Positions 1 to 64,000 of a stretch of 64,000 nt of DNA are shown in pieces. The stretch comes from an uncultured Lachnospiraceae bacterium (lineage in GTDB: Bacteria; Bacillota; Clostridia; Lachnospirales; Lachnospiraceae). The position numbers and the translations under genes are program-made. How positions within the stretch are numbered: position 1 is the stretch's first letter; each line of letters starts with the position of its first letter. The stretch spans positions 1-64,000 of the forward strand of contig CANSPM010000006.1 in assembly GCA_947648875.1 (NCBI GenBank). The letters are read 5' to 3'. The notes below the pieces were generated by a model. The model did no database searches, was not told where the DNA came from, and was given only the letters and a program-made list of their open reading frames with translations.

Positions 1-55
1 AGTAGAAGGACAGGGAATGGGCTTTTGGACACGGGTTCGACTCCCGTCTACTCCA
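1..55 (+). ncRNA. ssrA: tmRNA (ssrA), 3' end only
   Basis: The window opens inside the 3' tRNA-like domain of transfer-messenger RNA, which rescues stalled ribosomes. A T-arm is visible (stem ACGGG/CCCGT around the loop TTCGACT), followed by the acceptor strand CTACTCC and discriminator A at 55. The upstream TTTTGGACACGGGTTCGACT matches the conserved tmRNA tail, and there is no anticodon arm in the place a normal tRNA would have one. CCA is not encoded. The 5' part, including the tag reading frame, lies outside the window. A tRNA is the alternative but is less likely. Confidence 0.72.
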
Positions 56-112
56 CTCTTACGGCGACATGACCGGAGTCGAACCCGCAGGTTCTGACTC
101 CCGTCTACTCCA
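39..112 (+). repeat. Duplicated tmRNA tail, att-like direct repeat
   Basis: GACTCCCGTCTACTCCA occurs at 39-55 (end of the tmRNA) and again, identical over 17 nt, at 96-112. Allowing one extra T, the match extends back through GGTTC. Between the copies, 75-87 (GGAGTCGAACCCG) is the exact reverse complement of 32-44 in the T-arm. The 3' end of ssrA is a well-known integration site for phages and islands, so a second copy of the tail just downstream looks like an attachment-site scar. No integrase is visible in the window. Confidence 0.55.
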
Positions 113-170
113 GGATGACCGTTTTTCAAGGCGTGGTTATCAGGGGTGGAACACGGAAAACAGGCGAAAG

Positions 171-238
171 TATGCCAGGTTAAGCGGCTTTTACCAGCCG
201 CCCTTAACCTGGCATATTTAAACGGAACGGTTTTTTTT
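171..238 (+). terminator. Strong hairpin, probable terminator after ssrA
   Basis: A perfect 13-bp stem (TATGCCAGGTTAA / TTAACCTGGCATA, 171-183 and 204-216) encloses a further 5-bp GCGGC/GCCGC stem. A run of eight T residues follows at 231-238, about 14 nt past the stem, so the layout is not a textbook terminator. The rest of 113-470 holds no credible gene. Confidence 0.5.
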
Positions 239-319
239 AAAAAAGAAGAATTTTGTCAAATTGCATAGATCTGTAGAATGTGTGCATGAAAAACTGTTAT
301 GTTGCCATTTACATCAAAG

Positions 320-353
320 TTCACAATTATAAAACATAATATATAATTGTGAA
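320..353. repeat. Inverted repeat upstream of the peptide-transporter promoter
   Basis: TTCACAATTATA at 320-331 pairs perfectly with TATAATTGTGAA at 342-353 across a 10-nt AT-rich loop. It lies about 115 nt upstream of the -35 box of the following operon. It could be an operator for an unknown regulator or simply an RNA hairpin; nothing in the sequence decides between these. Confidence 0.4.
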
Positions 354-469
354 TTCTGTATGCCCGCGAAAATGCGGACCGACACAATTTGGCAAATAGT
401 TACAATGCGGCAAAAAGCGCTGATTCCGGCTTGATACAGCACTCCAATGCGGAAAAAAGACAAAAAGAC

Positions 470-498
470 TTGACAATTAAAAAAGTGTTCATTATACT
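470..498 (+). promoter_or_regulatory. Sigma-A promoter of the peptide-transporter operon
   Basis: TTGACA (470-475) and TATACT (493-498) are separated by exactly 17 bp, a near-consensus housekeeping promoter. Transcription would start near 505, leaving a leader of about 145 nt before the solute-binding protein gene. Confidence 0.8.
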
Positions 499-651
499 AA
501 ATGCATAAATTGCATGCGTTGTTGATTGTATACAGGTATCCAGAGACGGATGCAGGTATTTACGCTGTTTTCCATAAGTGGTTTCACCTTATGAATTTAG
601 TGCAATAAAGTAACAAAGTATGCAAGGAAAAAATATAGGGAGGAAAAAGAG

Positions 652-2970
652 ATGAAAAAGAAATTGTTGACATTGCTGCTGACAGCTACCATGACGGTTT
701 CCATGGCTGCCTGTGGCAATAATAACAATGAAAACCAAGGTAGCTCGACACCCGGTACTGAAAGCCAGACCCCCAGTACCGAAAGCCAGGCCTCCGGCAA
801 TGAGAGCCAGACCCCCAGCTCTGACAGCGGCAGCAATGAGAACGCGCCGATCGAGGATACCACATCGCTTATGGCTGATCTGAATAAGCAGGCGGATGTG
901 GATGTGGCTGCTCACGACGAAAAGTCCGAAGAGATCTACAACACTGTCTTCGGCGAGTTTCAGACTGCCTATGATGAGGCGCTGGCCGAGACCAACGTGA
1001 GCATGCGTCTGGCCAAGATGGCTATCGCGGAGGCAAAGCTCCTGGAGGCCGGGGCCGTTACGCCTTATGCGAATGATGCCGGCAACTATGCCATCAGCGC
1101 CATTGTGCCGCACACGATTCCCGCTGTCGAGTGGGGATTTGATGGCGAGACCCGCGGCTTCAGCAATCTGCTGATTGCCGATCGCCTGCTGACTCCGGAG
1201 GAGCGCACGGAACTCACAACCAAGTGGAGCGAACTGGTAGGAACCGGTACATGGGAGGAATATGCCGTGCAGTGGGCCGCGGACAACGGCATCACTTTGG
1301 CGGACAGCTATACCCTGGGTTCCGATACCAATGACGAGCCTACCACCTGGGATTATCTGTCTTCTTCCAAGACTGCTGACGGCCAGACCCTTTCCGCTAC
1401 CTGGGACGGTCTGCTGCGCTATGACTCCGAGAACATCCAGCAGCCTGCTCTTGCCGAGAGCTATGAGATCTCAGACGATAACCTGACATACACCTTCCAT
1501 CTGCGCAAGGGAGTGAAGTGGGTTACTTATCAGGGCACGGAAGTGGCTGAACTGAAAGCCGACGATTTTGTGGCGGCCATGCAGCACATCGGCGATACTC
1601 CGTCAGGCGGCCTGTATGCCGTGGTTTCCTGTATTGAGAATCTGGCGGCCTATGCCACAGGCGAGATTACCGATTTCTCCGAGGTTGGCGTCAAGGCCCT
1701 TGATGACTATACTGTTCAGTACACATTGAGCGAGCCTACTCCGTGGTTTTTATCTGTAGTCGGATATTCCGCGATGGCTCCTCTGTGCCGCAGTTACTAT
1801 GAGTCTCAGGGAGGAAAATTCGGCGAGGAGTTTGATCCCACAGCCGCCGATTATACTTTCGGCTCCGACGCGCAGCACATCGTTTACTGTGGGCCTTATC
1901 TGGTGAGCAACTATACTTATCAGAATACCATCGTGCTTACGGCAAACCCCAGCTATTACAATGCGGATAAGGTCCGCATCAAGACCGTTACCTTTAAGTT
2001 CAATGACGGAACGGATGAGCTGTTCTCCTGGAACAATTATATGAACGGCACTTTCAACGCCGGTCTGGGACTGGGCGCCTCTGCGCTGGAGCAGGCCAAG
2101 GCTACTGCCGTACCCGATGATCCTGACGGCAAGAACTACTTTGAAAAGTATGCATACGTTGTCTCCGAAAGTGCGATCTCTTACCTGAATTTTGTAAACC
2201 TGAACCGTTACGCTTACGCCAACTACAATGACGAAACCCAGGTAAAGTCCGCAAAGACACAGCTGCAGGCTGAACGCAGCCAGGCCGCCATGATGAATCA
2301 GAATTTCCGTCTGGCGGTGGCGCTGGCCAATGACCGCGGCACGGTGAACGCTCTCAGCAGGGGTGAGGATCTGAGATATGCCCGTCTGACCAATTCCTAT
2401 GTGCCGGGCAGTTTCATCAGCGTCTCCGAGGAGATTACGGTTGACATTAACGGCACTGCCACCACCTATCCCGTTGGCACCTATTACGGGGAGATCCTGC
2501 AGGATCAGATTACGGCCGACGGCTATCCCATGCAGGTCTGGGATCCCAGCGGTGCTGACGGTGCGGGCTCCAGCCTTGGATTTGACGGCTGGTATCTGCC
2601 TGAGGAGGCTGTAAAATATCTGGAGAAGGCGATTGAAGAGCTTGCCGCGGAGGGCGTTGAGATCAGCGAGACCAACCCTATTTATCTGGATATGCTTTAT
2701 CAGGACTACAGCACCATCGGTTCTGCCATGAATCAGGCTCAGAAGAAGACCATTGAGGAGATTCTTGGCGGTAAGGTAGTTATCAATCTGGTTCCCTGCG
2801 TATCTGATGACAACAGGTCCTATGCCGGATATTACGGAGAGTATGGGTATCAGATGAACTATGATTACGGCGGAAGTACCGGTTGGGGTCCCGATTACGG
2901 TGATGCCCAGACCTATCTGGATACTCTGATGTCTGGTGGTTATATGTGCTTTGCCATGGGACTTTGGTAA
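652..2970 (+). CDS. Oligopeptide-type ABC transporter substrate-binding lipoprotein
   Basis: Extracellular lipid-anchored receptor that captures peptides (or a similar solute) for the permease encoded downstream. The N-terminus MKKKLLTLLLTATMTVSMAAC is a lipoprotein signal with the lipobox Cys at residue 21. A low-complexity Ser/Thr/Asn/Gln linker with TESQ/NESQ repeats follows to about residue 65. Residues of roughly 65-225 form an extra N-terminal segment, and the SBP_bac_5 (OppA/DppA) domain runs from about 230 to the end (ALAESYEISDDNLTYTFHLRKGVKW is typical). At 772 residues it is well above the usual 530-650. The RBS GGGAGG sits 8-9 nt before the ATG. It is the first and probably most highly expressed gene of the operon, because a hairpin separates it from the permease genes. 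The substrate cannot be read from sequence. Confidence 0.9.
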   Translation: MKKKLLTLLLTATMTVSMAACGNNNNENQGSSTPGTESQTPSTESQASGNESQTPSSDSGSNENAPIEDTTSLMADLNKQADVDVAAHDEKSEEIYNTVFGEFQTAYDEALAETNVSMRLAKMAIAEAKLLEAGAVTPYANDAGNYAISAIVPHTIPAVEWGFDGETRGFSNLLIADRLLTPEERTELTTKWSELVGTGTWEEYAVQWAADNGITLADSYTLGSDTNDEPTTWDYLSSSKTADGQTLSATWDGLLRYDSENIQQPALAESYEISDDNLTYTFHLRKGVKWVTYQGTEVAELKADDFVAAMQHIGDTPSGGLYAVVSCIENLAAYATGEITDFSEVGVKALDDYTVQYTLSEPTPWFLSVVGYSAMAPLCRSYYESQGGKFGEEFDPTAADYTFGSDAQHIVYCGPYLVSNYTYQNTIVLTANPSYYNADKVRIKTVTFKFNDGTDELFSWNNYMNGTFNAGLGLGASALEQAKATAVPDDPDGKNYFEKYAYVVSESAISYLNFVNLNRYAYANYNDETQVKSAKTQLQAERSQAAMMNQNFRLAVALANDRGTVNALSRGEDLRYARLTNSYVPGSFISVSEEITVDINGTATTYPVGTYYGEILQDQITADGYPMQVWDPSGADGAGSSLGFDGWYLPEEAVKYLEKAIEELAAEGVEISETNPIYLDMLYQDYSTIGSAMNQAQKKTIEEILGGKVVINLVPCVSDDNRSYAGYYGEYGYQMNYDYGGSTGWGPDYGDAQTYLDTLMSGGYMCFAMGLW

Positions 2971-3020
2971 GAAGACGGGTGTTAGAATCCTCAGAACAGT
3001 TTTTCTTTTATAACAGATGG

Positions 3021-3056
3021 GGGGCGAGGGAGTCCTCGCCCCTCTTGTGTTGTTTT
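3021..3056 (+). terminator. Intercistronic terminator/attenuator after the binding-protein gene
   Basis: GGGGCGAGG (3021-3029) pairs with CCTCGCCCC (3034-3042), followed by the T-rich TCTTGTGTTGTTTTC. Its place between the receptor gene and the first permease gene suggests partial termination, which would give excess binding protein over membrane components, as in many binding-protein-dependent transporters. Confidence 0.65.
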
Positions 3057-3093
3057 CATTTTCATCCATTATTGTGAGAGAGTTGGATTACTT

Positions 3094-4674
3094 ATGGGAA
3101 GATATGTGTTAAAGAGATTGCTGCATGGAATCGTATCCATCATTCTGGTGGTTTTTATTGTCATGCTGCTGGTTTACGGACTGATGAACCGTGACCTTGT
3201 GTTTGCCAAGGATGCAAACTTTGGCAAACAGACCAACAATAACAGACGTACTTATATGCTTCAGCAGTGGGAACTGTTCGGTTATTACGACTATGTCCCC
3301 TACGCTGATTATATGTTGATGCTTCGGCAGGAGGGAGAGATTGATGAGGAGACCCGGGCCGAGGCAGTAAAGCTTGGACGTGACGCGGACGGAAGCAAGG
3401 ATTCCGAACTCGCGGCACAGTATATCGAACAATTTACAGAATATTATGAGTCGAAAGGCTATACGGTGGAGCGTCTGGGCGCTGTGCTGTCCAGAGGCAA
3501 AATTGCCCCCGGCGGTCAGCCCGCGCTGTTTGCCTATAAGGATAATTCCCTGCTGGAACGGCTCTGGACATATTTTACCGGCCTCATTCAGGTGGACAAC
3601 ATTCATTATGTGCCGGAATGCAATGACATCGGAGAGAGAGGTCTCACTTTTACGCTCTATGATCCGTTGTATGGCGGCGATAAGTTTTCTCCCGCGATTA
3701 TGGGCAACGGGACCAAACATAAGTATCTTCTTTATTTTGACAACAGATTTCCCTATATCCATCAGAACCTGGCTACCGTCAATCTGGGCGTCAGTTTTTC
3801 CATCAGCCGGGGGGTGGATGTATTCACTACCATGACGCAGAGCCAGGGTTCCTGGGTGCAGTCCGCAATCACCTATCCCACAGGATTAAGTGAGATGAGC
3901 GCCGATGATCTGCACACGGCTACCTATATCGCTGGGTCCAGGGATACCAGTGAGATGCTCCAGGCCCGTTTTACGGATGATTATACCAGTGTTATGACGG
4001 TGAGAGGCAGTTATTCCCGCTTGGGCTATTCGTTCCTGATCGGTATCATTGCCTCCATAGTGACTTACGTTTTGGGACTGCCCATTGGCGTGTTGATGGC
4101 GCGTTTCAAGGAGGGGCTTTTTGACAAGATTGGCACGGTGTATATCATGTTTATCTCCGCTGTCCCGTCCCTGGCCTATATTTTCCTGTTCCGGGGCATT
4201 GGCAGCGCCATGGGGCTGCCGACGATGTTCGACATGGATAACGTGAAAAAGGCCATGTATTTGTTGCCCATTGTTTCGCTTGCGCTTCCCTCGGTGGCCA
4301 GTATGATGAAATGGATGCGTCGGTACATGATTGATCAGATGAATTCCGACTATGTGAAATTCGCCAGATCCGGCGGTATGTCGGAGACGGAGATCTTTTT
4401 CAAGCATGTGATGAAGGTTGCCGCTATTCCCATTGTGCAGGGCATTCCCGGCACACTCCTGTTTGCCATGACGGGAGCGCTCATCACGGAACGTGTCTAT
4501 CTGGTTCCCGGTGCGGGCGGGCTGCTCATTGATGCCATCAATCAGTATGACAACTCGGTAATTGTAGGCGTGACGTTGTTTTACGCGGTCCTGTCGGTTT
4601 TGGCGCTGATTCTGGGCGATGTGATGATGGCCATGGTGGACCCCAGAATTTCCTTTACGAATAAAGCGAGGTGA
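3094..4674 (+). CDS. Peptide ABC transporter permease, OppB/DppB-like, with large extracytoplasmic insertion
   Basis: First membrane subunit of the transporter. MGRYVLKRLLHGIVSIILVVFIVMLLVYGL is a typical OppB-family first membrane helix. The remaining helices and the permease domain begin near residue 310 (SRLGYSFLIGIIASIVTYVLGLPIGVLMARF). The cytoplasmic coupling (EAA-like) loop is around MNSDYVKFARSGGMSETEIFFKHVMK, and GALITERVYLVPGAGGLLIDAI is conserved near the C-terminus. The segment of roughly 270 residues between helix 1 and helix 2 is much longer than the 60-90 residues normal in this family and should face outside. Total length is 526 residues against the usual 305-340. The stop codon is followed within a few bases by the next permease gene. 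Confidence 0.9.
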   Translation: MGRYVLKRLLHGIVSIILVVFIVMLLVYGLMNRDLVFAKDANFGKQTNNNRRTYMLQQWELFGYYDYVPYADYMLMLRQEGEIDEETRAEAVKLGRDADGSKDSELAAQYIEQFTEYYESKGYTVERLGAVLSRGKIAPGGQPALFAYKDNSLLERLWTYFTGLIQVDNIHYVPECNDIGERGLTFTLYDPLYGGDKFSPAIMGNGTKHKYLLYFDNRFPYIHQNLATVNLGVSFSISRGVDVFTTMTQSQGSWVQSAITYPTGLSEMSADDLHTATYIAGSRDTSEMLQARFTDDYTSVMTVRGSYSRLGYSFLIGIIASIVTYVLGLPIGVLMARFKEGLFDKIGTVYIMFISAVPSLAYIFLFRGIGSAMGLPTMFDMDNVKKAMYLLPIVSLALPSVASMMKWMRRYMIDQMNSDYVKFARSGGMSETEIFFKHVMKVAAIPIVQGIPGTLLFAMTGALITERVYLVPGAGGLLIDAINQYDNSVIVGVTLFYAVLSVLALILGDVMMAMVDPRISFTNKAR

Positions 4675-4679
4675 GAGGC

Positions 4680-5660
4680 GTGGAAGATTTCAGTAAAAAG
4701 TATAATATGCCGGACGCGGAGCTTTTTGCTCCTGTCAATCATGATGATCTTGCTTCCGAGAAGATCACCGCGCCCAGGTATTCCTATTGGAAATCCGTAT
4801 TCCGCGTGTTCTTCCGGAATCGGGTCAATATTGTCGTTCTTTCGCTGCTGGCTGTTTTGGTTGTGTTCGCGTTTATCTATCCCGTTATCATCGGCTATGA
4901 TCCTGAGGTGAATCCTTACATGAATCTGACCGATATGGCCGCGCAGCATCTGAATCCCAAGAAAGCCATCGAACATTTTGGATTCAGTATCAAGTGGATT
5001 TTCGGTACCAGCGGGCAGGGGGCGTCTACTTTTGACTCCATCTGGCATGGTTCGCGCCTGTCCATCATGCTGGCTGTGGTCTGTGCCGCCATCAACATGA
5101 CTATTGGCATTATTCTGGGCGCTGTCTGGGGCTTTTCCCGGAAAGTGGATATTGTCATGAACGAGGTATACAATGTGCTGGGCAATATTCCCATGACCCT
5201 GCTGATCTCCGTTATGGTGCTGGTTTTCTCTCCCAGTTTCTGGACGCTGGTCTTTGCCATGACGGTAATCGGATGGCTGGGCATGGCCTACTATATACGT
5301 ACGCGGGTTATTATTATTCGAGATCATGAGTATAACCTGGCGTCGAGATGCCTGGGTACCAATATTTTTAAGATTGCCACCAAGAACATTTTGCCGTTTA
5401 TGACTTCTGTCATTGTGCTGGAGATTGCCAGCGCCATTCCGGGTTATATATCCTATGAGGTGTTCCTGAGCTATATTGGACTGGGTATCAACGAGGCAAC
5501 CCTGGGCCGTCTGATTCAGGAGGCTCAGAACGCCATGTCAACACCCGGCTGGGGGTGGGAGTTCTGGTCTCCTGTGGCGGTAGCGTCTGTCATCACCGTG
5601 GTTCTGTATGTCGTCGGTCAGAATCTGGGCGACGCGTCTGACCCCAGAACGCATATGTAA
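4680..5660 (+). CDS. Peptide ABC transporter permease, OppC/DppC-like
   Basis: Second membrane subunit. After a cytoplasmic N-terminus comes the first helix (VNIVVLSLLAVLVVFAFIYPVIIGYDPE), characteristic of OppC with its N-terminal helix-1 domain. The permease domain follows with FGTSGQGASTFDSIWHGSRLSIMLAVV (a variant of the family's GTDxxGRDxxSR motif) and the coupling loop NLASRCLGTNIFKIATKNILP. I chose the GTG at 4680 because AGGTGA lies 5 nt upstream; the ORF track's GTG at 4671 would overlap the previous stop codon and has no obvious RBS. The length of 326 residues is close to normal, so this is the least modified subunit of the operon. Confidence 0.9.
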   Translation: MEDFSKKYNMPDAELFAPVNHDDLASEKITAPRYSYWKSVFRVFFRNRVNIVVLSLLAVLVVFAFIYPVIIGYDPEVNPYMNLTDMAAQHLNPKKAIEHFGFSIKWIFGTSGQGASTFDSIWHGSRLSIMLAVVCAAINMTIGIILGAVWGFSRKVDIVMNEVYNVLGNIPMTLLISVMVLVFSPSFWTLVFAMTVIGWLGMAYYIRTRVIIIRDHEYNLASRCLGTNIFKIATKNILPFMTSVIVLEIASAIPGYISYEVFLSYIGLGINEATLGRLIQEAQNAMSTPGWGWEFWSPVAVASVITVVLYVVGQNLGDASDPRTHM

Positions 5661-5673
5661 GGAGGACACAGCA

Positions 5674-7431
5674 ATGGAAGACAAGAAAGTACTGCTCTCT
5701 GTTCGCGATCTCCATGTTAAGTTCCGTGTCCGCGGCAGAGTGTTGACCGCAATCCGCGGTATTGACCTCGATATTTATGAAAATGAATCTATCGCCATTG
5801 TAGGTGAGTCAGGCTCCGGCAAGTCCGTCTTTACCAAAACTTTTGCGGGAATGCTGGATTCCAACGGATTTATCTCTGAAGGGCGTCTCATATTTTCCGA
5901 TGACGAACTGGCCGATACCCATGTCCGCATCGGCTCTGTGGCACAGAATTTCATCAGACATGCAAGGGCCAGGCTGGACGAGTATTCCAGATACGAGTTC
6001 GGAGCCGGGACCTGGCAGGCCATGGAAAAGCTGAAAACTGAGCGGGAGGAACGCATGGGACTTTCCCACCAGGAGCAGGAGGCCGCTGACAAGGCGCTGA
6101 AAAGTCTTGTGGATGAGCGAATCAGTGTCTTTAATCTGAAACAGACTCTGGATTCCAGAAATCAGAAGCAGGAGATCCGGGAAGCCACCGCAAAAATGAA
6201 GGAATACGACCGGAAGATCAAGGAGCTTAAAGCGGCTAACGCCCAGAAAGCCAGAGCCCATAAGGCCGCCGCTTCCAGCGACACGGCTTATCAGAGTGAA
6301 TATGAGAAGGAAATGGCCAAGCTCAAAACCCGCTACGCGAAAGAGATCACGGGCGCGCCTGATAAAAAGACGCTGGAGCGCAATGAGATTCTTGCGAAGG
6401 AGATCTATCTTTCTATTGGCCGCTACGGCTTCAGCAAGCGCCTGCAATTGATGAACGGTCTTCTGAAAGCCTTTAAGAAAGCAATGATAATGGGTGTGGA
6501 TCTGGATGACGAGGCGCAGAGAAACAAGGTGTTTGACACTGTGGCTTTTCGTGTGAAATACCTGGATGAAACACCGCGGGAGCTTCATGGTACCTGCATT
6601 TTGAATCTTGCCAATGTGAAATTTGCCGGCGACTGGAACCAGATTCGCGGACGGCGTATCGCTACGGTGTTCCAGGACCCCATGACCAGCTTAAATCCCA
6701 TTGTTACCATCGGGAAACAGATTACCTCCGTTATTGTGCGCCATCAGGGCTGTTCGGAGGCGGAGGCCAGACGCCGTGCCATCGAACTCATGCACAAGGT
6801 GGGGATTCCCAAGGCGGAGAGCAGATTTGACGATTATCCGTTCCAGTATTCCGGCGGTATGCGGCAGCGGATCGTTATTGCCATTGCCCTTTCCTGTCAG
6901 CCGAAAATTCTGATCTGTGACGAGCCTACTACGGCTCTGGATGTGACCATACAGGCGCAGATCCTGAAGCTCATCAAGGATTTGCAGAGAGAGTTCGGGT
7001 ATACCATTGTATTTATTACCCATGATTTGGGTGTTGTAGCCAATATTGCGGACCGTGTGGCGGTGCTGTATGCCGGGCAGGTGATCGAACTGGGCAATGT
7101 GGATGAGGTTTTCTATGATCCGCGTCATCCCTACACCTGGGCATTGCTTTCCAGCCTTCCACAGCTTGCGCAGAGCGGCAGCAAGCTCTATTCCATTACC
7201 GGTACGCCGCCGTCTCTCTACAACAGCATTACCGGGGATGCCTTTGCGCCCCGTAATCCGTTCTGCCTGAAAATTGATACGCTGGAAGAACCGCCGATGT
7301 TTCAGATAACGGACACCCATTATGCGAAGACCTGGCTGCTTGATCCAAGAGCGCCGAAGATTGATAAACCTGAAAGCATTCAGGATATTCACGAGAAGAT
7401 TCTGGACGCTTACAACGTGGAAGAAGTATGA
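5674..7431 (+). CDS. Peptide ABC transporter ATPase, OppD-like, with ~230-residue insertion
   Basis: Cytoplasmic ATPase subunit. Walker A GESGSGKS is at about residues 44-51, the Q-loop [11 protein letters not shown] near 333, the signature YSGGMRQRI near 391, Walker [13 protein letters not shown] near 411 and the H-loop THD near 449, followed by the oligopeptide-transporter C-terminal region. In ordinary OppD the Q-loop falls near residue 100. Here a charged, probably coiled-coil insertion of about 230 residues (rich in Lys, Glu and Ala, e.g. [26 protein letters not shown]) separates Walker A from the Q-loop. The reading frame is intact through it. Start: ATG 5674 with GGAGGACACAGC upstream; the ORF track's earlier start overlaps oppC. 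The gene overlaps the next ATPase ORF start by 4 nt. Confidence 0.9.
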
Positions 7432-7448
7432 GAGAGGAGGCGAACAGG

Positions 7449-8744
7449 TTGAGTAAGATGACGAAAAAAAGCCTCCTTGGCGATTGTCCGGTGGATGCAG
7501 AGGGCAGAGAGATTCTGCTGAGTCTGAAAAATGTGGACATTACTTTCGGTAAGGGTGAAAATGCCGTCCGTGCTGTCACTGATGCGTCCTTTGACATTTA
7601 CAGGGGGGAAACTTTCTCACTGGTAGGGGAATCCGGTTCCGGAAAAACCACCATTGGCCGGGCAGTGATCAGAGTCAATCCGCTGGCCGCCGGTGAGATA
7701 GATTACCGGGGAGTGAGGATTTCCGGTAAAATTCCCCATGCGTTGGACAGGGAAGTGATCAGGAACATCCAGATGGTGTTTCAGGACCCGGCCGCGTCCT
7801 TAAACGAGAGGGCCACGGTTGACTATATTATCTCCGAGGGGCTCTATAATTTCCATCTGTTTGAGAATGAAGCCGACAGAGTCCGTAAAGTGGAGAAGAT
7901 GATTGCAGAGGTCGGTCTGCTGCCCGAGCATCTGACCCGTTATCCGCATGAGTTTTCAGGCGGGCAAAGACAGCGGATCGGCATTGCCCGCGCGATGGTT
8001 ATGGAGCCTGAACTGGTGGTGGCAGATGAGCCTATTTCCGCCCTGGATGTGTCTATCCGCGCCCAGGTGCTGAATCTGATGAAGAAATTTCAGCAGGAAA
8101 AGCATCTGACTTATCTGTTTATCGCGCATGATTTGTCCGTGGTACGCTTTATTTCCGACAGAATCGGAGTGATTTACAAGGGACGGATCGTTGAAATAGC
8201 CTCCGCGGAGGAGCTTTTCAATTTCCCGCTCCATCCGTATACGCATTCGCTGATCTCCGCGATTCCTATTCCGGACCCGCAGCTTGAGAAGAATAAGGTG
8301 CTGTATACTTATGATCCTTCTATTCATGATTATTCCGTGGATAAGCCGGAGTTTGTGGATATCGGACATGATCACTGGGTTTATGGCAATAAGGAGGAGA
8401 TTGAAAAATACAGGACTTTGCGGGAAAAGAATGAGCCGGTGAGGGCTATCACCATTACTTTCGATCCGGAGAAGCTAAAGGCTTCCGCGGAGGAGAAAGA
8501 GGCGCAGGACGCGGCTGCGGAAACGCAGTTTCTGGAGGCTCCGGTGCATGATACCGGCAACAGATTGTATGCCATAGCATCCTTTTTCCTGCCAATTTTA
8601 GGGTTGATCGTAGGCTTTGTTTTCAGACATTTTCATTATATACGCAACTATAAAATGTGCAAAAAGGGTGCTGTTGCGGGATTGCTTGTGCTGGGTGTCA
8701 TTGTGCTTATTTTCCTGTTGCTGCTTCTGCTGGCGGTTATTTAG
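7449..8744 (+). CDS. Peptide ABC transporter ATPase, OppF-like, with C-terminal membrane hairpin
   Basis: Second ATPase subunit. Walker A GESGSGKT is near residue 60, Q-loop [16 protein letters not shown], signature FSGGQRQRI near 168, Walker [13 protein letters not shown] near 188 and H-loop AHD. After the normal OppF end there is a linker rich in Glu/Ala and then two hydrophobic stretches ([20 protein letters not shown] and [25 protein letters not shown]) at about residues 372-431, which resemble a DUF4190-like two-helix module and would tether this subunit to the membrane. That is not typical of OppF. Start: TTG 7449 has AGGAGG 8 nt upstream; ATG 7428 (overlapping the previous stop) and ATG 7458 are alternatives. 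Confidence 0.88.
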
Positions 8745-10010
8745 ATGAGGGGGACACGAAGGGGAGGCAGCCCACATATCCCGAAAACTTTCAAGATCGA
8801 GATCTCGGACAGACATGTAAAAGCCCGGATTATTGCGGCAGTCATTTTTCTTGTGATAAGCGCGGTTTCTCTGGGCTATGGGGTCAGCGTACTGACTGGA
8901 ACGGACAAGGGCTGGCAGTTTATTTCCTTCTCCGGCGATGGCGCGGAATATGCGGCTTCGTTTGCACTGACCTATGAGCTGGGTGTGACGGACAAATCGG
9001 CCAGAAACGAGAACAGAGAGATCCGGCGGATATATTCCGAGGCGTGTCTGAAAGCAGGAAGGGCTTTCGATGCCTATGTGGTAAGTCCGGGCAATATACG
9101 GGCTCTGAACGAAGCCCCCAATGAAGTGATGGTGCTGGATTCGGTGCTGTATGATGCGCTGGCTCTTCTGGAGCAATATGAGAACAGGACGGTGTATCTG
9201 GGGCCTGCTTTCCGATTTTACGAGAATGTATTTTCCTGTACGGAGGACTGGCAGTTGGAGGATTTTGACCCGGAATCCAACGAAGAGCTTGGAGCGCTGT
9301 TTGATCGGATTGCCGCTTATGCGCGTGATCCGGACAGCGTAAGGGTAGAGCTCCTGGGGGAGAACAGGGCGAGGCTGCATGTGTCGGAAGAATATCAGGC
9401 CTTTCTTGCGTATGAGGAACTGGGCGGGGCGTTGGATTTCGGCTGGATGAAAAATGCTTTTATTACGGATTATATTGCGGATTCACTCACCAGCGCCGGT
9501 TACACCCGGGGGAGTGTAGCAAGCTACGACGGCTATACCAGAAATATGGATGACGGCAGCGGCACAATGTACAGTCTGAATATTTTTGACTGCATGGACG
9601 GCGCGGCGGCCGTGGTGGCGCGTCTCGATTATCAGGGCGCTATGACCTTTGTCTCCTATCGGGATTTCCCGATCAGCGCCATGGATTCTCAGCGCATATA
9701 TGTGACTGCGGACGGAGAACGGAAGACCCTGTTTCTGTCTTTGGAGGACGGACTGCCCTGCGCAGCCGCGGACAGTTTGACGGTGTATTCCGATACGCTG
9801 GGCTGCGCGGAGACCATGCTTTTATCCATGCCGGTTTTTCAACAGGAGAAGATTTCCGTCGATGATCTGACATACCTCACAGATTGCGGAGGGCTGGCCG
9901 TTTTGGCCGGAGACAGAAAACTTTTTGTCACGGATAGCAAGGTTGTACTCAACAGTCTGTACGACGGGTATGAGGTAGAATATACAGGATCAGGGACCGT
10001 GACGGAATGA
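8745..10010 (+). CDS. Membrane-anchored protein, possibly a degenerate ApbE (FMN transferase)-like protein
   Basis: One N-terminal membrane helix (about residues 27-50, ARIIAAVIFLVISAVSLGYGVSVL) is followed by a 370-residue domain predicted to be outside. Several stretches follow the order of ApbE, the enzyme that attaches FMN to exported proteins: NIRALNEAPNEVMVLDSVLYDALALLEQY, then ALDFGWMKNAFITDYIADSLTSAGY (compare the family's LDLGGIAKGYAxD), then LSLEDGLPCAAADSLTVYSDTLGCAETMLLS (compare DPxTGxP...SVTVxA...ADALST). The usual catalytic/metal-binding residues in these motifs look replaced, so activity is doubtful. The family call is by eye only. The ATG directly follows the TAG of the ATPase gene, implying coupled translation and a link to the transporter. 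Confidence 0.6.
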   Translation: MRGTRRGGSPHIPKTFKIEISDRHVKARIIAAVIFLVISAVSLGYGVSVLTGTDKGWQFISFSGDGAEYAASFALTYELGVTDKSARNENREIRRIYSEACLKAGRAFDAYVVSPGNIRALNEAPNEVMVLDSVLYDALALLEQYENRTVYLGPAFRFYENVFSCTEDWQLEDFDPESNEELGALFDRIAAYARDPDSVRVELLGENRARLHVSEEYQAFLAYEELGGALDFGWMKNAFITDYIADSLTSAGYTRGSVASYDGYTRNMDDGSGTMYSLNIFDCMDGAAAVVARLDYQGAMTFVSYRDFPISAMDSQRIYVTADGERKTLFLSLEDGLPCAAADSLTVYSDTLGCAETMLLSMPVFQQEKISVDDLTYLTDCGGLAVLAGDRKLFVTDSKVVLNSLYDGYEVEYTGSGTVTE

Positions 10011-10063
10011 TGGCGTTATGGGGAACTGTGGGCGTTTCATTTTCATCGGTGCGTTTGTAATTT

Positions 10064-10110
10064 AAAAACCTGTTTGCATTGTCATAAATGGCATGCAGAC
10101 AGGTTTTTTG
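10064..10110. terminator. Bidirectional terminator between the transporter operon and the TrpB2 gene
   Basis: AAAACCTGTTTGCAT pairs with ATGCAGACAGGTTTT with one mismatch, flanked by A residues on the left and TTTTTT on the right, so it can stop transcription from both sides. It lies between two convergent genes. Confidence 0.85.
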
Positions 10111-10145
10111 AATGGTTGCCTTTCTTTCTTTTTATCCGTGAAAGA

Positions 10146-11531
10146 TCAGAATTCATTGCCGGGGAAATGGGGAATACCGTCAAAACCCGGCTTTAAGTCT
10201 TCGTCCGTAGGAATGTAGTCCTTCATTTCTCCGTTGTTAAATCTCTCGTAAGCGACCATGTCAAAGTAGCCCGTGCCGGTGAGACCGAATAAGATGGTCT
10301 TTTCCTCTCCGGTTTCCTTGCATTTCATGGCCTCGTCGATGGCTACGCGGATGGCATGGCTGCTTTCGGGGGCAGGAAGAATGCCCTCCACTCTGGCAAA
10401 TTGGGTCGCCGCTTCGAACACGGCGGTCTGCTCCACGCTGGTGGCTTCCATGATACCGTCGTGATAGAGTTGGGACAGGATGGGGCTCATGCCGTGATAG
10501 CGCAGTCCGCCAGCGTGGTTGGCTGAGGGGATAAAGCCGCTTCCCAGAGTGTACATCTTGGCCAGAGGGCATACTTTGCCGGTATCGCAGAAGTCATAGG
10601 CGAATACGCCTCGGGTGAAGCTGGGGCAGGAGGCAGGTTCCACCGCGACGAGGCGGTAATTCCTCTCCCCACGGATCATCTCGCCCGCAAAGGGAGAGAT
10701 CAGACCGCCCAGGTTGGAGCCGCCGCCTGCGCAGCCGATAATGATATCGGGTACAATGTCATATTTGTCCAGGGCTGCCTTGGTCTCCAGTCCGATGATG
10801 GTCTGGTGGAGCAGCACCTGATTCAGTACGCTGCCCAGCACATAGCGGTATCCCTCGCGATTTTGTTCCGCCTCCACCGCTTCGGAGATGGCGCAGCCAA
10901 GACTTCCGGAGGTACCGGGATGCTCGGCCAGAATCTTCCGGCCCACTTCGGTGGTCATGCTGGGGGAAGGCGTTACAGTGGCTCCATAGGTCCGCATAAC
11001 CTCCCTGCGAAAGGGTTTCTGCTCATAGGAGACTTTCACCATATATACCTGGCAGTCCAGGCCGAAATAGGAACATGCCATGGAGAGAGCCGTTCCCCAT
11101 TGCCCGGCACCCGTTTCGGTGGTGACGCCCTTCAGCCCCTGCCTTTTTGCATAGTAAGCCTGGGCGATGGCGGAGTTCAGTTTATGACTGCCACTGGTGT
11201 TATTCCCCTCAAATTTGTAATAGATTTTGGCGGGAGTCTGTAATTTTTCCTCCAGGCAGTAGGCCCTTACCAGAGGAGACGGGCGGTACATCTTATAGAA
11301 ATCCTGAATTTCCTTGGGAATGGGGATGTACGCGTGCGTGTCATCCAGCTCCTGGGCCACCAGTTCATCACAGAAGACAGCGCCCAGTTCCTGGGCGGTC
11401 ATAGGCTGCAGGGTGTCGGGATTTAAAAGGGGCGCGGGCTTGTTCTTCATGTCGGCCCGCAGATTGTACCAGCTGTCGGGAATCTCGTTTTCTTCCAGAT
11501 AAATCTTATAAGGGATTTTCTTCTCGTGCAT
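10146..11531 (-). CDS. trpB: Tryptophan synthase beta-like PLP enzyme (TrpB2 type)
   Basis: PLP-dependent enzyme expected to condense indole with serine to form tryptophan. The family-specific features are the long N-terminus (IPDSWYNLRADM...), RPSPLVRAYCLEEKLQTPAKIYYKFEGNNTSGSHKLNSAIAQAYYAK (the Lys of GSHK binds PLP), the ETGAGQWGTALS loop and the GCAGGGSNLGG phosphate-binding loop. Length (461) and motifs fit TrpB2, which often acts without TrpA, rather than TrpB1 (about 400). No trpA or other trp gene is nearby, so it may serve in indole salvage. The RBS AGGAGG precedes the ATG, and a promoter is visible at 11689-11717. Confidence 0.9.
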   Translation of the reverse strand: MHEKKIPYKIYLEENEIPDSWYNLRADMKNKPAPLLNPDTLQPMTAQELGAVFCDELVAQELDDTHAYIPIPKEIQDFYKMYRPSPLVRAYCLEEKLQTPAKIYYKFEGNNTSGSHKLNSAIAQAYYAKRQGLKGVTTETGAGQWGTALSMACSYFGLDCQVYMVKVSYEQKPFRREVMRTYGATVTPSPSMTTEVGRKILAEHPGTSGSLGCAISEAVEAEQNREGYRYVLGSVLNQVLLHQTIIGLETKAALDKYDIVPDIIIGCAGGGSNLGGLISPFAGEMIRGERNYRLVAVEPASCPSFTRGVFAYDFCDTGKVCPLAKMYTLGSGFIPSANHAGGLRYHGMSPILSQLYHDGIMEATSVEQTAVFEAATQFARVEGILPAPESSHAIRVAIDEAMKCKETGEEKTILFGLTGTGYFDMVAYERFNNGEMKDYIPTDEDLKPGFDGIPHFPGNEF

Positions 11532-11688
11532 GTTCAGTTCCTCCTGATTTTATTTCGCATATCTCCCCGGCAGATCGCAGTGCTGGCATCAAAATCCGGT
11601 CGTACCGGCATCCCGATATGGGACAATGGGGTTGCGGGGGTATGCCTGGTTACAAAATGGGCGATTTATATTCAATCACTGAGTATAT

Positions 11689-11717
11689 ATATTAACATAG
11701 TTTGGAAAAACATACAA
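11689..11717 (-). promoter_or_regulatory. Promoter for the TrpB2-like gene
   Basis: Read on the minus strand, TTGTAT (11717-11712) and TAATAT (11694-11689) are separated by 17 bp, and a TG precedes the -10 box. This gives a leader of about 150 nt. I see no T-box or trp attenuator in that leader. Confidence 0.55.
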
Positions 11718-11756
11718 TTTATTTTTGGCATCGGAAAGGCCAAATGTGTTACGGTA

Positions 11757-11785
11757 TTGCATTTTAAATATGCATGTGCTATAAT
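11757..11785 (+). promoter_or_regulatory. Promoter for the L,D-transpeptidase gene
   Basis: TTGCAT (11757-11762) and TATAAT (11780-11785) have a 17-bp spacer and an extended TGC just before the -10 box. It points to the gene at 11837 and diverges from the minus-strand TrpB2 promoter. Confidence 0.75.
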
Positions 11786-11836
11786 TTCAGCGTTGCAAAG
11801 CGTATCATCAGGAGGAAAGATTAAGGCAGGTACACT

Positions 11837-12649
11837 ATGAAAAAAATGGTTGGGATGTTGTTGAGAGTATTGTGCGTAAGCGCGTTGCTGTTTTGGGTCC
11901 CGGTGGACTCTGTCCGGGCGGAGGAATTGCAGGAACTGTCGGCTGTAGATGTTTTTGCCGATCCCAGGCCGGATTATACCATATTTGTAAACAGAGCATT
12001 AAACTGTATCTCCATTGTACAGACGGAGGTGGATGGTACTGTGACACCTGTAAAGTCAATGGTCTGTTCCTGTGGCAGGGAAGGACATGAAACCCCGGAG
12101 GGCGTATTTCAGACTTCCGATTACTATGAATGGCGTCTGATGGTGGACAACAGCTACGGAAGATACGCGGTGCGGTTTAATGGGAAAATCCTTTTTCACT
12201 CAGTGCCCTATGAGGAAACTTCCCCGGATTCGCTGGAATGGGAAGAGTACAATCTGCTGGGTGAAAACGCTTCTCTGGGCTGTGTCAGGCTTTCGGTGGA
12301 GGATGCCAAGTGGATATATGACAATTGTAAACCGGGTACGACGGTGGTCGTATACTCTGACAGCGAAACGGCAGGATTGCTTGAAAAGCCCACTGCTGTC
12401 AAAATCGCGGAGGACTCTCCCTGTAGAGGATGGGACCCCACGGATGTGGATGTGCAAAATCCCTGGTTCGCAACTGTGAATGAAAACGCGGAAGTGCCTG
12501 CGGTCGTCACGCTGGAACAGTTCAATTATATGGATTATGCCGACAGGTATCCCGACTTGAAACAGGCTTTTGGCTATGATCGGGATGTGCTGTATCTTCA
12601 TTACATACTCTATGGAATAAATGAAGGAAGAATTGTAACTTTAAATTGA
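11837..12649 (+). CDS. Exported L,D-transpeptidase (YkuD domain)
   Basis: Cell-wall enzyme that cross-links or modifies peptidoglycan at meso-diaminopimelate. A signal peptide (about residues 1-30, MKKMVGMLLRVLCVSALLFWVPVDSVRA) is followed by the YkuD domain (about 45-180). That domain has the conserved His in ILFHSVPY and the catalytic Cys in ENASLGCVRLSVEDAKWIYDN. The C-terminal ~45 residues (YADRYPDLKQAFGYDRDVLYLHYILYGINEGR) form a short module also seen at the ends of Lachnospiraceae surface proteins; its function is unknown to me. RBS AGGAGG lies about 20 nt upstream, and a closer weaker site (GGCAGG) sits near the ATG. The gene stands alone between a promoter and a hairpin. Confidence 0.9.
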   Translation: MKKMVGMLLRVLCVSALLFWVPVDSVRAEELQELSAVDVFADPRPDYTIFVNRALNCISIVQTEVDGTVTPVKSMVCSCGREGHETPEGVFQTSDYYEWRLMVDNSYGRYAVRFNGKILFHSVPYEETSPDSLEWEEYNLLGENASLGCVRLSVEDAKWIYDNCKPGTTVVVYSDSETAGLLEKPTAVKIAEDSPCRGWDPTDVDVQNPWFATVNENAEVPAVVTLEQFNYMDYADRYPDLKQAFGYDRDVLYLHYILYGINEGRIVTLN

Positions 12650-12667
12650 ACTGCCGATGCCAGTCAG

Positions 12668-12690
12668 TCCCCCGGCCTCAGACCGGGGGA
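12668..12690 (+). terminator. GC-rich hairpin after the L,D-transpeptidase gene
   Basis: TCCCCCGG pairs with CCGGGGGA around a 7-nt loop, 18 nt after the stop codon. Only TTATG follows rather than a T-run, so termination would be inefficient. Confidence 0.45.
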
Positions 12691-12851
12691 TTATGCTTGT
12701 GAGCGCCGGGAGTATCCGATCTCAGCCCGGCGCGCAATGGGACAACAGGCGCGTCTGGTTGGACGGAAAATCTGATTGTCCATAAGCATACTTGTGATGG
12801 AGAAAAAGGCATAGTGGAAGAGGGAGGAAAGGGGCAAGCCCCGACAGAGAG

Positions 12852-14258
12852 ATGAGGAAGGACAAGAGCAGGAACTCCTTTTCGGGTTCCATAGGATTTG
12901 TTTTGACTGCCGCAGGGAGCGCGGTGGGGCTGGGAAACATCTGGAGGTTTCCCTATCTTGCGGCTAAAGACGGAGGAGGTTTGTTTCTGGCGGTGTATCT
13001 GGTGCTGGCAGTCACTTTTGGATTTACATTGCTTACCACGGAGATTGCCGTTGGACGAAAGACAAAACAGAGCCCTTTGACCGCATACGGCAGACTCCAT
13101 CCGAAATGGGGTTTTCTCGGGGTATTTGCCAGCCTGGTGCCAGTGATTATCCTGCCCTATTACTGTGTGATTGGCGGCTGGGTGGTAAAATATTTCCTGG
13201 CCTATCTCACGGGGGAGGGACCCCAGGCGGCGTCGGAGGGATTTTTCACGGATTTTATCACCGGACAGTGGCAGCCAATTCTGTTTATGGCCATATTTTT
13301 GTTCCTGGTGGCATTTGTGATTTTCCGGGGTGTCAACAAGGGGATTGAGTCCTTCTCCAAGGTGCTTATGCCGCTGTTGCTGCTTCTAGTGGTAGGAATA
13401 GCCGTTTTTTCGCTGACCATCCTTTATCAGGACGAGGCGGGAACGGTGCGGACAGGTGTGGAGGGATTTTGGATCTATGTCATTCCTGACTTAAAGGGTA
13501 TGACCGTTAAGGGATTTTTTACGGTGTTGCTTGATGCGATGGGGCAATTGTTTTTCAGCCTCAGTGTGGCTATGGGAATCATGGTCACCTATGGCTCCTA
13601 TGTGCGGGACGATTCCAACCTGGTCAGATCTATCAATCAGATCGAGATATTTGACACGGCGGTGGCTTTTCTGGCGGGGGTCATGATTATTCCGGCAGTA
13701 TATACCTTTATGGGCAGAGAGGGAATGGCGGCTTCGGGCCCCAGTCTGATGTTTGTATCACTCCCCAGAGTCTTTGACTCTATGGGAAAAGTGGGGAATC
13801 TGGTGGGGGCGCTGTTTTTTGCCATGGTGTTGTTCGCGGCGTTGACAAGCGCGGTGTCAGTCATGGAGGCGGTGGTTTCCTGTCTGATGGACAAGTTTCA
13901 TATGTCTCGTTTTAGAGCGACGGCGCTGGAGACAGGTATTGCTCTGGCGGGTGCGGTGATTGTGTGCCTGGGTTACAATAAGCTGTATTTTGATATTACG
14001 CTGCCCAACGGGGCTCATGCACAGATTCTGGACATTATGGATTATATCAGCAACAATGGTCTCATGCCTGTGGTGGCCATAGGAACCTGTGTGCTGATCG
14101 GCTGGATTGTCAAACCGGGTGTGGTGATAGAGGAGGCGGAGAAATCCGGGTGCCGATTCGGCCGGAAGAGGTTGTATGTGGCGATGATCCGCTATGTGGC
14201 TCCGGTGCTGCTGGTGATTTTGCTGCTGAAATCTCTGGGCGTACTGACGGTGATATAG
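12852..14258 (+). CDS. Sodium-dependent neurotransmitter:sodium symporter (NSS/SNF) family transporter
   Basis: Integral membrane transporter that uses the Na+ gradient to import an amino acid or related amine. The N-terminus GSAVGLGNIWRFPYLAAKDGGG is the hallmark of the LeuT/NSS fold (helix 1 with its unwound substrate- and Na+-binding segment), and about eleven to twelve hydrophobic helices follow over 468 residues. The substrate cannot be told from sequence; tryptophan is possible because of the nearby TrpB2 gene, but that is only a guess. No strong Shine-Dalgarno sequence precedes ATG 12852, though GGGGCAAG is upstream. The gene runs with its own orientation and spacing rather than as an obvious operon. 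Confidence 0.88.
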   Translation: MRKDKSRNSFSGSIGFVLTAAGSAVGLGNIWRFPYLAAKDGGGLFLAVYLVLAVTFGFTLLTTEIAVGRKTKQSPLTAYGRLHPKWGFLGVFASLVPVIILPYYCVIGGWVVKYFLAYLTGEGPQAASEGFFTDFITGQWQPILFMAIFLFLVAFVIFRGVNKGIESFSKVLMPLLLLLVVGIAVFSLTILYQDEAGTVRTGVEGFWIYVIPDLKGMTVKGFFTVLLDAMGQLFFSLSVAMGIMVTYGSYVRDDSNLVRSINQIEIFDTAVAFLAGVMIIPAVYTFMGREGMAASGPSLMFVSLPRVFDSMGKVGNLVGALFFAMVLFAALTSAVSVMEAVVSCLMDKFHMSRFRATALETGIALAGAVIVCLGYNKLYFDITLPNGAHAQILDIMDYISNNGLMPVVAIGTCVLIGWIVKPGVVIEEAEKSGCRFGRKRLYVAMIRYVAPVLLVILLLKSLGVLTVI

Positions 14259-14422
14259 TGTATAAATCCATTTTTTCCGGTTGAAGCAGATCCCAGACTT
14301 CCAGATTGCAACGCATCTGGAACGGATCAGACCGGGAGACGGATGAAGTCCGGGCTCATAATCATGCGGAGAAGGTGCATATAATATGGTATATCTTCGT
14401 AAATGTGGAAGGAAATATATTT

Positions 14423-15631
14423 ATGCCGGAAGGAACAGCGATTTATGTAGTACAGCGGGGAGATACGGTGGACAGCATCGCCGCAGGCTATGGGGTAAGC
14501 GTTGAGACTATAATTCGTGATAACCAGATTATTTATCCATATGAGCTTGCTTTGGGGCAGGCTCTTTTTATTGATCTGGGGACAAGGCAGCCCTATCGTT
14601 CTCTGCGGGTTACGGGCTATGCCTATCCCTATATCAACGAGACGGTCCTGGCGGATACATTGCCCTATCTGTCGGAACTGGCCATCTTTTCTTACGGGTT
14701 TACCACACAGGGACGACTGCTGCCCCCGGCATTGCCTGACGAATGGATGATAGAGATGGCGCTGCAAAACGGCACCGCGCCGATTTTGACTCTGACACCT
14801 CTGGATGAGCAGGGGAGGTTCAGCAATTATCTGATTCATAATGTGGTACAGAACCAGGAAGCGGTCAGCCAGTTGATAGACAATCTGCTGGAGACCATGG
14901 CGGAAAAAGGGTATGAGGGCGTGGATATCGACTTTGAGTACATACTGGCGGAGGATCGGGACGCGTTCACGGATTTTGTCCGGCAGGTAGCGGAAAACAT
15001 GCGGGCTAATGGATATCACACTTCCGTGGCGCTTGCGCCCAAGACCAGCGCCAATCAGAAAGGCGTTCTCTACGAAGGCAAGGACTACCGGGCGCTGGGG
15101 GAGGCGGCGGATCATGTGCTGCTGATGACGTATGAATGGGGCTATACCTACGGTCCACCCATGGCTGTAGCCCCTTTAAACCAGGTGCGTCGGGTGGTGG
15201 AGTACGCAGTGACGGAGATTCCGGTGCAAAAGATAGATCTGGGGATTCCCAACTATGGCTATGACTGGCCCCTGCCCTTTGTAAAAGGGGAGACTAAGGC
15301 CACCTCCATAGGCAATATTCAGGCGGTGCGTATCGCCATAGAACAGGGGGTGCCCATTCGGTTTGACGATGTGGCGCAAAGTCCGTTCTTCACTTACAGT
15401 CAGGCGGGGGACAATGCTCCCCAGGAAGGCGGGGGAGCGGGCGCGGTAGTTTCCCAGGGAAGCGGAACCGCCGTGGAGCACGAGGTCTGGTTTGAGGATG
15501 TGCGGAGCCTGCAGGGCAAGTTTGACCTGATCCGGGAGTTCGATCTGGGGGGCTGTGGGTACTGGCAGATTATGCGTTGGTTTGCGGCAAACTGGAGACT
15601 GCTGTATAAGAATTTCTATATTGAAAAATAG
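14423..15631 (+). CDS. LysM and glycoside hydrolase 18 protein, YaaH/SleL-like (spore cortex-lytic type)
   Basis: A single LysM peptidoglycan-binding domain (about residues 4-50, IYVVQRGDTVDSIAAGYGVSVETIIRDNQ) is followed by a GH18 domain (about 65-400). The acid motif of that domain is preserved in GYEGVDIDFEYI (DxxDxDxE, Glu as proton donor). This arrangement is that of YaaH/SleL, N-acetylglucosaminidases of spore coat and cortex. There is no signal peptide, consistent with a protein deposited on the forespore from the mother cell. I start at ATG 14423 (GGAAGG about 10 nt upstream); the ORF track's start adds 39 residues with no domain. A small hairpin (CCAGAT/ATCTGG) lies upstream near 14300. 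Confidence 0.88.
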   Translation: MPEGTAIYVVQRGDTVDSIAAGYGVSVETIIRDNQIIYPYELALGQALFIDLGTRQPYRSLRVTGYAYPYINETVLADTLPYLSELAIFSYGFTTQGRLLPPALPDEWMIEMALQNGTAPILTLTPLDEQGRFSNYLIHNVVQNQEAVSQLIDNLLETMAEKGYEGVDIDFEYILAEDRDAFTDFVRQVAENMRANGYHTSVALAPKTSANQKGVLYEGKDYRALGEAADHVLLMTYEWGYTYGPPMAVAPLNQVRRVVEYAVTEIPVQKIDLGIPNYGYDWPLPFVKGETKATSIGNIQAVRIAIEQGVPIRFDDVAQSPFFTYSQAGDNAPQEGGGAGAVVSQGSGTAVEHEVWFEDVRSLQGKFDLIREFDLGGCGYWQIMRWFAANWRLLYKNFYIEK

Positions 15632-15651
15632 TAAAAGATTTAAGAAAGTAC

Positions 15652-15680
15652 TTGCATAATTTCAGACACTATGGTAAAAT
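15652..15680 (+). promoter_or_regulatory. Promoter of the rplS operon
   Basis: TTGCAT (15652-15657) and TAAAAT (15675-15680) with a 17-bp spacer. The leader to the start codon is about 70 nt. Firmicutes often carry an autoregulatory L19 leader here, but I could not draw one convincingly. Confidence 0.7.
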
Positions 15681-15757
15681 CTTACCGTTGCAAAAATGAG
15701 ATGGTCCTCTGTTACGGAATGTATTAAGAACATCAAGTCAATTTTAGGAGGTTCGTG

Positions 15758-16105
15758 ATGAGCGATATTATCAGAGAGATTGAAGCAGAACAGATGAAAG
15801 CTGCCGTGGATGACTTTTCGGTTGGCGATACCGTGAAGGTATATGGCAAGATCAAAGAGGGTAACCGTGAGAGAATCCAGGTGTTCGAAGGTGTGGTTCT
15901 GAAGAGACAGGGCGGAAGCAATCGTGAAACCTTTACCGTGAGAAAGACTTCCAACGGTATTGGCGTCGAGAAGACCTGGCCGTTACACTCCCCCAATGTG
16001 GAGAAGATTGAGGTGGTCAGAAGAGGTAAGGTAAGGCGTGCAAAGCTGAACTATCTGAGAGACCGTGTGGGCAAGAAAGCCAAGGTAAAAGAGTTAGTAA
16101 GATAA
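15758..16105 (+). CDS. rplS: 50S ribosomal protein L19
   Basis: Structural protein of the large ribosomal subunit, at the interface with the 30S subunit. The sequence is standard across its length ([89 protein letters not shown]), and 115 residues is normal. AGGAGG lies 5 nt before ATG 15758; the ORF track's GTG three bases earlier is less likely. It is followed by an intrinsic terminator and then the signal peptidase-rbgA-rnhB group, a conserved Firmicutes order. Confidence 0.98.
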
Positions 16106-16117
16106 TCTGCCGGAATG

Positions 16118-16155
16118 GGACAATTACTTTTTTGTAGTTGTCCTTTTCTATTTTT
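16118..16155 (+). terminator. Intrinsic terminator after rplS
   Basis: GGACAATTAC (16118-16127) pairs with GTAGTTGTCC (16134-16143) around TTTTTT, and TTTTCTATTTTT follows at once. One G-T pair lies within a 10-bp stem. Confidence 0.85.
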
Positions 16156-16267
16156 GTGGAATGTGTTATACTATTATGAGGAATGCTGTGAAATATCACT
16201 GAAATCCAAATTTGTCTTGCGCGCATAGCCTTTTTTGAGTGTGCGCCGATTACCAGGAGGAACAGTA

Positions 16268-16846
16268 GTGCCGCACAACAGGGGTTTGAACTTCTATAAA
16301 CGGAAAAAAAAGATCAGTCCGCTGGCTGTCAGGGAAGTCTTTGTGATGTTGTTCGGCATGGTGGCCGCCGTGTTCATCGCAGTGGTGCTCACCTACTTTT
16401 TCGGAACTTATACCAATATGGTGGGGGTATCCATGGAGCCTGGCCTGCATAACGGACAGAGGGTGTATGTCAACCGTTTCAGCTATATCCTGTCAACTCC
16501 GGAGATTGGGGATGTGGTGGTGTTTCTGCCCAATGGCAACACAAACACGCACTACTATATAAAGCGGGTGGTAGCCGGGCCGGGAGATACGGTATTGATC
16601 CAAAACGGTGTGTTGTATATAAACGGTACGGTAAGTCCCTGGGTCGATGTAAAGATTTTGGATGCGGGAATTGCCGGGGTGGAACTAACAATGCAACAGG
16701 GACAATATTTTTGCATGGGAGATAATCCCGGCAGCAGCGAGGACAGCCGGTCCGCCAATATTGGTCCGATCAGAGAGCAAGATATTATCGGAGAGGCTTG
16801 GCTGCACCTGGGCAGTGACGAAGGAGGCATGGGGCTGGTCCATTAG
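16268..16846 (+). CDS. lepB: Type I signal peptidase
   Basis: Membrane-bound protease that removes signal peptides from exported proteins. A single membrane helix (about residues 20-45, EVFVMLFGMVAAVFIAVVLTYFF) is followed by the catalytic domain with the nucleophile Ser in GVSMEPGL and the Lys general base in YYIKRVVAGPGDTV. The C-terminal box is YFCMGDNPGSSEDSR. I start at GTG 16268 because AGGAGG is 7 nt upstream; the ORF track start adds 11 unsupported residues. It is the first of two signal peptidase genes, one on each side of rbgA. Confidence 0.93.
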   Translation: MPHNRGLNFYKRKKKISPLAVREVFVMLFGMVAAVFIAVVLTYFFGTYTNMVGVSMEPGLHNGQRVYVNRFSYILSTPEIGDVVVFLPNGNTNTHYYIKRVVAGPGDTVLIQNGVLYINGTVSPWVDVKILDAGIAGVELTMQQGQYFCMGDNPGSSEDSRSANIGPIREQDIIGEAWLHLGSDEGGMGLVH

Positions 16847-16858
16847 GGGAGAGGGAAT

Positions 16859-17728
16859 ATGAATTATCAATGGTATCCGGGGCATATGACGAAAGCTGTC
16901 CGGATGATGCAGGAAAATATAAAGCTGATTGATCTGATTATAGAACTGGTGGATGCCAGAATACCCTTGAGCAGCCGCAATCCGGATATTGATAAACTGG
17001 CGGCGGGTAAATACAGAATCGTGCTGTTGAACAAGTCTGATCTGGCGGACCCGGTCTATAATAAGCGGTGGACGGATTTTTTTGAGAGCCGGGATATTCG
17101 TGTGCAGGAGATCAATGCAAAGACGGGGGGCGGTGTAAAGTCCATTCAGGGGCTGGTTACGGAGGTCTGTAAAGAGAAGATTGAGCGGGACCGCAGGCGG
17201 GGAATCGTAAATCGACCGGTGAGAGCCATGGTGGTGGGGATTCCCAATGTGGGAAAATCTACATTTATCAATTCTTTTGCGGGAAAAGCCTGCACCAGGA
17301 CCGGCAATAAACCCGGTGTTACCAAGGGAAAACAGTGGATTCGTTTAAATCGGGGGCTGGAACTGCTGGATACGCCCGGCATTCTGTGGCCCCGGTTTGA
17401 GGACCAGCAGGTAGGTATGCGGCTGGCCTTTATCGGTTCCATGAATGATGAGATAGTTATAATGGATGAATTGGCCTGTGATCTGATTTGCTGTCTGCAA
17501 TCTCTTTATCCCCAGGCTCTACCCATGCGATATGGGATCAGCGGGGCGGGAGCCCCTTCCGCCGTGCTGACGGAAATCGCAAAGGGCCGGGGCTGTTATG
17601 GCAGAGGACAGGAATTGGATCTGGAAAAGGCGTCTTCACTGCTCATGGAAGATTTTCGCGGCGGTCGCCTGGGCAGGATGACATTGGAGAGACCTGAAAG
17701 TTTCAGCGAAGTTGACAGACAAAAATAA
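16859..17728 (+). CDS. rbgA: Ribosome biogenesis GTPase RbgA (YlqF)
   Basis: Circularly permuted GTPase needed late in 50S subunit assembly. The N-terminus NYQWYPGHMTKAVRMM is diagnostic. The order of G motifs is permuted: NKSD (G4) at about residue 58 precedes GIPNVGKST (G1) near 126 and DTPGILWP (G3) near 173. The C-terminal RNA-binding domain follows. The length of 289 residues is normal. Its stop lies before the start of the second signal peptidase gene, and the cluster rplS-rbgA-rnhB is conserved in Firmicutes. Confidence 0.96.
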   Translation: MNYQWYPGHMTKAVRMMQENIKLIDLIIELVDARIPLSSRNPDIDKLAAGKYRIVLLNKSDLADPVYNKRWTDFFESRDIRVQEINAKTGGGVKSIQGLVTEVCKEKIERDRRRGIVNRPVRAMVVGIPNVGKSTFINSFAGKACTRTGNKPGVTKGKQWIRLNRGLELLDTPGILWPRFEDQQVGMRLAFIGSMNDEIVIMDELACDLICCLQSLYPQALPMRYGISGAGAPSAVLTEIAKGRGCYGRGQELDLEKASSLLMEDFRGGRLGRMTLERPESFSEVDRQK

Positions 17729-17741
17729 ATATAAAGGTTGG

Positions 17742-18296
17742 ATGAACGGTATGAAAAAAGTATTGAGAGAAGTATTGAGTACAGGGCTTTATCTGTTGAT
17801 TGTACTGTGCCTGACCTATCTGGTCATCGCGTTTGTAGGACAGAGGACGGAGGTGAACGGTGCCAGTATGGAGCCGACGCTGAGTGATGAGGACAATCTG
17901 ATTGTGGATAAGATCACCTATCGTTTTCATGACCCGGAGCGCTTTGATATTATTGTTTTTCCCTATAAATTTAAGGAGAAGACCTATTTTATCAAGCGCA
18001 TCATCGGTCTGCCGGGGGAGACGGTACAGATTGACGCAGAGGGAAATATCTACATAGACGGTGAAATTCTCAAGGAGAGTTATGGCAGAGAGGTCATTTC
18101 AGCCGATCACATCGGGCTGGCTGGCGAGCCCATCACGCTGGGCGAGGACGAATACTTTGTGATGGGAGACAATCGAAACAACAGTACGGACAGCCGGGTT
18201 GCGCAGGTGGGGAATATCAAGCGGGATGATATAATCGGCAGAGCCTGGCTGCGCATATGGCCTTTCGATAAGTTTGGCATATTAAAGCACCAGTAA
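17742..18296 (+). CDS. lepB: Type I signal peptidase (second copy)
   Basis: A second signal peptidase, about 184 residues, with a membrane helix (VLSTGLYLLIVLCLTYLVIAFVG), the Ser motif NGASMEPTL, the Lys motif TYFIKRIIGLPGETVQI and the box YFVMGDNRNNSTDSR. These motifs are closer to the canonical consensus than those of the copy at 16268. The start is uncertain: ATG 17742 (AAAGG 4 nt upstream), ATG 17751, or the track's TTG 17712, which would overlap rbgA. Having two different copies may reflect different substrate sets. Confidence 0.93.
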   Translation: MNGMKKVLREVLSTGLYLLIVLCLTYLVIAFVGQRTEVNGASMEPTLSDEDNLIVDKITYRFHDPERFDIIVFPYKFKEKTYFIKRIIGLPGETVQIDAEGNIYIDGEILKESYGREVISADHIGLAGEPITLGEDEYFVMGDNRNNSTDSRVAQVGNIKRDDIIGRAWLRIWPFDKFGILKHQ

Positions 18297-18348
18297 GGGA
18301 GCGCGATATCGCAGGCCAAGTCTGGCGGTACGCAGGAAAGAGGGAAGT

Positions 18349-19107
18349 ATGGCGATCGGGATCGGGGAAGTAAAGGCACAGTTGCAGGCAGCTTGTGAAA
18401 ATGAGCTGCCTGCTTTCGTAGCGCAGTATGAGGGGGACTCCAGGAGCGGTGTACAAAAATGTGTGGAGACGGCCAGAAAGCGGATGGAAGCCCTGGCGAA
18501 GGAGAGAGCGCGGACGGAAAAGCTGTGGGAGTATGAGCGCCGTTATGGCTGCTATTCCTATATCTGTGGTATAGACGAGGTGGGCAGAGGTCCTCTGGCA
18601 GGTCCGGTTGTGGCGGGAGCGGTCATACTGCCTGAGAATTGTGACCTTTTATATATTAATGATTCCAAGCAACTGTCCGAAAAAAAGAGAGAGGAACTTT
18701 ATACGGAGATTATGGAAAAGGCGCTGTGTTGCGGAATCGGGTATGCCTCTCCGGAGAGGATCGACGAGATCAATATTTTGCAGGCCACATATGAGGCCAT
18801 GCGGGAAGCCATCGGAAAGCTCTGTCCTCAACCGGATCTGCTCCTAAATGACGCTGTGACAATTCCCATGATATCCATTCGGCAGGTGCCCATTATCAAG
18901 GGGGATGCCAAGAGCATTTCCATCGGCGCCGCCAGTATTATCGCCAAAGTTACCAGGGACAGACTGATGCGCGAGTATGACCGGTTATTCCCGGAATACG
19001 GTTTTGCCGGGAACAAGGGGTATGGCAGTGAGGTTCATATTAAAGCGCTGAGAAAGTATGGCCCCACCTCCATCCATCGAAAAAGTTTCATACATAACTT
19101 TGTATAA
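18349..19107 (+). CDS. rnhB: Ribonuclease HII
   Basis: Endonuclease that cuts RNA in RNA-DNA hybrids and removes misincorporated ribonucleotides. The catalytic motif ICGIDEVGRGPLAGPVVAGAVIL is near residue 65. Later conserved acidic residues lie in LLNDAV, and KGDAKSISIGAASIIAKVTRD and YGFAGNKGYGSEVHIKALRKYGPT follow. The ~60-residue N-terminal extension (GIGEVKAQLQAAC...RTEKLWEYERRYG) occurs in many Firmicutes RNase HII. GGGAAGT precedes ATG 18349. It sits downstream of lepB in the conserved block. Confidence 0.96.
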   Translation: MAIGIGEVKAQLQAACENELPAFVAQYEGDSRSGVQKCVETARKRMEALAKERARTEKLWEYERRYGCYSYICGIDEVGRGPLAGPVVAGAVILPENCDLLYINDSKQLSEKKREELYTEIMEKALCCGIGYASPERIDEINILQATYEAMREAIGKLCPQPDLLLNDAVTIPMISIRQVPIIKGDAKSISIGAASIIAKVTRDRLMREYDRLFPEYGFAGNKGYGSEVHIKALRKYGPTSIHRKSFIHNFV

Positions 19108-19145
19108 TCGCATGGCAAGAAAATGTTTAAGGGGAGGCTGCTATT

Positions 19146-20867
19146 ATGTGGATAATGGATTTGCTACAGGCAGGAAAACAGACTGACAACACGCAGAATG
19201 CGAAAAGTGCCCAGAACACGCAGACAACGGGCAGACATCAGACAGCATCCGTGTTGCAAAAGGAAATCCGCGCGCTTACTCCCGGACAGATTCTCTCCGG
19301 ACAGGTATTGGAAAAAAACGGAGCAGAGCTAAAGTTGCTTGTGAACTTTCAGGGTACGGATCTGGAGCTTCAGGCCAAACTGGAGCAGAACATGGCTCTG
19401 CCCACGAGCAGGAATATTCTGTTTCAGGTGAAAAATAACGGTAGCAGTCTTTCCTTAAATCCGCTATTTGAAAATATGGGTATGGAAGCCAATGCTCAGA
19501 AGGCAGTGGAAATGGCCTCTCTGCCGGTAAATGATACCACCATGCAGCTGGCAGGGCAGCTTATGCGGGAGGGAATGCCCATCGACAAAGAGTCTCTTCA
19601 GAACTTCTACCATGAGGTGACCAGCTTTGCGGATGCGGAGATTATGGACATTATTGATCTGCATAAGCTGGGGCTGCCGGTCAACGTGGAGAATCTGGAG
19701 CAGATTCGTTCTTATAAAAATATGACGCATCAACTTATGGGGGGGATAAGTGATCTTTGCGAGCAACTGCCACAGCTTTTGCAGGATATGGCAGGCCGGG
19801 GGCTGGACCGGGAGATCGGCAGGCTGCTGGAGACGATTTTGTTAGGCGAGAAGGGCATTCCTCAGGCCGGGGGCGGTGAGCCCTCGATATCCGTACAGGA
19901 AACGGAGATACCCATCCTGCGAAGTGAAGCGGAGGGGCTGGATACCCAGCCGGGCCAGGCAAAGATTGTGTTTGCGGAAGGGGAAATCCTACAGCAAATA
20001 GGGGATGGGAAAGAGGAGATCTTACAGTCCCAAGGAAACGGAAAGGGAGAAAACATTCTCTCACAGCAGGAGATAAAAGTGCAGGAGGATGGCGCGGAGA
20101 GTCAGCCGGGCCGGGAGATACCAGAGAAAGCAGGAGGAGATCCGGCGCAGCAGACCGTCCGCACGGATTCCTTCCATCTGCTGCGTCATGTGGCCCGGGC
20201 CCTGTCGGAGGGAAGGTCTCTGCCTCTGAAGGAACTGGCTAAATCTCCGCAATTTCAGAGAGAGCTACAGGAGTATGTGAAACAGGAACTGTCCCTGCGG
20301 CCGCAGGATACCAGCAGGGAGAAGCTGGGGGAAGTATATAGCCGACTGAGTAGACAGCTGGGCGCTCTGTCAGAGGCTTTGAGCAGTACGGGACAGGAGA
20401 GCAGCGCGCTTGGCAGGACCGTTCAGAATCTGAACCAGAATCTCAATTTTTTAAATCAGTTGAATGACACATACTCTTATGTACAGTTGCCTTTGAAAAT
20501 GACGGAACAGGATACCCATGGTGAATTGTACGTATATGCCAACCGGCAGAAAAAGCCGGTACGGGAGGGTGAAGTCAGCGCATTGCTTCATTTGGATATG
20601 GCCAATCTGGGGCCTATGGATATCTATGTCCAGATGAAAGACAATCATGTGGGAACCCGATTCTATCTGCCGGATGAGGAGATGCTGGATTTTATTGCGG
20701 AACACATCGACCTGCTCAACAGTAGATTGGAAAAGCGGGGATATCAGATGAACTGCGCTTTTCAGACCAGAGAGATGAGGGAAGAAAACACAGTGATGCA
20801 GGAATTGCTGGAAGAGCAGAGCAATCGGCCAATAAGTGCGGATTATTCCTTTGACGCGTTTGCCTGA
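19146..20867 (+). CDS. FliK-like (hook-length control C-domain) protein, YlqG-type
   Basis: A 573-residue protein with a long variable N-terminal part, including a Gln/Glu/Gly-rich low-complexity middle (about residues 240-330). Its C-terminal stretch at about 475-545 (LLHLDMANLGPMDIYVQMKDNHVGTRFYLPDEEMLDFIAEHIDLLNSRLEKRGYQM) reads like the FliK C-terminal domain, the part that signals to FlhB in flagellar export. There is no flagellar gene in the window. The position after rnhB and before an FlhB-C-like gene matches the Bacillus subtilis ylqG-ylqH arrangement. Function is unknown. RBS GGGGAGG precedes ATG 19146; ATG 19155 is an alternative. Confidence 0.7.
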   Translation: MWIMDLLQAGKQTDNTQNAKSAQNTQTTGRHQTASVLQKEIRALTPGQILSGQVLEKNGAELKLLVNFQGTDLELQAKLEQNMALPTSRNILFQVKNNGSSLSLNPLFENMGMEANAQKAVEMASLPVNDTTMQLAGQLMREGMPIDKESLQNFYHEVTSFADAEIMDIIDLHKLGLPVNVENLEQIRSYKNMTHQLMGGISDLCEQLPQLLQDMAGRGLDREIGRLLETILLGEKGIPQAGGGEPSISVQETEIPILRSEAEGLDTQPGQAKIVFAEGEILQQIGDGKEEILQSQGNGKGENILSQQEIKVQEDGAESQPGREIPEKAGGDPAQQTVRTDSFHLLRHVARALSEGRSLPLKELAKSPQFQRELQEYVKQELSLRPQDTSREKLGEVYSRLSRQLGALSEALSSTGQESSALGRTVQNLNQNLNFLNQLNDTYSYVQLPLKMTEQDTHGELYVYANRQKKPVREGEVSALLHLDMANLGPMDIYVQMKDNHVGTRFYLPDEEMLDFIAEHIDLLNSRLEKRGYQMNCAFQTREMREENTVMQELLEEQSNRPISADYSFDAFA

Positions 20868-20939
20868 GAGGCATGGCGGCTGCGGGTGCTGCGGCCAGTG
20901 TCTGAGAAGCATGGCGGCTGCGGATGCTGCGGCCAGTTT
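20864..20939 (+). repeat. Two tandem copies of a 38-bp repeat
   Basis: CTGAGAGGCATGGCGGCTGC... at 20864-20901 is followed directly by a second copy at 20902-20939 with a few substitutions, and CTGATAAG starts an incomplete third. It begins at the stop codon of the FliK-like gene and occupies the gap before the FlhB-like gene. The sequence is GC-rich with GCGGC/GCCGC complementarity, so it may fold. Confidence 0.75.
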
Positions 20940-21047
20940 CTGATAAGAGGGACGCTCGTGGGAGAGCGCGGCGGATGTTTGAGAAGGACGACAACCGAGC
21001 ATGTCCGTATAGACGGATATATAGAATAAGTTTTTTAGGAGATTGGT

Positions 21048-21341
21048 ATGGCGGAAAAGAATAAGCCCAGGCAGGCGGTGGCCTTGGAATACAATCCTCA
21101 GGAGGACGCGCCCAAGGTCATCGCCTCCGGAAGAGGAAAGCTGGCTGAGAGAATCATTGAGAGGGCACAGGAGAACGATGTACCCATACACCGGGATGAT
21201 AAGCTGGCGGATACATTGTCAAGGTTGGAGATCGGGGATATGATACCGCCGGAGCTGTATGAGGTGGTGGCGGAGATACTGGTATTTGTGGATTCCATGG
21301 ATAAACTCAAAGGAAAAGTAGGAACGAAAGGTTGGAAGTAA
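21048..21341 (+). CDS. Orphan FlhB C-terminal domain protein (YlqH-type)
   Basis: A 97-residue soluble protein matching only the cytoplasmic domain of the flagellar export switch FlhB: AVALEYNPQEDAPKVIASGRGKLAERIIERAQENDVPIHRDDKLADTLSRLEIGDMIPPELYEVVAEILVFV. It lacks the membrane part, and it starts just past where FlhB would self-cleave (no NPTH motif remains). RBS TAGGAG precedes ATG 21048. The FliK-like gene upstream makes a pair that mirrors the FliK-FlhB interaction. The gene is 3 nt from yraN, so the two are probably co-transcribed. Confidence 0.88.
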   Translation: MAEKNKPRQAVALEYNPQEDAPKVIASGRGKLAERIIERAQENDVPIHRDDKLADTLSRLEIGDMIPPELYEVVAEILVFVDSMDKLKGKVGTKGWK

Positions 21342-21344
21342 ATT

Positions 21345-21698
21345 ATGAACAAGCGTAAAGTGGGGGCAAACAAGGAAATGCTGGCCGCCGCTTTTCTGGA
21401 AAAACAGGGTGTGACCATATTGGAACGCAATTACCGAAACCGAAGCGGGGAAATCGATCTGATTGGCAGGGATGGAGAGTATCTGGTCTTTTGTGAGGTA
21501 AAATACAGGCGTAACGCGGAAATGGGGCATCCGGAAGAGGCGGTGGGATATGCCAAGCAGAGACAGATCTGCCGGGTGGCGGATTACTATCGCTGTACCA
21601 GGGGCCTTCCCGCGCGGACGGCCGTTCGATATGATGTGATCGCCATCGAAGGAGAACAGGTGCGCTGGGTAAAAAATGCTTTTCCGCATTACAGTTGA
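21345..21698 (+). CDS. yraN: UPF0102 / YraN family endonuclease-like protein
   Basis: A small restriction-endonuclease-like protein of unknown role. GANKEMLAAAFLEKQGVTILERNYRNRSGEIDLIGRDGEYLVFCEVKYR shows the family's GE-hD-LI...E-K nuclease-fold motif (GEIDLIGRDG, then CEVKYR). The length of 117 residues is normal. It lies next to rnhB-linked genes, as in many Firmicutes, which hints at a nucleic-acid role. Confidence 0.92.
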   Translation: MNKRKVGANKEMLAAAFLEKQGVTILERNYRNRSGEIDLIGRDGEYLVFCEVKYRRNAEMGHPEEAVGYAKQRQICRVADYYRCTRGLPARTAVRYDVIAIEGEQVRWVKNAFPHYS

Positions 21699-21743
21699 TC
21701 ACAAGGCCATATTTCGGGGGTATACGGGGAAACGGAGGTGTTT

Positions 21744-22649
21744 ATGGAACAGATCATAAGAGCGGCAGGCCGGGAGTCTGTGATCCGTCAGCAAAAAGCG
21801 GGGGAAGTGGAATATCTCACTTTTCCATTGCTCTCCGCCCAGCAGGGTATTACCCACGGGTTTTCTACCAGGAAAGGCGGGGTCAGCAGGGATATCTATG
21901 CCTCCATGAATCTGTCCTTTACCAGAGGGGACGAGGAGCAGAGTGTGCAGGAGAACTTTCGGCGCATGGCGGCGGCGCTGGGTACGGATGTACAGCATAT
22001 GGTATGTACTTTTCAGACGCATACTACAAATATCCGCCGGGTCTATGCGACAGACGGGGGCAGGGGGATTGTCCGGGAGAGAGGGTATACCGATGTGGAC
22101 GGTCTGGTGACGGGAGACAAAGAGTTGTGTCTGGTGTGTTTTTTTGCGGATTGCGTACCTTTGTATTTTGTGGACCGTGCACACGGGGCCATCGGACTGG
22201 CGCATTCCGGTTGGCGCGGAACGGTGGCAGGCATGGGCAGATATATGGTAGAGCGCATGGGACAGGAATTTGGCACCAGACCCCAGGACCTGGTGGCGGC
22301 AGTGGGTCCTTCCATCTGTAGGGACTGCTATGAGGTCAGTGAAGAGGTGGCGGAGCAGTTTAGACAGATGGAGGCTTCCATTCCGGACAGCCGGAAAATG
22401 TTGAGGGAGTTGGCTGCGCGAAAGGCTTATCCCCGGGAGCAGATTTTAAGTCCCGGAAAGGAGGCCGGTAAATACCAGCTGGATCTGTGGCTGGCGAATC
22501 TGCTGATTTTGCTGGCGGCGGGGATTTCTGTGTCCCGGATACAGGTGACGGATGTCTGCACCTGCTGCAACAGCGGCTATCTGTTTTCCCATCGGGCGAC
22601 CCAGGGAAAGAGGGGCAACCTGGCGGCATTTCTGATGATGCGGGATTGA
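21744..22649 (+). CDS. pgeF: PgeF/YfiH/YlmD family protein (multicopper polyphenol oxidase fold, nucleoside-acting)
   Basis: Member of the laccase-domain DUF152 family, whose members act on purine nucleosides or edit peptidoglycan precursors. Metal-ligand motifs are present: THGFSTRKGGVS near residue 36, TFQTHTTNIRRV near 90, DCVPLYFVD near 135, HSGWRGTVAGM near 152 and the C-terminal CTCCNSGYLFSHRAT. I start at ATG 21744 because GGAGG is 5 nt upstream; the track's GTG is two codons earlier. The exact substrate is not decided by the sequence. Confidence 0.88.
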   Translation: MEQIIRAAGRESVIRQQKAGEVEYLTFPLLSAQQGITHGFSTRKGGVSRDIYASMNLSFTRGDEEQSVQENFRRMAAALGTDVQHMVCTFQTHTTNIRRVYATDGGRGIVRERGYTDVDGLVTGDKELCLVCFFADCVPLYFVDRAHGAIGLAHSGWRGTVAGMGRYMVERMGQEFGTRPQDLVAAVGPSICRDCYEVSEEVAEQFRQMEASIPDSRKMLRELAARKAYPREQILSPGKEAGKYQLDLWLANLLILLAAGISVSRIQVTDVCTCCNSGYLFSHRATQGKRGNLAAFLMMRD

Positions 22650-22707
22650 GCATATTGTTTCAGGATTGGCACAGAAAACGGATACGGGATTTGAAGCGGG
22701 AGGCTGT

Positions 22708-23406
22708 ATGGCAAATATATTGGTATGTGATGATGATCGGGAAATTGTGGAGGCCATTGATATCTATCTGCGTGAGGAGGGATATCAGGTGTACAAGGCT
22801 TATGATGGGGAGCAGGCTGTGGAACTGCTTGCCAGAGAAACGATTCATCTGCTGATTATGGATGTGATGATGCCCAGAATGGACGGAATCGCAGCCACAC
22901 TGAAAATCAGGGAGAGCAGCAGCATTCCCATCATTATTCTGTCTGCCAAATCCGAAGATACAGATAAAATTCTGGGGTTGAATACCGGTGCGGACGACTA
23001 TGTGACAAAGCCCTTTAATCCGCTGGAACTGGTAGCCAGAGTAAAGTCAAATCTGCGTCGATACACTTCACTGGGCAGTCTGGGACATGAAAATACGCAG
23101 ACTTATAGGACGGGAGGACTGGTTATAAACGATGAGACCAAGGGGGTCTCCGTGGACGGAGAGACGGTAAAACTGACTCCAATTGAATACAATATCCTGT
23201 TACTGCTTGTGAAAAATCAGGGCAGAGTCTTTTCTATCAACCAAATTTATGAAAATATCTGGAATGAGGACGCTATAGGCGCCGACAATACAGTGGCCGT
23301 ACATATCCGTCATATTCGTGAAAAGATCGAGATCAATCCACGAGACCCCCGCTATTTGAAAGTGGTCTGGGGAGTGGGCTATAAAATAGAGAAACAGGAT
23401 CAGTGA
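22708..23406 (+). CDS. OmpR/PhoB-family response regulator
   Basis: DNA-binding half of a two-component system. The receiver domain (about 1-115) has the acidic pair DDD near residues 8-10, the phosphorylated Asp in LLIMDVMMPRMDG near residue 51, and Lys in VTKPFNPLEL near 101. The winged-helix domain (about 130-230) has LTPIEYNILLLLVKNQGRVFS and NTVAVHIRHIREKIE. GGGAGG lies 5-6 nt before ATG 22708; the ORF track start adds 14 residues. It is paired with the sensor kinase 22 nt downstream. The signal and regulon are unknown. Confidence 0.93.
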   Translation: MANILVCDDDREIVEAIDIYLREEGYQVYKAYDGEQAVELLARETIHLLIMDVMMPRMDGIAATLKIRESSSIPIIILSAKSEDTDKILGLNTGADDYVTKPFNPLELVARVKSNLRRYTSLGSLGHENTQTYRTGGLVINDETKGVSVDGETVKLTPIEYNILLLLVKNQGRVFSINQIYENIWNEDAIGADNTVAVHIRHIREKIEINPRDPRYLKVVWGVGYKIEKQDQ

Positions 23407-23428
23407 CTTGTCATGAACAGGAGTATCA

Positions 23429-26182
23429 ATGAAAAAGAACAGAGTGGTAAGCCGGCTGGTGCTGCATGCGTTGCAGCATCTTTTTGCCATTGGGATAGCG
23501 GTGATGGTGGGAATTATTGTCGTCAACTCCAATATTGTCGTGGATAATATGTATGGTGACGCAATTGGTTATCGGATAGGACTGATGGATAATGCGGGGG
23601 AATTTGAGGATTCCCGCATATTCACCGATATATTCCGAAATGCCATCAATGATATAACCCGATTGGCGGTAATCAAGGGACAGTTGGAGTCCAACGGACA
23701 GTTTGACGGTGCCAAGGTTATTAATGTGACCGATTTTGTGAACCGTGTTTCGCAGAAAAGCAGCTGTCCAGTCAACGCCAGTTTTCAGTTGGATGAACTG
23801 ATCCGCTGGGGGAAATACGGGCTGGAAATTCAGACGGTAACTTTCCAGAGCAAATTTGACTTTATCGCCTACTTTGGCTATGACAGTATTTTTTCCAGCT
23901 ATGGATATGGAGATAATCTGGAGCAGTTTGGGCTTTCGGAGGGAACAGTCTCTAACATGATTGCATGGGATATCAAAAACGAGATGGACAACCCGGATGC
24001 GACCGGCGATCAGGAAGATGAAAGAACCGTGACGGACTTTGATCTTATGGAGCAGGAGGAAGCATACGAATTTGTGAGAGAGTATGTGGAAAGTTACTGG
24101 GGAATTGACTCTCTGTTCAACCGGATTACCACAGAGATGGCAATGTTGGGAAAACAGGTGAAGATTCTTGACCGGGGCGGACAGGAGATTATCAGCTTGG
24201 AAATGTTGGTACCCAGATATGTAACCGTGACGGATCAGTCCATTGTGGCCTGTTGTACCAACTGGCCGGATTATTGTATGCTGGAAGCGGATGTGATGGA
24301 GACTGTAAACACGCTGGCCTACAATTATAACCTGTATCAGAATCAAAATGATCTCTATGCACGGGGCAAAACCAACCTACAGTTTTTTATCAGTACCACC
24401 ACCAGGAGCGGACAGGAGTACTACACCAATATGGAAGAGGCTTTTGCCGGGCGTACAGACAGTGAGAAGACCGATTATTTTCATGATCTCGGCAAATATG
24501 TAGTGTATTTTACGGATGCCTTGCGTCTGGACTCCAATGCGGATATTACGGAGAATGAGATGTTTGACAATGTCAGCGATTATGAGTATGCCTTTCCGGA
24601 GAATACCAAACTGTGGATCGGAGTGAACACCCATTTTCCGATTCAAGGGGATCAGTTCTATCTGGCCCAGGATACGTATAACAATATTATTCCGCATATA
24701 TGGCTGAAATTAATTCTCTCCGGTGTCTTTACACTGCTTTGGCTCGGGATCGGGGGCTATATCAGCTATACTACGGGCAAGGAGGAAGAGGAGGGAAAGA
24801 CGGTATCCCGGTTGTATCTCTTTGACAGATTGCCTACAGAGTTCGCTCTGGCGCTTTTACTTGCGGCGTGCTTTGGCCTGTGGCTGCTTTTTCGCCTGAT
24901 TTATGGAAACATATATGATTCGGTTTTCTATCGCGGCAGTCGTGCCACACTACAGCAGCTGGCTACGGCAAAGCAATATGTTCTGGCTATGATCGGAGGC
25001 CTTGGGCTGTTGACGAGCTTAACCGTCTGTCTGTTCTGGTATAGCATGTTGAGAAGGCTGCAATGCGGAAACCTGTGGAGAAACAGTATATTCTTTCAAA
25101 TAGGCAGGGGAGCGGGAAGAGGATTGAATCAAGTGCTGGAAAATCCCAGCGCGGTGATCAGGACTTTTATGCCGTATAACATTTTTCTGCTGGCAAATTT
25201 TCTGTGTGTGCTGGCCTTGTACGAGCTTCGGGAGGACCCCCGCAGGCTGTTTTTGATTCCTCTGCTGTGTATCGCCCTGCTGGATATGGGCGTGGGAATC
25301 TATATTTTTCGCAGAAGCGCGGAGCGCAGTGACATTATAAAGGGCATTTCCAGGATCAGAGAAGGGGATATCAATTATGTTCTGGACAGTGCGCGTCTGC
25401 ATGGAGATAACAAGGAACTTGCGGTGTCCGTAAACAACATGGGGGATGGAATCCGCAAGGCTGTGGCTACCAGTATGAAGGATGAGCGGATGCAGGCGGA
25501 TCTGATCACCAATGTGTCCCATGATATCAGGACGCCGCTCACTTCCATTATCAACTATGTGGACCTGTTAAAAAGGGAAAAGATTACCCAGGAACCGGCC
25601 AGCGGCTATATTGCGGTGCTGGATACCAAAGCCCGGCGTCTTAAACAACTCACTGACGACTTGCTGGAGGCATCCCGGATTTCATCAGGCAATATCACGC
25701 TGGACAATAGCAGACTGGATCTGACGGAACTGGTGCGCCAGTCCGTGGGGGAGTTTTCGGAAAAGTTGGATGCCAAAAGACTTCAGGTCCTGATTACGGA
25801 ACCCGGCGGATCGGCCTATATCTATGCGGACAGCCGCCGCATGTGGCGCGTGGTTGAAAACCTGTTCAACAATATCTGCAAGTATGCCATGGAGGGAACC
25901 CGGGTCTATGTGGATTTGGAGAAAGCGGAGGGTGTGATTACGGTATGTGTAAAAAATATCTCCGAGACCTCCCTGAATTTCAGTCCGGATGAACTGACAG
26001 AGCGTTTTGTACGGGGGGATGTGTCCCGGAGCAGCGAAGGCAGCGGACTGGGGCTGTCAATTGCCAAGAACCTGACGGAATTACAGAAGGGTGAATTTCA
26101 GATCGTATTGGACGGAGATCTGTTCAAGGTGCTTCTGCGCTTCCGGGAATATCAGGAACCTGAGCAGGAACAGCATAATTAA
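23429..26182 (+). CDS. Large membrane sensor histidine kinase
   Basis: Sensor partner of the preceding regulator. A membrane helix near residues 12-32 is followed by a ~390-residue external sensor region, then several helices between about 425 and 640 (KLILSGVFTLLWLGIGGYIS, FALALLLAACFGLWLLFRLIYG, ...). A HAMP-like linker follows (IKGISRIREGDINYVLDSARLHGDNKELAVSVNNM). The HisKA box is NVSHDIRTPLTSIINYVDLL (His near 695); the N-box VVENLFNNICKYA and G-box EGSGLGLSIAKNL complete the ATPase domain. At 917 residues it is about twice the usual size. Its 3' end overlaps the convergent prs gene by 4 nt. Confidence 0.93.
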   Translation: MKKNRVVSRLVLHALQHLFAIGIAVMVGIIVVNSNIVVDNMYGDAIGYRIGLMDNAGEFEDSRIFTDIFRNAINDITRLAVIKGQLESNGQFDGAKVINVTDFVNRVSQKSSCPVNASFQLDELIRWGKYGLEIQTVTFQSKFDFIAYFGYDSIFSSYGYGDNLEQFGLSEGTVSNMIAWDIKNEMDNPDATGDQEDERTVTDFDLMEQEEAYEFVREYVESYWGIDSLFNRITTEMAMLGKQVKILDRGGQEIISLEMLVPRYVTVTDQSIVACCTNWPDYCMLEADVMETVNTLAYNYNLYQNQNDLYARGKTNLQFFISTTTRSGQEYYTNMEEAFAGRTDSEKTDYFHDLGKYVVYFTDALRLDSNADITENEMFDNVSDYEYAFPENTKLWIGVNTHFPIQGDQFYLAQDTYNNIIPHIWLKLILSGVFTLLWLGIGGYISYTTGKEEEEGKTVSRLYLFDRLPTEFALALLLAACFGLWLLFRLIYGNIYDSVFYRGSRATLQQLATAKQYVLAMIGGLGLLTSLTVCLFWYSMLRRLQCGNLWRNSIFFQIGRGAGRGLNQVLENPSAVIRTFMPYNIFLLANFLCVLALYELREDPRRLFLIPLLCIALLDMGVGIYIFRRSAERSDIIKGISRIREGDINYVLDSARLHGDNKELAVSVNNMGDGIRKAVATSMKDERMQADLITNVSHDIRTPLTSIINYVDLLKREKITQEPASGYIAVLDTKARRLKQLTDDLLEASRISSGNITLDNSRLDLTELVRQSVGEFSEKLDAKRLQVLITEPGGSAYIYADSRRMWRVVENLFNNICKYAMEGTRVYVDLEKAEGVITVCVKNISETSLNFSPDELTERFVRGDVSRSSEGSGLGLSIAKNLTELQKGEFQIVLDGDLFKVLLRFREYQEPEQEQHN

Positions 26183-27375
26183 TTATTCAGCGCGAAATTC
26201 CTGCGGCTGTTATATGTCTCCACATAATTATGTATTTTTTCCGTGGGGGTGGCGGCATTGCTGAGAGATACATCATGGTTCATAAAATCAATGATGGAAG
26301 CCATGAATTTGCTCATATCCGCCTCCACAAAATAGGGTCTGGTATAGATTTCGGGGGGCAGGTAGGTCAGGTTGGTGGTAATCACCTTGTCGAAATGTCC
26401 CTGTTCATAAGCGTGGTCAAACGCTTTCAGACCGTCGGTAAACAGGCCGAAAGTACAGCAGATATATACCCGCCGGGCATTCATACGTTTCAGCTGTCTG
26501 GCAGTATCCAGCATACTGCCGCCGGAGGAAATCATATCATCGATGATAATAATGTCCTTGCCGTCAATATTGTCTCCCAAAAATTCATGGGCTACGATGG
26601 GGTTTTTGCCATTTACGATAGTGGAGTAATCCCGGCGCTTGTAAAACATACCCGTATCTACCCCCAGCACGGTGGCGAAATAGATGGCCCGGTCCAGAGC
26701 TCCCTCGTCGGGGCTTATGACCAGCAGATGTTCTTTGTCCACCAGCAGGTCTTCCTCGGCGCCAAGGAGTGCCTGTAGAAACTGGTAGGGGGGCTGAAAG
26801 TTGTCAAAACCGCTTAAGGGGGTGGAGTTTTGCACTCTGGGGTCGTGGGCGTCAAAGGTCACAAAATTGGCCACCCCCATATCCCGCAGTTCTTTCAGCG
26901 CATAGGCGCAGTCCAGAGACTCCCGCCCGTTTCGCTTGTGCTGTCTTCCCTCATACAAAAAGGGCATAATAACATTGACGCGGTGGGCTTTGCCGCCTAT
27001 GGCGGATATGGTGCGTTTCAGATCCTGATAGTGGTCGTCCGGGGACATGTGGTTGGTATAACCATTCATCTCATAGGTGATACTGTGATTGCACACATCC
27101 ACCAGAAGAAACAGGTCCTTTCCACGGATAGATTCATGGAAGATGCCCTTGGCTTCCCCGGTGCCAAAGCGGGGACAGTCTGCAAGGATAAGGTAGCTGT
27201 TCTCGATATAGCCGTGAAAGGCGGGATCATTTTTTACTTTCTCATTGTTGATACTGCGGCGGAACTCCACCAGATAATCATTGATTCTGCGGGCCATCCG
27301 CTCTGCGGAGGGCAGGGCGATCAGCTTGAGTGGCGCCACAGGCATTGCGTTTTCCAACTCTCGTAAATTGGGCAT
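26179..27375 (-). CDS. prs: Ribose-phosphate pyrophosphokinase (PRPP synthetase)
   Basis: Makes phosphoribosyl pyrophosphate, the precursor for purines, pyrimidines, histidine and tryptophan. The PRPP-binding loop DIIIIDDMISSGGSMLDTARQL is clear, with the flexible region RRDYS and catalytic-loop sequences such as FVTFDAHDPRVQNSTP upstream. At 398 residues it is longer than the classic 310-320, with extra sequence in the N-terminal half. GGAGG precedes the ATG on the minus strand, and a promoter is visible at 27436-27465. It converges with the sensor kinase. Confidence 0.9.
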   Translation of the reverse strand: MPNLRELENAMPVAPLKLIALPSAERMARRINDYLVEFRRSINNEKVKNDPAFHGYIENSYLILADCPRFGTGEAKGIFHESIRGKDLFLLVDVCNHSITYEMNGYTNHMSPDDHYQDLKRTISAIGGKAHRVNVIMPFLYEGRQHKRNGRESLDCAYALKELRDMGVANFVTFDAHDPRVQNSTPLSGFDNFQPPYQFLQALLGAEEDLLVDKEHLLVISPDEGALDRAIYFATVLGVDTGMFYKRRDYSTIVNGKNPIVAHEFLGDNIDGKDIIIIDDMISSGGSMLDTARQLKRMNARRVYICCTFGLFTDGLKAFDHAYEQGHFDKVITTNLTYLPPEIYTRPYFVEADMSKFMASIIDFMNHDVSLSNAATPTEKIHNYVETYNSRRNFALNN

Positions 27376-27435
27376 CGAATTTCCTCCAAAAGTGTAGAAA
27401 CTTTGTGTAAAAGTAGAGATTGCTGTTCAATAAAT

Positions 27436-27465
27436 AATTTAACATTAAGGGAGTGGACACGTCAA
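27436..27465 (-). promoter_or_regulatory. Candidate prs promoter
   Basis: On the minus strand, TTGACG (27465-27460) and TAAATT (27441-27436) are 18 bp apart, about 60 nt before the prs start codon. The -10 box is imperfect. Confidence 0.5.
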
Positions 27466-27615
27466 GATATTTCTAGTAAACTGTAGATAAAGTTGCCGGG
27501 ACCGGTACAGAACATGGAACAGCCCATGACGCGCGGAAAGAGATAAATATGGAATTAAATTTCCAAATATGTATTCAGGAATATCGCGGGCACGGATATT
27601 CGCGGAGAGGAAGAT

Positions 27616-28956
27616 ATGGAAAAGAAAAAGGGGCATGTTGTAAGCAGAGTCCTGCCGGGAAGTATTGCGGAGGAATTGGAGATTGAGGCGGGAGACAGGC
27701 TGCTGCTCATAGACAATACGGAAATTGAAGATATATTTGATTATCAGTTCCTGATTCAGGACACTTATATTGAGGTGGTAATCGAAAAGCCGGACGGAGA
27801 GCAGTGGCTTCTGGAGGTGGACAAGGAATTTGACGAGGATCTGGGGATTTCGTTTGAGAACGGACTGATGGATGAGTATCGAAGTTGTCATAATAAGTGC
27901 ATTTTCTGTTTTATAGACCAGATGCCCGGGGGAATGCGGGATACTCTGTATTTCAAGGATGATGACTCACGACTGTCTTTTTTGCAGGGCAATTATGTGA
28001 CGTTGACCAATATGTCAGATCATGATATCGACCGAATTATCCGCTACCATCTGGCCCCCATCAATATTTCCTTCCATACCATGAACCCGCAGCTCCGGTG
28101 CAGGATGCTAAATAATCGCTTTGCGGGAGAGGCTCTGAAAAAGGTGGACAGACTCTTTGATGCGGGGATTGCGATGAACGGACAGATTGTTTTATGCAAG
28201 GGAGTCAATGACGGCGCGGAACTGGAGTACAGCATTTCCAAACTGACCGGATATCTGCCCTATCTGGAGAGTGTGTCCGTGGTGCCCGTGGGGCTGTCCA
28301 GATACCGGGAGGGCCTGTATCCGCTGGAGCCGTTTACCGGTGAGGACGCCCGGGAAGTGCTGCGGATTATCCATGGATGGCAGGAGAAAGTTTACAGGGA
28401 ACAGGGCACTCATTTTGTCCATGCCAGCGACGAGTGGTATATTCTGGCCCAGGAGGAACTGCCTGGGGAAGACCGCTATGACGGGTATTTACAGCTGGAA
28501 AACGGCGTGGGCATGACCCGGCTGCTTCTGAGCGAATTTGACCGGGAACGAAAGAGGCTGCGGCAGGAGAGACAGATTCCGGATCTGTCCGTGCGGGAGG
28601 AGATGTCCATAGCTACGGGCAGATTGGCCTATCCCTATATTCTACGGATGGCTGAGAATATGATGGAAGATTTCCCAGGTCTGCATATCCATGTCTATGC
28701 CATCCGCAACGACTTTTTCGGAGAAATGATTACGGTATCCGGGCTGCTGACAGGACAGGACATTCTGGCGCAGCTTAAGGATAAAGTGCTGGGAAGGAGG
28801 CTGCTTCTGCCGCAGAACGTGCTGCGCAGCAGGGAAGAGGTCTTTCTGGATGATTTGACGGTGGAGGAGCTGAAAAACACTTTACAAGTGGAGATTAATA
28901 TTGTAAAATCAAGCGGATGTGATTTTATGCAAGCCGTATTGGGCGGCTTGTCCTGA
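27616..28956 (+). CDS. DUF512 family putative radical SAM protein with PDZ-like N-terminus
   Basis: A 446-residue protein of unknown biochemical role. A PDZ-like domain (about residues 1-65, [32 protein letters not shown]) is followed by a Cys cluster [43 protein letters not shown], which fits a radical SAM 4Fe-4S site (CxxxCxFC). The C-terminal DUF512 domain includes [20 protein letters not shown]. Such proteins are nearly always encoded beside der in Clostridia, as here, which suggests a link to ribosome assembly or RNA modification, but that is inference. RBS GGAGAGGAAG precedes ATG 27616. Confidence 0.9.
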
Positions 28957-29042
28957 CGCGGGCACGGCCCGCGCCGGGAATGGGTAAGAGTATTGACGCA
29001 GTGTCGCGGGCATGTCCGGCGATTTGCAGGAATGAGGTAAGT

Positions 29043-30389
29043 TTGAAAACGAAAAGAAGAACAGGAAAACCTATAGTGGCTGTGGTGGGAAGGCCTAATG
29101 TGGGCAAGTCAACTTTGTTTAACGCTTTGGCAGGTGAAAAGATATCCATTGTCAAGGACACTCCCGGAATTACAAGAGATCGGATCTATGCGGACGCTAC
29201 TTGGCTGGATCGCGGTTTTACTTTGATTGACACCGGCGGTATCGAGCCGGAGAGCAAGGATATTATCCTCTCTCAGATGCGGGAACAGGCGCAGATCGCC
29301 ATGGACACGGCGGATGTGATTATATTTCTGGTGGATGTGCGCCAGGGATTGCAGGACGCTGACGCCAAGGTGGCGGACATGCTGCGCCGCTGTCATAAGC
29401 CGGTGGTGCTGGTGGTCAACAAGGTTGACAGTTTTGAAAAATACATGGCGGATGTATATGAGTTTTATAATCTGGGCATAGGAGAACCTTTTCCTGTATC
29501 CGCTGTGAACAAGCTGGGACTGGGGGATATGTTGGAAGAGGTGGTTTCTCATTTCCCGGAGCCTTCCGGGGAGGAGGAAGAGGACGACCGCACCAGGGTC
29601 GCCATCGTGGGCAAGCCCAATGTGGGCAAGTCTTCCATTATCAACAAGCTGTTGGGGGAGAATCGTCTGATCGTATCGGATATTGCGGGCACTACCCGGG
29701 ACGCGGTGGACACGGAGATTTCCTATGGCGACCGGGAGTATGTGTTTATCGACACGGCGGGACTGCGGCGCAAAAATAAAATTAAGGAAGAGCTGGAGCA
29801 TTATATGATCATTCGCACCGTGGGCGCGGTGGAGCGGGCCGATGTGGTAGTTCTGGTGATCGACGCGTCGGAGGGCGTGACAGAGCAGGACGCCAAGATC
29901 GCCGGTATCGCTCACGACAGGGGTAAGGCCGTGGTCATCGCGGTCAACAAGTGGGACGCTGTGGAAAAGGACGACAAGACCATTTACCGATTTACCGAAA
30001 AGGTGCGAAATACGCTGTCTTTCATGCAGTACGCCGAGCTGGTGTTTATCTCCGCCAAAACGGGGCAGAGGCTTCCCAAACTCTTTGAGACCATTGATAT
30101 GGTAAGTGAGAATCACGCCATGCGGGTAGCCACCGGCGTGCTCAACGAGATCATGGCAGAGGCGGTGGCCATGCAGCAGCCTCCTTCGGACAAAGGCAGG
30201 CGCCTTCGGCTGTACTATATCACACAGGTATCCGTAAAGCCTCCCACCTTCGTGATATTTGTCAACGACAAGGAACTGATGCATTTTTCTTATACCAGAT
30301 ATATTGAAAATCAGGTAAGAGAGACTTTTGGCTTCAGAGGAACGCCTCTGCGGTTCATTATCAGGGAACGAAAGGATAAGGAATCATGA
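29043..30389 (+). CDS. der: Ribosome-associated GTPase Der (EngA)
   Basis: Essential GTPase for 50S subunit maturation. Two tandem G domains are visible: [12 protein letters not shown] / DTPGITRDR / DTGG / NKVD, then [14 protein letters not shown] / GTTRDAVDT / [18 protein letters not shown] / NKWD. A C-terminal KH-like domain follows ([43 protein letters not shown]). I start at TTG 29043 (GAGG 5 nt upstream), giving [19 protein letters not shown]; the ORF track's ATG 28980 would add 21 residues. The stop overlaps the plsY start by 4 nt. Confidence 0.96.
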
Positions 30390-31081
30390 TACGGATTATA
30401 TGTGTGCTGATTGGTTATGGGTTTGGCCTGTTTCAGACCGGCTACTTTTATGGAAAGGCCCATGGGATAGATATTCGGGAGCACGGCAGCGGCAATTCCG
30501 GCACCACAAACACGCTGCGAGTGCTGGGCACTAAGGCAGGGCTTATTGTCTTTGCCGGGGACTGCCTGAAATGTATGGCGGCGGTGTGGCTGGTGCGGCT
30601 TCTCTTCGGCGGCAGCCATCATAATATCATATACTTGCTGTGCCTGTACACAGGGGCCGGGGCGATTCTGGGACATAATTATCCTTTTTATATGCATTTT
30701 AAAGGGGGAAAGGGAATTGCGGCCACTGCGGGAATGGTTCTATCCTTCCATCCCTGGTTTATTGTGATGGGCGTGGTGGCGTTTTTTACAACTTTTTTTA
30801 CCACCCATTATGTATCCCTGGGATCTTTGTTTGTGTACACCTTGCTGATGATTCAGCTGGTGGTCAGCGGGCAGACGGGATTGTTTTCGGAGATGACCCA
30901 GGGACAGCTTGTGGAGATGTATGTGCTCTTTGGCTGTTTGACGGCGCTGGCTTTTTGGAAGCACCGGGAAAATATCGGGCGGCTTCTCCACGGTACGGAA
31001 CGCAAAACCTATTTGACTAAGAAAAACAAGGTGGAGGACGGCAGCGGTCACGAGGCCGGACAGAAGGACGGGAAGCACTGA
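30386..31081 (+). CDS. plsY: Glycerol-3-phosphate acyltransferase PlsY
   Basis: Integral membrane enzyme that transfers an acyl group from acyl phosphate to glycerol-3-phosphate, the first step in phospholipid synthesis. The motifs [45 protein letters not shown] and the last conserved region are present among five or so membrane helices. At 231 residues it is slightly longer than usual, with a charged C-terminal tail. It overlaps der by 4 nt and precedes gpsA, which supplies its substrate. Confidence 0.95.
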
Positions 31082-31188
31082 TGGCGGCGTGAAATGGAAA
31101 CGGGCGAAGGAGATATTTCCCTCATAGGGATGAAAATGTTGTACAATTGCGGAATTTAGGTATCCGTGATGGAAAGGACAGGGGTGTC

Positions 31189-32202
31189 ATGGCAAGGGTT
31201 ACGGTGATTGGCGGAGGAAGCTGGGGGATTGCTCTGGCGGTATTGCTGCACAGGAACGGACATCAGATCACGGTCTGGTCCGCTCTGGAAAAGGAGATTG
31301 AGATGTTGCAGGCGCAGCATGAGCACAAGATGCTGCCGGGGGTGAAGCTGGCGGAGGATATCCGCTTTACCCTTAAGGAACAGGAGGCCGTGGAGGGGGC
31401 GGAGCTTTTGGTAATGGCGGTGGCCAGCAGTTTCACCCGCAGGACGGCGGCAAAGCTCTGTCCTTTTGTAGCCCCGGGCCAGCTGATCGTCAATGTGGCA
31501 AAGGGCATTGAGGAGCACACACTGATGACCCAGGCGCAGATCACGGAGCAGGAAATTCCCCAGGCCCGGGTGGCGGTGTTGTCGGGGCCTTCCCATGCGG
31601 AGGAGGTGGGCAGGGGGATTCCCACCACTATTGTGGTGGGGGCCAGGAGACGTTCCGACGCGGAATATATTCAGAATCTGTTTATGAACGAGGTGTTTCG
31701 GGTTTATACCAGCCCGGACGTGCTGGGGATCGAACTGGGCGGAAGCCTGAAAAATGTGGTGGCGCTGGCGGCGGGGATTGCGGACGGTCTGGGCTACGGC
31801 GACAACACCAAGGCGGCGCTGATCACCCGGGGAATTACAGAGATCGCCCGGCTGGGTACGGCCATGGGGGGACGTTTTGAGACGTTCTGCGGCCTTACGG
31901 GCATCGGGGATCTGATTGTGACCTGCGCCAGCATGCATTCCCGAAACCGCCGGGCAGGTATTCTGATCGGACAGGGAAAGACCATGGAGGAAGCCATGGA
32001 ACAGGTGCAGATGGTGGTGGAGGGAGTGTATAGCGCCAAGGCCGCCATGGAACTGGCCCAAAAGTATGACGTGCAGCTTCCCATCATCGAGCAGGTCAAC
32101 AAAATCCTGTTTGAGGGAAAGCCTGCGGATGTGGCGGTGAAAGAACTGATGCTGCGGGATCGGAAGATTGAAGTGTCGGATGCCCTGTGGGAAGAGGAAT
32201 GA
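31189..32202 (+). CDS. gpsA: Glycerol-3-phosphate dehydrogenase [NAD(P)+]
   Basis: Reduces dihydroxyacetone phosphate to glycerol-3-phosphate for phospholipid synthesis. The NAD-binding motif GGGSWGIALAVLLHRNGHQITVW is at the N-terminus, followed by NVAKGIEEHTL, VLSGPSHAEEVGRGIPTTIVVGAR, the catalytic Lys in LGGSLKNVVALAAGIADGLGYGDNTKAALITRG and GLTGIGDLIVTCASMHSRNRRAG. The length of 337 residues is normal from ATG 31189; the ORF track start adds 14 residues. It directly follows plsY function-wise. In relatives gpsA usually precedes spoIVA, but here the next 10 kb is different. Confidence 0.96.
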   Translation: MARVTVIGGGSWGIALAVLLHRNGHQITVWSALEKEIEMLQAQHEHKMLPGVKLAEDIRFTLKEQEAVEGAELLVMAVASSFTRRTAAKLCPFVAPGQLIVNVAKGIEEHTLMTQAQITEQEIPQARVAVLSGPSHAEEVGRGIPTTIVVGARRRSDAEYIQNLFMNEVFRVYTSPDVLGIELGGSLKNVVALAAGIADGLGYGDNTKAALITRGITEIARLGTAMGGRFETFCGLTGIGDLIVTCASMHSRNRRAGILIGQGKTMEEAMEQVQMVVEGVYSAKAAMELAQKYDVQLPIIEQVNKILFEGKPADVAVKELMLRDRKIEVSDALWEEE

Positions 32203-32505
32203 GTGTTTATGGGCGGCGGAGCCGCCGGCCCCGACTATGGAATCGCTCCCTTTGCCTGTTTTATGACCCGGGGGGAAAGTCCGGGCGCGGAAAAACTTCG
32301 GGAGGCATATCGGCAGAGTCTGGCGCAGTCCTTTATGCCCCGGCGGCTGCTGGCGGATGAAGTGGAAGAGTATGCCATGACAAGAAAATACTATGAACTA
32401 TATCCTGAGAAATACTCTATTTATGAAAATCTCGACGAAAACGCCCTGTGCGATACGGCTGGTTATTATGTGCTGGGGACCCACGGGTGCCAATATTTCA
32501 CATAG
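32203..32505 (+). CDS. Hypothetical ORF, possibly a truncated gene
   Basis: A 100-residue ORF beginning right after the gpsA stop (GTG 32203, or ATG 32209). The sequence (GPDYGIAPFACFMTRGESPGAEKLREAYRQSLAQSFMPRRLLADEVEEYAMTRKYYELYPEKYSIYENLDENALCDTAGYYVLGTHG) is not one I recognise. Its last codons run into the out-of-frame ABC-exporter fragment at 32495, so its original 3' end may have been lost at the junction. GC-rich codon use up to about 32350 gives way to AT-richer sequence. Confidence 0.4.
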   Translation: MFMGGGAAGPDYGIAPFACFMTRGESPGAEKLREAYRQSLAQSFMPRRLLADEVEEYAMTRKYYELYPEKYSIYENLDENALCDTAGYYVLGTHGCQYFT

Positions 32506-32659
32506 ATGGTCTTCTTGCCGATTTTGTCAGGATATTGCAGTATTCCATGCGGGCAGACTGATCCAACGCGGAAGTCATAATGCGTTGGCCAGCGACAAGT
32601 CCGGAATGTATTACAAGCTGTGGGGCGCTCAAGCACAATACTATGAAACAGAAAATTAA
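32495..32659 (+). pseudogene. C-terminal remnant of an ABC exporter ATPase
   Basis: Frame 2 here encodes ISHRWSSCRFCQDIAVFHAGRLIQRGSHNALASDKSGMYYKLWGAQAQYYETEN and then a stop. This is the last ~55 residues of an ABC exporter with fused membrane and ATPase domains: the H-loop His in ISHR, the GRLIQRGSH motif and the YYKLWxAQAQYY end. Everything upstream (membrane domain, Walker A, signature, Walker B) is absent, so the gene was cut by deletion or recombination. No RBS or start codon fits it. Confidence 0.75.
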
Positions 32660-32691
32660 TCACTGCGATAGCGCAAAACATAGTGTTTATA

Positions 32692-32725
32692 CTGATTTCA
32701 GGAATTTTGAAATTCCTGAAATCAG
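32692..32725. terminator. 34-nt near-perfect palindrome, probable old terminator of the ABC exporter
   Basis: CTGATTTCAGGAATTT and AAATTCCTGAAATCAG form a perfect 16-bp stem around a 2-nt spacer, 32 nt after the exporter remnant's stop. No T-run follows on the + strand, so it may instead be an insertion-end relic. Confidence 0.5.
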
Positions 32726-32768
32726 CTTGTGCGAGGAAAAAAATCTGTAATGACAGTTAATCTGGGGG

Positions 32769-33194
32769 CTATTCTACTATTATATTGGCATTTTCACCAT
32801 TTAACAGTCTGTTTGCAAATGCACTGAGTGCTTGACATGGTTCATATTTCGTCTTATAACCAACACCATCCATCACAAAAAATGGGTTATATGCCATGGC
32901 TTCTGTCTGTGTTCCGTCTGACAATATCAGCGTAAATGTTACGCCTTGTCCGCTATACTCTGTATAGGAGTTATCTTCATTATAGATAACCACATCATTT
33001 AAATATCCGGTTAATTCCTCGATTTCTGCTATTTGAATGGTGGTGCCTGGCGGAGTCAATCGTACTGTGGCTGACACTATTTCCGATGGTTCCAAATCCT
33101 TAAACGGTTTTTGAACACAAGCAGTATTGCAAATAATGATAATCCCAATAAATAATATACATGTTAATATACCTATCAACGCCTTCTTTTTCAT
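32769..33194 (-). CDS. Small exported protein, probable lipoprotein, unknown function
   Basis: A 141-residue protein starting MKKKALIGILTCILFIGIIIICNTACVQKP: a basic start, a hydrophobic helix and a Cys near residue 25 that could be lipidated, though the lipobox (NTAC) is weak. The mature part (ATVRLTPPGTTIQIAEIEELTGYLNDVVIYNEDNSYTEYSGQGVTFTLILSDGTQTEAMAYNPFFVMDGVGYKTKY) looks beta-rich. I do not recognise a family. I start at 33194 because AGGAG lies 7 nt upstream; the track's start is 10 residues earlier. AT-rich composition unlike its neighbours suggests recent acquisition. Confidence 0.75.
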   Translation of the reverse strand: MKKKALIGILTCILFIGIIIICNTACVQKPFKDLEPSEIVSATVRLTPPGTTIQIAEIEELTGYLNDVVIYNEDNSYTEYSGQGVTFTLILSDGTQTEAMAYNPFFVMDGVGYKTKYEPCQALSAFANRLLNGENANIIVE

Positions 33195-33324
33195 ACCGCT
33201 TCTCCTCATATCTTTATAAGCCATATAAATGTTATAACAAAAACTTTTGTTATCATATTTATACTTTTTGAATTTTTATGGATACGCAATTCCGAAAAAG
33301 GCGATTTTACATAATAGTTTCCCT

Positions 33325-34200
33325 CTACAGATTATGCCGAAGAGGGCGGATGGTTTCCATAATTTCCGCTGCCATCTTGGGCCTGTTCATGGTGTAGATG
33401 TGAATGCCGTCCACGCCGTTCTGTTCAAGGTCAATCATCTGGCGGACTGCGTAGTCAATCCCGGCCTTGCGCATGTCCTCCTTGGAATCCCCGTAACGGG
33501 CGATCATGTCGGCCAATGCCTTGGGGATGGTGGCGCCGGAGAGGGAGATACTGGTGCCCAGTTGTCCCGCGCTGGTAACGGGCATGATCCCCGCGTGTAT
33601 GGGCAGAGTGATTCCCTTTCGCCGGGCTTTCTCCAGAAACTCATAGAAACAGTCGTTGTCGAAAAACATCTGGCTGATCAGATCCCGGGCCCCCGCGTCC
33701 TGCTTAAGCTTTAAATATCCCAGATCGGACTGCATACTGAAACACTCATAGTGTTTCTCCGGGTAGCAGGCGGCAGAGATGTGCAGCGTGGGGTCAAGTT
33801 CTTTCAGGTAGGCGATCATGTCGCTGGCATGTTCAAAATCCCGTGCGGCAAACTGTTCGTCCGTCATGTCTCTGGGGCGGTCCCCCCGCAAAGCCAGCAC
33901 ATGGGTTACCCCGGCTTCCTTTAACGCGGAAACCACGCTTTGCAGTGCTTCCCGTTTGCTGCCCACACAGGTGACATGCGCCAGGGCAGGGAGTTTTAAC
34001 CGGTTTTGTATGTAGGAGGCGATCTCCACGGTCTTTCCGGAGTTGCTGCCCCCCGCGCCGTAGGTCACGCTGATAAAGGCGGGAGCCAGCGCTCCCAGCT
34101 TGTCCAAGGTGGCGAAAGCCGCCTCAAATTCTCCGTCCTTCTTGGGGGGGAACACTTCAAAGGAGACGGGGATGGATTTTTTGTCCACTGTCGTATTCAT
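33325..34200 (-). CDS. metF: Methylenetetrahydrofolate reductase
   Basis: Flavoenzyme that reduces 5,10-methylene- to 5-methyl-tetrahydrofolate for methionine synthesis (or, in acetogens, for the Wood-Ljungdahl methyl branch). The N-terminus VSFEVFPPKKDGEFEAAF carries the catalytic Glu. The motifs FISVTYGAGGS, VTHVLALRGDRPRD, HISAACYPEKH, DAGARDLISQMFFDNDCFYEFLEKAR and PIHAGIMPVTSAGQL follow in order. The length of 291 residues is normal. AAAGG precedes the ATG. No other methionine gene is adjacent, and its upstream region is filled by a tandem palindromic repeat. Confidence 0.95.
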   Translation of the reverse strand: MNTTVDKKSIPVSFEVFPPKKDGEFEAAFATLDKLGALAPAFISVTYGAGGSNSGKTVEIASYIQNRLKLPALAHVTCVGSKREALQSVVSALKEAGVTHVLALRGDRPRDMTDEQFAARDFEHASDMIAYLKELDPTLHISAACYPEKHYECFSMQSDLGYLKLKQDAGARDLISQMFFDNDCFYEFLEKARRKGITLPIHAGIMPVTSAGQLGTSISLSGATIPKALADMIARYGDSKEDMRKAGIDYAVRQMIDLEQNGVDGIHIYTMNRPKMAAEIMETIRPLRHNL

Positions 34201-34213
34201 GTTTTATGCCTTT

Positions 34214-34425
34214 CTGATTAAGAGTTCCGCATATCCCCTCCCGGCACACAGGCCAGGTGATCCATATCCGGCCGCTGCGGCGTCCAGACATGGATCCGTG
34301 CGCCGTCCGGGGATATGCTGATTAAGAGTTCCGCATATCCCCTCCCGGCACACAGGCCGGGTGATCCATATCCGGCCGCTGCGGCGTCCTGACATGGATC
34401 CGTGCGCTGTCCGGGGATATGCTGA
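34214..34425. repeat. Two tandem copies of a 104-bp palindromic repeat upstream of metF
   Basis: CTGATTAAGAGTTCCGCATA... at 34214-34317 is repeated at 34318-34421 with only three differences (A/G, A/T and C/T), and a third copy begins with CTGATT. Each unit has inverted ends (GCATATCCCC near 34229 and GGGGATATGC near 34309) and an inner inverted pair (GATCCAT/ATGGATC), so each can fold as a long hairpin. The array lies 14 bp upstream of the metF start, so it would be in the metF leader. The remainder of 34426-34601 holds no gene that I can see. The minus-strand ORFs in the track here are repeat artefacts. Confidence 0.85.
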
Positions 34426-34601
34426 TTTAATTTTTTGGTAATTAACTTGCTTTTCCATGGAGAATATCGTAACATGTTAGTAGACATTTTTCAAGTCATA
34501 TAGTTTTCTGTTTCTTTTAAAAGAAATGTGCGGCTTACGTAATACGCAACTGTTTAAATAAGAGGGGTGTATATAATACCAGCCAGCGTAGGAGGTATAT
34601 A

Positions 34602-35459
34602 ATGTCTATATTTGATCGTTTTAAGAAAAAGCCTGTAGCCGGTCCCACCGACTCCCCTGCCTCAAAGTGGCCGCAGCCTCCGGCAGAAGATACCATGTGT
34701 CTGCTGCTCATGGACAGGGTGCTGGAAGATGTTACTTCTGTGGCAGAACACCTGAAATCGGTCTTTGGCAGTCAGGCCGCCGGTGAGATTGATCGCGGGC
34801 ATCCACGGGTTCCGGCATTTATTGCCACCATAGACGGTTTGGAGTTCTGGTGCTCCTATCTGCCCATGCCCATTCCTGCCGATACAGCGGATATTCCCAC
34901 GGCGGCACAATACAGCTTTCTCCTTACCGATGCGGAAAAGCAGGCTTTTGCAGGCCACAAATCCTTCTGGATGCTGGCGCAAAAGGGAGGCGGCACCTCT
35001 CTGGAGGAAAAGCGCAGGGCTTGCTGGGCATTTTCCCTGCTCTGTGCCGCGTTGCTGGAACTGGAAGGCGCGGTGGGCGTCCACATCGTAAATCGGGGCG
35101 GTCTTCTGGTTAGTAAACGTCATTATCTCCAGCAGCGGGAACTGATGGAAGATAAGAAATCCACCAACGAGGAGGGGTATTTTCCTGTACCTCTGTGGGT
35201 GTGGGTCTATGGCAGTTATCAGGGTAAGACCCCCATTATCCGGACCCAGGGATTGCAGGACTTCGGGCTTCCGGAGCTGGGTTTTTATGATCCCAAACAA
35301 TTTGACACCGGTGAGCTTTTGGACTTTCTGTACTCCATGTCCAGCCTCCAGATTACAGGCCGCCAGTTGTACCGCAATGCCGCCTTAATTCCGTTGAATG
35401 AGAAAACGGAAGTGGTCTGTAAACAGGACGGTGATATTTTATTCTTTTTCGGGGCTTAG
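34602..35459 (+). CDS. DUF4261 domain protein
   Basis: A 285-residue soluble protein with no signal peptide. After a short basic start (MSIFDRFKKK) come DTMCLLLMDRVLEDVTSVAEHLKSVFG and LPMPIPADTADIPTAAQYSFLLTDAEKQAFAGHKSFWMLAQKGG. The C-terminal portion, LWVWVYGSYQGKTPIIRTQGLQDFGLPELGFYDPKQFDTGELLDFLYSMSSLQI, is what I recognise as DUF4261. Its role is unknown. RBS TAGGAGG precedes ATG 34602, and a TATAAT lies at 34572 without a clear -35 box. It lies upstream of the MoxR/VWA pair, with a gap of about 240 nt that shows no gene. Confidence 0.7.
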   Translation: MSIFDRFKKKPVAGPTDSPASKWPQPPAEDTMCLLLMDRVLEDVTSVAEHLKSVFGSQAAGEIDRGHPRVPAFIATIDGLEFWCSYLPMPIPADTADIPTAAQYSFLLTDAEKQAFAGHKSFWMLAQKGGGTSLEEKRRACWAFSLLCAALLELEGAVGVHIVNRGGLLVSKRHYLQQRELMEDKKSTNEEGYFPVPLWVWVYGSYQGKTPIIRTQGLQDFGLPELGFYDPKQFDTGELLDFLYSMSSLQITGRQLYRNAALIPLNEKTEVVCKQDGDILFFFGA

Positions 35460-35698
35460 AATGCGCAAAAAAGTGGGGAGGCGCCGGATGGGAATCTATT
35501 TAAGTCAGGGACAGAGGGTATGCTCAGGCTCTGGAGGGGCATGGGAGAGAGATCCTTTTGTCGGAATAAACTATGAATAAGAACAACATGGACAAGCCCC
35601 ACAGTTGCGTGATTGAAAAATCCAGGTAGGACACGGTCTATAAGTCATGCTGAGAGAGGAACCATTGTTCAGAATAAAAAGACAGGAGAACGAATCCA

Positions 35699-36523
35699 AT
35701 GAGTGAAAACACCAATCAATTTCAGGGAACCAGAGAATATGTAGCCAGCGAGGAACTGATGGCCAGCGTGAACATTGCCATGGCACTGCAAAAGCCGTTG
35801 CTGATCAAGGGAGAGCCGGGCACGGGCAAGACCATGCTGGCGGAGGCGGTGGCCAGGGCGCTGGACAAGCGGCTGATTATCTGGAACATCAAGTCCACCA
35901 CCAAGGCCCAGGACGGTCTGTATGTATATGATACCATACAGCGTCTCTACGACGGACAGTTCGGTGTGGAGGGAGTGGACGATATAGCCCGGTATATCAA
36001 GTTGGGAAAGTTGGGTGAGGCTTTTGACAGCGAGGAGCAGGTGGTGCTGCTCATCGACGAGATCGATAAGGCGGATCTGGAGTTTCCCAACGACCTGCTG
36101 TGGGAACTGGACCAGATGGAATTTTATATAAATGAGACCAAGCGTACTGTGAAAGCGAAGCACCGTCCCATCGTGATCATCACTTCCAACGCGGAGAAAG
36201 AATTACCGGACGCATTCCTGCGCCGCTGTATATTCCACTATATTGATTTCCCCTCCAAAGAGTTGATGGAGGAGATTGTACGGGTGCATTTTCCCGATGT
36301 GGAGGAGCACTTGTTGAAAAATGCCATGGAGGTATTTTACAATATCCGCAGTATCCGGGACATTCGCAAAAAGCCCAGCACTTCGGAGCTGATCGACTGG
36401 GTCAACGCCTTGCAGATCGGAGGAATCAGTGCCGACCGTATCCGCGGCGCGCTGCCTTTTATCGGCGTAGTGGTCAAAAAGGACGAAGACCTGGAGTTGG
36501 TGCGCCATGAGACAAATCTGTGA
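35699..36523 (+). CDS. MoxR-family AAA+ ATPase
   Basis: Chaperone-like ATPase thought to remodel or insert cofactors into partner proteins, working with a VWA-domain protein. Walker A KGEPGTGKTMLAEAVARAL is near residue 39, Walker B VVLLIDEIDKADLEFPNDLL near 118, sensor 1 IVIITSNAEKELPDAFLRRC and the Arg-finger region follow. The length of 274 residues is typical. RBS AGGAGA precedes ATG 35699. The VWA gene starts 145 nt downstream, the usual pairing for this family; the client is not evident. Confidence 0.92.
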   Translation: MSENTNQFQGTREYVASEELMASVNIAMALQKPLLIKGEPGTGKTMLAEAVARALDKRLIIWNIKSTTKAQDGLYVYDTIQRLYDGQFGVEGVDDIARYIKLGKLGEAFDSEEQVVLLIDEIDKADLEFPNDLLWELDQMEFYINETKRTVKAKHRPIVIITSNAEKELPDAFLRRCIFHYIDFPSKELMEEIVRVHFPDVEEHLLKNAMEVFYNIRSIRDIRKKPSTSELIDWVNALQIGGISADRIRGALPFIGVVVKKDEDLELVRHETNL

Positions 36524-36668
36524 AGACGGGAGCGACTCCGGCTTTTTTGCAAAGGTATTCCGCCTTGGAAAAGAAATGTCTTTTCGCAGGATTGGCTGTA
36601 TCTGAATGAAAAGCGTTTTGTGAAGGGATGGATGTGGAAAGACAGAAATATACGCGGAGGGAATATGC

Positions 36669-37871
36669 ATGTTCATAAAATTTTTTGACACGCTGCGGGC
36701 AAAGGGGCTCCGAGTGACGCTGGGGGAGTGGCTGACTTTGCAGGAGGCGCTGGATAAGGGACTGTGTGACAGTTCTCTGACGCAGTTTTACTATGTGGCC
36801 CGGATGATTCTGGTAAAGAGCGAGACGGATTTTGACAAATTTGACATGGCCTTTGAGGAATGTTTTAAGGCGGCATCGAAGGAGACCGAGGTGGGAGCCC
36901 AGATGCTCCGATGGCTGGACAAATCCGAGATGATGGAGCTGGCCCATGAGGAGGCCCGCAATCACTTAAACCAGATGGAGGATATCCATGTGGACAAGGA
37001 GCAGGTGGAGGAGACTTTCAAGCAGCGGCTGAAAGATCAGAACGAGGAGCATAACGGAGGGAGTTTCTGGATTGGCACCATGGGTAAGACTTCCTTTGGC
37101 AATATGGGCGGCAATGTGGGAGGTGTCCGTGTGGGGGGCAAGACCGGATATCAATCTGCCTTTGCCGTGGTGGGTGCCCGAAAGTACCGGGACTTTCGGG
37201 ACGACCGGGTGCTGGACAACCGGCAGTTCCAGCTCGCGTTTCGCAGACTTCGGCAGTTCTCCAGCAGACTGGACATTCCCGAGACGGAACTGGACATAGA
37301 CGGCACAGTGGACAAGACCTGCAACAACGGCGGATGCCTGCAGATTGTTATGAAGAAACCCCGCAAGAACGCGGTAAAGCTGCTTCTTCTGATGGATTCC
37401 GGGGGGACCATGATCCCTTTCAGCTCTCTGCTCAACGATCTGTTCCAGGCGGTACACAAGTCTAACCATTATAAGGATGTAAAGACCTATTATTTTCATA
37501 ACTGTATTTACAGCAAGTTGTATAAGACTCCGGAGTGCGAAAACGGAGATTGGGTGGATACGGAGTGGATGTTCCGCAATGTGGGCAGCGATTACAAGGT
37601 GATTATCGTGGGGGACGCGGCCATGGCGCCGGAGGAACTCTATTCCGCCAGCGGTAACTACCGGGGCCCCAATGGCGGCCTGTCCGGCTACGAATGGCTG
37701 CAACTGGTGAAGCGCAAGTATAAGAAGGTGGTCTGGCTCAATCCCAAGATGGCTCCGGGACACGCCCCCTGGCGGGAGGCGGAGACTGCGGTGAAACAGC
37801 TTTTCCCCATGTTCAAGCTGACGGTGGATGGGCTGAACCGGGCCATGGTCACGCTGATGGCAAATAAATGA
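36669..37871 (+). CDS. VWA-domain (CoxE-like) protein, partner of the MoxR ATPase
   Basis: A 400-residue cytoplasmic protein. The N-terminal helical part (RAKGLRVTLGEWLTLQEAL...) and the middle Gly-rich segment (GTMGKTSFGNMGGNVGGVRVGGKTG) precede a VWA-type domain from about residue 235. There LLLLMDSGGTMIPFSSLLNDLF occupies the MIDAS position. The canonical DxSxS reads DSGGT here, so metal binding may be altered. CoxE-like proteins act with MoxR ATPases. GGAGG lies about 8 nt before ATG 36669. A strong terminator follows. Confidence 0.85.
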   Translation: MFIKFFDTLRAKGLRVTLGEWLTLQEALDKGLCDSSLTQFYYVARMILVKSETDFDKFDMAFEECFKAASKETEVGAQMLRWLDKSEMMELAHEEARNHLNQMEDIHVDKEQVEETFKQRLKDQNEEHNGGSFWIGTMGKTSFGNMGGNVGGVRVGGKTGYQSAFAVVGARKYRDFRDDRVLDNRQFQLAFRRLRQFSSRLDIPETELDIDGTVDKTCNNGGCLQIVMKKPRKNAVKLLLLMDSGGTMIPFSSLLNDLFQAVHKSNHYKDVKTYYFHNCIYSKLYKTPECENGDWVDTEWMFRNVGSDYKVIIVGDAAMAPEELYSASGNYRGPNGGLSGYEWLQLVKRKYKKVVWLNPKMAPGHAPWREAETAVKQLFPMFKLTVDGLNRAMVTLMANK

Positions 37872-37876
37872 CCCTG

Positions 37877-37911
37877 ATGCCTGCATTTGGAATGGAAATG
37901 CAGGCATTTTT
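37877..37911 (+). terminator. Intrinsic terminator after the MoxR/VWA pair
   Basis: ATGCCTGCATTT (37877-37888) pairs perfectly with AAATGCAGGCAT (37896-37907), followed by TTTTT. Confidence 0.9.
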
Positions 37912-37953
37912 CTGCACACAGCATTTCTTAAACAAATCTTAAAATTCCCTGTC

Positions 37954-37982
37954 TTGTTTCCTGGCGGCACAATTTATATAAT
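37954..37982 (+). promoter_or_regulatory. Promoter of the large solute-binding-like lipoprotein gene
   Basis: TTGTTT (37954-37959) and TATAAT (37977-37982), 17 bp apart. The start codon is 42 nt past the -10 box. Confidence 0.65.
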
Positions 37983-38024
37983 AGAAACAGCAACTACATC
38001 TGATATATACCGGGAGAGGAAATT

Positions 38025-40412
38025 ATGAACAGGTCGGCGGGACTGGAATATTGTGCCATAATGCTCTTTTTATTGCTGTTTTTGGGGGGATGTGGGGAAG
38101 CAGGAGCGCCCTCTTCCAGGAGGGAGGAATCGGAGTCTGTCTCCCTGCGGGAACAAGTGATATCCTGTGACTTGCTGGAGGAAAAATGGATGTCGGAGCG
38201 GGTGGATACGGAAAGCGCTTCCTGGAGTGTGACCGATTGCCTGGAGGTAACGCTTCCGGACGCGTCAGCGGCGGACTATATCTATTATTACAGCGCCATA
38301 GAGGATTCCTGTTACTATATTTTGGAGGATCTGGTGACGGAAGGGGAAAAGACGGAACAGGCTCTTTTCTGGAGTACCACGGACCTGGTAGAAGGGGAAT
38401 CTGTCCTGGAGAATTGGATGCTTGGGACGGCACCGGGAGCGGAGGAGAAGGAGGAAGTAGATTCCCTCTTGAAGGCTTTTGCCGAAAGCCAGGCGCTACT
38501 TACCGGAATGGACGTATCCGGGGGCAGAATTTATTTGTTTTTTCAGCAGTGGGATTTTGAGAGTCCCGGGAAAGTTCGGTATGTCAGAGCGCAGGCGGAC
38601 CGTGAAGGCCGCATAGAGGGAGTGCTGGATCTGTCTCCTGCCCTGCTGGAGGGGAATCTTATGCCCCAGGACAATGTAATACTGCCGGGAGGGCGCTGCG
38701 ACAAAACGGGAAGATCTTATATGGCCGACTGCGTCATGGGGCGTATCGCCGTCATAGACGGGGAAGGCCGACTGCTGACAGTCCTGGAGGAGACCGGCAA
38801 ATCGGGAGAGGCAAAACCGCTAACATATATGGGGAAAACGGAGGAGGGAAATCCTCTGTACGCCTGCGCGGATTCTCAAGGACAGAGCCTGGTCATTCTG
38901 GGGTATGCCGGAGAGGGGAAAAAGGAACTCTACAGGGGTGATTATGAGCTTTTGCAGAATTGTCTGATCAGGCCGGACGGCAGCCTGTTGTATGGCAAAA
39001 ACGGCCGACTGTTTCGCTGGAATGTGTTAAACGGTGCCTATGAGAGCCTGTATAACGGAAAAAATCTGAATTTCCTTAATTGCGATGGACTGCTGGAGGG
39101 GCCGGACGGGGAAGTGTATGCCGCGTTCCGGCAGGCGGATGGGACCTTTCTCTACGGTTTTGCGGACCAGGCAATGGAAAATGTGGTGATCCGGCTGGAA
39201 CTGCTGACATGGGGAAAAGACTATATAGAAACCTGTGCGGCGGAGTATGCCCGGCGGCATCCCGGGGTGGTCATAGAGATCACGGAGCCTCAGGAGGATG
39301 TACAGGCGCAGCAAATCCGTGTTATGGCTCAGATTTCCCAGGGGCAGGGCCCGGAGCTGGTGCTGGTGAGAAGACCGCAGTTGCTGGCCATGCAGAGGGA
39401 AGGGGCTTTGGCCGAGCTGTCGGACGTGCTGCCGACGGAGGACCGGGAGCAGATTTTTCCGTCCGCACTGGAAAACGGCAAAGTTGGCGACGAACTGTAC
39501 GGCATAACCTGCGGCGCCACTTTTTCCACGCTGCTGGTATCAAAAGAGGTGTGGCAGGATACAACCTGGTCTCTTGAGGAGGTGATGGGGATCCTAAAGG
39601 AGCTGGAGATGCAAGGGCACCCTGTGGAACTGTTCGCGGCTGTCCCCTTCAGTGATGGCAGCATGCAGGCTTCCCACACGTTCTATGATCTGGTGCTGGC
39701 CAATATAGGCCAGTGTTCTCTGCTGGATCTGGAGGCAGGTAAATGCTATTTTAACACGGTGGAATTTTATAATATACTGGAATTTTGCAAAAAGAGCGGA
39801 GAAATGATGCGGGGCAGCGCAGAACTCACCACGCAGGAAACGGGGCGGCGGGTTCGGGAACAAAAAGCCCTGGTCTATAAGGCGGAAGGAAATCTGATGT
39901 CCATCAGCCGGGCATTTGCACTTTTGGGTGAGGGATATCATGCGGTGGGATATCCCACCGACGGGGAGAGCGGAAATCTTATGATGGCCTATGATGGCTA
40001 TGTGGCAGTGAATGCTCATGCGGGGAACAGGGAGATTGTGGATGATTTTCTTTGCTTTCTGACAGACTATAAGTCCCAGCGGCAGTACAGCGCCGACTGG
40101 ATACGGAAGGATGTGCTGCGGGACTGCGTGGAGGAGCGGAGGGAGCTATATGGATATCCGGCATTGGTGCCCGTATTTAAGAGCGGCGACCGGTCTGTGA
40201 CTGTGCTGGACGGCAGGGCGGACGGCACTTCCTATCTGGAGGAATTTCTACAGATTGCGGAGTTTGGCATCCCCTACGCCACGGAGCTGGACGCCATTCG
40301 TGGCATTATGCAGGAAGAGTCGGATGTCTGCTTTGCGGGAGACCTCAGTCCGCAGGAGACGGCAGAGGTGATCCAGCGCCGGGTGCAATTATATCTGGAC
40401 GAAACCAGGTAA
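38025..40412 (+). CDS. Large lipoprotein with C-terminal extracellular solute-binding (SBP_bac_1-like) domain
   Basis: A 795-residue surface protein. The signal ends in a lipobox (LLLFLGGC, Cys near residue 24). Residues of roughly 30-380 contain repeated short blades (LYACADSQGQSLVILGYAG, LLQNCLIRPDGSLLYGKNGRLFRWN, LLEGPDGEVYAAFRQADGTFLYGF) that suggest a beta-propeller. From about 385 the sequence resembles ABC sugar-binding proteins (RLELLTWGKDYIETCAAEYARRHPGVVIEI, MAQISQGQGPELVLVRRPQLLAMQREGALAELSDVLP, DELYGITCGATFSTLLVSKEVW). No permease gene is adjacent, so it may serve a transporter elsewhere or a sensing role. RBS GGGAGAGGAA precedes ATG 38025. Confidence 0.75.
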   Translation: MNRSAGLEYCAIMLFLLLFLGGCGEAGAPSSRREESESVSLREQVISCDLLEEKWMSERVDTESASWSVTDCLEVTLPDASAADYIYYYSAIEDSCYYILEDLVTEGEKTEQALFWSTTDLVEGESVLENWMLGTAPGAEEKEEVDSLLKAFAESQALLTGMDVSGGRIYLFFQQWDFESPGKVRYVRAQADREGRIEGVLDLSPALLEGNLMPQDNVILPGGRCDKTGRSYMADCVMGRIAVIDGEGRLLTVLEETGKSGEAKPLTYMGKTEEGNPLYACADSQGQSLVILGYAGEGKKELYRGDYELLQNCLIRPDGSLLYGKNGRLFRWNVLNGAYESLYNGKNLNFLNCDGLLEGPDGEVYAAFRQADGTFLYGFADQAMENVVIRLELLTWGKDYIETCAAEYARRHPGVVIEITEPQEDVQAQQIRVMAQISQGQGPELVLVRRPQLLAMQREGALAELSDVLPTEDREQIFPSALENGKVGDELYGITCGATFSTLLVSKEVWQDTTWSLEEVMGILKELEMQGHPVELFAAVPFSDGSMQASHTFYDLVLANIGQCSLLDLEAGKCYFNTVEFYNILEFCKKSGEMMRGSAELTTQETGRRVREQKALVYKAEGNLMSISRAFALLGEGYHAVGYPTDGESGNLMMAYDGYVAVNAHAGNREIVDDFLCFLTDYKSQRQYSADWIRKDVLRDCVEERRELYGYPALVPVFKSGDRSVTVLDGRADGTSYLEEFLQIAEFGIPYATELDAIRGIMQEESDVCFAGDLSPQETAEVIQRRVQLYLDETR

Positions 40413-40583
40413 CGCCCCCATTTTATGCAGGCAACCGTTGAACTGTGGGGGCTACGCTCCGCGCATAGGGTAGCGGATGGAATAAACAAATGGAATGAAT
40501 ACGTTAAGTGCGGACGCCGGATGAAAATACCGGTGAGAAAAATGCCTGCAAAAATCATACAGCAAAATTATAGGAAAAAGAGA

Positions 40584-40612
40584 TTGACACATCTGATTTT
40601 ATCGGGTACAAT
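40584..40612 (+). promoter_or_regulatory. Promoter of the tyrS T-box transcript
   Basis: TTGACA (40584-40589) and TACAAT (40607-40612) with a 17-bp spacer. The region 40413-40583 upstream shows no gene. Confidence 0.75.
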
Positions 40613-40629
40613 AAGCCCAGGTTTTGAAA

Positions 40630-40905
40630 AAAGCGAATGCGATGAAGAGAAAGAGTACTGTCATTCCACTTTGTACAGAGAGCCGCCGGTTGGTGAGAGG
40701 CGCACAGAGCCTGACAGGAATACATCTCGGAGCAGCAAACCCAAATGCGGCATACAGTTTTCCGCAGAGTAGGCTTTGACGGCGGGCCCCGATATCGGCC
40801 ATGAGTATTGATGGATACTCTCGGAGCCATAAGACGCGAGTTTTATGGGAAAAAAGGTGGTAACACGGGTACTGGCCCCGTCCTTTTATGGGATGGGGCT
40901 TTTTT
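40630..40905 (+). promoter_or_regulatory. T-box riboswitch (tyrosine)
   Basis: Leader RNA that senses uncharged tRNA-Tyr and controls read-through into tyrS. Stem I occupies about 40650-40735, with the specifier TAC (a Tyr codon) at 40721-40723 in GGAATACATC. The conserved T-box sequence AAGGTGGTAACACGGG is at 40854-40869; its TGGT bulge would pair with the ACCA end of a tRNA whose discriminator is A, as in tRNA-Tyr. The terminator GCCCCGTCC/GGGATGGGGC ends in six T residues (40900-40905). The downstream gene, tyrS, agrees with the specifier. Stem I boundaries are approximate. Confidence 0.88.
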
Positions 40906-40913
40906 GTGCATTC

Positions 40914-40955
40914 GTGTACTGCCACATTTAGCTGAAAGTAGATGTGGCAGTACAC
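40914..40955. repeat. 14-bp perfect inverted repeat just after the T-box terminator
   Basis: GTGTACTGCCACAT (40914-40927) and ATGTGGCAGTACAC (40942-40955) pair perfectly around a 14-nt loop. No T-run follows, so it is not an intrinsic terminator. It lies in the tyrS leader between the T-box and the coding region. Confidence 0.8.
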
Positions 40956-41011
40956 CAGTTCCCGGCAGAGCCAGATATTGAAATGTTGGCGGCGCGCAGG
41001 ACCTGCGCTAT

Positions 41012-41173
41012 CCGAAAACAGGCGATTGCGAACCTCTTTTTCGGTATACAGGGATTGGGTAACATATACAAACTAAGGGCGACTTGCCACCGCATTGGAG
41101 CCCGTTTTGTATATGTTGACCGATTCCGTCACTTACAGAGAACATTTCGCAATCGCCTGCTACCCGAAAACAG
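41012..41173. mobile_element. MITE-like palindromic element in the tyrS leader
   Basis: CAGGCGATTGCGAA (41019-41032) is the exact inverse of 41146-41159, and inside it AACATATACAAA (41061-41072) pairs with TTTGTATATGTT (41106-41117), with GGGC/GCCC near the centre, so about 140 nt forms one long imperfect palindrome. The direct repeat CCGAAAACAG occurs at 41012-41021 and 41164-41173, on both sides. Inverted ends plus flanking direct repeats and no coding capacity resemble a miniature inverted-repeat transposable element. The left direct repeat overlaps the palindrome end by 3 nt, so the target-site reading is not clean. Confidence 0.5.
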
Positions 41174-41191
41174 AAAAAGGAGAGAAGAAAA

Positions 41192-42418
41192 ATGACGGTA
41201 TTTGACGAATTGAAAGCCCGGGGCCTGCTGGCCCAATTGACGGATGAGGAGGAGATCAAGGAGCTGATCAACAACGGAAAGGCGACATTCTATATCGGTT
41301 TTGACCCCACTGCGGACAGCCTTCATGTGGGACATTTTATGGCGCTGTGTCTGATGAAGCGCCTGCAAATGGCGGGAAACCGTCCTATTGCTCTGGTGGG
41401 AGGCGGCACGGGTATGATAGGCGATCCTTCCGGCAGAAGCGACCTGCGCTCCATGATGACCACGGAGCAGATTGACCATAATTGCGAGTGTTTCAAAAAG
41501 CAGATGAGCCGATTTATAGAGTTCGGTGAGGGAAAAGCCATGATGGTGAACAATGCGGACTGGCTCAGAAATTTGAACTATATAGAGTTTATACGAGATA
41601 TTGGGGTACACTTTTCCGTAAACCGCATGCTCACCGCAGAGTGCTACAGACAGCGAATGGAAAAGGGACTGAGTTTTCTGGAGTTTAACTACATGATCAT
41701 GCAGAGTTACGATTTTCTGTGCCTGTACGAGAAGTACGGCTGTAACATGCAGTTCGGCGGCGACGACCAGTGGAGCAATATGCTGGGAGGCACGGAACTG
41801 ATCCGCCGCAAGCTGGGCAAGGACGCCTACGCCATGACCATAACACTGCTTTTAAACTCCGAGGGCAAGAAGATGGGCAAATCCCAGAAGGGGGCCGTGT
41901 GGCTGGACGCTGAAAAGACAACTCCCTTTGAGTTCTACCAGTACTGGAGGAACGTGGCGGACGCGGATGTACTGAAATGTCTGCGGATGCTGACTTTCCT
42001 GCCTCTGGAGGAGATCGAAGCCATGGAAAGCTGGGAGGGGAGCAGACTCAACGAGGCCAAGGAGATTCTGGCCTTTGAGCTGACTGCCATGGTACACGGT
42101 GACGAGGAGGCCCGGAAGGCACAGGAAAGCGCCAGAGCGCTGTTTGGGGCCGGCAACGCGGAGAATATGCCCACCTATGAGTTGCAGGAAGCCGATTTCA
42201 AGGACGGTGTCATAGATATCATCGGTGTGGTGGCCGCCGCCGGACTGACGGCTTCCCGCTCCGAAGCCCGGCGCGCGGTGGAACAGGGCGGCGTCACCGT
42301 GGACGGAGAGAAAGTGACGGATCTAAAGAAGACATACACCAAGGAGGATTTTGCCGGGGATGGCAAGGTGGTAAAGCGCGGAAAGAAGAGCTTTAAGCGC
42401 GTGGTGACAAGTATATAA
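41192..42418 (+). CDS. tyrS: Tyrosyl-tRNA synthetase
   Basis: Class I synthetase that charges tRNA-Tyr. The nucleotide-binding motif is [19 protein letters not shown] (HIGH equivalent HVGH), the KMSKS-type loop is [15 protein letters not shown], and the Tyr-binding region [26 protein letters not shown] is intact. The C-terminal S4-like RNA-binding domain ([25 protein letters not shown]) is complete at 408 residues. RBS AAAGGAG precedes ATG 41192. It is regulated by the T-box upstream and also separated from it by two palindromic sequences. Confidence 0.97.
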
Positions 42419-42566
42419 AGGCAGGAGAGCGCATCCGGAAGCGGCGGACTATTAACAAAGGGCCATGTGACCGAGGGCAACCTTCGGAACATCAAACAGA
42501 ATAAACATTCATGTATCGGGAGCCTTTCGCATATACATATACCAGTATAGGCGGGAGGTTCTTTAT

Positions 42567-44054
42567 ATGGAAAATTATGCGATGAATACTTATGACCTCT
42601 ATCATGATATACAGCAGCGGACCGGTGGGGAGATCTATATCGGTGTGCTGGGGCCTGTGCGCACGGGAAAATCCACGTTTATCAAGCGTTTTATGGATGT
42701 GATGGTTCTTCCTTATATGGAGGACGAACACGCGAAGACCCGTGCCATGGACGAATTGCCCCAGAGCGCCGGGGGGCGTACCATCACCACCACGGAACCT
42801 AAATTCATTCCCAAAGAGGCGGCCCATGTGGTGCTTAACGAGGATGTGGAAGTGGATGTACGACTGATAGACTGCGTGGGCTACATGGTGGACGGCGCGG
42901 CGGGGCACATGGAGGAAAATGCGGAGAGGATGGTGAAAACGCCCTGGTTTGAGAATGAGATTCCCTTTACCAAGGCGGCGGAGATTGGCACGGATAAAGT
43001 GATGAATGATCACTCCACCATCGGTCTGGTGGTGTCAACGGACGGCAGCTTCGGGGAACTTCCCAGAGAGAGTTTTCTTCCGGCGGAGGAGAAGACCATC
43101 AATGCCCTTAAGAAATTACATAAACCTTTTCTGGTGCTTTTAAACAGTCAGAAGCCCTTCTCAGAGGATACCAGAGCGCTGGCGGAACAGATGCAGGAAA
43201 AATACGGTGTCGCCGTGCTGCCGGTAAACTGCGAACAGCTTAAGAAAGAGGACATTCATAAGATTCTGGAAAATGTGCTCTACGAATTTCCCATATCCGT
43301 GATTGAGTTCTACATGCCCAAATGGGTGGAGATGCTGCCCCGGGATAATCGGATGAAGCAGGAACTGATCGAGCGGGTAAAGGGTATCATGAAGGAATAC
43401 ACCACCCTGCGGGATTGCCTGGAGCACCCCATCGCCATTGACAGCCAGTATGTAAGGCGGACCAAGGTGGACCAGATTTCCTTAAGCGACGGATGTGTGC
43501 GGATTCAGCTGGAGGCCGACGACGCATATTATTATGAGATGCTGACGGAGATGGTGGGAGAGGATATCGGGGATGAATATCAGCTTCTCTCGAAATTACA
43601 GGAATTTGCCAGAATGAAGTCGGAGTACTCCAAGGTGCTGCAAGCGGTAAACATGGTGCGGATGAAGGGGTATGGTGTGGTGATGCCCATGAAGGAGGAA
43701 ATTGTTCTGAATCAGCCGGAGGTGATACGCCATGGCAACAAGTACGGGGTGAAGATCAAGGCGGTGAGTCCCTCCATACATATGATCAAGGCCAATATCG
43801 AGACGGAGATCGCTCCCATAGTGGGCACACAGGTACAGGCGGAAGATCTGATTCAGTATATCAACAACACGGACCATGAGGGAGAGGGGATCTGGGAGAC
43901 CAATATATTCGGCAAGTCTGTGGAACAGCTTGTAAATGACGGAATTGCCACCAAGATTGCCTCCATAGGAGACGAATGTCAGGTAAAGTTGCAGGATACC
44001 ATGCAAAAGATCGTAAATGACAGTAATGGAGGGATGATCTGCATTATCATTTAA
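42567..44054 (+). CDS. spoIVA: Stage IV sporulation protein A
   Basis: ATPase that polymerises on the forespore surface as the base of the spore coat. The N-terminus NTYDLYHDIQQRTGGEIYIGVLGPVRTGKSTFIKRFMDVMVLP with its Walker A (GPVRTGKS) is diagnostic, followed by RTITTTEPKFIP, VRLIDCVGYMV and the conserved C-terminus ending in NGGMICIII. The length of 495 residues is normal. GGGAGG precedes ATG 42567. No sigma-A promoter is evident; CATATACAT at about 42533 resembles a sigma-E -10 box, which would be expected for this mother-cell gene, but the -35 box is not clear. Confidence 0.97.
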   Translation: MENYAMNTYDLYHDIQQRTGGEIYIGVLGPVRTGKSTFIKRFMDVMVLPYMEDEHAKTRAMDELPQSAGGRTITTTEPKFIPKEAAHVVLNEDVEVDVRLIDCVGYMVDGAAGHMEENAERMVKTPWFENEIPFTKAAEIGTDKVMNDHSTIGLVVSTDGSFGELPRESFLPAEEKTINALKKLHKPFLVLLNSQKPFSEDTRALAEQMQEKYGVAVLPVNCEQLKKEDIHKILENVLYEFPISVIEFYMPKWVEMLPRDNRMKQELIERVKGIMKEYTTLRDCLEHPIAIDSQYVRRTKVDQISLSDGCVRIQLEADDAYYYEMLTEMVGEDIGDEYQLLSKLQEFARMKSEYSKVLQAVNMVRMKGYGVVMPMKEEIVLNQPEVIRHGNKYGVKIKAVSPSIHMIKANIETEIAPIVGTQVQAEDLIQYINNTDHEGEGIWETNIFGKSVEQLVNDGIATKIASIGDECQVKLQDTMQKIVNDSNGGMICIII

Positions 44055-44062
44055 GGAAGTTG

Positions 44063-44095
44063 GGGGCTGTGACGATAAGAGCAGCCCCTGCTTTT
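44063..44095 (+). terminator. Intrinsic terminator after spoIVA
   Basis: GGGGCTG (44063-44069) pairs with CAGCCCC (44082-44088), followed by TGCTTTT. It is only 9 nt past the stop codon. Confidence 0.7.
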
Positions 44096-44290
44096 GTGCG
44101 TGTGCTGTTGCCGGACAAACTGATGGCAACCTGTGGTTGCGAAAATTCCAAGGATAATTGGTGGAATATTTTCTCCGGGACAGGTACAATAAGGATGATA
44201 TACAGTCAGCATGCCCCCCTGACAACAGCCGATTTTGATAAGAGGGTCACCGTATGTCCGGGCGGCAAAATCTTGAACGGAGGAATAGCT

Positions 44291-44914
44291 ATGAGTATCG
44301 GAAAACGGATTCAGCAATTGCGCATAGACAACGGTCTTACGCAGGAGCAGCTGGCCGAAAGACTTGCCGTTTCCAGGCAGTCCATCTCCAAGTGGGAAAT
44401 GGATCAGTCACTGCCGGAAATCGACAAGGTGGTGCAGATGAGCAAAGTGTTATCCGTTGGAACGGATAAAATACTGCTGGAGGAGGCGGATGTCAAAAGG
44501 ATTCGTCCGCAGCAACTTCACCTGGGCAGTGTGTACCTGATCGCAAGGGACTTTGAGGCATCCGTCGCTTTTTATGAAAAACTTCTTTCCATGGGGGTGT
44601 CCAACCGGAACTGCGGCAACAGGTTTGCGGAATTTTTCTTTGACAACAAATGTCTGGCCATTATGAATGAGGAGAACCTGCCCGGACATCACTACGGAGA
44701 GGGAGACCACAAGTTTGTGTTGAATTTTTGGGTGGAGGATCTGAGGAGAGAGTACCGGCGAGTGAAAGAACTGGGGATAGGCCGGATGACCGGGATTGAG
44801 AAAGTCCATGAAGGATATTACTATTTCAACATTTATGATCCGGACCGTAACGTGTGTGAGATAACCGGCGGGTATGAGGAGCATAAGATATCGGATGGCG
44901 GTGTTTCATATTAA
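44291..44914 (+). CDS. XRE-family helix-turn-helix protein fused to a glyoxalase (VOC) domain
   Basis: A probable one-component regulator of 207 residues. The HTH domain (about 1-65) is MSIGKRIQQLRIDNGLTQEQLAERLAVSRQSISKWEMDQSLPEIDKVVQMSKVLSVGTDKIL. A VOC/glyoxalase domain (about 75-200) follows: GSVYLIARDFEASVAFYEKLLSMGVSNRNCGNRFAEFFFDN...YYYFNIYDPDRNVCEITGGYEE. The VOC part may bind a small ligand or a metal rather than act as an enzyme. I start at ATG 44291 because GGAGG is 7-8 nt upstream; the ORF track start adds 77 residues of non-coding-like sequence. Confidence 0.85.
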   Translation: MSIGKRIQQLRIDNGLTQEQLAERLAVSRQSISKWEMDQSLPEIDKVVQMSKVLSVGTDKILLEEADVKRIRPQQLHLGSVYLIARDFEASVAFYEKLLSMGVSNRNCGNRFAEFFFDNKCLAIMNEENLPGHHYGEGDHKFVLNFWVEDLRREYRRVKELGIGRMTGIEKVHEGYYYFNIYDPDRNVCEITGGYEEHKISDGGVSY

Positions 44915-45049
44915 AGTGGCAGGGATTCCGTCGGAACTTAAATCTGTCTGGTCAATGAATGTGGAAAGAACGTTTTACAGCGTCGAAACAGACATGTCCG
45001 GTAAGGGCATGGCAGTCTGAAAGCGGAACGAATGAGAGGAGAAAATGAG

Positions 45050-45319
45050 ATGAACAGAGTATGTCAGAGCTGCAGCATGATGATGGGGGAGGAGGATTAC
45101 GGGCACAATGCCGATGGAAGCAGAAACACGGATTACTGCAAATACTGCTTTCCCAACGGAAACTTCGGAAGAGACGAAACCATGGAAGAAATGATAGAAA
45201 GCTGTATTCCGTTTTGGGTGAGGGGCGGAAAATGTAAAACTTCGGAGGAAGCCCGAGAGCAGATGAAAATGCTGTTTCCGACTTTGAAGAGATGGAAGAA
45301 CCAGGGACGGCCGCAATAA
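45050..45319 (+). CDS. Small zinc-ribbon protein
   Basis: An 89-residue protein with two CxxC knuckles (VCQSCSMMM and YCKYC) separated by GEEDYGHNADGSRNTD, the pattern of the zinc_ribbon_2 family that often accompanies MerR/XRE-type regulators. Then come FPNGNFGRDETMEEMIESCIPFW and a basic, helical C-terminus. Function is unknown. AGAGGAG lies 8 nt before ATG 45050. The terminator stem overlaps its stop codon. Confidence 0.82.
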   Translation: MNRVCQSCSMMMGEEDYGHNADGSRNTDYCKYCFPNGNFGRDETMEEMIESCIPFWVRGGKCKTSEEAREQMKMLFPTLKRWKNQGRPQ

Positions 45320-45340
45320 AGCGGCGGTCCCAAACTTTTT
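45304..45340 (+). terminator. Intrinsic terminator overlapping the zinc-ribbon gene end
   Basis: GGGACGGCCGC (45304-45314) pairs with GCGGCGGTCCC (45321-45331) with one G-G mismatch; AAACTTTTT follows. The stop codon lies in the loop. Confidence 0.75.
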
Positions 45341-45351
45341 GTCTAATGGAA

Positions 45352-45380
45352 TTGCTTTTTAGGAATAAATTGGTTATAAT
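45352..45380 (+). promoter_or_regulatory. Promoter of the nucleoside-salvage cluster
   Basis: TTGCTT (45352-45357) and TATAAT (45375-45380), 17 bp apart, about 30 nt before the PNP start codon. The short leader leaves no room for a riboswitch. Confidence 0.75.
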
Positions 45381-45410
45381 GTGCGTGTAGGAAAAGAAAA
45401 GGAGAACGCC

Positions 45411-46247
45411 ATGCAATCAACGGTCTATGAGAAACTGAAAAAATGTGAATCCTGTGTACGGCGGATCACGGATTTTACTCCCAGAGTGGCAATTGTTCTT
45501 GGCTCCGGGCTGGGGGACTACGCAGACACCATAAGGGTTGTGGCCCAGGTGCCTTATGGAGAGATCGAGGGATTCCCTGTTTCCACTGTTCCGGGACATG
45601 ACGGGCGGTTTATCTTCGGTTATGTGGAAGACGTACCGGTTGTGTGCATGAAGGGAAGAGTACATTACTATGAGGGCTACGACATCAGTGATGTGGTTTT
45701 GCCCATACGGCTTATAAAATTGCTGGGGGCGGAGATTCTCTTTCTTACAAACGCCTCCGGCGGTGTAAACACATCCTTCCACGCGGGAGATCTGATGCTG
45801 ATTACCGATCATATTTCCTGCTTCGCGCCCAATCCGCTGATCGGCGGAAATATTGAGCAGCTGGGGACTCGTTTCCCGGATATGAGCCATGTATATGACC
45901 TAGGCCTACAGGATATCATAAAGACGGCAGCCAGGGAGAGGGGGATCTTTCTCCAGCAGGGGGTGTATGCCCAGCTGACGGGGCCTTCTTTTGAGACTCC
46001 TGCCGAGATCCGGATGTTGCGGATATTGGGATGTGACGCAGTGGGTATGAGCACGGCGGTGGAGGCAGTGGCTGCCGCGCATACGGGCATGCGCGTCTGC
46101 GGGATCTCCTGTGTGTGCAACCTGGCTGCGGGCATGACGGCCAACCCTTTGAGCCATAAGGAGGTGCAGGAGGCAGCGGATCAGGTGGCGCCCGCGTTTA
46201 AGAGTCTGGTGACGGAATCAATAAAGGGGTTCGGTACAATACAGTAG
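45411..46247 (+). CDS. Purine nucleoside phosphorylase
   Basis: Cleaves purine nucleosides with phosphate to the base and (deoxy)ribose-1-phosphate. The motifs of the trimeric PNP family are clear: AIVLGSGLGDYAD (phosphate), VPGHDGRFIFG, GRVHYYEGYDISDVVLPIRLIKLLGAEILFLTNASGGVN, TGPSFETPAEIRMLRILGCDAVGMSTAVEAVAAAHTGMRVCGISCVCNLAAG. The length of 278 residues is normal. I start at ATG 45411, with AAGGAGAA upstream; the track start adds 10 residues. It heads a group with cytidine deaminase, an amidohydrolase and a purine permease. Confidence 0.94.
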   Translation: MQSTVYEKLKKCESCVRRITDFTPRVAIVLGSGLGDYADTIRVVAQVPYGEIEGFPVSTVPGHDGRFIFGYVEDVPVVCMKGRVHYYEGYDISDVVLPIRLIKLLGAEILFLTNASGGVNTSFHAGDLMLITDHISCFAPNPLIGGNIEQLGTRFPDMSHVYDLGLQDIIKTAARERGIFLQQGVYAQLTGPSFETPAEIRMLRILGCDAVGMSTAVEAVAAAHTGMRVCGISCVCNLAAGMTANPLSHKEVQEAADQVAPAFKSLVTESIKGFGTIQ

Positions 46248-46364
46248 GAAATTTGCATTTCATCAAACAGGGGAGAGGTGTTGCTCACTGGCCGTGGCCA
46301 GAGGAGAAAAGTCCGTGTTGGGGCAGTACATACGCGGATTGCAATGCGTCGGAAGGGGTATGCT

Positions 46365-46811
46365 GTGGACAGACAGAAGCGTAACAAGGAACTGATACAG
46401 GCGGCCATGGAGGCAAGGAAGCTGGCTTATGCGCCCTATTCCCGGTATTTGGTGGGAGCGGCTCTGCTGACGGGCGAAGGGGAAGTCTACCAGGGCTGCA
46501 ATATAGAGAACGCCTCCTATGGGGCCACTAACTGTGCCGAGCGGACAGCCTTTTTCAAGGCAGTCAGTCAGGGGAGCAGGGATTTTCTGGCCATTGCCAT
46601 TGTGGGCGGCAGCGGGGAAGGGCCGCAAGGCGATTGTTTTCCGGAAATGGCGTATCCCTGCGGCATATGTCGACAGGTGATGCGGGAGTTCTGCGGGCCG
46701 GATTTTTGTATTCTAGTGGGCAGAAGTACAGAGGATTTTGAGGAATATACATTGAAAGAGCTGCTGCCTGAGAGTTTTGGACCTTATATGGCTATGTGGA
46801 GGAATTGTTGA
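46365..46811 (+). CDS. cdd: Cytidine deaminase
   Basis: Deaminates cytidine and deoxycytidine to the uridine forms. The zinc motifs are NIENASYGATNCAERTAFFKAV (His/Cys-Ala-Glu type, here C-A-E) and PCGICRQVMREF (PCxxC). The length of 148 residues from GTG 46365 fits the family; GGAAGGGG lies 6 nt upstream. ATG 46344 or the track's 46278 would only extend an unaligned N-terminus. Works with the upstream PNP in nucleoside salvage. Confidence 0.93.
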   Translation: MDRQKRNKELIQAAMEARKLAYAPYSRYLVGAALLTGEGEVYQGCNIENASYGATNCAERTAFFKAVSQGSRDFLAIAIVGGSGEGPQGDCFPEMAYPCGICRQVMREFCGPDFCILVGRSTEDFEEYTLKELLPESFGPYMAMWRNC

Positions 46812-46910
46812 ACTGATCATTGGATTGATAAGACATAATAAAGAGAAGAAAAGCAAGTAGAAACGCTTTTCCGAAAAGGGAGATAAAGAAAAAAGGGGAA
46901 AGAAAAGGGA

Positions 46911-48215
46911 ATGAATTTAAGATTATATAATGCCAGAATTTTGACCATGGAACCTGGCAGGGATATCTTTTTTGGAGAGATCTGGGTCAAGAACGAAAAG
47001 ATCGTTTATGTGGCGGATCAGGAGGAGATCGAGAGGGAGTGGAGGGGGGAGGGAGTCCCCCGAATCTCCTGGGATTGTGAGATAGACTGTGAGGGGAATC
47101 TGTTGATGCCGGGATTTAAGAACGCGCACACCCATTCCGCCATGACTTTCCTGCGGTCCGCGTCAGATGACGTACCTTTACAAAACTGGCTACAGGACAG
47201 CGTATTTCCGATGGAGAAGAAACTGAGGGATCAGGATATCTATCAGATGACCCGGCTGGCGATTCTGGAGTATCTTACCAGCGGCATAACCGCCATTTTT
47301 GATATGTATCTGCGGCCTGACGTGACCGCGAAAGCCTGTCAGGACATGGGAATGCGCTGCGTGTTGGTCAGCGGCCTGAACAATTTTACCTCCTCCATAA
47401 CCCAGGTGGAGGAGGAGTATATGCACTGGAACCGCAAAAACCCTCTGATCAGTTACCAGCTGGGCTTTCACGCGGAATATACCTGCGACCGGGCGCTGAT
47501 GGTACAGCTGTCCGGGCTGGCTCATCGGCACAGGGCGCCGGTGTTTACCCATATGTCCGAAACTATGGAGGAAGTGCGGGAGTGCAAGAAAAAATACGGT
47601 ATGACCCCTGCCTTTTTTCTGGATTCTCTGGGAATGTTTGATTTTGGAGGAGGCGGGTACCACTGTGTACATATGACGGATTCGGATATGGATGTTTTCC
47701 GCAGACACCGGATGTATGTAATCACCAATCCGGCCTCCAACGCCAAGTTGGCCAGCGGAGTGGCTCCCATCAGGGATTTCCTCAAAGGGCAGATTCCGGT
47801 GGCCATCGGGACGGACGGCGCTGGCAGTAACAATGCGCTGGACATGTTTCGGGAAATGTTTCTGGTTTCCGGGTTGTCCAAGCTGCGGGAGATGGATGCC
47901 GCCAGTCTGGACGCCATGGAGGTGCTGAAGATGGCTACGGTAAACGGAGCCAGGGCCATGCGCCTCGGCAGGGCGGACGTACTGGCCAAGGGGAAACTTG
48001 CGGATATGATTTTGTTGGATTTGCAGCAGCCCAACATGCAGCCCATCCACAATATTCCGAAAAACATAGTTTACTCCGGCAGCAAATCCAATGTAAAGAT
48101 GACTGTCATAAACGGCAGGATTCTGTACAAAGACGGATGGTTCAATATAGGAGATAAGCCCGAAAATATTTACGCGGCCTGCAACGCCATCGTACAGAGG
48201 TTGTTATCTGAGTGA
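46911..48215 (+). CDS. Amidohydrolase, MTA/S-adenosylhomocysteine deaminase-like
   Basis: Metal-dependent deaminase of the TrzN/MtaD type, 434 residues. The metal-binding HTHSAMTFLRSASDD is near residue 66 (HxH), then a His in LGFHAEYTCDRAL, HMSET and the Asp in IGTDGAGSNNALDMFREM. The C-terminal ends pack the beta-sandwich (GKLADMILLDLQQPNMQP). Family members deaminate S-adenosylhomocysteine, methylthioadenosine, adenosine or guanine; the neighbours (PNP, Cdd, purine permease) favour a nucleoside or purine substrate. The exact substrate is not determinable here. Confidence 0.88.
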   Translation: MNLRLYNARILTMEPGRDIFFGEIWVKNEKIVYVADQEEIEREWRGEGVPRISWDCEIDCEGNLLMPGFKNAHTHSAMTFLRSASDDVPLQNWLQDSVFPMEKKLRDQDIYQMTRLAILEYLTSGITAIFDMYLRPDVTAKACQDMGMRCVLVSGLNNFTSSITQVEEEYMHWNRKNPLISYQLGFHAEYTCDRALMVQLSGLAHRHRAPVFTHMSETMEEVRECKKKYGMTPAFFLDSLGMFDFGGGGYHCVHMTDSDMDVFRRHRMYVITNPASNAKLASGVAPIRDFLKGQIPVAIGTDGAGSNNALDMFREMFLVSGLSKLREMDAASLDAMEVLKMATVNGARAMRLGRADVLAKGKLADMILLDLQQPNMQPIHNIPKNIVYSGSKSNVKMTVINGRILYKDGWFNIGDKPENIYAACNAIVQRLLSE

Positions 48216-48335
48216 TCCGCTCAGACATCAATAGTCACTGTTAATCCTCTTCTGACAGTAGATCCGGACCATGTTTCCGGCAGAAAACGGCCGTCCACTG
48301 GCAGCAAGGGGAATCTTAAATCAGGAGGGAACCAA

Positions 48336-49760
48336 ATGTTGGAAAAACTCTTTCATCTCAAAGAGAACAAAACAAATGTTAAGACCGAGATCATTGCGGG
48401 ATTGACGACATTCATGACCATGGCGTACATTATCGCCCTCAATCCCAATCTGCTCACCGGCTTTGGCTATAACGGGACACCGGCGCTTTGGAACGCTGTA
48501 TTTTTGTCAACCTGTATTGCCTCGGCGGTGGGTATGTTTGTCATGGCTTTCCTGGCAAACAAGCCCTTTGCCATGGCGCCCGGCATGGGGCTGAACAGTT
48601 TCTTTGCCGTGGTGGTTGCCAATATTGTAAGCATCACCGGGCTTTCCTATGTGGAATCCTTTCAGGCAGGCCTGTGCATTATTCTGGTGGAAGGCATTGT
48701 ATTTCTGGCTTTGTCGGTGCTGAATGTGCGGGAAAAGATTGTGGATGCCATTCCTCTGGGGGTGCGTCTGGGGATTGCGCCAGCCATCGGTCTGATGCTG
48801 ATGAACATTGGCCTTGGCTCCAACGCGGGCGTCGGCGCAAACAGCCAGTTTTATGTAATGCGTGACTTTTTTGGTTCTCTCACGGCCGGTCTTGCCAGCA
48901 CAAATATGGGAGAGGATTATTCCGCCATGGTGCTGACCGTGGTGACTATGTTTGTGGGTCTGTTTGCAATCGTGATTCTGGCGCAGAAAGGCGTGAAAGC
49001 GGCTGTAATTCTGGGCATGTTGGCGGCCAGCGTGATCTACTGGGCGGGGCAGGCCATATTCCTACACACAAATCCTTTCGCCAGTCTACAGGGAGCCTCC
49101 TTTGTACCGGCCTTTGGGGATATGGTATCTACAACCCTGTTTAAGTTTAATTTTAAAGGCCTGATGGAGATTGGCTGGTTTACGGCGATCACGCTGGTAA
49201 TCACCTTCTGCATTATTGACATGTTTGATACCATCGGTACGCTGGTGGGCACTGCCAGCCGCGCGGGTATGTTGGATAAAAACGGCAAGATGCCCAAAAT
49301 GAAGGAGGCTTTGCTGGCGGATGCCGTGGGTACCGTAGCCGGCTCTCTGACGGGGACTTCCACGGTCACGACCTTTGTGGAATCCGCTTCCGGTGTGGAG
49401 GCTGGCGGTCGTACCGGACTGACGGCCCTGACCACGGGCATTGTATTTCTGGCCTGTGTGTTTATTGCGCCTGTTGCGGCAATCATACCTGCGGCAGCTA
49501 CTTCCGCAGCCCTGATCTACGTGGGTGTACTGATGATTACCGGTCTGAAAAACATTAATTTTGGCGATATTGCCCAGGTTCTGCCCGTGGCAATTATGCT
49601 GATCTCCATGCCCATTTCCGGCTCCATAGGGCATGCGATTGGTCTGGGACTGATATCCTATACCGTTATCAAAGTATTTACCGGAAAAGCGAAGGATGTG
49701 TCCGCGCTGACCTATGTGATTTCCGCAATTTTCCTGGTGAAATTCTTCCTGGTGGTATAG
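48336..49760 (+). CDS. AzgA-family purine permease (NCS2 superfamily)
   Basis: Membrane importer for hypoxanthine, guanine or adenine. The N-terminus FHLKENKTNVKTEIIAGLTTFMTMAYIIALNPNLL and the motifs FAMAPGMGLNSFFA, GIAPAIGLMLMNIGLG, DMFDTIGTLVGTASRAG, DAVGTVAGSLTGTSTVTTFVESASGVEAGGRTGL belong to the AzgA/PbuG group. It has about 12-14 membrane helices over 474 residues. RBS AGGAGG precedes ATG 48336. I looked for a purine riboswitch in the 120-nt gap upstream and found none. It ends with an intrinsic terminator and completes the salvage cluster. Confidence 0.94.
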   Translation: MLEKLFHLKENKTNVKTEIIAGLTTFMTMAYIIALNPNLLTGFGYNGTPALWNAVFLSTCIASAVGMFVMAFLANKPFAMAPGMGLNSFFAVVVANIVSITGLSYVESFQAGLCIILVEGIVFLALSVLNVREKIVDAIPLGVRLGIAPAIGLMLMNIGLGSNAGVGANSQFYVMRDFFGSLTAGLASTNMGEDYSAMVLTVVTMFVGLFAIVILAQKGVKAAVILGMLAASVIYWAGQAIFLHTNPFASLQGASFVPAFGDMVSTTLFKFNFKGLMEIGWFTAITLVITFCIIDMFDTIGTLVGTASRAGMLDKNGKMPKMKEALLADAVGTVAGSLTGTSTVTTFVESASGVEAGGRTGLTALTTGIVFLACVFIAPVAAIIPAAATSAALIYVGVLMITGLKNINFGDIAQVLPVAIMLISMPISGSIGHAIGLGLISYTVIKVFTGKAKDVSALTYVISAIFLVKFFLVV

Positions 49761-49793
49761 TGCGGGATTGCGTTCAAATATTGTAAAACGGCG

Positions 49794-49828
49794 AAAAGAG
49801 GGCAGTATATCCAATCTGCTCTCTTTTT
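49794..49828 (+). terminator. Intrinsic terminator after the purine permease
   Basis: AAAAGAGGGCAG (49794-49805) pairs with CTGCTCTCTTTT (49816-49827), one G-T pair, ending in a T-run. The next gene's start is 18 nt downstream. Confidence 0.85.
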
Positions 49829-49845
49829 GCCAGAGAGGCAGGCAG

Positions 49846-51540
49846 ATGGAATATATCATATTTTGGGGTGCCATGGGGCTTTTTGTTCTGGTTTTGATGG
49901 GGCAGGGAGTTCTGGCGGACAGCAGAGAGAAGAAACGATTTGAGCGGAAACTCTACGAAAGCTATGGAAAGAGGCCGGACAAGGAATACAAGGTGGAGCG
50001 CTTTGTGCGTATTTCCGGATACTATGAACATCACAGGGAACCCGGACAGATTGATGATATCACCTGGGACGACTTGTCCATGGACCAGGTGTTCATGCGG
50101 CTGAACTACACCATATCTTCCAGCGGGGAGGAGGTGCTGTATCATATGCTTCGCACCCCGGTCCGGTCCCAGGAGGAACTGGCGTATTTTGACAGGGTAG
50201 TGACTTACTTTATGGAACATCCGAAGCAGCGGGTGGCTTTCCAGAAACTAATGCGGAGTCTGGGAAGCACCGGGAAGTTTTCCCTGTATGATTATCTGGA
50301 ATATCTGCACACTCTGGGAGAAAGATCCAATGCAAGAGATACCCTTGTCAATCTGCTGTATTTCCCCGCCATACTGCTGCTGTTTTTCAAACTGCCCGTG
50401 GGGTTGTCCGCCATCGCCGTGCTGATGGTATACAATATTGTCACCTACATGGGAATCAAGAGGGAAATTGAACCCTATGTCACCAGCCTGGCCTATATTG
50501 CCCGGCTGCTCTCGGAGGCACAGGCGGCAGCCGATTTACAGATTCCGGTGTGTGAACGGGAAAATCAGCAGCTCCTTCGGGGAAAAAAGACGCTAAACAA
50601 GTCCCAGAGAGGCGCTTTCTGGGTGTTTTCCAAGACAGGAACGTCCACGGGAGGAAGTCCAGCGGATGTGCTGCTGGACTATGTGCGGATGGCGTTTCAT
50701 GTGGACCTGATTATTTTTAACCGTATGCTGCGGGAGATCGGCAGACATGGAGAGGAGATTGACCAATTGATTACGACACTGGGATATCTGGAGTCTGCTG
50801 TCAGCATTGCCATGTACCGGGCGAGTCTGGACGCGGAAGGTTTGACCTGGTGCAGGCCGGATCTCCAGGGGAATACCCTTTCCGCAGAGCAGCTGTATCA
50901 CCCGTTGATTGATCAGCCGGTGAAAAACAGTATATTCACTCACAGAGGCGTGCTGCTGACAGGCTCCAATGCCTCCGGCAAATCTACCTTTCTCAAAACC
51001 GTGGCTCTGGGCGCTCTGATGGCGCAGACGCTGCATATGGTTTTGGCAGACAGCTATCGTGCTCCCCTGTACCGCATCTATTCCTCCATGTCTCTTCGGG
51101 ATGACCTGGAGGGAGGGGAAAGTTATTATATAGTGGAAATCAAATCTCTGAAGCGTATTTTGGACGCCAGGAGAGAAGAGGGTGCCAGACCGATTCTGTG
51201 CTTTGTAGACGAGGTGCTACGGGGAACTAATACGGTGGAACGGATCGCGGCGGCCACTCAGATTCTGGTCAGTCTCACGGGAGAGGGGATTCAGTGCTTT
51301 GCCGCCACCCACGATATCGAACTGACGGATCTGTTGGCCGACTTGTACGATAATTATCATTTTGAAGAGGAGATCCGGGAGGGTGACATTCTCTTTAACT
51401 ACACTTTGCGTGAGGGCAGGGCAAACAGCCGAAATGCAATCCGGCTGCTGGAGATCATGGGTTATGATCCGTCAATTATACAGAAGGCTCAGACCCAGGC
51501 GGAGGGATTTCTGCGACAGGGAATCTGGAAACTGTCTTGA
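49846..51540 (+). CDS. Membrane-anchored MutS-family ATPase
   Basis: A 564-residue protein with the MutS ATPase (domain V) but not the mismatch-recognition domain. An N-terminal membrane helix (YIIFWGAMGLFVLVLMGQGVLAD) is followed by a lever-like helical region with a second hydrophobic stretch (LVNLLYFPAILLLFFKLPVGLSAIAVLMVYNIVTY). The ATPase motifs are GSNASGKSTFLKTVALGALMAQ (Walker A), LEGGESYYIVEIKSLKRIL and CFVDEVLRGTNTVERIAAATQIL (Walker B), then ATHDIEL. No FxE motif and no Smr domain are seen. It is distinct from the true mutS at 57574. Start: ATG 49846 with GAGAGG upstream. Confidence 0.9.
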   Translation: MEYIIFWGAMGLFVLVLMGQGVLADSREKKRFERKLYESYGKRPDKEYKVERFVRISGYYEHHREPGQIDDITWDDLSMDQVFMRLNYTISSSGEEVLYHMLRTPVRSQEELAYFDRVVTYFMEHPKQRVAFQKLMRSLGSTGKFSLYDYLEYLHTLGERSNARDTLVNLLYFPAILLLFFKLPVGLSAIAVLMVYNIVTYMGIKREIEPYVTSLAYIARLLSEAQAAADLQIPVCERENQQLLRGKKTLNKSQRGAFWVFSKTGTSTGGSPADVLLDYVRMAFHVDLIIFNRMLREIGRHGEEIDQLITTLGYLESAVSIAMYRASLDAEGLTWCRPDLQGNTLSAEQLYHPLIDQPVKNSIFTHRGVLLTGSNASGKSTFLKTVALGALMAQTLHMVLADSYRAPLYRIYSSMSLRDDLEGGESYYIVEIKSLKRILDARREEGARPILCFVDEVLRGTNTVERIAAATQILVSLTGEGIQCFAATHDIELTDLLADLYDNYHFEEEIREGDILFNYTLREGRANSRNAIRLLEIMGYDPSIIQKAQTQAEGFLRQGIWKLS

Positions 51541-51638
51541 CGGAGACTGGCAGGTATTGCTATAATAGTTTTTGCAAAGCGGCTTTCCAATGCTGGCTGG
51601 GAAGCCGTGGAATACTTAAATCAGGAGGCATTTTTATT

Positions 51639-51791
51639 ATGATAGCTTTTTTCAATTCGTTTTTATCCTATCTGATGCTTATGGTGGTAATCGCAGCTGT
51701 GGCGGGGATAGCGATCTTTATTGGCATAACCATGCGCAGGAAAAAGAATTTGACGGAGACAGCGGAAACGGAACATGCGGGAGAAAAGTAA
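51639..51791 (+). CDS. 50-residue single-pass membrane peptide
   Basis: MIAFFNSFLSYLMLMVVIAAVAGIAIFIGITMRRKKNLTETAETEHAGEK: one membrane helix (about 8-30) followed by a basic then acidic tail. AGGAGG lies 10 nt before ATG 51639. Its frame is the one in the ORF track at 51537 but with a clear internal start. It overlaps the next gene by 17 nt, so translation is probably coupled. I do not know a function. Confidence 0.75.
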   Translation: MIAFFNSFLSYLMLMVVIAAVAGIAIFIGITMRRKKNLTETAETEHAGEK

Positions 51792-52488
51792 ACCGGATTT
51801 TACCACTCTGCTGTGGGATGTGGACGGGACTTTGCTGGATTTTGATTATTCCATGCGGGGAGCGCTGCGGAAATGTTTTTACACTGCCGGAAAACCCCTC
51901 ACGGAGGAGATGATCCGGAACTACAGCCAGATCAATGACAGCTACTGGAGGAGACTGGAGCGGGGAGAAGTGACCAGGGAGCAGCTTCTGACCGGTCGGT
52001 TTCGGGATTTTTTTGCCCTGGAGAAACTGGAAGGCATAGACCTGGAGGCTTTCCAGGAGGAGTTTGTATCTGGCCTGGGGCAGATCTACGCGTATAGGGA
52101 TGACTCGCTTACGTTGGTAAAATCCTTGCAGGGGCATTATAGACAGTATGTGGTCACCAACGGCGTGACGGGCGTTCAGGAGAGCAAATTGCGCCTTTCC
52201 GGTCTTGCGGAGGTCATGGACGGCGTGTTTATCTCTGAGATGATCGGTCATGCCAAACCCGGCAGAATTTTTTTTGAGTACTGCCTTGAGCGCCTGGAGG
52301 AGAAGGACCGGGGGCGGATACTGATTGTGGGGGATTCCATGACCAGTGATATTCTGGGCGGTATGCAGGCCGGGATACGGACCTGTTGGTATAATCCGAA
52401 AGGGCAATCCTGCGACTATCCCTACAGAGCCGATTATGAAATATTTGTCTTGCAGCAGCTTTATGAGGTATTGGGCATTTATGTATAG
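51775..52488 (+). CDS. HAD-superfamily phosphatase, YjjG-like nucleotidase
   Basis: Haloacid dehalogenase-type phosphatase, 237 residues. Motif I is LLWDVDGTLLDFD (nucleophile Asp), motif II VVTNGVT, motif III Lys in GHAKPGRIFF, and motif IV ILIVGDSMTSDILGG. The helical cap after motif I (YSMRGALRKCFYTAG...) and overall similarity suggest the YjjG group, which dephosphorylates non-canonical pyrimidine nucleotides. The reading frame overlaps the preceding small gene. A terminator follows at 52578. Confidence 0.88.
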   Translation: MREKSKPDFTTLLWDVDGTLLDFDYSMRGALRKCFYTAGKPLTEEMIRNYSQINDSYWRRLERGEVTREQLLTGRFRDFFALEKLEGIDLEAFQEEFVSGLGQIYAYRDDSLTLVKSLQGHYRQYVVTNGVTGVQESKLRLSGLAEVMDGVFISEMIGHAKPGRIFFEYCLERLEEKDRGRILIVGDSMTSDILGGMQAGIRTCWYNPKGQSCDYPYRADYEIFVLQQLYEVLGIYV

Positions 52489-52577
52489 CTCTGTCTGTCG
52501 GCGTCTCCTCTTTCTTTCGCCCTGCGGAGCGACAACAGATTCAGGGTAGTTCGTTCAAAGATGCGTGCCCGTATTCC

Positions 52578-52624
52578 AGCCTGACCAGGGATATAGAGAT
52601 ATATATCCGGCCAGGCTGCTTTTT
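52578..52624 (+). terminator. Long terminator after the HAD phosphatase gene
   Basis: AGCCTGACCAGGGATATA pairs imperfectly with TATATCCGGCCAGGCT around GAGATA, followed by GCTTTTT. The wider gap 52489-52698 has no gene. Confidence 0.75.
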
Positions 52625-52698
52625 CGGCATCACGAGAGGGATTCATTTTGCGGCGGCCGGTTTTGTCGTCTGCGCATACGAACAGGAGATAAAGATCT

Positions 52699-53745
52699 AT
52701 GGCCAGGGCATCAGGACAAAAATTAAAATTGCTGTATTTGGTTAAAATATTGATGGAGGATACGGACGAAGAGCATCCTATCAGCACACAGGAACTGATC
52801 AGCCGCCTGGAAAGCCTGGGGATACACAGCGAGCGCAAGAGTATCTATGACGATATTGCCTGCCTGCAGCAATTCGGCTATGATATCCTACAGATACAGA
52901 GCAGGCAGGGAGGCGGCTATTATATGGCGGGCAGGGAGTTTGAACTGGCGGAACTGAAACTTCTGGTGGATGCGGTTCAGTCTTCCCGCTTCATTACAAC
53001 CAGAAAGTCCCGGGAACTCATCGGCAAATTGGAAAAGCTGGCCAGTAGTCATGACGCGGGCAAACTCAGGCGCCAGGTTCATGTGGTGGGCCGTGTCAAG
53101 GCGGAGAATGAGAGAGTGTATTATTGTATTGATGCTCTGCACCGGGCGATTCAGGGCAACCGCCAGATCACTTTCCGGTACCTGGAATGGAATGAAAAGG
53201 GACAGCTGGAGCCCCGCAGACAGGGGCGCCTTTACAGGGTCAGCCCCTGGGAACTGATCTGGCGGGAGGAGAATTACTATCTGCTGGCCTGGGACGAGTC
53301 TGCGGCCATGATGAAACATTATCGGGTGGATAAGATGGACCAGGTGGAGGAAATGCCAAAGCGGCGGCAGGGAGACGAAGCCTATGCCGCGCTGGATCTG
53401 GCAGTGTACGCGGACAAGACGTTTGGCATGTTCGGAGGCCGGGAGGAGACAGTAGTGCTGGAATTGCTTCCGCGCCTGGCAGGGGTGGTGCTGGATCGCT
53501 TTGGAAGGGAGATATCTCTGCGCAGGGAGGGGGAAAACTGTCTGCGGGCCAGAGTCACTGTAGTAGTCAGCGAACAGTTTTACGGATGGCTGGCCGGACT
53601 GGGGCGCCAGATCCGAATCGTGAGTCCTTCGTGGGTCAGGGAAGAATATTGCGGCAGACTGCGGGATATTTTGGGACAGTATCTCCCGGAGGCGCAAATG
53701 CCGCTGAAAGAGGATTCCGGCGCGGAAATTGCGGGAAGTCAATAA
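52699..53745 (+). CDS. WYL-domain transcriptional regulator
   Basis: DNA-binding protein of 348 residues. The N-terminal winged HTH (ISTQELISRLESLGIHSERKSIYDDIACLQQFGYDI) is followed by a WYL domain (about 145-230: GNRQITFRYLEWNEKGQLEPRRQGRLYRVSPWELIWREENYYLLAWDESAAMMKHYRVDKM), which in other proteins senses small ligands or nucleic acid. The C-terminal extension is typical. RBS GGAGATAAAG precedes ATG 52699. Targets are unknown; no defence or CRISPR genes are nearby. Confidence 0.9.
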   Translation: MARASGQKLKLLYLVKILMEDTDEEHPISTQELISRLESLGIHSERKSIYDDIACLQQFGYDILQIQSRQGGGYYMAGREFELAELKLLVDAVQSSRFITTRKSRELIGKLEKLASSHDAGKLRRQVHVVGRVKAENERVYYCIDALHRAIQGNRQITFRYLEWNEKGQLEPRRQGRLYRVSPWELIWREENYYLLAWDESAAMMKHYRVDKMDQVEEMPKRRQGDEAYAALDLAVYADKTFGMFGGREETVVLELLPRLAGVVLDRFGREISLRREGENCLRARVTVVVSEQFYGWLAGLGRQIRIVSPSWVREEYCGRLRDILGQYLPEAQMPLKEDSGAEIAGSQ

Positions 53746-53810
53746 AAATCTGAAATAAAAAATGACAAATTTTACATTTCTTTTTCATGGAATATTCTAC
53801 AGATCATTCG

Positions 53811-53839
53811 TTGACTTTTGGCACATTTTTTTTTATACT
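53811..53839 (+). promoter_or_regulatory. Promoter of the nrdDG operon
   Basis: TTGACT (53811-53816) and TATACT (53834-53839), exactly 17 bp apart. Transcription would start near 53846, just before the first NrdR-like box. Confidence 0.82.
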
Positions 53840-53851
53840 AGAAGACAAGCA

Positions 53852-53905
53852 CTAAATATAGAAGTCAAAAAGTCAAATGCCTACTATATATAGTAGGCAT
53901 TTGAC
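53852..53905. promoter_or_regulatory. Two NrdR-like operator boxes, one inside a 34-bp perfect palindrome
   Basis: NrdR represses ribonucleotide reductase genes through paired boxes of consensus acaCwAtATaTwGtgt. Here CTAAATATAG (53852-53861) and CTATATATAG (53884-53893) both match the core, and their centres are 32 bp apart, three helical turns, the spacing known for NrdR pairs. The second box is the middle of a perfect 34-nt palindrome (53872-53905, halves GTCAAATGCCTACTATA and its complement), longer than NrdR needs. It lies in the transcribed leader of nrdD, so the RNA could also form a 17-bp hairpin. No nrdR gene is in the window. Confidence 0.78.
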
Positions 53906-53933
53906 GACGGCCACAGGAAAGGAATGGGGTAGC

Positions 53934-56123
53934 ATGAACAATTTGGCGGGACAGGAGAGCAGGAATGCGGAGGATTATGGCATTATCTATAAGCCGGAGC
54001 AGACGGTATATGTCATTAAGAAAGACGGCAGCAAAGAATCTTTTAATGTTCAGAAAGTGATTGATGCCGTGGGGAAAAGCGCGTACCGTGCCCTGACCAA
54101 GTTCACCGATGAGGAGAAGCGCCATATCTGCCAGTATGTGGTGGACAAGGTGGATGAACTGGGGCAGACACAGATCCCCATCCCCATTATGCACAATATT
54201 GTGGAGAGCGCGCTGGAGCAGGTCAAGCCTGTGGTGGCCAAGAGCTATCGGGATTACCGCAACTACAAGCAGGACTTTGTGCGCATGCTGGATGATGTGT
54301 ATAAAAAGAGCCAGTCCATTATGTATGTGGGGGACAAGGAGAATGCAAACACGGATTCCGCTCTGGTGTCCACCAAGAGAAGTCTGGTTTTCAACCAGTT
54401 GAACAAGGAATTATATCAGAAGTTCTTTATGACTACAGAGGAGATTCAGGCATGTCGGGACGGATATATCTATGTCCATGACATGTCCGCCCGCCGGGAT
54501 ACCATGAACTGCTGTCTATTTGATGTGGAAAACGTACTGCGGGGCGGTTTTGAGATGGGCAATGTGTGGTACAATGAGCCAAAGACTCTGGACGTGGCCT
54601 TTGACGTGATCGGAGATATTGTACTCAGTGCCGCCAGCCAGCAGTACGGTGGTTTTACTGTGCCCAGCGTGGATCTGATTCTGGAGCCCTATGCGGAGAA
54701 ATCTTATCGCAAATACCTGGACAAATACGCCCGTCTGGGGATTGACCCGGCCACCGCCGAAGCGGAGGCAAGCGCGGACGTGGAGCGGGAGTTTGAACAG
54801 GGCTTCCAGGGCTGGGAATATAAATTTAACACCGTGGGCAGCAGCCGGGGGGATTACCCTTTTATCACGGTGACGGCGGGCACGGGTACGGGCCGTTTTG
54901 CCAGACAGGCTACCATCACGATGCTGAATGTGCGCAGAAAAGGACAGGGCAAGGCGGAATGTAAGAAGCCGGTGTTGTTCCCCAAAATTGTGTTTCTTTT
55001 TGATGAAAATCTGCATGGCCCGGGCAAACCCCTGGAGGATGTGTTCGAGGCAGGGGTGCAGTGTTCCGCAAAGACTATGTATCCAGACTGGCTGAGTCTC
55101 ACCGGCAAGGGATATGTGGCCAGCATATACAAGCAGTATGGCAGGGTTATATCCCCCATGGGGTGCAGGGCGTTCTTATCTCCCTGGTATGAGAGAGGCG
55201 GCATACATCCTGCGGATGATGCCGATATCCCCGTATTTGTGGGGCGATTCAATATTGGGGCAATATCCCTGCACCTGCCTATGATTCTGGCCAAAGCCAG
55301 AAAGGAGAGTCGGGATTTCTATGAAGTGCTGGACTATTATCTGAACCTGATCCGGCAGCTGCATATCCGAACCTATGCCTATCTGGGAGAGATGCGCGCG
55401 TCGACCAATCCTCTGGCCTACTGCGAGGGCGGCTTTCTGGGGGGACATCTCAAGCTGACGGATAAGATCAAGCCTCTGCTGAAATCTGCCACGGCCAGCT
55501 TTGGGATCACGGCTCTGAACGAATTGCAGGAGTTGTACAATGGAAAGAGCCTGGTGGAGGATGGGGCCTTTGCGTTGGAAGTAATGGAATATATCAATGC
55601 CCAGGTGACGCGGTTCAAGGAGGAGGACGGCAATCTATATGCCATCTACGGTACGCCTGCGGAAAATCTCTGCGGTGTGCAGGTCAAGCAGTTCCGCAAG
55701 AAATACGGTATTGTGGAGGGTGTTTCGGACAGGGAGTATGTGAGCAACAGCTTTCACTGCCATGTGTCGGAAGAGATCACCCCCATTGAGAAGCAGGACA
55801 TGGAGGATCGTTTCTGGGATCTGTGCAACGGCGGCAAGATCCAGTATGTGAAATATCCCATTGATTATAATATCGACGCAATTAAGACCCTTATTTACCG
55901 CGCTATGGATATGGGTTTTTACGAGGGAGTAAATTTGTCTCTGGCCTACTGCGATGACTGCGGTCATCAGGAGTTGGAGATGGATGTGTGCCCCAAGTGC
56001 GGAAGCCGCAATCTGACCAAAATTGACCGTATGAACGGTTATCTGTCGTATTCGAGAGTACACGGGGATACCAGATTAAACGAGGCAAAGATGGCGGAGA
56101 TTGCGGAAAGGAAGTCCATGTAG
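53934..56123 (+). CDS. nrdD: Anaerobic (class III) ribonucleoside-triphosphate reductase
   Basis: Glycyl-radical enzyme that makes dNTPs without oxygen. An N-terminal ATP-cone (YVIKKDGSKESFNVQKVIDAVGKSAYRAL) is the allosteric site, followed by the catalytic barrel. Near the C-terminus is a Cys4 zinc site (CDDCGHQELEMDVCPKCGSRNLTK) and the radical-glycine region RMNGYLSYSRVHGD. The length of 729 residues is normal. I start at ATG 53934; the ORF track start lies inside the palindromic operator. It is followed after one base by its activase gene nrdG. Confidence 0.96.
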   Translation: MNNLAGQESRNAEDYGIIYKPEQTVYVIKKDGSKESFNVQKVIDAVGKSAYRALTKFTDEEKRHICQYVVDKVDELGQTQIPIPIMHNIVESALEQVKPVVAKSYRDYRNYKQDFVRMLDDVYKKSQSIMYVGDKENANTDSALVSTKRSLVFNQLNKELYQKFFMTTEEIQACRDGYIYVHDMSARRDTMNCCLFDVENVLRGGFEMGNVWYNEPKTLDVAFDVIGDIVLSAASQQYGGFTVPSVDLILEPYAEKSYRKYLDKYARLGIDPATAEAEASADVEREFEQGFQGWEYKFNTVGSSRGDYPFITVTAGTGTGRFARQATITMLNVRRKGQGKAECKKPVLFPKIVFLFDENLHGPGKPLEDVFEAGVQCSAKTMYPDWLSLTGKGYVASIYKQYGRVISPMGCRAFLSPWYERGGIHPADDADIPVFVGRFNIGAISLHLPMILAKARKESRDFYEVLDYYLNLIRQLHIRTYAYLGEMRASTNPLAYCEGGFLGGHLKLTDKIKPLLKSATASFGITALNELQELYNGKSLVEDGAFALEVMEYINAQVTRFKEEDGNLYAIYGTPAENLCGVQVKQFRKKYGIVEGVSDREYVSNSFHCHVSEEITPIEKQDMEDRFWDLCNGGKIQYVKYPIDYNIDAIKTLIYRAMDMGFYEGVNLSLAYCDDCGHQELEMDVCPKCGSRNLTKIDRMNGYLSYSRVHGDTRLNEAKMAEIAERKSM

Positions 56124-56124
56124 T

Positions 56125-56688
56125 ATGCGATATCATAATATAACAAAGGACGACATGCTCAATGGGGACGGTTTGCGTGTCGTGCTGTGGGTGGCGGGCT
56201 GTAATCACTGCTGTAGGGAGTGCCACAATCCGATTACCTGGAACCCGGACGGAGGTCTGCTTTTTGACGGGGAGGCAAAAGAGGAGATATTTGCGCAGCT
56301 GGAAAAAATGTATATTTCAGGGATCACTTTTTCCGGCGGAGATCCTTTGCATCCGGCTAACCGACGGGAGGTGCGTTCTCTGATGGAAGAGATCAGGGAA
56401 CGGTATCCGAAAAAGACCATATGGTTGTATACCGGCGATCTATGGGAGAACGTTCTGCATTATCCTCTGATGCAATATGTGGATGTGCTGGTGGACGGTG
56501 AATTTCAGGCGGAGAAGAAGGATGCCAAACTGCTCTGGAAAGGCAGTTCCAACCAGAGGGTGATTGATGTGCAGGCCTCCCTGAAACAGCCGGACCCGAC
56601 AGTGCCGGTTTTGCACTGCGGAGACTATGCGGGAGACACTTTGCAGAGCGGTGAGATTCCATTAGGGCCCCGATGTGATCAGAGATAG
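56125..56688 (+). CDS. nrdG: Anaerobic ribonucleotide reductase activating protein
   Basis: Radical SAM enzyme that creates the glycyl radical on NrdD. The CxxxCxxC cluster is in VAGCNHCCRECHNPITW, and the family GGDP motif is ITFSGGDPLHPANR. The length of 187 residues is normal. I start at ATG 56125, one base after the nrdD stop, so translation is coupled; the ORF track start overlaps nrdD. Confidence 0.96.
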   Translation: MRYHNITKDDMLNGDGLRVVLWVAGCNHCCRECHNPITWNPDGGLLFDGEAKEEIFAQLEKMYISGITFSGGDPLHPANRREVRSLMEEIRERYPKKTIWLYTGDLWENVLHYPLMQYVDVLVDGEFQAEKKDAKLLWKGSSNQRVIDVQASLKQPDPTVPVLHCGDYAGDTLQSGEIPLGPRCDQR

Positions 56689-56745
56689 ATATATGAGACG
56701 GAAATTTGGGGTAGCGGACGCACGGATCAGAGGAAATGAGGAAAA

Positions 56746-57261
56746 ATGAAGAGAATAGCCAGATTTCATAAGGTTAGTATGGAACAATTCGCAGTTGCGA
56801 TGAGGGAGGAATATCCGGAATACGCAGAAGAGGGGATCAGGGATGCCTATGAGGCCATCAGATTGCCCGGCCGTGCCACCAAGGGCAGCGCGGGGTATGA
56901 TTTTTATTCTCCTTTTGCTTTTTCACTGGCTCCCGGCGCTTCCGTTAAGGTGCCCACAGGCATAAGAGCAGAGATGGAGGAAGACTGGGTGCTTAAACTA
57001 TATCCCCGCAGTGGCCTTGGATGCAAGTACCGACTACAGTTGAATAACACAGTGGGGATTATTGACAGTGATTATTTTTACTCGGATAATGAAGGGCATA
57101 TTATGGCCAAAATCACCAATGATTCCCAGGAGGGCAAAACCGTGGAGATTCGTGCCGGAGAGGGTTTCATGCAGGGGATATTTCTGGAATATGGCATTAC
57201 CGTGGACGATGATGCCAGCGGAATCCGCAATGGGGGATTTGGGAGTACCACAAGACGGTGA
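56746..57261 (+). CDS. dut: dUTP diphosphatase
   Basis: Hydrolyses dUTP to dUMP, keeping uracil out of DNA and feeding dTMP synthesis. The trimeric dUTPase motifs are ATKGSAGYDFYSP (I), LYPRSGLGCKY (II), NTVGIIDSDYFYSDNEGHI (III, with the catalytic Asp), GEGFMQGIFLEYG (IV) and GGFGSTTRR (V). The N-terminal ~45 residues before motif I are longer than in minimal dUTPases, giving 171 residues. RBS AGGAAATGAGG precedes ATG 56746. The link with nrdDG is functional. Confidence 0.94.
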   Translation: MKRIARFHKVSMEQFAVAMREEYPEYAEEGIRDAYEAIRLPGRATKGSAGYDFYSPFAFSLAPGASVKVPTGIRAEMEEDWVLKLYPRSGLGCKYRLQLNNTVGIIDSDYFYSDNEGHIMAKITNDSQEGKTVEIRAGEGFMQGIFLEYGITVDDDASGIRNGGFGSTTRR

Positions 57262-57457
57262 GAAGATGACGGCCAATTCGGGTGGTGTCAGTTGACCGAA
57301 CTGAAATCAGAGTGCGGAAACGGCCCTCCGGCAAATCCTTGCAAGAGAGGATCTTGCGGCGCAGAGACGTTTTGTCGGAGACATTTTATCGGATGGCATA
57401 AACAATGATAAGTATAGCAAGAAGTATAAGTGCATCACTGAAAAACCAGTTTGTCAA

Positions 57458-57486
57458 TTTACAAAAACAATATTTTGTGGTAATAT
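57458..57486 (+). promoter_or_regulatory. Candidate mutS promoter
   Basis: TTTACA (57458-57463) and TAATAT (57481-57486), 17 bp apart, with TG before the -10 box. The gap 57262-57457 upstream shows no gene. Confidence 0.55.
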
Positions 57487-57490
57487 GAGG

Positions 57491-57520
57491 AACGGATACG
57501 TCTCGGGATGTATCCGTTTT
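57491..57520 (+). terminator. Leader hairpin upstream of mutS
   Basis: AACGGATAC (57491-57499) pairs perfectly with GTATCCGTT (57510-57518) followed by TTC. It lies just after the promoter, so it could attenuate mutS or be an insulator at the RNA 5' end. The T-run is short. Confidence 0.4.
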
Positions 57521-57573
57521 CTGATGTTCAGAAGGAACCAAAGAGGCCGTTCTGCGGCAGAAGTGAGGTACAT

Positions 57574-60249
57574 GTGAACGAGAATATAAAGGTAGAGGAT
57601 CTGACCCCCATGATGCAGCAGTATCTGGAGACCAAAAAGGAGTATCCGGACTGCATTTTGTTTTATCGGCTGGGTGACTTTTATGAAATGTTTTTTGAGG
57701 ACGCCCTGACGGCCTCCAGAGAACTGGAAATCACACTGACGGGAAAAAGCTGTGGCCTGGAGGAACGCGCACCCATGTGCGGCGTGCCCTATCACGCGGT
57801 GGAGAACTATTTAAGCAAGCTGGTGGCAAAGGGTTACAAGGTGGCCATCTGCGAACAGGTGGAAGATCCCAGACAGGCCCGGGGACTGGTAAAGCGGGAG
57901 GTGGTGCGGATCGTCACTCCGGGCACTAATCTGAATTTGCAGTCTCTGGAGGAGGGCAGAAATAATTACCTGATGTGTGTCACATTTACCCCGGCGGGTA
58001 TTGGCCTTACGGCGGCGGATGTAACCACCGGCGATTTCTATATGACGGAGGTGGAGGACCTGCGGCGGCTCATGGATGAGCTGATGAAATACGAACCATC
58101 GGAAATCATCTGTAACGACGCTTTTCTGGTCAGCGGCATGGAAATCGGGGACCTGCGTGGGCGATTACATATTGCGGTCAGCGCGGTGGACGCTCATTAT
58201 TTTGACGATCAGGTCTGTGTGCAGAGCATACTGCGGCATTTCAAGGTAAAAAGCCTGATTGGTCTGGGCCTGGAGGATTTTCCCATTGGAACCATCGCCG
58301 CCGGAGCGCTTCTGCATTATCTGTATGATACCCAGAAGACGGACCTGGGACACATCGCCCATATTCATTCTTATCTGACCAGCAGGTACATGCTGCTGGA
58401 CTCCTCCACCAGGCGTAATCTGGAACTGGCGGAAACCCTGCGGGAAAAGCAGAAGAGGGGGTCTCTTCTGTGGGTGCTGGACAAGACCAGGACAGCCATG
58501 GGCGCCCGGACTCTGCGCAACTGTCTGGAGCAGCCTCTGATCGAAAAAGCAGAGATGGAAAAACGTCTGGACGCCATTGAAGAGTTAAACCGGGACCCGG
58601 TGTCCAGGGACGAAATACGGGAATATTTAAGTCCCATCTATGACCTGGAGCGGCTGTTGGGTAAAGTCACTTACAAGACCGCCAATCCCCGGGATCTGCT
58701 GGCCTTTCGGGGCTCCCTGGAAATGTTGCCCCCAATCCGGAAAGTGCTGGCCGGATTCCGAAAGGAATTGCTGACAAATATCGCCAGAGATATGGACAGT
58801 CTGGAGGATTTGTATACCCTGATCGACAGCGCCATCAAGGAAGAGCCTCCCATTGCTGTCCGGGAGGGGGGCATCATCAAGGACGGTTACGACGAGACCA
58901 TCGACACGCTGCGCCGCGCCAAGCGGGACGGAAAGATGTGGCTGGCCCAGTTGGAGGAGCAGGACCGGGAGCGCACAGGCATCAAAAACCTGAAAATCAA
59001 GTACAACAAAGTATTCGGCTATTACTTTGAAGTGACCAACTCCTTTAAGGATATGGTGCCGGAGGACTATGTGCGCAAGCAGACCCTGGCCAACGCGGAG
59101 CGGTATACCACCCCCCGGCTGAAAGAACTGGAAGATACCATACTGAACGCGGAGGATAAGCTGTCAGCCCTGGAGTATGAAGTGTTCTGTAAGATCAGGG
59201 ATACCATTGCCGGAGAGATAGAGCGGATACAGCGCACCGCCAAGGCGGTGGCGGGGTTGGATGTATTCGCGTCCCTGTCCTATGTGGCGGAGAGGAATCA
59301 TTATGTGCGCCCGGCCTTGAATGAAAAGGGTATCATAGACATCCGGGACGGAAGGCATCCGGTGGTGGAACAGATGATTGATCACGAGATGTTTATTGCC
59401 AATGATACGCTGCTTGACAACGGACATCACTGCGTCTCCGTGATCACTGGGCCGAATATGGCGGGAAAATCCACTTATATGCGGCAGACGGCGCTGATCG
59501 TGCTCATGGCCCAGATGGGGTGCTTTGTACCCGCTAAGAGCGCCAATATCGGCATTGTGGACCGGATATTTACCCGGGTAGGCGCCTCGGACGATCTGGC
59601 CAGCGGGCAGTCCACTTTCATGGTGGAGATGAACGAGGTGGCCAATATCCTCAGAAATGCCACGGCGAACAGTCTGCTGATCCTGGATGAGATCGGCAGA
59701 GGCACTTCCACCTTTGACGGACTCAGCATTGCCTGGGCGGTCATTGAACATATCAGCAATAAAAAGCTCCTGGGGGCAAAGACTCTTTTTGCCACCCATT
59801 ACCACGAACTGACGGAACTGGAGGGCAAAATCAGCAATGTGAATAATTATTGTATCGCCGTAAAGGAGTGTGGGGATGACATTGTGTTCCTGCGCAAGAT
59901 CATCAAGGGCGGTGCGGACCGCAGTTACGGCATTCAGGTTGCAAAGCTGGCGGGCGTGCCGGATATGGTTATAGACCGGGCCAAGGAAATTGCGGAGCAG
60001 CTTTCGGACAATGATATCACCGAGAAGGTACAGAGTATTGCCATAGACCGCAAGGGGGAGGGAAAAGTCAGGAAAGCGCCCCGATATGACGAGGTGGATC
60101 TGGCCCAGATGTCCCTGTTTGACACGGTTTCCGACGAGGACGTGGTGAAGGAGTTGACGGAGATTGACATTACGGTGATGACGCCTCTGGATGCCATGAA
60201 CACCCTGTACAGACTCCAGAATAAGCTGAAAAACAGATACAGGGGCTAA
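57574..60249 (+). CDS. mutS: DNA mismatch repair protein MutS
   Basis: Recognises base mismatches and small loops and recruits MutL. The mismatch-reading motif is DFYEMFFEDA (Phe-x-Glu in FYE) near residue 34, with the ATPase domain around GPNMAGKSTYMRQTALIVLMAQMG (Walker A), DDLASGQSTFMVEMNEVANILRNAT and LILDEIGRGTSTFDGLSIAWAVIEH. C-terminal dimer and clamp region follow to residue 891, a normal length. I start at GTG 57574 because GAGGT is 4-5 nt upstream; the ORF track start adds 22 residues. It heads the mutS-mutL-miaA group. Confidence 0.97.
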   Translation: MNENIKVEDLTPMMQQYLETKKEYPDCILFYRLGDFYEMFFEDALTASRELEITLTGKSCGLEERAPMCGVPYHAVENYLSKLVAKGYKVAICEQVEDPRQARGLVKREVVRIVTPGTNLNLQSLEEGRNNYLMCVTFTPAGIGLTAADVTTGDFYMTEVEDLRRLMDELMKYEPSEIICNDAFLVSGMEIGDLRGRLHIAVSAVDAHYFDDQVCVQSILRHFKVKSLIGLGLEDFPIGTIAAGALLHYLYDTQKTDLGHIAHIHSYLTSRYMLLDSSTRRNLELAETLREKQKRGSLLWVLDKTRTAMGARTLRNCLEQPLIEKAEMEKRLDAIEELNRDPVSRDEIREYLSPIYDLERLLGKVTYKTANPRDLLAFRGSLEMLPPIRKVLAGFRKELLTNIARDMDSLEDLYTLIDSAIKEEPPIAVREGGIIKDGYDETIDTLRRAKRDGKMWLAQLEEQDRERTGIKNLKIKYNKVFGYYFEVTNSFKDMVPEDYVRKQTLANAERYTTPRLKELEDTILNAEDKLSALEYEVFCKIRDTIAGEIERIQRTAKAVAGLDVFASLSYVAERNHYVRPALNEKGIIDIRDGRHPVVEQMIDHEMFIANDTLLDNGHHCVSVITGPNMAGKSTYMRQTALIVLMAQMGCFVPAKSANIGIVDRIFTRVGASDDLASGQSTFMVEMNEVANILRNATANSLLILDEIGRGTSTFDGLSIAWAVIEHISNKKLLGAKTLFATHYHELTELEGKISNVNNYCIAVKECGDDIVFLRKIIKGGADRSYGIQVAKLAGVPDMVIDRAKEIAEQLSDNDITEKVQSIAIDRKGEGKVRKAPRYDEVDLAQMSLFDTVSDEDVVKELTEIDITVMTPLDAMNTLYRLQNKLKNRYRG

Positions 60250-60250
60250 T

Positions 60251-60435
60251 GGGACCATACCCTTTAGAGCTACCGCGCAGCGCCGAAGGGACTGTACCCT
60301 TTAGAGCGATCGCGCAGCGACGGTAAAGTCGCAAAGGCGCGCGAGAGCAAATTTCATGAAAGTATTAAGCATGAAATTTGTCTCTCCCAGGGCAGCGCCG
60401 AAGGGACTGTACCCTTTAGAGCGATCGCGCAGCGA
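60251..60435. repeat. Repeat cluster between mutS and mutL
   Basis: A 44-nt sequence (GCAGCGCCGAAGGGACTGTA...CGCGCAGCGA) is present at 60277-60320 and identically at 60392-60435, and a diverged partial copy (GGGACCATACCCTTTAGAGC) at 60251-60280. Each copy contains a small hairpin (AAGGG/CCCTT). Between the full copies is a larger hairpin: CAAATTTCATG (60348-60358) with CATGAAATTTG (60370-60380), extended by GAGAG/CTCTC. The whole 207-nt gap has no gene. It looks like a dispersed palindromic repeat family. Confidence 0.85.
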
Positions 60436-60456
60436 TTTAATTAGGAGGAAAAAGAG

Positions 60457-62301
60457 ATGAATCCCATACAGGTATTGGATGCGGAAACCATAGACAGAAT
60501 TGCCGCCGGTGAGGTGGTGGAACGGCCCTCCAGCGTGGTGAAAGAACTGGTGGAGAACGCTATTGATGCCGGGGCGGATTCCGTCACCGTGGAAATCAAA
60601 GACGGGGGCATCGGTTTCATACGTGTCACGGACAACGGGGCGGGGATTCCCAGAGACCAGCTGCGGACCGCTTTTTTGCGCCATGCCACCAGCAAGATCC
60701 GGGGAGCGGAAGATCTGTCCGGCATCGCCAGCCTGGGGTTTCGGGGGGAGGCTTTGTCCAGCATCTGCGCGGTGGCCATGGTGGAGGTGATCACCAAGAC
60801 GGCGGATGCTCTTACCGGTACCCATCTGGTGATGGAAGGTCCCAGGGAGACCGCGTTTGAGGAGGTGGGGGCTCCCACGGGAACCACGTTTCTGATTCGA
60901 AACCTCTTTTTTAACACTCCCGCCCGGCGGAAATTTCTGAAAAGTCCCACCACCGAGGCGGGCTACATCGTAGATCTGATGGAGCATATGGCCCTGTCCA
61001 GGCCGGATATCTCCTTTAAGTTTCAGGTGGGCAGCCAGACTCGGTTCTACACTTCGGGAAACGGGGAACTGCGGGAGGTAATCTATCGGATCTACGGCAG
61101 GGACATGATTCAGAATCTGGTACCCTTCTCTCTGGAAACGGAAGCGTTTCAAATCGACGGCTATCTGGGCACCCCGGCCATTGTCCGCTCCAACCGCAAT
61201 TTTGAAGTCTATTTTCTGGGGGGCAGATATATCCGTAGCAATCTGCTGGGCAGAGCCATCGAGGAAGGGTACCGGGAATATCTGATGCAACACAAGTTCC
61301 CCCTCTGTGTGTTGCATATGAAACTGAAAGATATTTCCAGAGTGGATGTAAATGTGCACCCCAGCAAGATGGAAGTGCGTTTTATGGACGGCCCGGGAAT
61401 TTTCGACGCTGTGTCCGCAGGCATCAGGGAAAGGCTCAGAAACCGGGAGATGATTCCTTCTGTGGGTCTGGACGAAAAACAGCCTTCCCACAGAGAAATA
61501 CAGCTTTTGCAGGAAATGTCCCATCAGGGGAAGCCCGTCGGGGGAGGGAACCAGCGGCAATCAGGTTTTACAAAAGAAAAGCCCCAGATCGCTCCGGAGC
61601 CTTTTGAGGTAAACCGCGCCAGGCAGTACCGGGTCATGGAAGAGACTCGCTATCAGGCGGACCGTGGGCAGACGCAGGATTTCCATCAGGGAGAACTTTT
61701 TGAGGAAAAGGTGCTGACACCGGAAAAGCGGGTGTATTTCAGACTCATTGGCCAGGTTTTTGACACCTATTGGCTGATCGAGTACGAGGACAGGATGCTT
61801 GTCGTGGACCAGCATGCGGCCCATGAGAAGGTAAAGTATGAGCGGTTCATGAAGCAATACCATGAGAAAAGTTTGATAACCCAGAACCTGCTGCCCCCTG
61901 TTATCGTGAGTCTTACGGGACAGGAGGAGACCGCCTACAGGGAGTACGCGGCTGTCTTCGCGGAACTGGGCTTTGAGGTGGAGCCCTTCGGCGGCAGCGA
62001 GTATGCCCTGCGCAGCGTACCGGTGGACCTGTATGGCTGTCAGGAAAAAGAACTGTTTCTGGCAGTGCTGGATGAACTTCTGGAGGGAGGAATCCGGGGG
62101 GATCTGACCGTGGTGCGGGAAAAGATCGCCTCCATGTCCTGCAAGGCGGCCGTGAAGGGCAACAACCGTCTTAGCACCCAGGAGGCCCAGCGGCTTATCG
62201 ACGAACTGCTGACGTTGGACAATCCCTACAACTGTCCTCATGGAAGGCCCACAATCATTTCCGTGAGCAAATATGAAATGGAGAAAAAGTTTAAGAGATG
62301 A
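60457..62301 (+). CDS. mutL: DNA mismatch repair protein MutL (endonuclease type)
   Basis: Couples mismatch recognition to strand removal. The GHKL ATPase motifs are IAAGEVVERPSSVVKELVENAIDAGAD, DNGAGI, GFRGEALSSI and GTTFLIRNLFFNTPARRKFLKS. The C-terminal endonuclease motif DQHAAHEKVKYE (DQHAxxExxxxE) is intact near residue 450, with NCPHGRPT near the end, so this MutL nicks DNA itself, as expected in bacteria without MutH. The length of 614 residues is normal. RBS AGGAGGAAAAAGAG precedes ATG 60457. It overlaps miaA by 4 nt. Confidence 0.97.
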   Translation: MNPIQVLDAETIDRIAAGEVVERPSSVVKELVENAIDAGADSVTVEIKDGGIGFIRVTDNGAGIPRDQLRTAFLRHATSKIRGAEDLSGIASLGFRGEALSSICAVAMVEVITKTADALTGTHLVMEGPRETAFEEVGAPTGTTFLIRNLFFNTPARRKFLKSPTTEAGYIVDLMEHMALSRPDISFKFQVGSQTRFYTSGNGELREVIYRIYGRDMIQNLVPFSLETEAFQIDGYLGTPAIVRSNRNFEVYFLGGRYIRSNLLGRAIEEGYREYLMQHKFPLCVLHMKLKDISRVDVNVHPSKMEVRFMDGPGIFDAVSAGIRERLRNREMIPSVGLDEKQPSHREIQLLQEMSHQGKPVGGGNQRQSGFTKEKPQIAPEPFEVNRARQYRVMEETRYQADRGQTQDFHQGELFEEKVLTPEKRVYFRLIGQVFDTYWLIEYEDRMLVVDQHAAHEKVKYERFMKQYHEKSLITQNLLPPVIVSLTGQEETAYREYAAVFAELGFEVEPFGGSEYALRSVPVDLYGCQEKELFLAVLDELLEGGIRGDLTVVREKIASMSCKAAVKGNNRLSTQEAQRLIDELLTLDNPYNCPHGRPTIISVSKYEMEKKFKR

Positions 62302-63242
62302 AACCTTTGATTGTACTGACGGGCCCCACGGCGGTGGGGAAAACGGCGCTGTCCGTTGAACTGGCCAAAATGGCGGGAGGAGAAATCCTCTCCGCAGACT
62401 CCATGCAGGTCTATCGGGGCATGGATATCGGTTCCGCCAAGATCCGCCCAAGAGAGACGCAGGAAGTTCCTCACCATCTGATCGATGTGCTGGATCCGGA
62501 TCAGGAGTTCAATGTGACGGTTTTTCAAAAGCTGTGCAAACAGGCCATGGAGGGCATCTATGAGCGGGGACATATCCCCATCCTCACCGGCGGCACGGGC
62601 TTTTATATTCAGGCAGTGCTGCGGGATATAGACTTTACGGAGAATGAGGAAAATACCGGCTACCGCAGGCAGCTGGAACAGCTGGCCGTCAGGGAGGGAC
62701 CGGAATCTCTGCATAAGATGCTGGCCGAAGCGGACCCGGAGGCCGCCGGGGCCATCCATGCCCACAATGTGAAACGCATAATCCGGGCGCTGGAATTTCA
62801 TCATCTCACCGGGGAAAAGATATCGGAGCACAACACCAGGGAGGCTGGTCGGCAGTCTCCCTACAGGTATTGCTATTTTGTGCTAAACGATGACAGGGAA
62901 AGGCTTTACCGGCGTATTGAAGAGCGGGTGGATCAGATGCTGGAGGCGGGGCTGGTGGAGGAAGTGCGCCGCCTGACGGACCGGGGATGCAGGCGGGATA
63001 TGGTGTCCATGCAGGGGCTGGGCTACAAGGAGATTCTGGATTATCTGGCGGGAGATACCACTCTGGAGGAGGCTGTTTTCCGCATTAAGAGAGACACCCG
63101 ACATTTTGCCAAGCGTCAGCTGACCTGGTTTCGCAGAGAAAAGGATGTAATCTGGATAAATAAGCCAGATTTTGGATATGATGATAGGAAAATTCTGGAG
63201 GTTATGCGTCGGTATCTGAGAAGGGCGGAGATTTTGCCGTAA
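62298..63242 (+). CDS. miaA: tRNA dimethylallyltransferase
   Basis: Adds a dimethylallyl group to A37 of tRNAs reading UNN codons. Motifs: LTGPTAVGKTALSVELAK (P-loop), ILSADSMQVYRGMDIGSAKI, HHLIDVLDPDQEFNVTVFQ, PILTGGTGFYIQAVL, RIIRALE and LGYKEILDYLAGDTTLEEA, ending in KRQLTWFRREKDVIWI. The length of 314 residues is normal. It starts inside the mutL stop (ATGA-type overlap), so the two are translated together. Confidence 0.96.
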   Translation: MKPLIVLTGPTAVGKTALSVELAKMAGGEILSADSMQVYRGMDIGSAKIRPRETQEVPHHLIDVLDPDQEFNVTVFQKLCKQAMEGIYERGHIPILTGGTGFYIQAVLRDIDFTENEENTGYRRQLEQLAVREGPESLHKMLAEADPEAAGAIHAHNVKRIIRALEFHHLTGEKISEHNTREAGRQSPYRYCYFVLNDDRERLYRRIEERVDQMLEAGLVEEVRRLTDRGCRRDMVSMQGLGYKEILDYLAGDTTLEEAVFRIKRDTRHFAKRQLTWFRREKDVIWINKPDFGYDDRKILEVMRRYLRRAEILP

Positions 63243-63343
63243 GCGCTTTCCGGCGGCGCGTTGTCCGGCAGCCGGGAAGCGGCGGGCTTTATATCCTCCG
63301 GTTTTGGCATCAAAGGAATGAGAATTGTATACGAGGAGTCTAT

Positions 63344-64000
63344 ATGAATATTGGATACAAAATGTATGAAGCCCTGGGCATTTCCAGGGAAGTTTACGAG
63401 TATGGGGAGACTGTGGCGGGGAATCTTGCGGAGCGTTTTGCCGGGATTGACGCCACAGCGGAATATAATCAGCTGAAAGTACTCAGGGGCATGCAGGATC
63501 ATCAGGTCAGCGAAGCCTGTCTGCTGGGTACCACAGGTTATGGCTACAATGATCTGGGGCGGGACACCCTGGAGCAGGTATACGCCTCCGTTTTTCATAC
63601 GGAGGATGCTCTGGTGCGTCCTCAGATTACCTGTGGTACCCATGCGCTGGCGCTGGCTCTTATGAGCAACCTGCGCCCCGGAGACGAGATTCTCTCCCCG
63701 GTGGGAAAGCCCTATGACACTCTGGAGGAGGTCATAGGCATCCGCCCCTCCAGGGGATCTCTGGCGGAATATGGCGTGACTTATGCCCAGGTGGATCTGC
63801 TGCCGGACGGCGGTTTCGACTATGAGAATATCCGAAGAGCGATAAACGGGCGGACCCGCCTTGTGACGATCCAGCGCTCCAAGGGTTACCAGACCCGGCC
63901 CACGCTGTCCGTGGCCAGAATCGGGGAGCTGATCGCATTTGTGAAAGAGATCAGACCGGATGTGATCTGTATGGTAGATAACTGTTACGGAGAGTTTGTG
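63344..64000 (+). CDS. Methionine gamma-lyase family (YnbB-like, Met_gamma_lyase) PLP protein, 3' end outside the window
   Basis: The first 219 codons of a PLP-dependent enzyme; the frame is open to the window end, which is why it is absent from the ORF track. MNIGYKMYEALGISREVYEYGETVAGNLAERFAGI starts the protein. GTTGYGYNDLGRDTLEQVYASVFHTEDALVRPQITCGTHALALAL, GDEILSPVGKPYDTLEEVIG and TRLVTIQRSKGYQTRPTLSV (Lys for PLP) match the family once called aluminium-resistance proteins. The substrate is uncertain. RBS ACGAGGAG precedes ATG 63344. It commonly follows miaA in Lachnospiraceae. Confidence 0.85.
   Translation, partial: MNIGYKMYEALGISREVYEYGETVAGNLAERFAGIDATAEYNQLKVLRGMQDHQVSEACLLGTTGYGYNDLGRDTLEQVYASVFHTEDALVRPQITCGTHALALALMSNLRPGDEILSPVGKPYDTLEEVIGIRPSRGSLAEYGVTYAQVDLLPDGGFDYENIRRAINGRTRLVTIQRSKGYQTRPTLSVARIGELIAFVKEIRPDVICMVDNCYGEFV

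Follow-up and report, generated by a model that had tools for sequence, protein, structure and literature searches.

NrdR from several phyla binds pairs of boxes separated by spacers of 14–17 bp, with an optimum of 15–17 bp (PMC12051234). The closest described systems are the operators of E. coli nrdDG, nrdHIEF and nrdAB and of Streptomyces coelicolor nrdRJ, which share with the locus presented here the paired palindromic and AT-centred boxes of 16 bp, the 16-bp spacer, the position at the promoter of an RNR operon and the presence of NrdR in the same genome. Unlike in these operators, the second box of our locus lies inside a perfect palindrome of 34 bp, and no such extension is described in the available excerpts of the NrdR papers (PMC12051234; PMC9110341). 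Long palindromes can also arise by mutation: in E. coli, template switching turns quasi-palindromes into perfect ones (PMC7202029), and a single template switch is able to make a perfect stem (PMC8794818). Quasi-palindrome mutations of this type, known from thyA and lacZ reporters in E. coli and from the evolution of RNA stems, convert an imperfect into a perfect inverted repeat and come with clustered changes in an arm, as would be the case here. In contrast to the reporters, the event at our locus is read from a comparison of species alone, and its seed would be a transcription-factor box.

The nrdDG leader and its NrdR boxes

The window (the whole 64-kb stretch of DNA that was analyzed) contains nrdD and nrdG behind a sigma-70-like promoter (Table 1), and related nrdD leaders have a promoter in the same position, mostly with the sequence TTGACA-N17-TATACT. 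The first-pass annotation had described two NrdR-like boxes, with centres 32 bp apart, downstream of this promoter, the second of them embedded in a 34-bp perfect palindrome, and on both points it proved correct. From the position of the promoter, box 2 and the palindrome are expected to lie within the transcribed leader. An ATG at 53877, within the palindrome, was rejected as start codon of nrdD; it is without a ribosome-binding site, and the N-termini of the relatives agree with a start at 53934.

Table 1. Features of the nrdDG leader and operon in the window.
Feature	Position	Strand	Basis or remarks
Sigma-70-like promoter of nrdDG, TTGACT-17-TATACT	53811..53839	+	Consensus scan, 10/12 matches
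NrdR box 1, GCACTAAATATAGAAG	53849..53864	+	Starts ~10 bp past the -10 hexamer; counterparts align in 126 leaders
Inter-box spacer, 16 bp	53865..53880	+	Last 9 bp are the outer left arm of the palindrome
Perfect palindrome, GTCAAATGCCTACTATATATAGTAGGCATTTGAC	53872..53905	.	Centred on box 2; 17+17 nt, 100% complementary, no spacer
NrdR box 2, CTACTATATATAGTAG	53881..53896	+	12-bp core ACTATATATAGT
Purine-rich ribosome-binding region	53917..53930	+	Sequence; 11 nt 3' of the hairpin
nrdD, anaerobic (class III) ribonucleoside-triphosphate reductase, 729 aa	53934..56123	+	TIGR02487, 560.8 bits, cut-off 326
nrdG, anaerobic RNR activase	56128..56688	+	TIGR02491, 187.7 bits, cut-off 126

Both 16-bp palindromic boxes match ACACWATATATWGTGT, with weighted consensus scores of 18/24 and 20/24 for box 1 and box 2, respectively, and no other pair with such scores is present in the window. 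A degenerate pattern of the box pair at the 32-bp spacing had a single match in the 3.86-Mb genome, the nrdD site, and the reversed control of this pattern had none; likewise, the core of box 2 occurs as one exact copy in the genome. When paired boxes were searched genome-wide at spacings of 30, 31 and 32, nrdD was recovered at 32 together with two matches at 31. Neither of the latter has an RNR gene next to it, and both are probably due to chance: the pair at C5:37436 adjoins tgt/yajC-like genes, and the pair at C78:11912 lies in a stretch without long open reading frames.

NrdR itself, on which the earlier reading of the locus depended, is encoded in the genome as a protein of 149 aa (TIGR00244, 204 bits against a cut-off of 124.65, covering 1–146 of the 147 model positions). 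It has an ATP-cone, the Zn-ribbon cysteines C3, C6, C31 and C34, and also the residues R12, D15, R17, R26-29 and R37, which are named as DNA contacts for the S. coelicolor NrdR-DNA structure (PMC9110341). The 16-bp spacer between the boxes, which sets their centres approximately three helical turns apart, falls inside both the published range and the published optimum. Paired boxes with starts 30–33 bp apart were found in 126 distinct nrdD leaders (including that of the window), next to 26 records without a pair, some of which are truncated. As the genome encodes an NrdR with the contact residues, the spacing is as published and the pair recurs in 126 leaders, the operator assignment is strong at the level of sequence; the leader elements almost certainly represent a standard two-box NrdR operator that controls the nrdDG operon, and we infer that NrdR binds here and represses nrdD. 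The designation of the operator as "textbook" in the first-pass annotation is supported by the spacing, the presence of NrdR and the conservation, but is slightly generous, as box 1 strays from the consensus in its right half (AGAAG) and box 2 ends in CTA...TAG where the consensus has ACA...TGT. A clean NrdR operator is hereby given, together with its repressor, for a lineage of the Lachnospiraceae.

A gene for a class I/II large subunit (PF02867) was not found in the genome. A second anaerobic RNR (class III, NRDD family) is encoded at G000:C36:16411-18108 (L255), and its Pfam match is stronger than that of nrdD in the window. No NrdR box pair is present upstream of this copy, and therefore the two class III enzymes may differ in their regulation. 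Directly upstream of nrdD and on the same strand, the window encodes a protein of 348 aa (52699-53745), which we take to resemble a WYL-type transcriptional regulator and for which the NCBIfam models gave no match. It is a neighbour of nrdD in G039 as well, and in G050 it is located at the facing contig end. Among named records, metagenome-assembled genomes of Lachnospiraceae are the nearest, several of them labelled Acetatifactor, and we treat this genus label as a lead rather than as a test.

The palindrome around box 2 and its counterparts in relatives

The palindrome is a real outlier, beyond chance. In a background sample of 464 kb (about 12% of this genome), it is the only perfect palindrome without a spacer that exceeds 20 bp, the runner-up measuring 20 bp. 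The probability that the 9 matched pairs beyond the 16-bp box were added by chance is ~3e-6 per site, or ~5e-4 over 150 boxes.

Across the relatives, the comparison of nrdD leaders confirmed the boxes and their spacing as conserved, but the outer palindrome is missing from close relatives, as in the first half of the refuting condition set by the first-pass annotation (loss without effect). Counted from the middle of box 2 to either side, 305 of the 1125 position pairs at positions 9–17 in the 125 other leaders can pair (27%), compared to 289 ± 14 (26%) in a control in which flanks were swapped between leaders (upper-tail fraction 0.14). Inside box 2, positions 1, 3 and 5 are highly paired and positions 6–8 moderately so, with background levels beyond. 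As outer pairing is at background, the extension is not a common property of these nrdD operators.

The nearest genome with a full leader, the sister G179 (89% nucleotide identity in nrdD), has an imperfect counterpart, TGCC-C-ACTATATATAGT-A-GGCA, in which 10 of 11 positions pair (one mismatch) before the symmetry breaks. Compared to G179, the window shows clustered substitutions and a 1-nt gap at corresponding places in both arms, and its right arm is mostly in common with that of G179. G050 is approximately as close as G179; its right arm is different (ATACC), and the left arm is lost to a gap between contigs. In G050, the nrdD leader is interrupted past the -10 element and ahead of box 2, where contigs C169 and C116 (L109, L003) end, and perhaps a palindrome at that place is the cause of this assembly break.

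Extended arms around a box were also observed in other relatives, with different sequences. In L253 (G162 C167), box 2 carries a separate perfect palindrome of 24 bp, GGCAACACTATATATAGTGTTGCC, which is unrelated in sequence to the arms in the window; the leader of G149 is otherwise like that of G162, yet its palindrome is just 12 bp. Extensions to 18 bp and 20 bp are present in G164 and L070, respectively.

Origin of the outer arms

A standard NrdR operator with a lineage-specific palindrome, perfected by a template switch, is quite probably the best explanation of the locus as a whole, and for the outer arms as such the leader comparison makes a neutral origin through template switching likely. 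Box 2, palindromic in itself, would have formed a quasi-palindrome with its flanks, similar to that of G179, and a template switch during replication would have copied one arm onto the other, perfecting the quasi-palindrome in the lineage of the window. The outer arms would then be a recent product of mutation in no need of a function, and an RNA hairpin would probably be a by-product. The imperfect arms of G179, the clustered changes and the different 24-bp palindrome that G162 has separately fit repeated perfecting by template switching. As to which arm was ancestral and which was copied, both arms of the window differ from G179, and the left arm of G050 lies in the contig gap. Possibly, the history ran in the opposite direction, and G179 has the decayed remnant of an ancestral palindrome that was longer. 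Against a neutral origin it can be argued that a perfect palindrome persists only when it is recent or maintained, and that long box 2 palindromes of different sequence in the window and in G162 are also expected under selection for a hairpin.

Such selection, acting on the outer arms in this lineage, is the basis of a rival reading: once transcribed into the nrdD leader, the palindrome would also work as a hairpin that shields the mRNA at its 5' end or adjusts translation. As RNA, the palindrome is predicted to form a stem of 15 bp closed by a UAUA loop, at -21.9 kcal/mol, and to dominate the fold of the leader (leader z-score -5.5), and the box arms in G162, G164 and L070 are extended too, each by different sequences. 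The additional role as a hairpin that the first-pass annotation had suggested nevertheless finds no support in the comparison: despite the strong hairpin predicted here, outer pairing is at background in the 125 other leaders and the nearest relatives are without a perfect stem. Moreover, the hairpin stops 11 nt ahead of the ribosome-binding region, leaving that region free in the predicted fold, and an Rfam search gave no family near its gathering score, with chance matches far below the threshold. A terminator-like reading of the hairpin applies to the minus strand only. We therefore consider the selected hairpin rather unlikely as an account of the arms, and a lineage-specific effect of the modelled hairpin on mRNA stability or expression possible. 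A combined scheme, in which NrdR boxes seed recurrent template switches into long hairpins (34 bp here, 24 bp in G162) that in some lineages would tune nrdD on top of NrdR, appears improbable.

The perfect dyad symmetry reaches past the NrdR box, as would be expected if a second dimeric DNA-binding protein recognized the outer arms GTCAAATGCC and GGCATTTGAC. This second factor, also proposed in the first-pass annotation, found no support: the arm pair has no other site in its own genome at up to 2 mismatches and a single one at 3, taken as chance, and exact matches were absent from the GTDB r220 contigs scanned, a scan that may omit the own or very near genomes. As the arm pair was not found elsewhere, a regulon of such a factor is unlikely; the arms are different or imperfect in the closest relatives, and overall we regard a second factor as highly improbable. 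The poor right half of box 1 could be offset if the longer palindrome raised the affinity of box 2 through extended NrdR contacts. This is very unlikely, considering that NrdR touches the boxes themselves in the S. coelicolor complex, as far as described in the available excerpts of PMC9110341, and that a weak box 1 is frequent in relatives without an extended box 2. Finally, the palindrome was found in one assembly only and the contigs of G050 end in the corresponding part of the leader, as might be seen with an assembly artefact; the palindrome is however located mid-way in a contig of 108 kb, could be spanned by one read and has a right arm mostly in common with G179, which makes an artefact hardly credible.

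The proposed perfection of the palindrome by a template switch suggests that a striking operator palindrome can be a lineage-specific product of mutation and not a second regulatory layer. The related leaders form a ready data set for the question whether transcription-factor palindromes seed template switching.

Several other structures were observed. In L252 (G164 C46), a seeming third NrdR-like box, GGCTATATATCGTGG, is located approximately three helical turns past the extended box. The longest stem-loop of the 464 kb sampled, at L120:15117-15170, has a 24-bp perfect stem and a 6-nt loop, and a further long near-palindrome in the window (32692-32725) consists of a perfect stem of 16 bp around two central nucleotides.
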